A DNA stretch of 34,749 nucleotides from a virus. The translations under genes were made by a program, and so were the position numbers. Below the pieces are notes generated by a model, which had not been told where the DNA came from, ran no database searches, and saw only the letters and a program-made list of their open reading frames with translations. Position 1 is the first letter of the stretch, and each line of letters starts with the position of its first letter. The stretch is taken from the IMG/VR virus record IMGVR_UViG_3300022746_000012, positions 1 through 34,749 of that record, one strand, 5' to 3'. Below, piece by piece: positions 1 to 34,749 of this stretch.

Positions 1-127
1 GTGGAAGACCGCAAACACGCAGAATTGGCCTTATTTGGAGGTCAATCCTGACGTAACGGACGGTCAGGGCGCGGTTTTGCCGCTGCCGCAACGTGCGCTG
101 CCTCCGATGGCCCAGACTGGTCTTATA
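1..127. repeat. Left copy of 127-bp terminal direct repeat
   Basis: Bases 1-127 are identical to 34623-34749. The shared sequence lies inside the portal gene and both copies continue the same reading frame, so the repeat is an assembly overlap of a circular molecule rather than a biological terminal repeat. The length 127 equals a k-mer size commonly used by short-read assemblers, which supports this. The unique circle is 34,622 bp. Confidence 0.95.
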
Positions 128-1090
128 CAGGCCAAAATGGGCGCTTCCGAGGATATTAAGAGCGCCACGGGGCAGTACAACGCAAGTCTTGGTCAGCAGT
201 CTAATGAGCGTTCGGGCAGGGCTATTTTGGCTCGCCAGCGCGAGGGCGACGTTGGCACTTATCACTACCAAGACAATTTGGCTCGGGCGGTGCGCTACGT
301 TGGCCGCCAACTCGTTGACCTAATCCCCAAGATTTACGACACGCAACGCATCGCTCGAATCATTGGGCTGGATGGCGAGACGAAGATGGTCAAGATTGAT
401 CCTACGCAACCAGAGGCCGTGCGTAAGATCCAGAACCAAGAAGGAATTGTGATCGACAAGATCTACAACCCAAGTGTCGGTAAGTACGATGTAGTGGTTG
501 TCACTGGCCCAGGCTACGCCACCAAGCGCCAAGAGGCGATGGACGCTATGTCGCAGATTCTGCAGGGCAACCCGAACCTGTGGGCTGTGGCCGGCGACCT
601 GTTCGTCAAGAACATGGACTGGCCGGGGGCCCAAGAGATGGCCGCCCGTCTGCGCAAGACGATCGACCCCAAACTGCTCGCCAACGAGGACGACGATCCA
701 GCCCTGCAAGCCGCCAATCAGCAGATTCAGGCGATGGCGCAAGAGATGCAGCAGATGTTCAACATGCTGCAGAACGTCAACCAGTCGATTGAGGCTCGCG
801 ACGTTCAAATCCGCGAGTTTGAGTCCAAGGTCAAGGCGTTTGATGCGGAAACCAAGCGCATTTCGGCCACGATGGCCGGCATGACAATGGAACAGATTCA
901 GGACATTGTCATGGGCACCATCGCAGCGGCCCAAGACATGGGGGATTTGATACCTCCGCAGCAAATGATGGGCCCGATTGAAGAAAACCCGCGACATGAA
1001 GGCATGGAGTCACCCGCAATGGAACGTCAGGAAGAGGCCCAGCAGGCCACACCGATGCCAGATATCGTGCCTCAAGGAGGGCAAGCATGA
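2..1090 (+). CDS. Portal protein, C-terminal part (partial at window edge)
   Basis: This is the continuation of the portal gene that starts at 33472. Joined across the repeat it gives 746 residues, close to the 725 of P22 gp1. This part holds residues 385-746. It begins in the region with the tyrosine/proline-rich stretch and a conserved segment around 'SNERSGRAI', and it ends in a long helical, Gln/Met-rich tail (from about residue 620) that resembles the barrel helix of P22-type portals. The portal forms the dodecameric ring through which DNA enters and leaves the head. Its stop codon overlaps the next start as ATGA (1087-1090). There is no start codon at the window edge because the gene is cut there. 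Confidence 0.93.
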   Translation, partial: WKTANTQNWPYLEVNPDVTDGQGAVLPLPQRALPPMAQTGLIQAKMGASEDIKSATGQYNASLGQQSNERSGRAILARQREGDVGTYHYQDNLARAVRYVGRQLVDLIPKIYDTQRIARIIGLDGETKMVKIDPTQPEAVRKIQNQEGIVIDKIYNPSVGKYDVVVVTGPGYATKRQEAMDAMSQILQGNPNLWAVAGDLFVKNMDWPGAQEMAARLRKTIDPKLLANEDDDPALQAANQQIQAMAQEMQQMFNMLQNVNQSIEARDVQIREFESKVKAFDAETKRISATMAGMTMEQIQDIVMGTIAAAQDMGDLIPPQQMMGPIEENPRHEGMESPAMERQEEAQQATPMPDIVPQGGQA

Positions 1091-1449
1091 AAGCCGCTGA
1101 TTTTGTCGGCATGATGTTCTTGGCGCGCGATGTCGCGCACTCAGTGCATCTGAACACCCGGAGTTTCTCCAAACACATGGCCTTGAACACGTTCTACGAT
1201 GAAATCGTCGACTTGGCCGACAAGTTTGCCGAGGCGTACCAAGGAAAGTACGGGCTTATGGGCCCAATCTCGCTGATGAACGCCCGCAAAACGTCGAATA
1301 TCGTGGAGTTTCTCCAAGATCAGCTCGACGAAATCGAGAAGGTGCGGTACGAAGTCTGTGACAAGACCGAAACCGCGTTGCAAAATATCATCGACGAGAT
1401 TGTTGGGCTGTACCTCAGCACGCTCTACAAACTTCGGTTTTTGGCATAA
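1087..1449 (+). CDS. Small helical protein, DUF5856-like, possibly ferritin/Dps-like
   Basis: A 120-residue, mostly helical protein, translationally coupled to the portal by an ATGA overlap. Residues about 12-50 carry a pattern seen in many phage proteins of the DUF5856 type: 'ARDVAHSVHLNT', then 'FYDEIVDLAD', then 'EAY'. The spaced His, Asp and Glu residues resemble the ferroxidase-type ligands of Dps/ferritin helices. I recognise the family from phages but know of no proven role. It could be a mini-ferritin that binds DNA or protects it from oxidation, or simply a structural helical bundle. The position between portal and fibres gives no direct functional hint. Confidence 0.75.
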   Translation: MKAADFVGMMFLARDVAHSVHLNTRSFSKHMALNTFYDEIVDLADKFAEAYQGKYGLMGPISLMNARKTSNIVEFLQDQLDEIEKVRYEVCDKTETALQNIIDEIVGLYLSTLYKLRFLA

Positions 1450-1458
1450 GGACGCATC

Positions 1459-1767
1459 ATGGAACTTCTGAACCCGATGGGTAAAACCGATTACCCGGCC
1501 TACACGGCGACCGCAGGTGCGACTGCCGGAAACACTACTGCTTGGGCGCCCGGTCCTCAAGGCGTGCTGGTCTGGTGCGACCAGCCTTGCTACGTCGAGG
1601 TCGGCGTAGGCGTGACGGCCACCAGCTCCAGCACGCCGATCCCGGCGTTCACCCCGATTCCTTTCGTAGTGCCGATCAACTCCACTGGCGCGCCTTGGCG
1701 CGTGAGCGTGCTGCGTATCGGAAGCACTGATGGGACGGCTTATTGCAAGCCGATCAACAAGCAATGA
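1459..1767 (+). CDS. Hypothetical structural protein, beta-rich
   Basis: A 102-residue protein rich in Thr, Ala, Val and Pro, with no signal peptide and no membrane segment. A good ribosome site (AAGGACG) lies 6-7 bases before the ATG. The composition and alternating polar/hydrophobic residues suggest an all-beta fold with two cysteines near the middle. It follows the portal genes in the late operon, so a virion role (head surface or connector) is likely but unproven. Its stop codon overlaps the next ATG as ATGA. Confidence 0.65.
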   Translation: MELLNPMGKTDYPAYTATAGATAGNTTAWAPGPQGVLVWCDQPCYVEVGVGVTATSSSTPIPAFTPIPFVVPINSTGAPWRVSVLRIGSTDGTAYCKPINKQ

Positions 1768-1928
1768 GCTTCTTTGGCCCTGACCTTCGCAACGCGGTGG
1801 CTATCGGCCTCGGTAGCCTCGTGTCGCTGTTTTCTGGCTACGCAGGCGCTCAAGCTCAGAGCAATCTTCTTTGTGAAAACGGCGACAACCTTGTCCAAGA
1901 AAACGGCGGCTTGATTTTGTTGGAGTAG
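1764..1928 (+). CDS. Small hypothetical protein with hydrophobic N-terminus
   Basis: A 54-residue reading frame whose ATG overlaps the preceding stop (ATGA, 1764-1767). An in-frame upstream start at 1743 would give 61 residues, but the coupled ATG is more natural. Residues 8-30 (around 'AVAIGLGSLVSLFSGYAGA') could form one membrane helix. The C-terminus carries a duplicated short motif, 'LLCENGDNLVQENGGLIL'. Function unknown. Confidence 0.5.
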   Translation: MSFFGPDLRNAVAIGLGSLVSLFSGYAGAQAQSNLLCENGDNLVQENGGLILLE

Positions 1929-1932
1929 ATCA

Positions 1933-2433
1933 ATGGCGGTCTTTTTATCACCATTTGGCGGCGCCGGAGTACAATTTTTTGACAATAGCGGCGATCCATT
2001 AACCGGAGGCAAGATATATTCTTACGCTGCCGGAACAACTACACCTCAAGCCACCTACACTACCTATGTTGGCAATGTAGCGCACACTAACCCCATAGTT
2101 TTGGATGCTGCTGGCCGCGTTCCATCTGGTGGTGAAATTTGGCTATTGCCGCCGCTTTACAAATTTGTGTTGGAAACAAGCACGGGCGTCTTGTTAGCTA
2201 CGTTAGATAATATTGGTGGAATTGGTGCCGCATCGTATCAAGTACAGAATTTTACTGGCACAGGAGCGCAAACAACATTTACTCTTAATACCGCATCGTT
2301 TGGCGAAAATTACACGTTCGTATATATCAATGGTGTGTATCAGCAGAAAAATACCTACACTGTTGCGGGTACAACGCTAACGTTTTCCACAGCACCCCCA
2401 GTTACTTCATCCATTGAAGTCATGTACAACTAA
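1933..2433 (+). CDS. Tail-fibre/tailspike anchor protein with head-binding-like domain
   Basis: 166 residues. The first 95 or so resemble the particle-binding domain of P22-type tailspikes: an N-terminal 'FFDNSGDPLTGGKIYSY', then 'GTTTPQATY', then 'NPIVLDAAGRV', then an 'LETSTGVLLATLDNI' hairpin. The rest (about 105-166) is a small beta domain ('FTGTGAQTTFTLN...FVYINGVYQ') that is frequent in fibre proteins. There is no enzymatic or fibre shaft domain, so the protein probably connects other fibre subunits to the tail. It begins a lower-GC block than the flanking portal and coat genes, a sign of exchange. Assignment is by pattern and not by a search. Confidence 0.75.
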   Translation: MAVFLSPFGGAGVQFFDNSGDPLTGGKIYSYAAGTTTPQATYTTYVGNVAHTNPIVLDAAGRVPSGGEIWLLPPLYKFVLETSTGVLLATLDNIGGIGAASYQVQNFTGTGAQTTFTLNTASFGENYTFVYINGVYQQKNTYTVAGTTLTFSTAPPVTSSIEVMYN

Positions 2434-2445
2434 ATGAGGTAAAAC

Positions 2446-3207
2446 ATGGCCGACAAAAAAATTTCACAACTTACCGCAGCAACGACACCGCTTGCGGGGA
2501 GCGAAGTACTGCCGATTGTGCAGTCAAGCACAACCGTTAAAGTCAGCGCGGCTGATGTCACCAAAGGTCGCACCATTCAAACCACGGGAATCAACGACAA
2601 CAACAACAACGAAGTCATCACGATCACAACGACGGCATCAGCAGTCAATGAGCTGACAGTAGCAAACGCCGCGACAGGCGCAAATCCAGTGATCTCGGCT
2701 ACAGGGTCAGACACAAACATCGGCATTACGCTGACCCCAAAGGGAACGGGGAATGCGGAGTTGACGAGTGGTAATTTTGTGCCAAACGCCGCAGCCAAAG
2801 GCGTTAACTTCACCGCCAACACCCCTGCAGCAGGGATGACGAGCCAGTTGCTGAACTGGTATGAGGAAGGAACGTGGACTCCAACAGTGACGGCTTCGTC
2901 CGGAACAATTACCACCCTCGGAACAGTCTCTGGAAATTACACTCGGATTGGGCGGCGCGTTTTTATTAACTTTTCTATTGCCATCACTACAAACGGAACA
3001 GGATCGCAATCAATTTCTGTAAGTGGGTTGCCTTTTGCAATTAGCGGATTTGCTGCTGGTAGCGGTCGTGAAAACGGTGTTAACGGATATATGATTCAAA
3101 GTCTTGGCTTTAATGGAAATACATCTTTTGGCATTTTAACTTATTTGGGGCTTTATCCTGGTGGAGATGGGCATCAGCTTGATGGCAATTTGCAATATAA
3201 CGTTTGA
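2446..3207 (+). CDS. Tail fibre protein with shared C-terminal receptor-type domain
   Basis: 253 residues behind a clear GAGGT ribosome site. The N-terminus ('[23 protein letters not shown]') is a module found at the start of many phage fibre proteins. The middle is Thr/Asn-rich. The C-terminal 110 residues start at '[10 protein letters not shown]', followed by '[13 protein letters not shown]' and 'SVSGLPF'. The same domain pattern recurs in the gene at 4884-5369, and the coding DNA is also similar. It is probably a trimeric fibre that contacts the host surface. The gene ends eight bases before the next ATG. Confidence 0.78.
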
Positions 3208-3215
3208 GAAAAAAA

Positions 3216-4799
3216 ATGAGCCTGACAAAAGTTTCTTTTTCAATGATTCAAAATGCCATTGCCAATGTACAAGACTATGGCGCCGTTGGTGACGGAATTG
3301 CTGATGACACTCAAGCAATTCAAAATGCTATAAACGCAGCAGGGAAAGTGTATTTACCGGCAGGTACATACAAAATCACCGCGCCGCTGTATATGGACTC
3401 TGGTGTACAACTTATTGGACAGGGTGTCAAAAAAGTTGACTATACGCCTAGTGGTGGAAACCCAGGCACAAAGATTATTAAAACCACGAATACGGTTGGC
3501 ACGGGGAGCAATACTGCTCGTGGCGGTGCTGTTACAGACAGTTATGCACAAAACGCAATTATTATTTTGCGGCACGCAAACAATGAGTATTCAGAACTGT
3601 GCGCCATTTCCAACATAACACTTGAGAGCAATGGCTATCTAGTTAATTACGGCATTTATGCCCCTAGAACCACAAAATTGTCCATTGACAATGTTTACAT
3701 CTATCAATGTCAAATCGGATTTTTTACTTATGATTCTTGGTTGACGCAATTTAACAAACTGATTTGCAATTCAAACACGCAGAAGGGAATTGGCGGTGGG
3801 CCGACTTATGGCTGGGTTTCTACGACAGTTGGCATTCAGTGGGCTGATGATGGAACTGGAAGTGCAACGGGCACAGCATTGGACGCGAGCAACTGTTGGA
3901 TGAGAGATTGCGATATTGGATATTATATTTACGGATTGCAATACTCAAATTTTAATGCTTGTGCCGCTGACAACATAAGCGATAGAGCCTATTTCTTGTT
4001 GGTAAGTGTTTTGAGTTTTAACGGTTGTGGGCATGAAAATGTTCAAATAAAAAATGATGCAGCTATTTATTGTGGCAACTCAACAATTACGTTAAATTCT
4101 TGCAGTAACTTTCTTGTGTACGGCGCAAATGCTGGAACAACCGCATTTGTTACTGTAAACGGAGGAGTATTAACATTAAACTCGTGTGCGTTTGCTAATC
4201 TTACAAGCCCAGGAACAACGTATAACATTCTTGTTATTGGCGGCGCAAAGGTTATTAACAATAATTCAGGGCTGCCGCTTAACGGAAACACTTTCAAAAG
4301 TCTTGCGGGAGGCAGCCAGTATGTTGGGAACGAGAACATTCCTCCGTACATCCAATCTCAAGACGCTGGTACCGTACTGCGGTACACACAAGGGCGCGTC
4401 AGAGATAATCAAGTTCAAGAAAAAATTAACAAGGCTGTATTGTCTGCTGGGTCTACCATCGCAACGCTAACAGCGGCTTTGGTTGCCGGTGTTGAGTATG
4501 GCGCGTGTCGTTTTTCTGTCTCCTACTACGATGGGGTGTTTCCAACATCTGTCGGATTGGCAGAAATTGTTGTGTCTGTTTATCAAGAAGCTGCAACAAC
4601 ATTTAGAGATAACATTTCTACCGTTTACAACGTAGCAGCTGGCAACAGTGTTGGCCCAACAGTCGGGCCAGCATTTACATTAACGCGTGTTAGCGGTGTG
4701 TGGTCACTTGTCATGACTCCTGTATATGGCGATGCGACTTGCTACACCATTACTGCTGAGATGCAAAATATGGAAGGCATTACGTTGGCTTTGCCTTAA
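3216..4799 (+). CDS. Tailspike with pectate-lyase-type beta-helix
   Basis: 527 residues from the ATG at 3216. A TTG at 3204 would add four residues but overlaps the preceding stop. Residues about 17-75 carry the classic N-terminal signature of phage pectate-lyase-superfamily spikes: '[22 protein letters not shown]', then '[13 protein letters not shown]', then 'GVQLIGQG'. Residues about 110-360 are Asn/Cys/Gly-rich repeats of short strands, as expected for a right-handed parallel beta-helix. The C-terminal 140 residues form a separate beta domain. Such proteins usually bind or cleave capsular or O-antigen polysaccharide. The catalytic residues and substrate cannot be named from sequence alone. 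Confidence 0.87.
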
Positions 4800-4850
4800 A
4801 AGTATATTACAACCCTTATGAGATAAAAGCGCGAGAGGCAGAAACGTAAC

Positions 4851-4898
4851 ATAACAACGCCCCATGACATCATTACCCGTGCTATGAAAGACATTGGG
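4851..4898 (+). pseudogene. Possible remnant of a gp4-like gene N-terminus
   Basis: Read in the frame of the following gene, these bases encode ITTPHDIITRAMKDIG. That matches the usual opening of P22-gp4-like adaptor proteins (M-T-T-x-x-DII-x-x-A-M/L-x-x-IG) but with ATA in place of ATG. The intact adaptor gene of this phage, at 8328, begins with the related 'GDQINRALRLLG'. The segment is probably a recombination scar left upstream of a tail-fibre gene. It is short, so chance similarity cannot be excluded. Confidence 0.4.
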
Positions 4899-5369
4899 CC
4901 ATTTGTTGGGACGGTCACAAACGGAAGCGGGTTGTTTAAAGTTGCCAATGCGTTTGGTCAGTTGCAGTTTCCAGGAACTATCAACGGAGCGTACCTGAAC
5001 TATTACGACGAAGGAACCTGGACGGCTACGCTTACAGGAAGCACGGCCAATCCATCAACACCTGTGACAACAACGGGTCTTTGGACGCGAATTGGTCGGC
5101 AAGTTTTTGTAACTGCGGAATTTATAAATGTTGACACCACAGGTGCAACAGGTGATGTGCGCGTAACAGGACTGCCATTTCTTGCAGTGACACAGAATGG
5201 ATATGGCGCGGCATCCATTGCAAATTTAGGGACAGATCCTGTGGTAGCGTCACCAACAATAACATCCACTCAATTGGATTTTTACCTTGCGGCCGATCGA
5301 TCAACAGCTCTGGCGTTTGGCGCTGGTGCCAATCAATCACTTGCATTTTCCGTTACATACATTGCTTAA
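4884..5369 (+). CDS. Tail fibre C-terminal-type protein, paralogous domain
   Basis: 161 residues from the first in-frame ATG, which lacks a good ribosome site. Residues about 38-105 ('YYDEGTWTATLTG', 'LWTRIGRQVFVTAEF', 'VTGLPF') repeat the C-terminal domain of the 2446-3207 fibre. The first ten residues look like a piece of a gp4-like gene (see 4851-4898). The protein may be an accessory receptor-binding domain or a recombination product that is poorly expressed. An ATA at 4851 with an upstream GAGAGG might be an alternative start. Confidence 0.65.
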   Translation: MKDIGPFVGTVTNGSGLFKVANAFGQLQFPGTINGAYLNYYDEGTWTATLTGSTANPSTPVTTTGLWTRIGRQVFVTAEFINVDTTGATGDVRVTGLPFLAVTQNGYGAASIANLGTDPVVASPTITSTQLDFYLAADRSTALAFGAGANQSLAFSVTYIA

Positions 5370-5372
5370 ACA

Positions 5373-5399
5373 TTGACACGCGCCTTCTGAGCGCATAAT
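5373..5399 (+). promoter_or_regulatory. Candidate sigma70-type promoter before capsid genes
   Basis: TTGACA at 5373-5378 and CATAAT at 5394-5399 are separated by 15 bases, or 16 if the -10 is read as ATAATC. The spacing is a little short, but both boxes are near consensus. It lies in the only sizeable gap (5370-5446) between the fibre cassette and the scaffold/coat genes, where extra transcription would be useful. Confidence 0.45.
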
Positions 5400-5446
5400 C
5401 TGAGAACTGTACCGGCCCAGCAGACCGGGGAATCTTAGGATTCAAA

Positions 5447-6187
5447 ATGTCGGAAGAAGTAGCGATTGAAGCGGAAGTAGCGCCCGCGCCGGAACTGGAA
5501 GCTACGGCGGCTCCAGAACCTGTAGTAGAAATGCCGGAAGTTGCCGCACCCAAAACTTTTACCCAAGAGGAATTGGATGCTGCGATTCAAAAACGTCTCG
5601 CAAGAGAACAGCGAAAGTGGGAACGCGAGCGTCAAGCGCCGCCGCCCGCTGTCGTTGATTTGCCGCCTGTAGATCAGTTTGAATCGGTTGATGCTTACGC
5701 AGAAGCAAAAGCTCTTAAACTAATTGAACAGCGCGAACAGCAACGCCAGCAGACGGAGATTCTTGACAAATATCACGAACGTGAGGAAGATGCTCGGGCC
5801 AAATACGATGACTTTGAACAGGTCGCGTACAACCCAAGTCTTAAAATCACAACCGTGATGGCTCAAGCGGTTCAAGCATCTGAGGCAGGCCCAGATATAG
5901 CCTACTGGCTAGGGTCTAACCCCAAAGAAGCTGATCGTATTTCTCGCTTGAGTCCTATTTTGCAAGCAAAAGAGATTGGACGGATTGAGGCTAAAATAGC
6001 CACTGATGTCCCGGTTAAACGTACTACGTCCGCGCCCGCGCCAATTACTCCGGTGACTGCTAGGACTTCAGGCAATCCGAGTTATGACACGACCGATCCC
6101 AGATCGATCAAAACAATGTCTACCTCGGAATGGATTGAAGCAGAACGGCAGCGCCAGATTAAGAAGGCACAAGCTCAATATCGCTAA
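5447..6187 (+). CDS. Capsid scaffolding protein
   Basis: 246 residues, very charged. Residues 1-45 are Ala/Pro/Glu-rich and disordered. About 40-135 is a long Gln/Glu/Arg coiled-coil region ('FTQEELDAAIQKRLAREQRKWERER'). The C-terminal part ends in a basic helix ('WIEAERQRQIKKAQAQYR') like the coat-binding end of P22 gp8. Its place directly before the coat gene is the standard scaffold position. Scaffolds fill the procapsid and leave before DNA enters. An AGGA ribosome site precedes the ATG. Confidence 0.85.
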   Translation: MSEEVAIEAEVAPAPELEATAAPEPVVEMPEVAAPKTFTQEELDAAIQKRLAREQRKWERERQAPPPAVVDLPPVDQFESVDAYAEAKALKLIEQREQQRQQTEILDKYHEREEDARAKYDDFEQVAYNPSLKITTVMAQAVQASEAGPDIAYWLGSNPKEADRISRLSPILQAKEIGRIEAKIATDVPVKRTTSAPAPITPVTARTSGNPSYDTTDPRSIKTMSTSEWIEAERQRQIKKAQAQYR

Positions 6188-6203
6188 CTTTTAAGGAATT
6201 ACC

Positions 6204-7406
6204 ATGTCAAATAGTATCTTAACGATTGACATGATCACCAGGAAAGCCCTGGAGATCTTGGAAAACAATCTGGTCCTCACCCGTAACGTGAACCGTCAGT
6301 ACGACGACAGCTTTGCTGTTGAAGGTGCGAAGATTGGTTCTACCCTGCGTATCCGTCTGCCGGATCGCGCTTTGGTCACTGACGGTGCCGCCCTGCAAGT
6401 TCAGGACGACAACGAGCAGTACACCACCCTGACCGTTTCGACGCAAAAGCATATCGGCGTGAACTTCACTTCTGCCGAGCTGACGATGCAGTTGGACGAC
6501 TTCGCAGAGCGCGTTCTTAAGCCGCGTATCTCGCAGTTGGCCTCCAGCATTGATGCTGACGTTGCGAATGCGTACAAGAGCATCTACGCATCGGTCGGTA
6601 CGCCAGGCACCACGCCTGCGACCTCGTTGGTTTTGTTGCAAGCTCAACAGAAACTAAACGAAGCCGCTGCCGTAATGAACCCACGTTATGCAACGGTTAA
6701 CCCCGCTGCCAACGCTGGTCTGGTTGAAGGCATGAAGGGTCTTTTCAATCCTACGGACACAATCTCCAAGCAGTTCAAGAACGGCATGATGGGAATGGGC
6801 GTGTTGGGCTTTGACGAGATCAATATGTCTCAGTCGATCAAGCAGCACACCACCGGCAACTGGGGTACGTCAATCACGGTCACCAGCACCGTTTCAACGC
6901 AAGGCCAGTCAACGCTTGGTATTAGCTTCACCGGCTCCAGCAAGACCTGGAACGTCGGCGACGTGTTTACCATCGCTGGCGTGTATGCGGTCAACCCGCA
7001 GACCCGCGAATCGACTGGTTCGCTCCAGCAGTTCGTTGTTACCGCTGCGGCAACGGGTTCGTCTACCGCCACTCTGAGCATTTCGCCGGCGCTTTATACG
7101 TCGGACAATGCTTTGGCAACGGTTGATTCGTTCCCACAGGCTTCGGCTGTTGTGACGATGCTTGGCTCGGCATCAACTCAGTACCCGCAAAACCTCGTGT
7201 ACCACAAGGACGCGATCACGTTTGCAACGGCTGACTTGATCCTGCCGCAGGGGGTCGATATGGCTTCGCGTGCAGTACACAACGGCATTTCGTTGCGTGT
7301 CGTTCGTCAGTACGACATCAATAACGACCGTCTGCCTTGCCGTATTGACGTGCTGTATGGATTCTCAACGATTCGTCCGCAGATGGCTTGCCGCCTCTGG
7401 GGTTGA
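6204..7406 (+). CDS. Major capsid (coat) protein, P22 gp5 type
   Basis: 400 residues (P22 coat is 430). The N-terminus 'LTIDMITRKALEILENNLVLTRNVNRQYDDSFA', with 'GAKIGSTLRIRLPDR' and then 'LTVSTQKHIGVNFTSAELTMQLDDF', is the recognisable start of P22-type coat proteins with an HK97 fold. A segment around residues 225-300 ('SKTWNVGDVFTIAGVYAVNP...') fits the inserted I-domain. The C-terminus 'DINNDRLPCRIDVLYGFSTIRPQMACRLWG' is also typical. The gene is preceded by a T-rich leader with AAGGAA (6188-6203), a motif shared with the next two genes. Expected to be the most abundant protein of the phage. Confidence 0.93.
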   Translation: MSNSILTIDMITRKALEILENNLVLTRNVNRQYDDSFAVEGAKIGSTLRIRLPDRALVTDGAALQVQDDNEQYTTLTVSTQKHIGVNFTSAELTMQLDDFAERVLKPRISQLASSIDADVANAYKSIYASVGTPGTTPATSLVLLQAQQKLNEAAAVMNPRYATVNPAANAGLVEGMKGLFNPTDTISKQFKNGMMGMGVLGFDEINMSQSIKQHTTGNWGTSITVTSTVSTQGQSTLGISFTGSSKTWNVGDVFTIAGVYAVNPQTRESTGSLQQFVVTAAATGSSTATLSISPALYTSDNALATVDSFPQASAVVTMLGSASTQYPQNLVYHKDAITFATADLILPQGVDMASRAVHNGISLRVVRQYDINNDRLPCRIDVLYGFSTIRPQMACRLWG

Positions 7407-7419
7407 TGAACCTTTTTTT
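7401..7419 (+). terminator. Weak intrinsic terminator / leader after coat gene
   Basis: GGTT (7401-7404), a four-base loop and AACC (7409-7412) are followed directly by seven T (7413-7419). The stem is short and can be extended only with G-T pairs, so termination would be partial. The T-run merges into the AAGGAAAT ribosome site of the next gene, so this may act mainly as a translation leader. Confidence 0.4.
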
Positions 7420-7430
7420 AAGGAAATATC

Positions 7431-7838
7431 ATGGCTCTCCCTAATGGCGCAGGTGGTTACCAAATTGGTGACGGCAACCTGAATGAAGTTATCCTTGGCT
7501 ACCAAGCCGCTCCTTTGTCCGTAACTGGCACTGCAACCCTGACCGCCGCTCAGGTCGCCTCTGGCGTTCTGCTGGTTGGTTCGGGCGCTACCGCTGCCCA
7601 GACGTACACGCTGCCCACCGGCGCGTCGCTAGACGCTCTTGTGACCAGCGCCAAGATCAACAGCACGTTTGAACTCGTGCTGGTGAACTTGGGAACGTCC
7701 TCGGGTACGGCAGCGCTTGCAGCAAGCACCGGCATCACGGATGGTGGCAATGCGCTTGTTGCGGTTGCTATTACCTCAAGTGGTCGTTTCTTGTTCCGCC
7801 GCACCGGCGATTCGACTTGGGTCGTTTACCGCGTCTAA
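7431..7838 (+). CDS. Putative capsid decoration/structural protein
   Basis: 135 residues, rich in Ala, Thr, Gly and Val, with no charged clusters, predicted beta-sandwich-like. It begins 'MALPNGAGGYQIGDGNLNEV', an opening common in small phage structural proteins encoded next to coat. It has the strong T-rich AAGGAAAT leader of the coat gene and is closed by an intrinsic terminator. The high-expression setting suggests a head surface or accessory protein. There is no direct functional motif. Confidence 0.65.
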   Translation: MALPNGAGGYQIGDGNLNEVILGYQAAPLSVTGTATLTAAQVASGVLLVGSGATAAQTYTLPTGASLDALVTSAKINSTFELVLVNLGTSSGTAALAASTGITDGGNALVAVAITSSGRFLFRRTGDSTWVVYRV

Positions 7839-7842
7839 GTCT

Positions 7843-7874
7843 AAGGGGGAGGGCCACAAGCTCTCCCCTTTTTT
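7843..7874 (+). terminator. Intrinsic terminator between capsid-associated genes
   Basis: The arm at 7843-7851 (AAGGGGGAG) pairs with CTCCCCTTT (from 7863), including one G-T pair, around a loop containing GGCCACAAG. A run of six T (7869-7874) follows. The T-run leads straight into AAGGAAATTACT and the next ATG. Termination is probably partial, because the following late genes have no obvious strong promoter of their own. Confidence 0.7.
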
Positions 7875-7886
7875 AAGGAAATTACT

Positions 7887-8291
7887 ATGCCTAATACGCA
7901 AGCAATTGGGGTCGCGTATTCCGATCCTGAGTTTACGACCTGTTACGCAAGCCAAGAAATCGGTTATAGCGCAGCAGCCCAAGGTACTGTGACGCAGGCA
8001 ACAGACAAGTCAACGGCAGTCACGTTAAACAAGTCTGCTGGCCGTATCACAATGAACAACGCGGCGTTGGCAAACGGCGCGATTGTAAGTTTTGCGTTGA
8101 CCAACAGCTTGATCTCTGCCAAAGACGTTTTAATCGTCAATGTGTCGGGCGGCGCGGCGGCGGCTGGCTCTTATACTGCTTTTGTTTCTTCTATTGGCGC
8201 AGGAACTGCGACGATTAGTTTGTACAACATTTCTGGCGGTTCCCTGTCAGAATCAGTTGTGCTTAACTACGCAATCATTCACAGCGCTTAA
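7887..8291 (+). CDS. Putative capsid-associated structural protein
   Basis: 134 residues. After about 30 residues there is an Ala/Ser/Thr-rich beta domain: 'GTVTQATDKSTAVTLNKSAGRITMNNAALANGAIVSFAL', then 'DVLIVNVSGG', ending 'VVLNYAIIHSA'. I recognise this type as a frequent neighbour of P22-like coat genes in environmental phages, usually taken to be a minor head or decoration protein. It uses the same T-rich AAGGAAAT leader as the two genes before it. No enzymatic motif. Confidence 0.7.
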   Translation: MPNTQAIGVAYSDPEFTTCYASQEIGYSAAAQGTVTQATDKSTAVTLNKSAGRITMNNAALANGAIVSFALTNSLISAKDVLIVNVSGGAAAAGSYTAFVSSIGAGTATISLYNISGGSLSESVVLNYAIIHSA

Positions 8292-8296
8292 ACGGC

Positions 8297-8310
8297 GGGG
8301 CTTCGGCCCC
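8297..8310 (+). terminator. GGGGC-TTCG-GCCCC hairpin
   Basis: A perfect 5-bp GC stem with a stable TTCG tetraloop lies between two genes. The following bases (ACCTTTCG) have only three T, so this is a weak terminator or an mRNA-stabilising hairpin rather than a strong stop. Confidence 0.5.
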
Positions 8311-8327
8311 ACCTTTCGAGGTTTACG

Positions 8328-9044
8328 ATGGCGACATATTCGGCTGGCGATCAGATCAATCGCGCCCTGCGCTTGTTGGGCGTCCTAGCAGAAGGTGAAA
8401 CGCCCTCGGCATCAGTGTCGCAAGACGCGCTGATGGCGATGAATCAAATGATTGATAGTTGGAACACCGAGCGGTTGTCGGTGTTTAACACGCAAGATCA
8501 AACGTATCTTTGGACTCCAGGTCTGATCACGCAGACGCTTGGCCCATCTGGCGACTTTGTGGGCAACCGACCGATTTTGTTGGATGATTCAACGTATTTC
8601 CGTGACCCGACAACGAACGTCAGTTACGGCATCAAGTTTATCAATCAGCAGCAATACGACGGGATCGCGGTCAAAACCGTGACCTCTACTTATCCACAGG
8701 TTATGTGGATAAACATGGAATACCCCAACATCACGATGACGATTTACCCCAAGCCCACGCGGGTTTTGGAGTGGCATTTCATCAGTGTTGACGAACTTTA
8801 TCAACCGGCAACGCTATCAACTACGTTGGCATTCCCACCGGGTTATTTGCGCGCTTTTACCTATAACTTGGCGATGGAGATCGCGCCTGAGTTTGGTGTT
8901 GAGCCATCGCCGCAGGTTCAGCGTATTGCCATGACCAGCAAACGCAACCTCAAGCGCATCAACAACCCTGATGATGTGATGGCGATGCCTTACTCGTTGG
9001 TGGCGACGAGACAAAAATTCAACGTTTTTGCGGGCAATTATTAA
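8328..9044 (+). CDS. Head-tail adaptor / tail accessory factor, P22 gp4 type
   Basis: 238 residues. The opening 'AGDQINRALRLLGVLAEGETPSASVSQDALMAMNQMIDSWNTERLSVF' is the standard N-terminal helix pair of gp4-like adaptors. The body contains 'IKFINQQQYDGI' and 'MTIYPKPTRVLEWHF', and the C-terminus has 'FPPGYLRAFTYNLAMEIAPEFG', both conserved in this family. P22 gp4 itself is shorter (166 aa) and adds peptidoglycan hydrolase activity; that activity is not claimed here. The protein should bind under the portal ring and prepare the site for the gp10-like plug. Its last four bases overlap the end of the HNH gene on the other strand. Confidence 0.88.
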   Translation: MATYSAGDQINRALRLLGVLAEGETPSASVSQDALMAMNQMIDSWNTERLSVFNTQDQTYLWTPGLITQTLGPSGDFVGNRPILLDDSTYFRDPTTNVSYGIKFINQQQYDGIAVKTVTSTYPQVMWINMEYPNITMTIYPKPTRVLEWHFISVDELYQPATLSTTLAFPPGYLRAFTYNLAMEIAPEFGVEPSPQVQRIAMTSKRNLKRINNPDDVMAMPYSLVATRQKFNVFAGNY

Positions 9045-9526
9045 TGTTGGCTAAAGGGGTGCAAGTCGTGTTTGGCTTTCAAATAAGCCTCATGCGCTTC
9101 TTCTGGAGTGGCAAACAGCCCCAAACGAATAGATTTGTAGTTGACTTTGATTTCTGCCAGCCACTTGTGATTTTCCTTGCGAACGCCTGTAAAACCACTT
9201 TTGTTATCCCTGCGCTTGCGATTCTGCGCATTTTGCGCATTAGTGGCTTCTCTCAAATTGATAATTCTATTGTCTTCCCTGTTGCCGTTAATGTGGTCCA
9301 GTTGATGCGCGGGCCATTCTCCCTTAACGTACAACCATGCCAGACGGTGCGCGGTGTAAAGTACATTGTCAAGTCTGATCGCAATGTATCCATGTTTCAT
9401 GCGGCAACCCGTTGCGTCTCCTGGCCTGCACCGCCTACGCGCCATGTTCCAACGAAAAATTCCAATATCTGGGTCGTACGTCACAAGCGTTTTAAGGCGA
9501 TCTTGGGTGATGTTTTTGCTGTCCAT
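9041..9526 (-). CDS. HNH homing endonuclease with AP2-like domain
   Basis: 161 residues on the strand opposite to the whole late operon. Residues about 47-100 contain 'HGYIAIRLDNVLYTAHRLAW', then the HNH core 'QLDHINGNREDNRIINLREAT' (His and Asn ligands), then 'NAQNRK'. The C-terminal part ('SGFTGVRKENHKWLAEIKVNYKSIRLGLFATPEEAHEAY') is an AP2-type DNA-binding domain. This is the usual free-standing homing endonuclease of phages: it cuts related genomes next to its own insertion point and spreads by repair. It sits exactly between two structural genes without breaking either. It has its own promoter at 9534-9562. Confidence 0.93.
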   Translation of the reverse strand: MDSKNITQDRLKTLVTYDPDIGIFRWNMARRRCRPGDATGCRMKHGYIAIRLDNVLYTAHRLAWLYVKGEWPAHQLDHINGNREDNRIINLREATNAQNAQNRKRRDNKSGFTGVRKENHKWLAEIKVNYKSIRLGLFATPEEAHEAYLKAKHDLHPFSQH

Positions 9527-9533
9527 GACTTAA

Positions 9534-9562
9534 ATAATATTATGCAAGTCAAGGCTTGTCAA
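9534..9562 (-). promoter_or_regulatory. Sigma70-type promoter for the HNH gene
   Basis: On the minus strand TTGACA (9562-9557) and TATTAT (9539-9534) are 17 bases apart, which is nearly consensus. The -10 lies 8 bases before the HNH start, so transcription would begin very close to the ATG, giving a leaderless or near-leaderless message. The -35 box ends only two bases before the start codon of the plus-strand gp10-like gene. Confidence 0.65.
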
Positions 9563-9564
9563 GT

Positions 9565-11103
9565 ATGAAAAGTCCCATTCTGGGATCGGCCTACGTTGCT
9601 CGGTCGGTCAACGCCGCCGACAACAGAATGGTGAACTTGTTCCCAGAAATTGTGCCGGAAGCCGGCAAAGAACCGGCATTTCTGAATCGAGCGCCAGGGC
9701 TTAGATTCTTGGCAACGGTCGGCAGCGGGCCAATCAGGGGCTTGTGGGCGTACTCGTCTGACGACAGCACCGCGTTTGTGGTGTCTGGTACCGAGCTGTA
9801 CAAGATCAACACAAGCTACACGGCGACGCTGCTCGGCACCATAGCGGGCACTGGGCCAGTCAGTATGTCTGACAACGGTACGCAGTTGTTTGTCGCCGCG
9901 AATGGCCCTAGCTACATCTACAACAACAACACAGGGGCGTTTGGTCAGATCACTGACCCAGACTTTCCCGGCGCTGTAACCGTCTGCTATCTGGACGGTT
10001 ACTTTGTGTTCAACGAACCAAACAGCCAAAAAATGTGGGTGACTTCGCTGTTGGATGGTACGTCTATTGACCCGTTGGAGTTTGCCAGCACCGAAGGATC
10101 TCCCGACGGTTTGATTGCAGTAGCAGCAAACTTCCGCGAGGTCTGGGCGTTTGGTACTAACTCAATTGAAGTCTGGTACGACTCTGGCGCTACGGACTTC
10201 CCGCTGCAACGCATTCAAGGTGCGTTTAACGAGCTGGGCTGCGCTGCTCCGTTTTCAGTCGCCAAAATGGATAACGGTATGTTCTGGCTTGGGCGCGACC
10301 GGCGCGGTCAAGGTATGGTCTACCGAGCCAACGGCTACACCGGCCAGCGCATTTCAACCCATGCGATTGAATGGCAGATCCAGCAATACGGCAACATCTC
10401 GGACGCGATTGCCTATACCTACCAACAAGACGGACATTCTTTTTATGTACTGACATTTCCGTCTGGCAACGCCACATGGGTGTACGATGCCGCTACGGAA
10501 GCCTGGCACGAACGAGCGGGTTGGGTAAACGGTGACTTTACTCGCCATCGCAGCAACTGCCAGATGGCGTTTAACAATCAAGTGATTGTTGGTGATTATG
10601 CCAACGGCAACATCTACGCCTTTGATCTAGACGTATACGCCGACAACGGCAGCATCCAAAAATGGTTGCGCTCGTGGCGCGCGCTGCCCACCGGCCAAAA
10701 CAATCTTAAACGCACCGCTCACCATACTCTGCAACTTGATTGTGAGACGGGCGTTGGACTAAATGGGCTTGTTGCAAACGAAGATATTTATCTGCAAACC
10801 GAAGATGATTATTATTTAATCACCGAGGGCGGTGATTATTTAATTGCAGACCAGCAGGCTTTATTGACACAAGGCGCAGACCCGCAAGTAATGCTGCGCT
10901 GGTCTGATGACGCCGGTCACACTTGGTCAAACGAGCACTGGTCATCAGTTGGCAAGATCGGCGTCTACCAACAACGTGTGTTTTGGCGGCGTTTGGGAAT
11001 GACTTTGAAGTTGCGTGATCGAGTCTACGAAGTTTCTGGCACTGATCCGGTCAAGACGGTGATCATGGGCGCAGAACTAATTTTGAGTGGCACAAATGCC
11101 TAA
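9565..11103 (+). CDS. Packaged-DNA stabilization protein, P22 gp10 type
   Basis: 512 residues from ATG 9565 (P22 gp10 is 472). A TTG at 9556 in the same frame is possible but less likely. The N-terminus 'SPILGSAYVARSVNAADNRMVNLFPEIVPE' followed by 'LNRAPGLRFL' is characteristic, as are 'FNELGCAAPFSVAKMDNGMFWLGRDRRGQGMVYRANGY' and the C-terminal 'QVMLRWSDDAGHTWSNEHW'. In P22 it sits between gp4 and gp26 and plugs the tail so DNA does not leak. An acidic tyrosine-rich insertion near residues 400-435 ('EDIYLQTEDDYYLITEGGDYLI') looks like a small internal duplication. Confidence 0.9.
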   Translation: MKSPILGSAYVARSVNAADNRMVNLFPEIVPEAGKEPAFLNRAPGLRFLATVGSGPIRGLWAYSSDDSTAFVVSGTELYKINTSYTATLLGTIAGTGPVSMSDNGTQLFVAANGPSYIYNNNTGAFGQITDPDFPGAVTVCYLDGYFVFNEPNSQKMWVTSLLDGTSIDPLEFASTEGSPDGLIAVAANFREVWAFGTNSIEVWYDSGATDFPLQRIQGAFNELGCAAPFSVAKMDNGMFWLGRDRRGQGMVYRANGYTGQRISTHAIEWQIQQYGNISDAIAYTYQQDGHSFYVLTFPSGNATWVYDAATEAWHERAGWVNGDFTRHRSNCQMAFNNQVIVGDYANGNIYAFDLDVYADNGSIQKWLRSWRALPTGQNNLKRTAHHTLQLDCETGVGLNGLVANEDIYLQTEDDYYLITEGGDYLIADQQALLTQGADPQVMLRWSDDAGHTWSNEHWSSVGKIGVYQQRVFWRRLGMTLKLRDRVYEVSGTDPVKTVIMGAELILSGTNA

Positions 11104-11515
11104 CGTGACGCCGATCACGCCGCCACGGGTTCCGATTATTGACCCGCGCACGGGGTACATCAATCGCGCTTGGTACTTGTTCTTTTTGTCGCTAAACAAT
11201 GCCGCGACTCAGGTTTATGGCAATCCGGATGTCGGCCCCAGCCCAGAATCGTTGATTGCATCTTACGCCGCCGAGCTTCAAGCGTTGGCGCAAGCCGTAG
11301 ATACGCAGCCGTCGCAAACTGATTTGTTGTCCCAAATTGCGGAGTTACAAAAGCAGGTTGAAGCGCTTGCGTTGTTGCCCGCTCAAATAACGGCTATGCT
11401 TGCTCAATTGGCAGACGTAACCGCGATGAATCCGTCTGATGGCGACAAACTGATTTATAACGGCGCTACGGGCAAGTGGAACCAAGATTCCCGCAGCTAC
11501 CTTATGCTTGAATAA
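11096..11515 (+). CDS. Putative tail needle-like / tail protein
   Basis: 139 residues from ATG 11096, overlapping the gp10-like gene by 8 bases; a GTG at 11087 would add three residues. The N-terminus 'TPPRVPIIDPRTGYINRAWYLFFLSLNN' is a segment often seen in podovirus tail proteins. About 50-110 is a coiled coil rich in Ala, Gln and Leu, and the end has 'DKLIYNGATGKWNQ', a fibre-tip-like motif. In P22 this gene position holds the needle gp26, a trimeric coiled coil. Order and coiled coil agree with that, but the needle assignment is inference. Confidence 0.65.
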   Translation: MPNVTPITPPRVPIIDPRTGYINRAWYLFFLSLNNAATQVYGNPDVGPSPESLIASYAAELQALAQAVDTQPSQTDLLSQIAELQKQVEALALLPAQITAMLAQLADVTAMNPSDGDKLIYNGATGKWNQDSRSYLMLE

Positions 11516-11527
11516 AGGATTCCCCTC

Positions 11528-11863
11528 ATGACTGTTTCAGTAAAAGTTCTAGTCCCGGCAAAATACGCCGAGAATACGCAAACCACGCAGTACACCGCGA
11601 CCGGCGTGACCGCAATTATTGACAAGTTTACGGCAACCAACATTAGCGGCTCTGCTGCTACAATCTCCGTCAACTTGGTTACCGTCGCCGGATCTGCTGG
11701 CAACACCAACTTGATCACCAAGACCAAGACACTGCAAGCGTCCGAGGTCTACACGTTTCCCGAACTGGTCGGCCAGGTGCTAGGGGCTGGAGACTTTATC
11801 AGCACGGTGGCAGGCACGGCCAGCGCGATCAATATTCGAGTTTCTGGGCGGGAAGTTACATGA
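11528..11863 (+). CDS. Small structural protein, beta-rich
   Basis: 111 residues, Thr/Ala/Val-rich with alternating residues typical of a beta-sandwich: 'TATNISGSAATISVNLVTVAG', ending 'GDFISTVAGTASAINIRVSGREVT'. No catalytic motif. A good AAGGATT ribosome site precedes the ATG. The family is frequent in podovirus tail regions without assigned role. Its stop overlaps the cupin start as ATGA. Confidence 0.65.
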   Translation: MTVSVKVLVPAKYAENTQTTQYTATGVTAIIDKFTATNISGSAATISVNLVTVAGSAGNTNLITKTKTLQASEVYTFPELVGQVLGAGDFISTVAGTASAINIRVSGREVT

Positions 11864-12204
11864 TCCAACATTTTTTTGGCCCTGGCGTTTACGCTAAGGA
11901 ATCTCGTATTCCTGCGGGCCATTTGTTGGTTCAACACGCTCACAAATATGATCACCTATCTATTTTGGCTAGTGGATCTGTAGAGCTTGTTGTTGATGGG
12001 GAAATGTCTGTTGTTAACGCTCCTGCTTGTTTTACAATTAAAGCCAACAAGCATCACGGCGTTAAAACATTGACTGACGCAGTTTGGTACTGCGTTCACG
12101 CCACAGATTGCGCTGACGAGAATGAAATTGACGAAACTTTGATTCAACCAGCGGACATGAAAGAATTTGCAAATGTAATGCAAATTCTGAAAAAGGAGTA
12201 TTAA
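11860..12204 (+). CDS. Cupin-domain protein
   Basis: 114 residues. Residues 19-60 form the first cupin motif: 'GHLLVQHAHKYDHLSILASGSVELVVDGE'. The second metal-site half is 'IKANKHHGVKTLTDAVWYCVHAT'. The His residues in 'HAHKYDH' and 'KHHG' are placed as in single-domain metal-binding cupins. Cupins include sugar isomerases, dioxygenases and binding proteins, so the substrate cannot be predicted. It sits between tail and ejection genes and is coupled to the gene before it, which is odd for an enzyme. It might act on surface sugars or form part of the particle. Confidence 0.82.
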   Translation: MIQHFFGPGVYAKESRIPAGHLLVQHAHKYDHLSILASGSVELVVDGEMSVVNAPACFTIKANKHHGVKTLTDAVWYCVHATDCADENEIDETLIQPADMKEFANVMQILKKEY

Positions 12205-12206
12205 AA

Positions 12207-12950
12207 ATGCCTTGGATGTTGCCAGCCGCGATTATTGGAAGTGGGTTGCTTGGCGCAAGTTCGGCCAGCAAAGCCGCCAACACGCAAGCGCAAGCCACTC
12301 AAGCAGCGCAAGATGCTCAAGAACGGATGTTCAATAAACAAATTGAACTCCAAGAGCCGTGGCGCAAAGCTGGCGAAACCGCGCTTAATAAACTGATCCC
12401 GCTTAGTGATTACACTAAGTTTGGAATGGATCAATTTACGCAAGATCCTGGGTATGGGTTTCGCTTGTCCGAAGGCATGAAAGCACTTGATCGCACTGCC
12501 GCTGCGCGTGGAGGATTATTGTCTGGCGCTGCCCTTAAAGGGGCGCAGCGTTTTGGGCAAGACCTTGCCTCGCAAGAATATCAGAACGCTTTTAATCGCT
12601 ACCAGATTGAACGAGCCGCACAGTTGCAACCATTGCAATCATTGGCCGGAGTGGGACAAAGTGCGGCAAATACTTTAACCGGCGCTTACGGCAACTTTGG
12701 AGCGCAGACCGGGCAAAACCTGCAAGACATAGGAACCGCACGAGCATCTGGTTATCTCGGCGGACAAAACGCGCTGTCAAGTGCGCTTGGTTCGGCGGGA
12801 CAAATGTATCAGTATGGGCAGCGGACTAATGCTTTGGCTGGAATGTATGGTGGAAATAGTGGTGTCGGAGGCGCTCCAATTTCAGCAGCTACACCATATA
12901 TATCCTATGGAATATCAAATCCAACATATTCCGGTTACGGCGTTTATTAA
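12207..12950 (+). CDS. DNA ejection (transfer) protein, gp7-position
   Basis: 247 residues. The first 25 form a hydrophobic, small-residue helix ('LPAAIIGSGLLGASSAS'), then a Gln/Ala coiled coil. The core 'DPGYGFRLSEGMKALDRTAAARGGLLSGAALKGAQRFGQDLASQEYQNAFNRY' is a conserved block of phage injection proteins, and the C-terminus is Gly/Tyr/Ala-rich. P22 has gp7 at the equivalent position, and these proteins leave the virion with the DNA to make a channel. Starts three bases after the cupin stop. Confidence 0.83.
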   Translation: MPWMLPAAIIGSGLLGASSASKAANTQAQATQAAQDAQERMFNKQIELQEPWRKAGETALNKLIPLSDYTKFGMDQFTQDPGYGFRLSEGMKALDRTAAARGGLLSGAALKGAQRFGQDLASQEYQNAFNRYQIERAAQLQPLQSLAGVGQSAANTLTGAYGNFGAQTGQNLQDIGTARASGYLGGQNALSSALGSAGQMYQYGQRTNALAGMYGGNSGVGGAPISAATPYISYGISNPTYSGYGVY

Positions 12951-12959
12951 GGTGTAATC

Positions 12960-14378
12960 ATGCCACTCCGCGCACTTGACCCATCAATCGTCAATTCTTA
13001 TAAACCGCCGCAGTTCAATATGCCAGATCCTTTGCAGGATGTGGCAGCGATTGAGCAGATTAAGTCTGGGCGTGTCTCGCGGCAGTTGCATGAAGAACAG
13101 TTAGCTCAACTTCAGCAAGATCGTTCTTCTTTAGAAAAATTGCGCCAAACCATAGCCGGGGCTGGCGGGCCGCCCGATCTTGAAACGGCAGCTTCTGAAA
13201 TGATTAAATCTGGGATTCAACATTATGTTGACCTTGGATATAAAATATTAGAAAAACAGCAGTTTCAGAAAAACTTTTTGGAAGCTATGGGTGGCGGCAA
13301 ACCAGCGCCCGCCCAACCCGAACCTGTAGCCACTACCGCGCCCATCCAAAGTCCATCGTTGTCTATGGAAACTTTGAGTGGTGGTAATACTGGCATCAAA
13401 ATTCGACCAAATTTGCCGGAGCAAGCACCCGCACCAACGCCTACAAATGCGCTTGCCCCAAATGGATTGCCAACCAATTTTGGTGATAATGTACTCGCTC
13501 AAATCGCAGAATTAGAGCGCAAGCGTAATGGTTTGACGATGCTTGCGGCTCAAAATCCGGCCATTATGCCGATGGTTTCTGAATTGTCGCGTCAAATTGC
13601 CGAACTGCGTAAGCCTCTAGTGGTTGGCCAAGGCCAGACAATTATTGTTCCGGGTCAACCGCCAATTACGTTGCCACCCGCTCCTCAACGTCCAATGGGT
13701 TTGTCGCGTGGTGAGACTATGGTTGATCCTTCAACTGGAAAAGTTATCGCGCGCGGTATGGCACCAGAGGCGCCCGCTCCAACCCCTCTTGAAAGGGCGT
13801 TTGATACCAAGACAAACTCTCAAGTATTTGTTGATCGTGCAGACATTAGAGCCAATCCAGATCGATACAAGCCATTAGGAGCTGAAGAAAAGCTAAAGCC
13901 AATCCCCGAAACAATTAACAAAGCTCTAACAGGCAACGTATCAAGCATTTCTCAGATTGACAGAGCAATAGAATCGCTTTCAAAAAATCCAAATGCAGTT
14001 GGTTTGAAAGGAAATTTGCCGCAAACAATTCTAAATAAAACATATCCAGAAGGTGTTGAAACTAGAGCTTTGGTTACGGACATTGGGTCTGCAATTGTTC
14101 ACGATAGAAGCGGTGCTGCCGTTGCCGCTTCTGAAGCTCCTCGATTAATGCCGTTTATTCCTCAAGCAACAGATGACGCTCAAACCGCAATTAAAAAATT
14201 AAAACAATTGCGAACTAGGATTGAAGCGGAACAAAATGGCATTTTAGATTTTTACAGTCCAGAGCAGGGATATAAAGCCAGTTTGTACCATAGGCAGCAA
14301 AGCACTCCTGTTGTTCCTAGCCCTACGCCCGATGTCATTAAATCATTGGTTGACAAGTACGCACCAAAAGGTAAGTAA
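12960..14378 (+). CDS. Putative internal virion / ejection protein, gp20-position
   Basis: 472 residues, low in aromatic residues, rich in Gln, Pro and Ala. Residues 25-70 are a coiled coil ('EQIKSGRVSRQLHEEQLAQLQQDRSSLEKL'). About 115-290 is Pro-rich linker sequence, including a basic-Leu coiled segment. The C-terminal 180 residues are helical ('DRAIESLSKNPNAVGLKGNLPQTILNK', 'AIKKLKQLRTRIEAEQNGI'). The position between two other ejection-type genes matches P22 gp20. No enzyme motif seen. Its TAA overlaps the next ATG by one base. Confidence 0.7.
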   Translation: MPLRALDPSIVNSYKPPQFNMPDPLQDVAAIEQIKSGRVSRQLHEEQLAQLQQDRSSLEKLRQTIAGAGGPPDLETAASEMIKSGIQHYVDLGYKILEKQQFQKNFLEAMGGGKPAPAQPEPVATTAPIQSPSLSMETLSGGNTGIKIRPNLPEQAPAPTPTNALAPNGLPTNFGDNVLAQIAELERKRNGLTMLAAQNPAIMPMVSELSRQIAELRKPLVVGQGQTIIVPGQPPITLPPAPQRPMGLSRGETMVDPSTGKVIARGMAPEAPAPTPLERAFDTKTNSQVFVDRADIRANPDRYKPLGAEEKLKPIPETINKALTGNVSSISQIDRAIESLSKNPNAVGLKGNLPQTILNKTYPEGVETRALVTDIGSAIVHDRSGAAVAASEAPRLMPFIPQATDDAQTAIKKLKQLRTRIEAEQNGILDFYSPEQGYKASLYHRQQSTPVVPSPTPDVIKSLVDKYAPKGK

Positions 14379-16165
14379 TGGCTACCCTTGAACAACTTGG
14401 TATGGCGTTAGTAAACGCTGACGCCGCTGGCGATGTTGAGGCGGCAAAAATGCTAGCCTCTGAAATTAAGAGGATGCAAGCCGCTCCTAAATTCACATCG
14501 CGCGCGGCAACACCAGAACAAATTCCCGGCGTCATGCCGTTGACGCAAGCCCAAGAACCATCTTTCTTTGAAAGGGTTGGCGCAGCGCCAGAAACCGCCG
14601 CAAGAATGATTTATGGCGGTCTGACCGGGTTGGCGGCTGCCCCTATTGCTTTGGGCAAAGAAATTCTGACGGGCACTCCTAAAGAGCAAACCGCTCGGCA
14701 GATTATGGAGTTGGGGTCTGGCGTACCTATTAGCCCCGCAGCGCAAGCCAATCTGCAAACGATTGGCAATTTAATGCCTAATCTGCCGGCCTTTATACCA
14801 GCGGTAGGACAGTCCAGCCAGGTGGCGCAAGGCGTCAATGCGCTTGCCGCCCGATCTGTGCCAGCGGCGCAACGTGCCGTTCAAACCGTACAAAACGCTT
14901 TGGTACGCGCTCCAAAACCTCAAATGGCCGGTGGTGGGGCTGCGTTGACGCAAGAAGCGCTGCTTCGTGCAGAACGCGCTCAGCGTCAAGGCATACCGCT
15001 GACTAAGGGCGAGCAACTGCAAGATTTGGCTCAACAGCAACTTGAGCAAGATTTGCTTAAGTCAAATAAGCCACCATTGGTCGCCCCGCTGACCAATTTG
15101 AAACAACAGCAACAAGAAGCAATTGGCCGCCAGTTTCAAAAACTGACCGAAGCTACTGGCTCAACCGTGGCTGATGTTGACCCAATCTATCTGCGCGACG
15201 TTGGCAAGATTGTTGATAAGCCCCTGATGGCAGAGTACGAAAAATCAATTGCCAATTATGGTAGTAAATACAAAGCCGCAGACAACGCTGGCGAGACTTT
15301 GCAAGAAGTGCCGTATCAAAGTCTTGTTGAATACATTAACAAGCAAACTCCAACAACAAGAACGTCTCTTGCTCCGATTTTGCAAGACACGCTTGAGCAA
15401 CTTAAGATTAACGACCCAAATAATACTGGCAGCATTTCCATTCGTGCGCTTGAGGATGTGTACCAAAACATTGGTAAAAAAGCGCAGCCAGGGACTCCAA
15501 ATTCTACTTACGGCAAAGATCTTAAAAATCTAATAGATCAAGCAACCGAAGGCGCTGGCGGCGATCTTTATAAGGAAGCTCGCGCAGCTCGTCGCCAGTT
15601 TGCCAAAGAATTTGAAGATGTTGCCTCTGTTGCCAAATTGGTTGGCAGCAAAGGCGAAGATCGGATTGTCTGGTTGTCTGATGTTTTTGACAGAGTGGTT
15701 CTTGGAAGTTCAAAAGAAGACATTCAGCACATAACTTCGTTGCTTAAACGTGCTGGGCCTGAAGGCGAGCAAGCAATCAATGAGCTTAAAGGCCAGACCG
15801 TCCAATGGCTTAAAGGCCAAGCAACTGGCGTCAATGGCGTGACCAAATTTGACAGCTTCCGCAAGGCAATTGACAAGTTAGAACGCGAAGACAAATTAAC
15901 CGAGTTGTTTGGCAAAGCTGGGCGAGAGCAAATTCTTGATCTGCGAGATACGGTCAAGGACGCTTTGGTTAAACAACCTGGTGCCGTAAACTATTCCAAT
16001 ACTGCCAGCGCAATGATGCGTGGCTTGGAGAATATGGCGCTTCGGATTCCAGGCGCAAAAACGGTCGCCGAACTGCGCCAAGACTATAGAACCAAAAAAC
16101 AAGCTAAAGAAGCTGCAACCTTTAACGCCCTCGCCCCCACCAACCAAAATCAACTGGTGCCCTGA
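14378..16165 (+). CDS. Putative internal virion / ejection protein, gp16-position
   Basis: 595 residues. The N-terminal 35 ('LGMALVNADAAGDVEAAKMLASEIKRM') form a helical module seen at the start of many large phage internal proteins. About 65-105 is an Ala/Gly-rich hydrophobic stretch that may insert into membrane ('MIYGGLTGLAAAPIALGKEIL'). The remainder is helical with many Gln and Lys ('LQDLAQQQLEQDLLKS', 'YKEARAARRQFAKEFEDVASVAKL'). Third in a row of ejection-type genes, like P22 gp16. No lysozyme or protease motif recognised. The stop is joined to the next gene as TGATG. Confidence 0.7.
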   Translation: MATLEQLGMALVNADAAGDVEAAKMLASEIKRMQAAPKFTSRAATPEQIPGVMPLTQAQEPSFFERVGAAPETAARMIYGGLTGLAAAPIALGKEILTGTPKEQTARQIMELGSGVPISPAAQANLQTIGNLMPNLPAFIPAVGQSSQVAQGVNALAARSVPAAQRAVQTVQNALVRAPKPQMAGGGAALTQEALLRAERAQRQGIPLTKGEQLQDLAQQQLEQDLLKSNKPPLVAPLTNLKQQQQEAIGRQFQKLTEATGSTVADVDPIYLRDVGKIVDKPLMAEYEKSIANYGSKYKAADNAGETLQEVPYQSLVEYINKQTPTTRTSLAPILQDTLEQLKINDPNNTGSISIRALEDVYQNIGKKAQPGTPNSTYGKDLKNLIDQATEGAGGDLYKEARAARRQFAKEFEDVASVAKLVGSKGEDRIVWLSDVFDRVVLGSSKEDIQHITSLLKRAGPEGEQAINELKGQTVQWLKGQATGVNGVTKFDSFRKAIDKLEREDKLTELFGKAGREQILDLRDTVKDALVKQPGAVNYSNTASAMMRGLENMALRIPGAKTVAELRQDYRTKKQAKEAATFNALAPTNQNQLVP

Positions 16166-16353
16166 TGGTTACTCTATCCGAAGTCGATCACAAAATTGAT
16201 TCCCACATAGATGTCTGTGCCGTCAGGTACGAGGGGATTGAGAAAGAAACCAAGGGCATCCACGCTAGGATCAAGCGCTTGGAGCAGATTTTCGTAAGCG
16301 GCGCTGGCGCGATCATCATGCTGTTGCTGACCATGTTGATTAAAGGTCATTAA
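16165..16353 (+). CDS. XhlA-like small membrane protein, lysis-associated
   Basis: 62 residues. A charged N-terminal half ('VDHKIDSHIDVCAVRYEGIEKETKGIHARIKRLEQ') likely forms a coiled coil, followed by a single C-terminal membrane helix ('GAGAIIMLLLTMLI') and a short basic end. This layout matches hemolysin XhlA-type proteins, which assist phage lysis by localising to the membrane with a holin. It opens the lysis block and is coupled to the preceding gene. Confidence 0.7.
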   Translation: MVTLSEVDHKIDSHIDVCAVRYEGIEKETKGIHARIKRLEQIFVSGAGAIIMLLLTMLIKGH

Positions 16354-16406
16354 ACGGTCATCGTCTGCTTGTAGATTGAAGGCTCCTTAACCTTTTGGGT
16401 AATGCC

Positions 16407-16637
16407 ATGAAAGACGACATCCTTGCCGCTGTTGATAGTTCAGAGCCAATTGATGCGCTGAACGCCCTGTTCTCGGTTGCTTTTTTGATCGCCAAAGCAT
16501 CAAACTTGAACGAGTTTATGCTTTCTTCGCTGTTCTCCTCGACGGTTGACGCACTCTTCGCCGCTCACGCTGACGACGAGGTTGACGTTGAAGAAGAAGA
16601 AGAAGCGGAAGACTACGACGAGCAGACTGACGACTAA
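16407..16637 (+). CDS. Acidic small protein of unknown function
   Basis: 76 residues from ATG 16407 (a TTG at 16395 would add four). The first 55 are hydrophobic-helical ('DALNALFSVAFLIAKASNLNEFMLSSLFSSTVDALF'). The last 20 are almost entirely Asp and Glu. It lies between two lysis-type genes. A role in lysis timing or as a nucleic-acid mimic is possible, but nothing in the sequence proves it. Confidence 0.6.
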   Translation: MKDDILAAVDSSEPIDALNALFSVAFLIAKASNLNEFMLSSLFSSTVDALFAAHADDEVDVEEEEEAEDYDEQTDD

Positions 16638-16644
16638 TGCTCGG

Positions 16645-16665
16645 CCCCCCGATGACCTCGGGGGG
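16645..16665 (+). promoter_or_regulatory. Strong hairpin that covers the endolysin ribosome site
   Basis: CCCCCCGA (16645-16652) pairs perfectly with TCGGGGGG (16658-16665) around a 5-base loop. There is no T-run, so it is not a usual terminator. The G-run is the only Shine-Dalgarno-like sequence before the endolysin ATG at 16673 (7-base spacing). When folded, the site would be hidden. Confidence 0.6.
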
Positions 16666-16672
16666 TAATTAA

Positions 16673-17185
16673 ATGGCAGATTTTGACGCCGCTTTTGAGA
16701 AAATGATTGTGGATGAGGGCGGTTACGTCCTCCACAACGTACCCGGCGACGCCGGTGGAATGACCTATGCTGGAATTGCTAGAAACAAAAATCCAACCTG
16801 GGGCGGCTGGAACCTTATTGACCATGACCAAAAAGGCCCGCTCCTTACTTCGTTCGTGCGCGAGTTTTACCGGGCTGAGTTTTGGGGTCGTATCCGAGGG
16901 GATGAGATTACGCAGCAAGCTGTTGCGGAAAGCATCTTCAACTTTGCGGTAAACACCGGCCTAAATGTTGCGGTCAAACTGGCCCAGCTTATCGTTGGCG
17001 TGACTCCAGACGGCGCGGTTGGCCCCAAGACCATTGAGAAGTTCAACGCTGTCGAAGCTGACTCGTTTAAAAAAGCCTACGCGCTGGCGAAGATCGCCCG
17101 CTACGCCGACATCTGCAACCGAAACAAGCCGCAGTCTAAGTTTCTGCTGGGCTGGATCAATCGCACTCTGAAGGGCTTGAAGTAG
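16673..17185 (+). CDS. Endolysin, glycoside hydrolase 108 family
   Basis: 170 residues. The catalytic motif 'FEKMIVDEGGY' gives Glu15 as the active acid. It is followed by 'GDAGGMTYAGIARNKNPTWGGW', the standard GH108 pattern. The C-terminal half ('AVAESIFNFAVNTGLNVAVKLAQLIVGVTPDGAVGPKTIEKFN') is the linked peptidoglycan-binding domain (PG_binding_3). The enzyme cuts the glycan of the cell wall at the end of infection. There is no signal peptide, so it depends on the neighbouring holin for access. Its stop overlaps the GTG of the holin by one base. Confidence 0.93.
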   Translation: MADFDAAFEKMIVDEGGYVLHNVPGDAGGMTYAGIARNKNPTWGGWNLIDHDQKGPLLTSFVREFYRAEFWGRIRGDEITQQAVAESIFNFAVNTGLNVAVKLAQLIVGVTPDGAVGPKTIEKFNAVEADSFKKAYALAKIARYADICNRNKPQSKFLLGWINRTLKGLK

Positions 17186-17622
17186 TGGATCTGCTTGGCA
17201 TTGGTTCAATCATTGAAGGGGTTGGTAAGGTTGCAGGCGATCTCATCACGACAGACAAAGAACGTCTTCAGATCGCGCTCGAGGAACGCAAACTCGATCT
17301 GGAGGAAAAGAAAATTGATCAAGCCACCGACCTCGCCCAGGTGGACATCAATAAGATTGAGGCTGCAAACACCAATCTATTTGTTAGCGGCTGGCGTCCT
17401 GCTGTGGGTTGGGTGGGTGTACTTGGCTTGGCTTACCAGTTCCTTGGCTATCCTCTGATGCAATGGTGCTGGGCATTTGGGCAGGGTATTGATCTGATCC
17501 CCAAGGAACTGGCAGCACCGCCAGACCTTGACGTTGAACAACTCATGACTCTGTTGGCCGGCCTACTTGGTTTTGGCGGTATGCGCTCGTTTGAGAAAAC
17601 CAAAGGCGTAGCGTCTAAATAG
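17185..17622 (+). CDS. Holin of the three-TM GTA type
   Basis: 145 residues from GTG 17185. After a short N-terminal helix ('MDLLGIGSIIEGVGKVAGDLI'), a charged coiled coil (about 23-60, 'DKERLQIALEERKLDLEEKKIDQATDLAQVDINKIEA') precedes 'FVSGWRPAVGWVGVLGLAYQFLGYPLM', which holds the conserved 'GWRPxxGW' of GTA_holin_3TM proteins. A final hydrophobic segment ('LMTLLAGLLGFGGMRSFEK') completes the pattern. Such proteins open the membrane for the endolysin encoded just before. Confidence 0.88.
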   Translation: MDLLGIGSIIEGVGKVAGDLITTDKERLQIALEERKLDLEEKKIDQATDLAQVDINKIEAANTNLFVSGWRPAVGWVGVLGLAYQFLGYPLMQWCWAFGQGIDLIPKELAAPPDLDVEQLMTLLAGLLGFGGMRSFEKTKGVASK

Positions 17623-17651
17623 TGTCATAATTTTGTGTTATCTAGGCGTCC

Positions 17652-18620
17652 ATGGTTACAGACGAAGAATTTATTGACGCTTGGATGCGGCTGCAAAGCG
17701 GCACCGAAGTTGCCAAGGAACTGAACCTTAAACTTCGTTCTGTGTTTACGCGACGACGTAACATAGAAAAAACCTACAAAATCCTGTTGCCTGTCGCAGC
17801 GCAGTCAAATAACGGCGTTGTCCAGCCACCGGCGATCACGATGGTCATGTCGGAGCGCCGAGACGTTAACCGGCTAGAGATACAGAACGGCTCGATTATC
17901 GTCGGTTCTGACGCGCATTATTCGCCAGGGCATATCTCGGTAGCCCACCGCGCTTTGTGCGCCGTAGCCGCCGAAATAAACCCCGTGGCGGTCATTTTGA
18001 ACGGAGACATATTAGACGGCGGCAGCATTGGCCGGCACAGTCGCCAGAACTGGAAGAAACCGCCGACCGTCAAGCAAGAACTTGAGGCGGTGATGGATCG
18101 CCTGCACGAGATTGAACAGGCGGCGCGTGGTGCGAAGCTAATGCGTACTTACGGCAACCATTGTATGCGCTTTGACGCCAAGCTCGCCAATCTAGTGCCT
18201 GAGTACGAAGGCGTCCCGGGGATGCTGCTGCGCGACCATATTCCCGGCTGGAAAGACTCCGAGCGGATTGACATTAACGAAGACACCGTGGTGATCCATG
18301 ACTGGCATTACGGGCTGCACAGTGGCTGGAATGACGTACTCAAGGGCGGCTGCAACGTCATCACCGGCCACACGCACGAGCTGTCTGCCAAAGCGCACAA
18401 AGGGTTCAAAAACACTCACTACGGCATCAAGACAGGGATGCTGGCAGATGAGTATCAGAGCGAGTTTGACTATAGATTAAGCAAACCCGGATTTAACTGG
18501 CAATCCGGGTTTGTCGTACTCACTTGGGCTAACGGGATGCTGCTGTATCCCGAGTTCTGCGCGGTGCGCGATGACAATAATGCTTACTTCAGAGGCAAGC
18601 TGGTATTAAGCTCGCGGTAG
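17652..18620 (+). CDS. Calcineurin-like metallophosphoesterase with N-terminal HTH
   Basis: 322 residues. Residues 1-42 look like a winged or simple HTH ('FIDAWMRLQSGTEVAKELNLKLRSVFTRRRNIEK'). The phosphoesterase core follows: 'GSDAHY' (Asp87, His89), 'LNGDILDGG' (Asp119), 'TYGNHCMR' (Asn169, His170), 'IHDWH' (His216) and 'TGHTH' (His240, His242). All metal-ligand motifs are present, so it is probably active on a phosphodiester or phosphomonoester of nucleic acid or nucleotide. It is the last rightward late gene; its 3' end overlaps a leftward gene by 37 bases. Confidence 0.9.
   Translation: MVTDEEFIDAWMRLQSGTEVAKELNLKLRSVFTRRRNIEKTYKILLPVAAQSNNGVVQPPAITMVMSERRDVNRLEIQNGSIIVGSDAHYSPGHISVAHRALCAVAAEINPVAVILNGDILDGGSIGRHSRQNWKKPPTVKQELEAVMDRLHEIEQAARGAKLMRTYGNHCMRFDAKLANLVPEYEGVPGMLLRDHIPGWKDSERIDINEDTVVIHDWHYGLHSGWNDVLKGGCNVITGHTHELSAKAHKGFKNTHYGIKTGMLADEYQSEFDYRLSKPGFNWQSGFVVLTWANGMLLYPEFCAVRDDNNAYFRGKLVLSSR
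18483..18512 (-). terminator. Perfect 11-bp inverted repeat inside the phosphoesterase gene, candidate terminator for the leftward operon
   Basis: AAACCCGGATT (18483-18493) and AATCCGGGTTT (18502-18512) pair fully around an 8-base loop. Leftward transcripts meet it 72 bases after the stop of the last minus-strand gene (18584), and the arm then ends in TTTGCTTAAT. The repeat lies within plus-strand coding sequence. Because the A/T ends are symmetric it may slow transcription from both sides. Confidence 0.55.
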
Positions 18621-18748
18621 GCTTTGATTGCGATCTTGAGGTCTTCGCTTAGAGCTTTGACTTCAGAGTCAAGAATCTTAAGACGCTCGTTTGCTTCTTG
18701 TGCAAACTTAACTAGATTTTCGTAACGCCAGGTCGAAAAGTCGGCCAT
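18584..18748 (-). CDS. Small coiled-coil protein, last gene of leftward operon
   Basis: A 54-residue frame with a strong GAGGA ribosome site 5-6 bases before the ATG. It is highly charged and helical: 'WRYENLVKFAQEANERLKILDSEVKALSEDLKIAIKAYREL' has heptad-like leucines. Its 3' end overlaps the convergent phosphoesterase gene. Function unknown. Confidence 0.7.
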   Translation of the reverse strand: MADFSTWRYENLVKFAQEANERLKILDSEVKALSEDLKIAIKAYRELNTSLPLK

Positions 18749-18817
18749 ACTATCCTCAAAAAAATGTGGCTTGCGGGGCGGGCAGGTTGTTAAAGTAGCT
18801 TGACCTCCATATTTAAT

Positions 18818-18967
18818 TTATACCGTTGACCGATTCTTAAATCCCATTGGTCGGTTCCTGCGAAAGCACGTTTCGCACTTCCAGCGGAAACCTTTGCCGT
18901 TGCTCGTTGGTACTTTGTGAACGCCGATGTTTCGTCGGCACTGCTGGCAGTTAACGTATTTATCCAT
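18818..18967 (-). CDS. Mini zinc-ribbon protein
   Basis: 49 residues, very basic, with two Cys pairs: 'CQQC' at 7-10 and 'CETC' at 31-34. This is the usual four-cysteine zinc-ribbon spacing. The C-terminus is Arg/Asn/Lys-rich and may bind nucleic acid. It begins 9 bases after the preceding gene's stop in the leftward operon. No specific function is assigned. Confidence 0.7.
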   Translation of the reverse strand: MDKYVNCQQCRRNIGVHKVPTSNGKGFRWKCETCFRRNRPMGFKNRSTV

Positions 18968-18975
18968 GATTGGTT

Positions 18976-19122
18976 TCAAAATGGTGCTGGCTCACACTTG
19001 GAGAAGTCCAGCTTAGGTTTTTGTTTGCGTTTGGGTTTGCTAACGATGTGCGGGTAGGGCGGCTTGACCCAGACCCACCGGACAACCTTGCCCTCGTCGT
19101 CAAGGATTCCGTATCTAATCAC
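18976..19122 (-). CDS. Small basic hypothetical protein
   Basis: 48 residues from GTG 19122. It starts 'IRYGILDDEGKVVRWVWVKPPYPHIV', then a Lys/Arg-rich tail ('KPKRKQKPKL'). I recognise the opening as recurrent among small proteins of environmental betaproteobacterial phages. Role unknown. The start overlaps the end of the upstream small frame. Confidence 0.65.
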   Translation of the reverse strand: MIRYGILDDEGKVVRWVWVKPPYPHIVSKPKRKQKPKLDFSKCEPAPF

Positions 19123-19225
19123 TGCCCGTCACCCAGTAAAAAAGCAACCATATCAGCAGAACTGCTCGCCATGCAATCCAGCAGTACAGCAAAAAATCCA
19201 TCGTTGGGGAATCCGGAGTATTCAT
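19115..19225 (-). CDS. Putative membrane miniprotein
   Basis: 36 residues, coupled to the preceding gene by ATGA, the rule in this operon. Residues 10-31 are a Trp-rich hydrophobic helix ('FLLYCWIAWRAVLLIWLLFYW'). A competing frame on the same strand (19119-19232, 37 residues, beginning 'MFNEYSGFPND') starts slightly upstream and ends in the GTGA overlap of the next gene. Only one of the two is probably real, and sequence alone does not decide which. Confidence 0.4.
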   Translation of the reverse strand: MNTPDSPTMDFLLYCWIAWRAVLLIWLLFYWVTGSD

Positions 19226-19536
19226 TGAACATTACTGTTCTTCTCCTTGAGTTTGGCTTCAATGGCTCGGGCAAAAGATTTGGCATCAACACCATCCCAA
19301 GGAATTTCATCTTCATCCGTCAACCCAACCCACTGGCGCACCGGCGGCACCCCACCGGGCCAGCGACCACAGAAACAAGGACCGACAAGTATTCCTTCCC
19401 GATACGTTTCAATATCCTCTTGGTAGGCTTCAAAGCACTTGCCAAAGTAATCCTCAAGACACTTACGGATTTCTGGGTGCATCTTCTTGGCTGCGTCGGC
19501 TTTGCCTTGCTCGTACCCTCGTTCGTAATCAGTCAT
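19222..19536 (-). CDS. Hypothetical protein with WVGLT/AIEAKL C-terminal module
   Basis: 104 residues. The N-terminal part ('DYERGYEQGKADAAKKMHPEIRKCLEDYFGKCFEAYQEDIETYREG') is helical. The end ('GGVPPVRQWVGLTDEDEIPWDGVDAKSFARAIEAKLKEKN') is a module repeated in two other proteins of this operon (19533-20180 and 21278-21544). This module is very common in Burkholderiales phages, but its role is not known to me. Confidence 0.78.
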   Translation of the reverse strand: MTDYERGYEQGKADAAKKMHPEIRKCLEDYFGKCFEAYQEDIETYREGILVGPCFCGRWPGGVPPVRQWVGLTDEDEIPWDGVDAKSFARAIEAKLKEKNSNVQ

Positions 19537-20180
19537 GTATTTCGCTCCCGCAACTTAGCCTCAATGGCATACGCAAAAAGAATGCTGCTATCTGTCGTTG
19601 GAGGCCGGTTATACATCTCTTGTAAGTTTGTAAGTACGGAAAAAATATCCTTATCCGTCAGCCCAACCCACGGGCGCTGTGGGGGGGTGCTGGCTTTAAT
19701 CTTCTCCAGCAGCGTTACGCGCTCCAAGTCCCAGCCCTTTTGCTTGTCGGCCATAGTTCGGTTAGCCATGCTGTCACACGTCCGGGCATGTTTGAGTTGC
19801 ACCTCAATCATTCCGTCAATCAATTCAATCTCGCGCTCAGACCACGCAACCGGCTCTTGATTAGATTTTGGACAACAATGACCGCACCGGGGGCAGTCAA
19901 TCACTAACTCCTGCTGTGGTGGGGTGGCGTAGAGCATGGTGCCGATTGGAATGGCATCAACATCTTCTTGTTGGTAATCAATGGCGTGTTTTTCGTCAGA
20001 AGAGCTTCCTTCGCACACCCACGCCACCGGCTCTTGCTCTGGTTGCGCCAGCCTATCGCGCAGGGCGTCAATAGTTTTGCAAATCAAACAATTGCATCCG
20101 TGCAAGTTTTCTGGTTTTGTTTGATCTGCTGCGTATTCCAACGCGTTTAGTGCCTGCTGCATAAGTTCGCTGTCAGTCAT
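19533..20180 (-). CDS. Modular hypothetical protein with two EPVAW units and WVGLT module
   Basis: 215 residues, mosaic. An N-terminal helix ('DSELMQQALNALEYAADQTK') is followed by a Cys pair ('GCNCLIC'). Then come 'QEPVAWVCEG', 'GTMLYATPPQ', a 'CPRCGHCC' cluster, a second 'QEPVAWSERE' and the C-terminal 'TPPQRPWVGLTDKDIF...AYAIEAKLRERN'. Repeated 'EPVAW' and 'LYATPP' units suggest assembly by duplication of short cassettes. Function unknown; the cysteines could bind zinc. Both ends are coupled to neighbours by ATGA. Confidence 0.78.
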   Translation of the reverse strand: MTDSELMQQALNALEYAADQTKPENLHGCNCLICKTIDALRDRLAQPEQEPVAWVCEGSSSDEKHAIDYQQEDVDAIPIGTMLYATPPQQELVIDCPRCGHCCPKSNQEPVAWSEREIELIDGMIEVQLKHARTCDSMANRTMADKQKGWDLERVTLLEKIKASTPPQRPWVGLTDKDIFSVLTNLQEMYNRPPTTDSSILFAYAIEAKLRERNT

Positions 20181-20494
20181 ATGGCCCCCCTAAAAAAGTT
20201 TCTCAAGTAGTAGGCGTAGTCTGGCTCGCCGCCGATATAAGTCACTTCTGACTTTTCTTTTTGATCATCCGGGCAAACTCCTTTGGCTACTTGATAAAAC
20301 CAAACCATCCGGTTAGACCCAAGTTCGACCGGCGCTTTGCGGCGAGTCAGCAGATTGCGCGTAAGCCCTTTTTGCAAGTGATCCTCGATAGAAAATCTTG
20401 TGTATTGAGGTAGGTTTATCCCGTACGCAGTCACTTCACCGTGTTCCCAGACGTATCTAATCGTCGGGTGGTTCTGATCTATTGCGATCCTCAT
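20177..20494 (-). CDS. Hypothetical early protein
   Basis: 105 residues, mixed alpha/beta composition, rich in Tyr and Arg: 'HPTIRYVWEHGEVTAYGINLPQYTRFSIEDHLQ', then 'RNLLTRRKAPVELGSNRMVWFYQVAKG'. No recognised motif, no membrane segment. It is joined to both neighbours by ATGA overlaps, so it belongs to the early operon. Confidence 0.7.
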   Translation of the reverse strand: MRIAIDQNHPTIRYVWEHGEVTAYGINLPQYTRFSIEDHLQKGLTRNLLTRRKAPVELGSNRMVWFYQVAKGVCPDDQKEKSEVTYIGGEPDYAYYLRNFFRGAI

Positions 20495-20748
20495 TGTTTG
20501 ACTTGCGTGATTTTTAAGTTTGCGCTAGACAAGCATTCTTTTGTTTTGATGTCATACAGGCTGCCAGTGACACAATCCATGTAGCACTTGAAAATCTTTT
20601 TGTTAAACGCTACGTCAACCAAACGCATTCCCCTGATTTCGTTTACATGAATTCCTTTTACTCTGGCCTTAATCAACTTGCCTTCAACCATTCTCATGGA
20701 TTCCGTCCTTGCGTACGGCTCATCATGTGTAATGCTAATTAAACTCAT
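20491..20748 (-). CDS. Hypothetical early protein
   Basis: 85 residues with an AAGGG ribosome site directly before the ATG. The middle is basic ('LIKARVKGIHVNEIRGMRLVDVAFNKKIFKCYMD'), which may mean nucleic-acid or protein contact. No known motif. It lies between the VRR-NUC nuclease and another unknown gene. Confidence 0.68.
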   Translation of the reverse strand: MSLISITHDEPYARTESMRMVEGKLIKARVKGIHVNEIRGMRLVDVAFNKKIFKCYMDCVTGSLYDIKTKECLSSANLKITQVKQ

Positions 20749-20751
20749 TTT

Positions 20752-21087
20752 CTACCCTTGGTTTTCAATTTTGGTTTTTGCGTCTTCAAATCCGTATCCC
20801 ACAATGACTCGATGACCGCAGCCTTGTAAGTATTCAATCCAATCCTTTTGTTCTGGTCTGATCGTTCCTCCTTTTTGACGTTTCATCTCAACCCACAAGC
20901 CCCACGAGGGGACAAACAAATCTGGCACACCGGCGCTGACGCCTTCGGCTTTCAGCCTGCCGGCCACGCTTATGCTGCGCTTTTCCCCGTTGGGGATCGC
21001 AAAAATACGAACATCCGGGTAGGTCTGGCGAAACCAACGCACCAGTTCGCGTTGTTCTTCGTGTTCAGTTGGCAGGCGCTCGGTCAA
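20752..21087 (-). CDS. VRR-NUC domain nuclease
   Basis: 111 residues from TTG 21087, which has AGAGGT upstream and a TTGA overlap; a GTG at 21108 would add seven residues. The domain pattern is complete: 'EHEEQRELVRWFRQTYPDV', 'IFAIPNGEKRSISVAGRLKAEGVSAGVPDLFVP' (PDL holds the catalytic Asp), then 'WVEMKRQKGGTIRPEQKDWIEYLQGCGHRVIVGYGFEDA' with Glu-x-Lys. Stand-alone VRR-NUC proteins cut branched DNA. It fits with the recombination genes upstream in the operon. Confidence 0.88.
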   Translation of the reverse strand: MTERLPTEHEEQRELVRWFRQTYPDVRIFAIPNGEKRSISVAGRLKAEGVSAGVPDLFVPSWGLWVEMKRQKGGTIRPEQKDWIEYLQGCGHRVIVGYGFEDAKTKIENQG

Positions 21088-21281
21088 AATGGCACCTCTG
21101 GCTCCCACTTATCGCAGGCATCAACGGTGGCTGCAAAGTCCTCCGGTGGTGTCATGTTGAACTCAAAGCATGTGCCATGATGGTCGTAGAGTTCGCAGGT
21201 ATGGCAGCACTTTGGCGGCCCAGCCTGGACCCATTCACGCCACTGGATCAAGAACTCTGGCTCTGGTGGTCTGGTGGTCAT
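21084..21281 (-). CDS. Small cysteine-rich protein
   Basis: 65 residues. It has 'PPKCCHTCELYDHHGTCFEF' near the middle and a Cys near the end ('ACDKWEPEVPF'), with two His close by. The Cys/His set could bind zinc or an Fe-S cluster. The 'TPPEDF...ACDKWEPEVPF' ending is familiar from other phage hypothetical proteins. Joined to neighbours by overlap at both ends. Confidence 0.7.
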   Translation of the reverse strand: MTTRPPEPEFLIQWREWVQAGPPKCCHTCELYDHHGTCFEFNMTPPEDFAATVDACDKWEPEVPF

Positions 21282-21544
21282 GTGTTTCTCTCCTTCAGCG
21301 CAGCCTCGATGGCGTCAACTACGTAAACCCAGTCTTGCCCAGCCATTTGGTTGATGATCGACATGCGTTCATCTCGTGTCAGCCCTCGCCACTCGCGTCG
21401 GGGTGGGTGGGCGTAAAGGGGCAGGATTCCTTGCTGGACATTGCCATTCATCTTGAGCGCAACTTCATGTGAGTGATATGTCGATCCTTCGACAAACCAC
21501 GCCACAGGCTCATGATTCTCGACCTGATCAATAGCTGTGCTCAC
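21278..21544 (-). CDS. Hypothetical protein with EPVAW and WRGLT modules
   Basis: 88 residues from GTG 21544, chosen because AAGGAG lies 8 bases upstream; the longest frame would start at 21562. It reads as one short cassette: 'HEPVAWFVEGSTYHSHEVALKMNG', 'LPLYAHPPRREWRGLTRDERMSII', 'AIEAALKERN'. The same units occur in the 215-residue and 104-residue proteins downstream. Function unknown. Confidence 0.75.
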   Translation of the reverse strand: MSTAIDQVENHEPVAWFVEGSTYHSHEVALKMNGNVQQGILPLYAHPPRREWRGLTRDERMSIINQMAGQDWVYVVDAIEAALKERNT

Positions 21545-21546
21545 GA

Positions 21547-21798
21547 TCAAAACTCCTTCCACAGTTCGTTGAGCACATCCAGCACGCGGTGATCACGCAC
21601 CTGCATGCCTTCCCAACTCTCGTGGCCCAGCCAGAAGCTGTGCTCGTCGTAGCGCTTCAGGAAGAACGGTCCGATGGTGACCATCTCATCATTGCGCCTG
21701 CTCTGCAGCTCCCACAGCGCATCCAGCCACATGGCTGCAGGCAGCGTGACGGACTCGCATCCGGCAGCGCGCTTTAGGTGTTCTTCAACGTCGATCAT
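21547..21798 (-). CDS. Hypothetical early protein
   Basis: 83 residues. The ATG at 21798 is preferred because AAAGGAGAG lies 4-7 bases upstream; a frame start at 21816 would place that site inside the gene. Contents: 'DVEEHLKRAAGCESVTLPAAMWLDALWELQSRRNDEMVTIGPFFLKRY'. Trp-rich, no known motif. It overlaps the sigma-like gene by 14 bases. Confidence 0.65.
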   Translation of the reverse strand: MIDVEEHLKRAAGCESVTLPAAMWLDALWELQSRRNDEMVTIGPFFLKRYDEHSFWLGHESWEGMQVRDHRVLDVLNELWKEF

Positions 21799-22225
21799 GC
21801 TCTCTCCTTTGTTCATGTCTCCACCAGAAGTACGACATGTCCCTGGTGTCCAACTCCCACAAATGCATGCCAGTCAGTGTTTTCTGGCACGTCCGAAACT
21901 TGCGCATGGCCTTCATCAGAATCTGGCGCACACGCTCCTGCGTCCGGTCCATCTCCTGGCCTGCCTCGCGCAGCGTGCAGTTGTCCAGCACGCACAGCGC
22001 AACGGCCTGCTCCTCGATCTCGGTCAGTGGTGTGATGGCCACCAGACGCCTGGCAAAGTCCTGGCGCAGCACCAGGTCAGGATCGGTGCAGGTCGGCCAG
22101 TAGGTGTCCACCGGCTCGCATGGCTCTGGCTCTATGTGGCGGCTGTACCAGAGCTTCTTCACCTCGCTGGACAGGTTGGCCACACCCAGCTTGCCATAGT
22201 GCTGCAAGGCGCGGCCTCGGCTCAT
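21785..22225 (-). CDS. Sigma-70 region 4-like transcription factor
   Basis: 146 residues. Residues 65-112 ('TPLTEIEEQAVALCVLDNCTLREAGQEMDRTQERVRQILMKAMRKFR') follow the sigma-70 region 4 pattern: a helix with L-T-x-x-E-E, then the TLxEAG-x-x-x-x-R-T-x-E-R-V-R-Q-I recognition helix and A-x-x-K-[FL]-R. There is no sign of regions 1-3. The N-terminus ('VKKLWYSRHIEPEPCEP') is phage-specific. It could guide RNA polymerase to late promoters or act as a sigma-like activator. It is coupled to the helicase gene by ATGA. Confidence 0.75.
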   Translation of the reverse strand: MSRGRALQHYGKLGVANLSSEVKKLWYSRHIEPEPCEPVDTYWPTCTDPDLVLRQDFARRLVAITPLTEIEEQAVALCVLDNCTLREAGQEMDRTQERVRQILMKAMRKFRTCQKTLTGMHLWELDTRDMSYFWWRHEQRREHDRR

Positions 22226-23826
22226 GCCCAGCTCCTCTTGATGACTCGGTGAAACTTCCCGTCCATGCGGTACTCGATGACCTTAGGTGGCCTGCTACCA
22301 TTCATCTGCGTGGCCAGGTACTGCAGGCCTTCGCTGTCGCTCATGCGCTCGGCCTCGGCAAGGTGCGCGCCTGCAGAGTTGGCCATGTTGAAGAGCTGCT
22401 GCAGCGCACGCTGGCCGGCATACCCTTCATGGAGCACCGGCAGGTATTCGGTGATCGGCGCACCGCTCAAACCACCATAATATGTCACAGAAAGCATCTT
22501 TTTGCCGCTGGTTTGGCTAACGTGCTGCCGCCAGGTCCAGTCGCTCACGGCCATTTCCGTGCCGCTGTCGCCCATGATGTCATCGTTCTGGAGCTTGAGC
22601 TTCTTGGGCGATGCCGCCGGAAACTCCGTGCCGCAGGACGGGCATTCTCGCACCGATAGAGCGCAGATTTCGTTGCAGGCGATGCAAACCTTGACCGGCG
22701 CAACACCGTCGCCAGTGCCGCCTTTCTTGGGCGGTTGTACGGCGGTGATCGGCCCGTGGGTAGAAACGACCTTGGCAAAATCCAGCACCATGCAATGATC
22801 AGTGTGGGTTTTGGGCCGCATTCCTCGACCGGCCATTTGAATGTACAGCCCAGGCGACATCGTAGGCCGCAGCATAGCGATCAGATCAATATCGGGGTAA
22901 TCAAACCCGGTGGTCAGCACGTTTGCGTTAGTCAGCGCCTTGATCTTGCCGGCCTTGAAGTGATCAATGATCTGCTCGCGCTCTTTCTTCGGTGTCTCGC
23001 CGGTCACGCAGGCAGCGGAGACTCCCCAATAATTCAAGATTTCGCAAATGTTCTGCGCGTGCTCGACGCCGGTGCAAAAAAATAACCAGTGCTGCCGATC
23101 CTCGGCCAGTGCAATCACTTCGGACACCACGCGCACATTTTGGTCCTTCGTGTTAACCGCCCGTTGCAGGGCGCCTTCCACGAACTCACCGCCGCGCTTG
23201 GCAACGCCGGTAGTATCCAACATCGTTGACGTTAACTTGGATCGCAGCGGCGCAAGGTGCTTTTTGAAGATCAGCTCTTCGATGGTGACTGGCTCAATCA
23301 GCGCGTTAAAGATCGCCGGCTCGTCCGTAATCAAGCCATGACCCAATCGGTACGGCGTGGCTGTTAAGCCGATAACCCGAAGATTGGGGTTGATACGTTT
23401 GAGCTGGCGAAGTAGGTCACGATAGCCGCCAGTATCTTTATGATTAACCAAGTGGCATTCGTCAATAATCACCAAATCCACAAAATCTATCTGCGCCGCC
23501 TTGTCTCGCACCGACTGAATGCCGGCAAACGTGATCGGCTGATGTAACTCGCGCCGACCTATGCCAGCGCTATAGATGCCCAACGGTGCGTCCGGCCAGT
23601 GTTGGAGCATCTTCTCGGCGTTCTGGGCGATTAATTCCTTCACATGGGTGAGCATCAACACTCGCGTCTCAGGCCACTTAGTGATCGCATCCTGGCAAAT
23701 TGCGGCAACAATATGGCTCTTGCCTGATCCAGTCGGCAACACCAAGCAGGGGTTGCCTTCATGACCGGCCAAGAACCAATCGTAGAGTTGGTCAATCGCT
23801 CGTTGTTGGTAGTCGCGAAGGATCAT
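22222..23826 (-). CDS. DEAD/DEAH (SF2) helicase, RadD-like
   Basis: 534 residues. It begins 'RDYQQRAIDQLYDWF' (Q-motif-like). Walker A is 'PTGSGKS' (31-37), motif II 'DECH' (122-125), motif III 'TATP' (155-158) and motif VI 'QMAGRGMR' (330-337). A zinc ribbon follows (Cys381, 384, 395, 398, 'CIAC...CPSC'). This layout matches E. coli RadD/YejH-type helicases, which help recombinational repair. About 135 residues after the zinc ribbon are less conserved. Next to a Cas4-like nuclease, it probably works in replication or recombination of phage DNA. Start and stop are ATGA overlaps. Confidence 0.9.
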   Translation of the reverse strand: MILRDYQQRAIDQLYDWFLAGHEGNPCLVLPTGSGKSHIVAAICQDAITKWPETRVLMLTHVKELIAQNAEKMLQHWPDAPLGIYSAGIGRRELHQPITFAGIQSVRDKAAQIDFVDLVIIDECHLVNHKDTGGYRDLLRQLKRINPNLRVIGLTATPYRLGHGLITDEPAIFNALIEPVTIEELIFKKHLAPLRSKLTSTMLDTTGVAKRGGEFVEGALQRAVNTKDQNVRVVSEVIALAEDRQHWLFFCTGVEHAQNICEILNYWGVSAACVTGETPKKEREQIIDHFKAGKIKALTNANVLTTGFDYPDIDLIAMLRPTMSPGLYIQMAGRGMRPKTHTDHCMVLDFAKVVSTHGPITAVQPPKKGGTGDGVAPVKVCIACNEICALSVRECPSCGTEFPAASPKKLKLQNDDIMGDSGTEMAVSDWTWRQHVSQTSGKKMLSVTYYGGLSGAPITEYLPVLHEGYAGQRALQQLFNMANSAGAHLAEAERMSDSEGLQYLATQMNGSRPPKVIEYRMDGKFHRVIKRSWA

Positions 23827-24848
23827 CCAACCACCCGCCCATCAAACGCTTGACGCAGCTTCGCCATTCCCTCATCCGACTCCGCGCAAGCATTAGGGTT
23901 TGCGACGATCTCTTTTGACCCGTACACGCCCTCGCCTGGCTCGCCGTTCACGACATCCTTGCCCTTGATGACGTAAATGGTTTGCCACTCGTCGCCGGTT
24001 TCCTTGCGCTGCCACGGGACCATATCTGGATGCAGTACATGGCTACCGCACCCTTCGCGCTGCCATTCCACCGGGATCTCGTTACCGGCATGGCGCTCGC
24101 AGATCCAGATTGACTCCGGCGTTGACGTACTGTGAGCGCAAGTGCGGCAGTTGACTTCTTTGGTCAGGCGGTCACCGTGGCAAAACTCATGCGCCGGACA
24201 CCACTTACATTGATACCAACTTGGATCGGTGCTTAATGGCTCCGGCATCCGATCTGACAATGCAATTCTCTTACCACGAGCCAGCGCCTTCTCGGCAACG
24301 TCCTGATCGTACTCAACGCGCTCGGCGTACAGTCGATCATCGTCCTTACAGACCGCCACATACAACGCACGATCAATCTTGGTGCCGTGCATATAGATTT
24401 GCATCTGGACGTAGTGCTCCCACTTGGCGCTTTCAACGCCCTTGTCTTCAACCTGCTCAAAGCTCTTTTTGTTGTGGGTCTTGTACTCAACAATGTGCTT
24501 TGACTTCGGAGCTCCAGGTACGCCGCTCAAGGCGATGTCGTCAATGCTGCCGCCGATGTGGTAACCAAAGTCCACCCGCTCCTGCGTCATGCCGGGCTTG
24601 AACTGGACGCCGATTGCGCGGAGGTCATCTTTGATGGTTGCTTCTTCAAGCTGGCCCCGGCGAAAGATTCGCAGCGTGCGGCCTTTAAACTTTGGAGCGA
24701 CAGCCCACCGGAAAGACAGCCACAACCAACGATCACAAGGATGCCCAAGCAGGGAAGCACCAAGGTGATCTCGATGATGCTGTGGCTTTTCTTCGTGAAA
24801 TTTATCAATTAACTCTGGAATGCTATACTGCGCGTCAGGTATCCTCAT
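23823..24848 (-). CDS. PD-(D/E)XK nuclease with Cas4-like Fe-S cysteines
   Basis: 341 residues. Active site: Asp103/104 in 'GGSIDDI', Glu121-x-Lys123 in 'HIVEYKTHNK', and Gln148-x-x-x-Tyr152 in 'YVQMQIYMH', as in RecB/Cas4 nucleases. Cys38 ('GHPCDRWLW') together with Cys214, Cys217 and Cys223 has the spacing of an Fe-S cluster in Cas4/AddB proteins. A second Cys set (234, 237, 251, 268) suggests a further metal site. It probably trims DNA ends to leave single strands for the annealing ATPase encoded upstream. GAG-rich ribosome site before ATG. Confidence 0.88.
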   Translation of the reverse strand: MRIPDAQYSIPELIDKFHEEKPQHHRDHLGASLLGHPCDRWLWLSFRWAVAPKFKGRTLRIFRRGQLEEATIKDDLRAIGVQFKPGMTQERVDFGYHIGGSIDDIALSGVPGAPKSKHIVEYKTHNKKSFEQVEDKGVESAKWEHYVQMQIYMHGTKIDRALYVAVCKDDDRLYAERVEYDQDVAEKALARGKRIALSDRMPEPLSTDPSWYQCKWCPAHEFCHGDRLTKEVNCRTCAHSTSTPESIWICERHAGNEIPVEWQREGCGSHVLHPDMVPWQRKETGDEWQTIYVIKGKDVVNGEPGEGVYGSKEIVANPNACAESDEGMAKLRQAFDGRVVG

Positions 24849-24877
24849 TGCTCTCTCCCTTGGTACTTTAGTACTTT

Positions 24878-24906
24878 GCCCCGGCGCTGAACCGGGGCAT
24901 TTTTTT
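24878..24906 (+). terminator. Intrinsic terminator pointing against the leftward operon
   Basis: GCCCCGG (24878-24884) pairs with CCGGGGC (24892-24898) around 7 bases, followed by AT and a run of seven T in total (24900-24906). The T-run is on the plus strand, whereas the genes on both sides run leftward. For leftward transcripts it is a hairpin preceded by A-run, so it would not terminate them. It probably stops rightward antisense transcripts or protects the processed leftward mRNA. Confidence 0.65.
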
Positions 24907-24911
24907 GCCTA

Positions 24912-25391
24912 TTACTTTTTAGCCCATGGTGGCGCGGCTTTCACTCCAGCACCAACCGCAGCGGCTGCGGGTTTCGGCGCAGGAGCAGCAGCCCCAGCCA
25001 GCGCTTTAAAGCCCTTTACCTCGTTGCTGTTGCCGTACTGCTCCGAGATCCGAATGTCGAGCTTGATGGACAGGTTCCCGCCGATCATCTGATCCGTATC
25101 TTTGAGCGAGGTCAGGCCGATCGCCCGCATGATCTCGCCAAGCTGTTGCCGGCCAATCTCCTCGGCTTTCGGGTTGGCGTTACGCACATTCAGGTTGCCA
25201 AACACCACGCGCCCTTCATGAGTCGGGCCGGTTATGTCATAACGGACCTTGATGTACTTGCCGTTGCCGAGTTTGGTTGGCACGATTTCTGCTCCGGTAA
25301 TGATTGCGGTATACCAGCCAGCAGGCAGGGGTTCAAAGTTGCGCTCGGATTGTGGGAGCGAGCCAAGGTCAAAGGTTTCGTCTAACAACAT
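24912..25391 (-). CDS. DUF669-type single-strand DNA-binding protein
   Basis: 159 residues from ATG 25391, chosen for its GAGGA site; an upstream in-frame start at 25514 overlaps the previous gene. The core 'PLPAGWYTAIITGAEIVPTKLGNGKYIKVRYDITGP' with 'NLNVRNANPKAEEIGRQQLGEIMRAIG' is the DUF669 pattern of phage ssDNA-binding proteins. The C-terminus is Ala/Pro-rich and ends 'PPWAKK'. It lies beside a Sak4-like ATPase, and this pair works together in known phages. Confidence 0.85.
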   Translation of the reverse strand: MLLDETFDLGSLPQSERNFEPLPAGWYTAIITGAEIVPTKLGNGKYIKVRYDITGPTHEGRVVFGNLNVRNANPKAEEIGRQQLGEIMRAIGLTSLKDTDQMIGGNLSIKLDIRISEQYGNSNEVKGFKALAGAAAPAPKPAAAAVGAGVKAAPPWAKK

Positions 25392-25393
25392 GA

Positions 25394-25798
25394 TTATTTC
25401 CTCGTAATGGTGAAAGATGGGCGGCCAGGTTTGGCCGTGATTGCGCCAGATAGCGGTTTGGTGATCGACTCCTCGGTGGCTTTCCAGATCGCCATGTTGA
25501 TTTCTGGCTTCCAACGAAAGATCGTTGACAAGTGCTCGTCAAGCCCCTCTTCGGCGGCGATCAACAGCAACTTGTCTGCGTTAACGGTGCGGTTGATGCG
25601 CCCCTCGATCTTGATGCCAAAAGGCGATCCGGGTTGCACCACGTTCTCGGTTCCCTCAAAAGTTTCGGGAAACTGAACTTTCTTCAGGATCTGGTCTTCG
25701 CAGTCGCGGCGCATCTCAACTGCGATACGCTCGGCCTCCTTATACCCAAGCCAGCGCTCGGCCAGCTCGTCCAAAGTGATGTCGTCAAAGATTGTCAT
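25394..25798 (-). CDS. Conserved hypothetical protein of recombination block
   Basis: 134 residues. It starts 'DDITLDELAERWLGYKEAERIAVEMRRDCEDQI', a helical charge-rich opening that I recognise from proteins encoded next to Sak4 and SSB genes in other phages. The middle has 'IKIEGRINRTVNADKLLLIAAEEG'. The C-terminus is basic ('PGRPSFTITRK'). No catalytic motif; probably an accessory factor of recombination. ATGA overlap with the ATPase gene. Confidence 0.72.
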   Translation of the reverse strand: MTIFDDITLDELAERWLGYKEAERIAVEMRRDCEDQILKKVQFPETFEGTENVVQPGSPFGIKIEGRINRTVNADKLLLIAAEEGLDEHLSTIFRWKPEINMAIWKATEESITKPLSGAITAKPGRPSFTITRK

Positions 25799-26466
25799 GC
25801 TTGTATCTTCCTAATGATGTCGCCGAGATCGGCGTCTTCCCAAACGTCTAGCTTGCCGCTGCGGTCCTTGGCGAGCCAAAGGCCATCGCCGTCCGTCATC
25901 AACGCGCGGCGCGTCATTCCTTCCGCATCCTTCTCAACCCTCAGCGCCAACACTTCGTCAAAGAAGTAGGGCAGAGACTGGCCGGTTTTGTTACCCGGCA
26001 TTGATGGGGCGTACAACACTCGACCCATCTCGTCCTGAGTTTTTTCTAGTTTGGCGCTCATATAAACGTGCTTACCGGGTAAGTCGCGAAAGCCTCTTAT
26101 AATGTCGGCCATCTGCTCCTGCATAGCGCCGTACGCTTGCCGAGGGTCTTTTGTCGCCTTTTTTTCGGCGTTCAAGACCACTTCGGCGATCTCGCTGATA
26201 CTATCCAGCGCCACCGATTCAAACTCATTGGCCTCGGCGCTGCTCGTGAGCCACCTGTAAGCCTCTTGCAGCTCGCCAATTGATGTAATTTCTACGAAGG
26301 GTAGGTTGGTATCAGCAATTGATAGTAACCCTCCCTCGGCGCTTAAAATTACCGCATTAGGCAGCGTCGGAATGAGACTGGTCTTGCCAGCCCCGGCTTG
26401 GCCGTAGACCAAAAGCTTGACCGCTTGCGCGGTCGCCTCTTTGGTGCGCTTTAATGAAATTGCCAT
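25795..26466 (-). CDS. RecA-like ATPase, Sak4 / AAA_24 type
   Basis: 223 residues. Walker A is 'VYGQAGAGKTSL' (20-31), followed by 'VILSAEGGLLSI'. Walker B-like 'FESVALDSISEIAEVVL' is near residues 82-98, then 'GKHVYMSAKLEKTQDEMGRVLYAPSMPGNK', typical of phage AAA_24/Sak4 proteins. These act as single-strand annealing or RecA-like recombinases that need a cognate SSB. The neighbours (SSB, nuclease, helicase) agree. Confidence 0.87.
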   Translation of the reverse strand: MAISLKRTKEATAQAVKLLVYGQAGAGKTSLIPTLPNAVILSAEGGLLSIADTNLPFVEITSIGELQEAYRWLTSSAEANEFESVALDSISEIAEVVLNAEKKATKDPRQAYGAMQEQMADIIRGFRDLPGKHVYMSAKLEKTQDEMGRVLYAPSMPGNKTGQSLPYFFDEVLALRVEKDAEGMTRRALMTDGDGLWLAKDRSGKLDVWEDADLGDIIRKIQA

Positions 26467-26579
26467 CAGATGCCCCCACTTAACGCAAGAAACAAACAGA
26501 TAGCAGCCACCGCGCCAACGGCAATTGAGGCGAGCGCCGTTACCCAGAAATGGTCTTCGCGTGGTTCGAACTTATTCAT
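26466..26579 (-). CDS. Single-TM miniprotein
   Basis: 37 residues. After a charged start ('NKFEPREDHF') comes one clear membrane helix ('WVTALASIAVGAVAAICLFLAL'). It is joined to the ATPase gene as TGATG and its start overlaps the end of the gene before by 8 bases, so translation is coupled on both sides. Possible inner-membrane partner; function unknown. Confidence 0.72.
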   Translation of the reverse strand: MNKFEPREDHFWVTALASIAVGAVAAICLFLALSGGI

Positions 26580-26739
26580 CGCCGTCTTCCTCTTCAGTTT
26601 CGTCGCTCCAGCTGACCGTCACGAATTCGTCTTCGCTGTAGCTTCGGATTTCAACCTTGTTGACTTCTTCACGAAACTCACGATGCACGTGACCGAGGAT
26701 GATCTGCTCAACCTCTCGCTTGGTAAAAATGATTTTCAT
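26572..26739 (-). CDS. Small acidic protein, first gene of the leftward operon
   Basis: 55 residues from ATG 26739 with AGGA 5 bases upstream; an in-frame ATG at 26775 lies in the promoter region and is not used. 'KIIFTKREVEQIILGHVHREF' is followed by beta residues and an acidic end. Of a type seen early in phage operons, with no known function. Confidence 0.68.
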   Translation of the reverse strand: MKIIFTKREVEQIILGHVHREFREEVNKVEIRSYSEDEFVTVSWSDETEEEDGDE

Positions 26740-26789
26740 CACTATCCTTGGTTGTTGGCTGCACCGTCGGGCCATCCGGTTGTGCAGTG

Positions 26790-26825
26790 GTTGCCACTTT
26801 ACCCCTTTCCAGATAAAGTGTCAAC
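26790..26825. promoter_or_regulatory. Symmetric face-to-face promoter/operator of the two early operons
   Basis: GTTGCCACTTTA (26790-26801) and TAAAGTGTCAAC (26814-26825) are inverted copies with one mismatch. Rightward promoter: TTGCCA (26791-26796), 17 bases, TAAAGT (26814-26819). Leftward promoter: TTGACA (26824-26819), 17 bases, TAAAGT (26801-26796). Each arm therefore holds the -35 of one promoter and the -10 of the other. A regulator bound here would block both directions. Confidence 0.65.
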
Positions 26826-26848
26826 AGAGAGTTTCAACCAAGGTGGAA

Positions 26849-26859
26849 AAAGTGACAAC
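26849..26859. promoter_or_regulatory. Third copy of the operator arm at the Cro start codon
   Basis: AAAGTGACAAC is identical to AAAGTGTCAAC (26815-26825) except for one base, in the same orientation, 34 bases downstream. It covers the Cro start. It could be an autoregulatory site that reduces cro transcription when Cro is abundant. Short, so chance remains possible. Confidence 0.5.
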
Positions 26860-27025
26860 CAAGGAAGCAATCGAGCATTTCGGGGGGCTCAAGAAGCTCG
26901 CCGATGCGCTTGGGGTCTGGCCCCAGGTGATCTATAGATGGGGAGACAGACCGCCGATGGGCAGGCAGTACGAAATTGAAGTCAAGACCGAGGGAGCGCT
27001 GCGTGCCGACCATGAACAAGATTGA
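26852..27025 (+). CDS. Cro-like repressor, P22 Cro family
   Basis: 57 residues from GTG 26852, which has AAGGTGG upstream. 'KEAIEHFGGLKKLADALGVWPQVIYRWGDRPPMGRQYEIEVKTEGAL' is the helix-turn-helix pattern of P22-Cro-type proteins: a scaffold helix, 'LADALGV', the recognition helix 'PQVIYRWG', then 'RQYEIEVKTEGAL'. It is the first gene of the rightward early transcript. No CI-type partner gene was found in the whole genome. Confidence 0.85.
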   Translation: MTTKEAIEHFGGLKKLADALGVWPQVIYRWGDRPPMGRQYEIEVKTEGALRADHEQD

Positions 27026-28889
27026 CGCTGCGCTTTCATATATAAAATGGGGCTGGTCCGTCCTGCCCGTAGTGCCTAACGGCAAGGTCCCGGCCACCGC
27101 TCACGGGGTTAACGACGCAACCAAAGACCCCGAACAAATCAAGCGCTGGTGGACCCAAAACCCGAACCTCAACATCGGGATTGCCTGCGGTAGCGCCAGC
27201 GGGATCGTGGTGTTTGACATTGACCCACGCAACGGTGGTGATTCCAGCTGGCAGCAATGGATCTCGGATCACGGCCAGATTCGTGACGGCGTGATGGCGC
27301 TCACCGCAGGTGGAGGCCAGCACTACGTCGCCAAGCATCTTGATGGCATCCGATCTTGCAAGCTGGCCGATGGCATCGACCTCCTGTCAGACGGGCGCTA
27401 CTTCATTGTGTACCCGTCAACAATCGAAGAGCGCGGCTACGAATGGGAAGCATCGAGCGATCCGTTTGATGGTGTAGCACTTAGTGTGATACCTGATGCG
27501 TGGATGCCGCACTTAGGCCGGCGCAAAGCCACTCCAACCACCAGCGGGGAGCTGATCCAAGGCAACCGTAACGATGGTCTGACGAGTCTGGCCGGTGCAA
27601 TGCGCTCGTTTGGCATGACCGAGGCCGAGATTCTGGCTGCGATCAGCGTCGCCAACGAAACCCGGTGCGAGATTCCGTTGCCTTCTAGCGAGATCAAGCA
27701 GATCGCAAGATCCGTCACGCGGTACGAGCCGGACACGGATGTCGCAGCAAGTAGCGCAATCGGCTCAGAGGCCGCAGAACGGCTTTTGGAGGGCGAGCCT
27801 ACCCGAGACTATTTCCTGACCCGCGCAACGAGCTTCCTGGGCCAACCAAGCCCCGTGCCGTGGATTGTGAAGGGGTGGCTGCCGGCATATGCCACGGCAA
27901 TGATGTATGGCGAATCGGGGGTTGGTAAAACATTCGTCGCACTGGATATGGCCTGCTGCATCGCCAGCGGTATTCCGTGGGGAGGGATTAGAACCAAACC
28001 TGGCATCGTGGTGTATCTGGCAGGCGAGGGTAACTACGGGATGCGCCAGCGGATTGCGAGCTGGTGCAAGCGTAACAACGTAATTAGTCTTGACAATCTG
28101 TTGATCAGCAACAAAGCCATTGATCTTGATGGCCCAGGCGCAGCAACTGAAGTGATCGCCGCCGTGCGTGCGTTAACGTCCGAGCCAGTGGTATTGGTCA
28201 ACATTGATACGCTCAACAACCATATGAGCGGGGACGAAAATAGCGCAAAAGACACCCGGGCGATGATCAATGCCTGCAATATCGTTTCAATGGCCCTTAG
28301 CGCCACGACAATGTTGATCCATCATCTAGGCCACAACTCGGAGTCAAAACAGCGTGCGCGGGGTTCTAGCGCGTGGCGCGGGGCATTGGACGCGAGCATC
28401 TTGGTTCACGGCAAAAGCCACGAGATCATCGTTAGCTGCACGAAGCAAAAAGACGCGCCTGAGCCGAAGGATTTGCACGGGTGCCTAAGCCCAGTGGATC
28501 TAGGCTGGCAGGATGAGGATGGGCTGCCGCTGCCTGGTGCGGTGTTTGAAATGTTCCAAGAGGGCGATCTTCGAATCCCACAACCAAAAGAAGACAAGCT
28601 GGCCGAGCATAAGACTAACCTTGAGCGGGCTTGGTTCGTTGGCGGTGCGCCGGTTGTGGACGAACGGCCCTATGTCAGCCGGGAGGCGTTTAAGACGTTT
28701 TTGCTGGAGCAAGGTGTCAAAACCAATTCGGTAGATCAACACCTAAAGGCTTCAGCCAGACCTGGAATGATCGTTAGGGATCTGACGGATGCTCAAATTA
28801 TAGGCAAGCACGATAAGGGCTGGCTGGTTAAAGATACAGTCCTATCCAAAAGGCTTATGGAAAAACTAGGCCAAGGAAAAGGAATTTAG
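27003..28889 (+). CDS. Primase-polymerase / RepA-like helicase fusion
   Basis: 628 residues from GTG 27003 (AGGGAG 6 bases upstream), or 625 from ATG 27012. Numbering from that ATG, residues 1-165 are a prim-pol (AEP) domain: 'GWSVLPVVPNGKVP', 'FDIDPRNGG' (Asp69, Asp71) and 'GGGQHYV' (His104). About 183-240 is a PriCT-type helical domain ('GNRNDGLTSLAGAMRSFGMTEAEILA'). From about 290 comes a RepA-type ATPase with Walker A 'GESGVGKT' (300-307), Walker B 'VVLVNIDTL' (Asp399) and 'LIHHLGHNSESKQRARGSSAWRGALD'. It probably starts DNA synthesis and opens DNA at the adjacent iterons. Overlaps Cro by 23 bases. Confidence 0.92.
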   Translation: MPTMNKIDAALSYIKWGWSVLPVVPNGKVPATAHGVNDATKDPEQIKRWWTQNPNLNIGIACGSASGIVVFDIDPRNGGDSSWQQWISDHGQIRDGVMALTAGGGQHYVAKHLDGIRSCKLADGIDLLSDGRYFIVYPSTIEERGYEWEASSDPFDGVALSVIPDAWMPHLGRRKATPTTSGELIQGNRNDGLTSLAGAMRSFGMTEAEILAAISVANETRCEIPLPSSEIKQIARSVTRYEPDTDVAASSAIGSEAAERLLEGEPTRDYFLTRATSFLGQPSPVPWIVKGWLPAYATAMMYGESGVGKTFVALDMACCIASGIPWGGIRTKPGIVVYLAGEGNYGMRQRIASWCKRNNVISLDNLLISNKAIDLDGPGAATEVIAAVRALTSEPVVLVNIDTLNNHMSGDENSAKDTRAMINACNIVSMALSATTMLIHHLGHNSESKQRARGSSAWRGALDASILVHGKSHEIIVSCTKQKDAPEPKDLHGCLSPVDLGWQDEDGLPLPGAVFEMFQEGDLRIPQPKEDKLAEHKTNLERAWFVGGAPVVDERPYVSREAFKTFLLEQGVKTNSVDQHLKASARPGMIVRDLTDAQIIGKHDKGWLVKDTVLSKRLMEKLGQGKGI

Positions 28890-28903
28890 TTCTAAAAATT
28901 AGT

Positions 28904-29043
28904 CCGTAACAACCGTAACAAGCCGTAACATGGCGTAACATTGTTACGGCGGCAAAGGCGAGTTTACCGTAACGTAACGTAACACACTCTTTAGAGTGTT
29001 ACGGTGTTACGGTACGATGCGGAGTGATACGGTACGGTAAGGT
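28904..29043. repeat. Iteron-like repeat array, candidate replication origin
   Basis: CCGTAACA occurs at 28904, 28913 and 28923, and GCGTAACA at 28933, spaced 9-10 bases, so about one helix turn. Inverted copies (TGTTACGG) lie at 28942, 28997 and 29005, and CGTAAC units overlap at 28968-28984. ACACTCT-TT-AGAGTGT (28984-28999) forms a perfect dyad in the middle. TACGG repeats continue to about 29040. The array follows the primase-helicase stop directly, the usual place of a phage origin. Confidence 0.65.
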
Positions 29044-29068
29044 TTCACTTTTAGGGGAAAATCGGAAT

Positions 29069-30271
29069 ATGACCGATCCGGCAGAGAAAATTGAGAAATG
29101 GGCGATTGAAAAATTGATCCCCTACGCGAGAAACGCCAGGACGCACTCGGATGAGCAGGTGGGGCAGATCGCCGCCAGCATCAAAGAGTGGGGCTGGACT
29201 ACTCCCGTGTTGGTTGACGAGGATGGGGGAATCATTGCCGGCCACGGCAGGACGATGGCGGCAAAGCGTCTGGGGATGCGCGAAGTGCCAGTTATGGTTG
29301 CGCGAGGATGGAGCGATGCGAAGAAACGGGCCTACGTTCTGGCCGATAACAAACTGGCTTTAAACGCCGGCTGGGACAACGAGATGCCGGCCCTTGAACT
29401 CAAAGAGTTGGGCGAGACTGGATTTGATTTGGATTTGACCGGTTTTTCGCTGGATGAGATCAGCGCCCTTACACCTTTGGAGGTTGCTCCGGGGTTGACG
29501 GACGAGGATGCCGTTCCAGAGGCTCCAGAAGCGCCTACAACGCGATTGGGCGACGTTTGGATACTAGGCCAGCACCGACTGATGTGCGGCGATTCTACGT
29601 CGATTGAAGCTGTTGAGAAGCTGATGGATGGGCAGAAGGCCGATATGGTGTTTACGGATCCGCCTTATGGCTACGAATACGAGAGCAATTATCAAGACAA
29701 ACACTCAGTCTTGATGAATGATAATGTGATGCTTGACTTTGCTCCAACCGCCTATGCAGCTACAGAAGAAAATGCGGCTTTTTATATTTGCGGAAGTTTT
29801 CAGACGATAAGCAAATGGATAGATTACGTTGAGAAGCATTTTAAATACAAAAACTTGATTGTTTGGAAGAAAAACAATTGGTCAATGGGCGATCTCAAAG
29901 GATCTTTTGCTGGCCAACATGAGCTAATAATTTTTGCCCACAAGGGGCGTGTTGACATCATTGGGAAAAGAGATCCAGACGTTTGGTCCTTTGACAGAGT
30001 GCCTCCAAAAATTCACCCAACTCAAAAGCCAATCGAACTTATTGAATACGCAATGAGCAAAGTCGAAAGCAAAACTGTACTCGACCTATTCGGCGGCTCA
30101 GGCTCTACGCTGATCGCCTGCGAAAAGACAGCGCGTCAATGCAGAATAATGGAACTTGACCCAAAGTATTGCGATGTCATAATTAAGAGATGGCAGGATT
30201 ACACAGGAAAGCAAGCAGTGTGCCAGGAAAACTCCAAAACATTCAATGAGTTAGCAAACGATGGAAGTTGA
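29069..30271 (+). CDS. ParB-domain / DNA methyltransferase fusion
   Basis: 400 residues from ATG 29069 (AGGGGAAA upstream; a GTG at 29024 lies in the repeats). Residues 10-80 are a ParB/Srx-like domain ('LIPYARNARTHSDEQVGQIAASIKEWGWTTPVLVDEDGGIIAGHGR', 'GHGR' 58-61). The methyltransferase has 'TDPPY' (196-200) before 'DLFGGSGST' (339-347), i.e. a beta-type N6-adenine or N4-cytosine enzyme. Base composition falls from about 29650 on. It may protect phage DNA from host restriction. The site specificity is unknown. Confidence 0.92.
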   Translation: MTDPAEKIEKWAIEKLIPYARNARTHSDEQVGQIAASIKEWGWTTPVLVDEDGGIIAGHGRTMAAKRLGMREVPVMVARGWSDAKKRAYVLADNKLALNAGWDNEMPALELKELGETGFDLDLTGFSLDEISALTPLEVAPGLTDEDAVPEAPEAPTTRLGDVWILGQHRLMCGDSTSIEAVEKLMDGQKADMVFTDPPYGYEYESNYQDKHSVLMNDNVMLDFAPTAYAATEENAAFYICGSFQTISKWIDYVEKHFKYKNLIVWKKNNWSMGDLKGSFAGQHELIIFAHKGRVDIIGKRDPDVWSFDRVPPKIHPTQKPIELIEYAMSKVESKTVLDLFGGSGSTLIACEKTARQCRIMELDPKYCDVIIKRWQDYTGKQAVCQENSKTFNELANDGS

Positions 30272-30812
30272 AAGTCAGAAACAACAAAATCGTCATGGCG
30301 GTGCGAGGCCGAATTCGGGCCGCCCTCGCTTTGAGCCAACGGACGAAGAACGCAAGCAAGTCGAGGCAATGGCCGGCTATGGCGTTGCGGAGGCGCACAT
30401 CGCTGCGTTGATCCGCGGCGGGATCGGCGTTTCGACTTTGCGTGATCGGTTCAAGGAAAACCTTGAGCAAGGACGCGCCAAAGCTCACGCCGGCATCGGC
30501 AAGACGCTCTACCAAAAGGCCATGTCCGGCGACGTAGCCAGCCTGATCTGGTGGACCAAGACGCAGATGCGCTGGACCGAAGCACCGCGTCAGATCGAGG
30601 TGAGCGGCAACATCTCCATCACCGACGCGCTCGCCCAGGCGCAAGCACGCTTGCTCGAGGCCGAGATCGTCGAGCAGGACACGCCGTTACTAACCGTAAC
30701 TGAGCCGGTTACGGTTGAGGTTACGCCCGTTACGGTTGACCACATAGGGGGTAACATCGGGGGTAACATGGGCGACCGCGGTGAGGAAAACGCAATGAAA
30801 TCAACGGGTTAG
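30261..30812 (+). CDS. Terminase small subunit
   Basis: 183 residues; its ATG overlaps the methyltransferase end by 11 bases. 'GGARPNSGRPRFEPTDEERKQVEAMAGYGVAEAHIAALIRGG' with 'STLRDRF' is the HTH-type N-terminus of small terminases. 'KTLYQKAMSGDVASLIWWTKTQMRWTE' is the usual middle. The C-terminal 45 residues are repetitive Val/Thr ('TVTEPVTVEVTPVTV') because the coding DNA carries repeats (30685-30768). It recognises the packaging site and hands DNA to TerL. Confidence 0.88.
   Translation: MEVESQKQQNRHGGARPNSGRPRFEPTDEERKQVEAMAGYGVAEAHIAALIRGGIGVSTLRDRFKENLEQGRAKAHAGIGKTLYQKAMSGDVASLIWWTKTQMRWTEAPRQIEVSGNISITDALAQAQARLLEAEIVEQDTPLLTVTEPVTVEVTPVTVDHIGGNIGGNMGDRGEENAMKSTG
30685..30768. repeat. 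Cluster of GTAAC/GTTAC units within terS
   Basis: Units similar to the origin iterons: CGTTAC at 30685, CCGTAAC at 30694, GGTTACGG at 30707, GGTTACG at 30719, CGTTACGG at 30728, GGTAACA at 30750 and 30762. They are in both orientations and encode the Val/Thr repeats of TerS. A packaging (pac) site inside terS is usual for headful phages, so this is a candidate. Confidence 0.5.
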
Positions 30813-30960
30813 CGCAATGATTTGATTCCTCCTACGGCTCCCGCATCAGGTCCGGCAGGGCCGGCGACCGGCTCCCGCCACGCGCCGAGGGGGCCGGGGA
30901 GGGCCGACGGGCGCCCGGTCACGGTAACGGTGGGGCCGCACGAATTTTTTTTATTTTTTT
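30813..30960 (+). promoter_or_regulatory. GC-rich intergenic region ending in T-runs
   Basis: 148 bases without a convincing gene. It is markedly GC-rich up to 30940 with several self-complementary stretches (for example GGGCGCCC near 30909 and a GCCC/GGGC stem enclosing the ACGGTAACGG unit at 30921-30930). It ends with eight T, A, seven T (30945-30960) directly before an ATG. It may be a terminator for terS, a packaging-associated site or a U-rich translation enhancer. A TTG-started frame of about 56 codons through it looks like composition, not a gene. Confidence 0.45.
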
Positions 30961-31407
30961 ATGACCCTATCGATCACCCCGATTTCGCTTGAAGAAGCAA
31001 ATGCCTTTGTTGAGGTAAACCACCGGCATCACAACCCGGTGGTTGGCCACAAGTTTTCTATTGCGGTGAGCGATGGCGATAAGGTGGTTGGCGTGGCGAT
31101 TGTCGGCAGGCCAGTGTCTAGGCATCTGGATAACGGTTGGGTGCTTGAGGTAAACCGCTGCTGTACGGATGGAACCAAGAACGCTTGCTCAATGCTGTAC
31201 GGTGCCGCCTGGCGAGCGGCGAAGGCGCTTGGGTACAAAAGGTTGATTACCTACACGCTACCGGCAGAGGGTGGCGCTAGTCTGAAGGCGTCCGGATGGA
31301 ACTGCGTTGGCGAGCGTGGCGGCGGCAACTGGAACTGCAAAAGCAGGCCAAGGATTGACACTGATGAACTTTTGCGCGGGCAGAAGTTGCTTTGGGAAGC
31401 GGTTTAA
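30961..31407 (+). CDS. XF1762-family protein, GNAT-like fold
   Basis: 148 residues. It has 'NHRHHNPVVGHKFSIAVSDGDKVVGVAIVGRPVSRHLDNGWVLEVNRCCTDGTKNACSMLYGAAWRAAKALGYKRLITYTL', the complete signature of the XF1762 family found in many phages. The order of strands and the 'SMLYGAAWRAAKALGY' helix resemble GNAT acyltransferases. Substrate unknown; modification of DNA bases or small molecules has been considered for such proteins. There is no Shine-Dalgarno; the ATG follows a T-rich run. Confidence 0.82.
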   Translation: MTLSITPISLEEANAFVEVNHRHHNPVVGHKFSIAVSDGDKVVGVAIVGRPVSRHLDNGWVLEVNRCCTDGTKNACSMLYGAAWRAAKALGYKRLITYTLPAEGGASLKASGWNCVGERGGGNWNCKSRPRIDTDELLRGQKLLWEAV

Positions 31408-31416
31408 GGGGTAACC

Positions 31417-32940
31417 ATGCAAAAAACTCGATACAGCGCCGAAGACGAACAGATCCTGATGACCAAACTTTGGTCGCCGACGATTGCCGACAACCCGGAA
31501 GCCTTCGTGCTGTTTGCCTTTCCGTGGGGACAAGAGAACACGCCGCTTGCCAAGTTTAGTGGGCCGAGAAAGTGGCAGCGCGAGATCCTGCGAGACATCG
31601 CCGCGCACATTAGGGCGAACAAAGGCAAGACCGACATGGAGACGCTGCGCGAGGCGGTATCCAGCGGACGGGGTATTGGCAAGTCTGCGTTGGTGAGTTG
31701 GTTGATTCTGTGGATGCTCACCACGAGGATTGGCTCAACGGTGATTGTGAGTGCCAACAGCGAGAGCCAGCTACGTTCGGTAACTTGGGGTGAGTTGACC
31801 AAGTGGCAGGCGATGATCATCAACAGCTACTGGTGGGAGATTAGTGCGACCAAGATCGTGCCGGCTGCGTGGTTAACGGAACTGGTAGAGCGGGATTTGA
31901 AGAAGGGGACGCGCTACTGGGCAGCAGAGGGCAAGTTGTGGAGTGAAGAGAACCCAGATGCTTATGCCGGGGTTCACAACCACGACGGAATGATGCTGAT
32001 CTTTGACGAGGCCAGCGGTATACCCGATCCGATCTGGGCGGTGGGTGCTGGGTTTTTCACTGAGAATATTTTGGATCGTTATTGGTTTGCGTTTAGCAAC
32101 CCTCGGCGCAACCAAGGGTATTTCTTTGAGACTTTTCACGGCAAACGCGACTTCTGGAAGGGTCGGCAGATAGACGCGAGGCAGGTGGAGGGAACGGACA
32201 AGAATACTTACGAGCAGATTATTGCCGAGTATGGCGAGGATTCGCCGCAGGCGCGGGTTGAGGTTTATGGTGAGTTTCCGGCCAGTGGTGATGATCAGTT
32301 TATTGCCCCGAGGATAGTGGACGAGGCGATGGATCGAGCCAAGTACAAGGATGAGACTGCGCCAATTGTGATTGGCGTTGATCCGGCAAGGGGCGGCTTG
32401 GATGCGACGGTGATTGTGGTAAGGCAGGGCAGGGATTTGATTGCCATTAAGCGTTTTCGTGGTGATGACACGATGACCACGGTGGGTAATGTGATTGACG
32501 CGATTGACGAATACAAGCCGACTTTGACGGTAATTGATGAGGGCGGTTTGGGGTATGGCGTGCTTGACAGATTAACGGAGCAACGGTATAAGGTGCGTGG
32601 GGTTAATTTTGGCTGGAAAGCCAAAAACCCTGTGATGTGGGGCAATAAGCGGGCAGAGATGTGGGGCGCGATGCGTGATTGGTTACGATCTGCCAGCATT
32701 CCAAAGGATCGGCAATTGAAGGCCGATCTGATTGGCCCTATGAAAAAGCCGAACTCGGCGGGTACGATCTTTCTTGAGGGTAAGAAAGAGATGAAGGCTA
32801 GGGGTTTGGCAAGCCCGGATGCGGCGGATGCGCTGGCCGTGACGTTTGCCTACCCGGTGGCACATCGGGAATACAAAGAGCCGCCTAGAACCATAAGGTC
32901 TAGTGGGTCTACAATGTCTGGGTCTTGGATGGGATCATAA
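31417..32940 (+). CDS. Terminase large subunit
   Basis: 507 residues. ATPase: Walker A 'SSGRGIGKSA' (82-91) and Walker B 'MLIFDEAS' (194-201, catalytic Glu199). Nuclease: Asp323 in 'GVDPARGG', Asp375 in 'VIDEGGLGYG', Asp469/472 in 'SPDAADALA'. All parts of an RNase H-type terminase are present. It drives DNA into the head through the portal and cuts the concatemer when the head is full. A ribosome site (AAGGGGT) precedes the ATG. Confidence 0.95.
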   Translation: MQKTRYSAEDEQILMTKLWSPTIADNPEAFVLFAFPWGQENTPLAKFSGPRKWQREILRDIAAHIRANKGKTDMETLREAVSSGRGIGKSALVSWLILWMLTTRIGSTVIVSANSESQLRSVTWGELTKWQAMIINSYWWEISATKIVPAAWLTELVERDLKKGTRYWAAEGKLWSEENPDAYAGVHNHDGMMLIFDEASGIPDPIWAVGAGFFTENILDRYWFAFSNPRRNQGYFFETFHGKRDFWKGRQIDARQVEGTDKNTYEQIIAEYGEDSPQARVEVYGEFPASGDDQFIAPRIVDEAMDRAKYKDETAPIVIGVDPARGGLDATVIVVRQGRDLIAIKRFRGDDTMTTVGNVIDAIDEYKPTLTVIDEGGLGYGVLDRLTEQRYKVRGVNFGWKAKNPVMWGNKRAEMWGAMRDWLRSASIPKDRQLKADLIGPMKKPNSAGTIFLEGKKEMKARGLASPDAADALAVTFAYPVAHREYKEPPRTIRSSGSTMSGSWMGS

Positions 32941-32943
32941 ACA

Positions 32944-33075
32944 ATGCTTAAGAAATCTGCCTCGCCTAAAGCGTTCAAAGAGAACGTAAAGACTGAAGTC
33001 AAGGCCGGTAAGCCGGTCAAGCAAGCCGTGGCGATTGCCTACGCTACCAAGCGTGAAGCGGCGAAGAAGAAATGA
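32944..33075 (+). CDS. Tiny lysine-rich protein 1
   Basis: 43 residues, 14 of them Lys or Arg. 'SPKAFKENVKTEVKAGKPVKQAVAIAYATKREAAKKK' matches small basic proteins seen after terminases or near portals in many environmental phages. It may bind DNA or be an internal head component. It starts 3 bases after terL and is coupled to the next frame by ATGA. Confidence 0.8.
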   Translation: MLKKSASPKAFKENVKTEVKAGKPVKQAVAIAYATKREAAKKK

Positions 33076-33218
33076 AGCAGGGTCTTTACGCCAATATTCA
33101 CGCCAAGCAGGAGCGCATCAAGGCCGGTAGCGGCGAGAAGATGCGTAAACCCGGTTCTGCTGGTGCGCCAACGGCCAAGGACTTTAAAGAGTCTGCTAAG
33201 ACGGCGAAGAAAAAGTGA
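33072..33218 (+). CDS. Tiny lysine-rich protein 2
   Basis: 48 residues. 'KQGLYANIHAKQERIKAGSGEKMRKPGSAGAPTAKDFKESAKTAKKK' is a widely repeated phage small-protein pattern. Very basic with a Gly/Pro centre. Function unknown; the conserved pattern and coupling argue for a real gene. Confidence 0.8.
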   Translation: MKQGLYANIHAKQERIKAGSGEKMRKPGSAGAPTAKDFKESAKTAKKK

Positions 33219-33472
33219 AGAAAGGCGTGTCGCTATCCGTCGGTCGCGGCGAGAAGTTGCCGGTTAGCAAGGGCGCTGGCCTGACCGAAAAAGGTCGAGA
33301 AAAGTATAATCGTGAGACTGGCAGCAATTTGAAAGCGCCAGCTCCAAACCCCAAGACAGAGGCCGACAAGGGCCGCAAGTCTAGCTTTTGCGCCAGGATG
33401 GAAGGGGTTGTGGCCCATGCCAAGGGCGATGCGGAGCGGGCCAAGGCGTCACTTAAACGCTGGAAGTGTTGA
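33215..33472 (+). CDS. Small basic protein 3, DUF6321-like
   Basis: 85 residues from GTG 33215 (GTGA overlap with the gene before). 'VGRGEKLPVSKGAGLTEKGREKYNRETGSNLKAPAPNPKTEADKGRKSSFCARMEGV' and the end 'RAKASLKRWKC' match the DUF6321 pattern found in diverse phages. Positively charged, two cysteines. Probably virion- or DNA-associated. The stop overlaps the portal ATG by one base (TGATG). Confidence 0.82.
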   Translation: MKKGVSLSVGRGEKLPVSKGAGLTEKGREKYNRETGSNLKAPAPNPKTEADKGRKSSFCARMEGVVAHAKGDAERAKASLKRWKC

Positions 33473-34749
33473 TGGCATCTGACTACACCGGAATAAACGC
33501 TGTTGGCAACGTCGCACTGGGTGGCAAGCCACTCAAGAGTGACTCGGATGTGCTGTCAACGGCGCGGGATCGCCTCTCAATGGCGATTTCGGCGTATTCG
33601 GAGTCACGCGAAGACGAGCTGGACGACCTTCGTTTTTATGCCGGTAGCCCTGATAACCAGTGGCAATGGCCGGCAGATGTGCTGGCAACCCGCGGTGCGG
33701 TGCAGGGGCAGACGATTAACGCTCGTCCTTGCTTGACGATCAATAAGCTGCCGCAGCACGTTCACCAGATTACGAACGATCAGCGCCAGAACCGGCCTAG
33801 TGTCAAGGTCATTCCGGTTAATGACGACGCGGATGTAGAGGTTGCCGAGATTTTCAACGGCATGATCCGGCATATTGAGTACATCTCGGATGCTGATGTG
33901 GCCTATGACACGGCTTGCGAGAATCAGGTTGCTTATGGCGAAGGCTACATCAGGATTCTGACTGAGTATTGCGACGACAATACGTTTGATCAGGACATTA
34001 AGATTGCGCGGGTACGCAATAGTTTCTCGGTCTACATGGATCCGTTGATCCAAGACCCGTGCGGTTCGGATGCCAAATGGTGTTTTATCACCGAGGATCT
34101 ATCCCAAGAGGAATATCACCGGATTTTCCCCAATGCGTCGCCTTTGTCCACGCTAGAAACGCTGGGTGTTGGCGACCAGAACCTAGGCCAATGGCTAAAT
34201 ACGGACACAATTCGTATTGCTGAGTATTTCTATATTGAATACGACAAGCAAACTCTGAATTTGTATCCCGGCAACGTCACTGCCTTTGAAGGAACGCCGG
34301 AAGACAAAGAATTGCGCCAGGTTTACGGCAAACCAAAGAAATCACGCCAAGCAGATCGCAAAAAGATCAAATGGTGCAAGATTAACGGCTACGAAATCCT
34401 TGAAGAACAGGAGTGGGCGGGTAGTTGTATCCCGGTTGTGCGGGTAATTGGCAACGAATACGAGGTTGAGGGCCGCATTTACATCAGCGGCTTGGTGCGT
34501 AACGCCAAAGATGCACAACGGATGTACAACTACTGGACGAGCCAAGAGGCAGAGATGCTGGCGCTGGCTCCGAAGGCTCCGTTTATCGGTTACGGCGGTC
34601 AGTTTGAAGGGTATGAGACCCAGTGGAAGACCGCAAACACGCAGAATTGGCCTTATTTGGAGGTCAATCCTGACGTAACGGACGGTCAGGGCGCGGTTTT
34701 GCCGCTGCCGCAACGTGCGCTGCCTCCGATGGCCCAGACTGGTCTTATA
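33472..34749 (+). CDS. Portal protein, N-terminal part (partial at window edge)
   Basis: ATG 33472 opens a frame that stays open to the window end (426 residues) and continues at position 2 of the window, giving 746 residues in total. Diagnostic P22-portal-like blocks are 'RLSMAISAYSESREDELDDLRFYAGSPDNQW', 'RPCLTINKLPQHVHQITNDQRQNRPSVKV', 'ACENQVAYGEGYIRILTEY' and 'VYMDPLIQDPCGSDAKWCFI'. The protein forms the head-vertex ring used for DNA entry and exit. TerL lies just upstream, separated by three tiny basic proteins, as is common in environmental podoviruses. Confidence 0.94.
   Translation, partial: MASDYTGINAVGNVALGGKPLKSDSDVLSTARDRLSMAISAYSESREDELDDLRFYAGSPDNQWQWPADVLATRGAVQGQTINARPCLTINKLPQHVHQITNDQRQNRPSVKVIPVNDDADVEVAEIFNGMIRHIEYISDADVAYDTACENQVAYGEGYIRILTEYCDDNTFDQDIKIARVRNSFSVYMDPLIQDPCGSDAKWCFITEDLSQEEYHRIFPNASPLSTLETLGVGDQNLGQWLNTDTIRIAEYFYIEYDKQTLNLYPGNVTAFEGTPEDKELRQVYGKPKKSRQADRKKIKWCKINGYEILEEQEWAGSCIPVVRVIGNEYEVEGRIYISGLVRNAKDAQRMYNYWTSQEAEMLALAPKAPFIGYGGQFEGYETQWKTANTQNWPYLEVNPDVTDGQGAVLPLPQRALPPMAQTGLI
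34623..34749. repeat. Right copy of 127-bp terminal direct repeat
   Basis: Identical to bases 1-127. Both lie in the portal gene and in the same frame, so the sequence closes on itself as a circle of 34,622 bp. Confidence 0.95.

Follow-up and report, generated by a model that had tools for sequence, protein, structure and literature searches.

Both early operons of this phage are probably launched from a single 34-bp sequence by a mutually exclusive pair of sigma70-type promoters. We designate the rightward promoter P_R and the leftward promoter P_L. The window, that is, the whole stretch of DNA analyzed, is the viral record IMGVR_UViG_3300022746_000012 of IMG/VR (positions 1 to 34,749; 34,749 bases). 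The pair, together with a hairpin at the predicted start of the leftward transcript, was kept in more than 100 related phage sequences.

Two predicted promoters interlock between the early operons

A mechanical scan of positions 26000 to 27600 detected exactly two promoter-like sites, P_R on the plus strand and P_L on the minus strand (shuffled sequences gave a mean of 0.9 and an sd of 0.8). The features of the region are summarized in Table 1. A preliminary description of this DNA had reported two inverted arms 12 bases apart and the arrangement TTGNCA, 17 bases and TAAAGT on either strand. Both were present: GTTGCCACTTTA and TAAAGTGTCAAC form the arms, separated by 12 bases and mismatched at one position, and the scan detected TTGCCA on the plus strand and TTGACA on the minus strand. 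The same description placed the promoters face to face on the same 36 bases. The overlap was confirmed, and the core was refined to 34 bp (26791 to 26824), in which the last base of each −35 hexamer is common to the opposite −10 hexamer (26796 and 26819).

Table 1 Features around the interlocked promoters in the window.
Feature	Position	Strand	Description
Sak4-like ssDNA annealing ATPase	25795–26466	−	Pfam AAA_24, phrog_124
First leftward gene	26572–26739	−	Encodes 55 aa (MKIIFTKREVEQ...); without family match; start codon assigned from the Shine-Dalgarno position
Shine-Dalgarno of first leftward gene	26745–26749	−	AAGGA; from sequence
Leader hairpin	26759–26787	−	6-bp stem CUGCAC/GUGCAG, 3 × 3 internal loop AAC/ACG, 3-bp stem CGG/CCG, loop AUGGC
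Two 12-base arms	26790–26825		GTTGCCACTTTA (26790–26801) and TAAAGTGTCAAC (26814–26825); both promoters lie within; inverted repeat, one mismatch
P_R	26791–26819	+	−35 TTGCCA (26791–26796), 17-bp spacer, −10 TAAAGT (26814–26819); predicted start near A26826; kept in relatives
P_L	26796–26824	−	−35 TTGACA (26824–26819), 17-bp spacer, −10 TAAAGT (26801–26796); predicted start near A26788; kept in relatives
Shine-Dalgarno of cro	26840–26846	+	AAGGTGG; from sequence
Third arm-like copy	26848–26859	−	GTTGTCACTTTT; Shine-Dalgarno spacer and first cro codons; outside the promoter pair
P22-type Cro	26852–27025	+	57 aa, GTG start; Pfam P22_Cro (PF14549), 67.7 bits (cut-off 30.2)
Primase/polymerase with AAA domain	27012–28889	+	Second rightward gene; Pfam Prim-Pol, PriCT_1, AAA_25; start codon inferred

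A strict reciprocal pair was defined as two sites on opposite strands, each with a −35 box matching at least 4 of 6 bases and a −10 box of the form TAnnnT, the −35 box touching or overlapping the opposite −10 box. Only one site in the 34.7-kb window had this form. The predicted starts of P_L and P_R are approximately 38 bp apart in the window and 37 to 47 bp apart in relatives, mostly 37 to 40 bp. P_L and P_R are physically exclusive because their cores overlap, and we infer that in vivo, too, these two opposite-direction promoters are used by polymerase in one orientation at a time.

The start codons of the two early operons are separated by 112 bp. The leftward operon encodes the 55-aa protein, the Sak4-like ATPase, DUF7173 and DUF669/SSB-like proteins, a PD-(D/E)XK nuclease, a helicase, and a Sigma70 region-4 protein; the rightward operon encodes the P22-type Cro, the primase/polymerase, a methylase, and terminase. 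The Sigma70 region-4 domain (37.6 bits) is found in a 146-aa protein at 21785 to 22225 on the minus strand, and phage MW202867 carries a Sigma70 region-4 protein at the same place. Such a protein could retarget polymerase to −35 boxes like those of P_L and P_R or to late promoters. A gene for a Mom-like DNA modification protein (phrog_1384) separates the small terminase gene from the large one (30961 to 31407, plus strand).

The promoter pair is conserved in related phages

We collected 80 viral loci by a Cro search and added phages MW202867, 1N2-2 (an Idiomarinaceae phage), PB15 and XX1924 (Alteromonas phages), and CGphi29; these 85 relatives (the Cro-linked set) were reduced to 48 unique homologous 50-mers. 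The strict reciprocal pair was present in 38 of the 48, and 43 had the pair in a relaxed form in which C was permitted at −10 position 1; five lacked it. Dinucleotide shuffles of the same 50-mers gave a strict pair in 47 of 19,200 sequences (0.24%). The spacers were mostly 17/17 or 18/18 with one common base on each side, and the layout was mostly kept when the upstream regions were read directly. Loci gathered via Sak4 (264, overlapping the Cro-linked set) gave 112 unique hairpin-adjacent segments. The pair was found in 74 of these when the −35 box matched at least 3 of 6 bases (null 0.8%) and in 32 when at least 4 matched (null 0.07%), and approximately one-fifth lacked a clear P_L or P_R; as the relatives share ancestry, none of these conservation counts are independent. 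The preliminary description had proposed conservation in relatives with the same flanking genes as a test, and in a large set of such relatives the pair was kept with 17- to 18-base spacing.

Upstream of cro in three G+C-rich loci (L067, L069, and L071), CTTGAC and GTCAAG are in a facing arrangement with less distance between them and with CAAnAT-like −10 boxes. The design may be the same, set in a different register.

More distantly related phages in which the divergent gene encodes a regulator other than a P22-type Cro also had the pair. The gene beside the arms encodes P22_Cro in the window and CGphi29, an HTH_3-like protein in 1N2-2, a YdaS/P22_Cro-like protein in PB15, and a small HTH protein in many loci. 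When the sequences were divided by regulator class, both promoters were present in 28 of 28 with P22_Cro, 54 of 66 with another HTH protein, and 6 of 7 with an unassigned regulator, a split that is motif-based. In locus L070, the same layout and hairpin lie beside a different regulator and primase. In this locus, a P22-type Cro and a hairpin-bearing Sak4 operon are 4 kb apart (L070:8132-9121 versus L070:4105-4317). Opposite the Sak4 operon are a different small HTH gene and a primase of TOPRIM/AAA type, which amounts to a naturally swapped right side.

P_L scores higher than P_R

We compared the two promoters in 88 unique pairs. The exact −35 sequence TTGACA occurred in P_L of 42 pairs and in P_R of one. 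By total consensus score, P_L exceeded P_R in 57 pairs, matched it in 21, and fell below it in 10; these are consensus scores and not measured strengths, and P_R was picked under the overlap constraint. P_R was well short of consensus. The regulator gene is thus located on the lower-scoring promoter and the recombination operon on P_L, usually the higher-scoring one.

The leftward transcript is predicted to begin with a conserved hairpin

Directly left of P_L, seven diverse relatives, including the window, fold into the same hairpin or a close variant. Its folding energy alone is unremarkable, so the case for the hairpin rests on covariation. In 19 Cro-linked sequences, 97.7% of pair cells were formed, and six of the nine pairs were changed on both sides. 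In 35 diverse sequences, 97.8% of pair cells were formed with 92 two-sided changes, and the covariation score was 0.774, compared with 0.160 for shuffled sequences and at most 0.15 when the partners were slid; the 35 sequences were chosen by a structural scan, and the Cro-linked set is the cleaner test. The sequence of the stems is almost free, and most positions of the internal loop and loop keep a preferred base.

The structural scan detected the hairpin in approximately 195 to 211 of 257 Sak4 loci (among loci L096 to L359), a count that depends on a filter of our own design and contains a few hits by chance. In bacterial genome assemblies that had been collected separately, model R1, for which only Cro-linked loci were used, recovered the hairpin at this position upstream of Sak4 (L360 and L362, and more weakly L379, L364, and L368). 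Phage 1N2-2 carries the hairpin as well as the promoter pair. The window copy and 13 relatives gave no Rfam match at the gathering score; the best weak matches of the window copy (E 0.4–0.7) were to unrelated families and were rejected as an identity for the hairpin. By itself, the hairpin is a candidate for a new structured RNA family of phage leaders.

Among 101 unique cases, with distances of 6 to 10 allowed, the stem started 7 or 8 nt past the P_L −10 box in 100, and the preceding base was A in 88. From this fixed distance, the leftward message should begin with the hairpin, within approximately one base. The distance from the hairpin to sak4 varied between 43 and more than 200 nt; a fixed distance to the promoter and a variable one to sak4 suggest a role tied to the 5′ end. 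The hairpin is probably a 5′-end element for mRNA stability or protein binding. We considered three other functions. A terminator was rejected, as no U-run follows the hairpin and it precedes the first gene. A nut/put-type antitermination site in both early operons was rejected, as each record has one strong copy. A translational operator of sak4 is less likely, given the same distances.

Alternative explanations

Cro-type operators often overlap promoters, and the arms could be read as a palindromic Cro operator or a pair of half-sites to which the promoter-like boxes are secondary. In addition to this common overlap, the arms of the window are symmetric at 11 of 12 positions, a third arm-like copy lies at the Cro start, and long perfect arms are seen in certain groups (for example, L316). 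However, most relatives lack such symmetry. The bases kept across 16 unique arm pairs were those of the −35/−10 composite TTGnnAnnnTA, the pattern by which the pairs were chosen, so the informative test lies in the remaining positions. These matched between arms in 15 of 80 cases compared with 16.4 in shuffled pairs (p = 0.78) and, in a second set, in 11 of 70 compared with 13.6 (p = 0.91), p-values that are rough because the sequences are related. The non-promoter bases of the arms thus vary independently, the opposite of what an operator predicts, and the inverted repeat that had been described as the unit does not appear to be the functional one. Binding of Cro to the arms had also been suggested, but the arms persist beside HTH_3-like and YdaS/Cro-like regulators, independent of the regulator family. 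With 24 bp between their centers, the arms are widely spaced for a single small dimer. The third copy does exist in the sequence; as an operator we rejected it, as it consists of the A-run between the Shine-Dalgarno sequence and the start codon followed by GTG-ACA-AC, and it is lost in relatives with an ATG start. No convincing conserved Cro operator was found by eye in the leaders. An operator is therefore an unlikely explanation. Arms kept across regulator families and asymmetric outside the boxes are best read as polymerase sites, and the symmetry of the window would be largely a by-product of two interlocked promoters. Upstream of sak4 in L316 and L327, the arms form a perfect 13-base inverted repeat (CGCTTGCATCATA ... 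TATGATGCAAGCG), and symmetry may have been selected after all in some groups such as these. In the rightward leader, AGTTTCAACC at 26830 to 26839 is a direct repeat of AGTGTCAAC in the right arm and is kept mainly in close relatives.

It is also conceivable that only P_L is real, that the rightward boxes are a by-product, and that cro is transcribed from elsewhere. The weaker −35 box of P_R (TTGC.A, or 3 of 6 matches in many relatives) fits this explanation. We consider it improbable, as, among 48 unique relatives, 38 retain the T, A, and T of the right −10 box with changes at the intervening bases, the scan detected no further promoter-like site in its range, and the space from the pair to the cro start is too small for another promoter. 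A pair of functional promoters is the preferred reading. As for the hairpin, inverted repeats bind proteins too, and this one adjoins the replication operon; it could be a DNA element, either a protein-bound inverted repeat or an origin cruciform, instead of an RNA leader. Against this, non-terminal outer-stem pairs read on the leftward strand included eight G-U and no A-C, which points to RNA of that strand. The nearly free stem sequence with kept loop bases and the fixed position relative to the P_L −10 box argue in the same direction, and a DNA element seems a poor candidate compared with an RNA leader.

Proposed mechanism and significance

RNA polymerase bound at one of two overlapping promoters covers the other. 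Here, where each −35 box has a base in common with the opposite −10 box, polymerase would load in one orientation at a time. P_L, with its consensus −35 box, would drive the recombination and repair operon (Sak4, SSB-like protein, nuclease, and helicase), and the weaker P_R would drive the small Cro-like regulator and the primase. Host polymerase would probably favor P_L first, and the regulator expressed from P_R, or a different early product, would later shift or damp the balance between P_L and P_R, with the weaker promoter feeding back through Cro. Promoter competition would make the two operons antagonistic, and the leftward mRNA would begin directly with the conserved hairpin. Overlapping promoters in earlier work are discussed in PMC4207663 and PMC12825309; such competition matters only when the promoters are active enough (PMC12825309).

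We regard the compact early-promoter module as real and, as predicted from sequence, as a variant of overlapping divergent promoters with a candidate leader RNA. A more general proposal, which we make tentatively, is that a large group of Sak4 phages starts both early operons from one site used by polymerase in two orientations, that the left message is tagged at its 5′ end by a dedicated RNA element recognized by a protein of the phage or the host, and that the module is passed on whole as one regulator is exchanged for another. If this is true, polymerase orientation and RNA recognition would take the place of the separate promoters and operators found in lambdoid phages. With this interlock, polymerase competition could be studied as a developmental decision in a natural setting. 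The covariation of the hairpin and its fixed place at the predicted start make a binding partner or a role in mRNA fate directly testable.

Comparison with known systems

Overlapping divergent promoters are already known, mostly as single cases or with common −10 elements. The present pair is a predicted reciprocal −35/−10 interlock, kept across a large set of phages and across regulator swaps. In the early region of lambdoid phages, a left operon for recombination and a right operon for Cro and replication diverge from separate PL and PR promoters, with cI between them. The window has the same divergent operons with a P22-type Cro, but its PL and PR equivalents are interlocked rather than separate. 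There is no cI gene between the operons, as the 112-bp interval from one start codon to the other is free of genes; thus, this is not a lambdoid immunity region. Stem-loops of the ompA type at the 5′ end protect mRNA. The hairpin here is likewise predicted within approximately one base of the 5′ end, but the sequences of its internal and apical loops are also conserved, beyond the needs of stability. Searches of the open-access literature turned up neither an identical arrangement in a phage nor a leader RNA for Sak4.

In the bidirectional promoters of Warman, Grainger and colleagues, the −10 elements are common or overlapping and the starts are 7 to 25 bp apart, with 18, 10, or 23 bp preferred (PMC10268837, PMC12825309). 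These resemble the present pair in that polymerase engages a short sequence in two opposite orientations. However, the −10 boxes here are separate and 12 bp apart, the overlap is between −35 and −10 boxes, and the predicted start distance of approximately 38 bp in the window lies outside that range. A closely comparable layout is Pc/Pr of the conjugative plasmid pLS20, in which core promoters on opposite strands overlap, differ in strength, and place the regulator gene on the weak one (PMC4207663). In the plasmid, the regulator is a tetramer, the DNA is looped, and conjugation is driven by a strong promoter, whereas the phage module has a small Cro-like regulator, no evidence of a loop, and a leader hairpin. 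Common to both are the overlapping opposite cores, and the consensus scores suggest that here, too, the regulator gene may lie on the weaker promoter.
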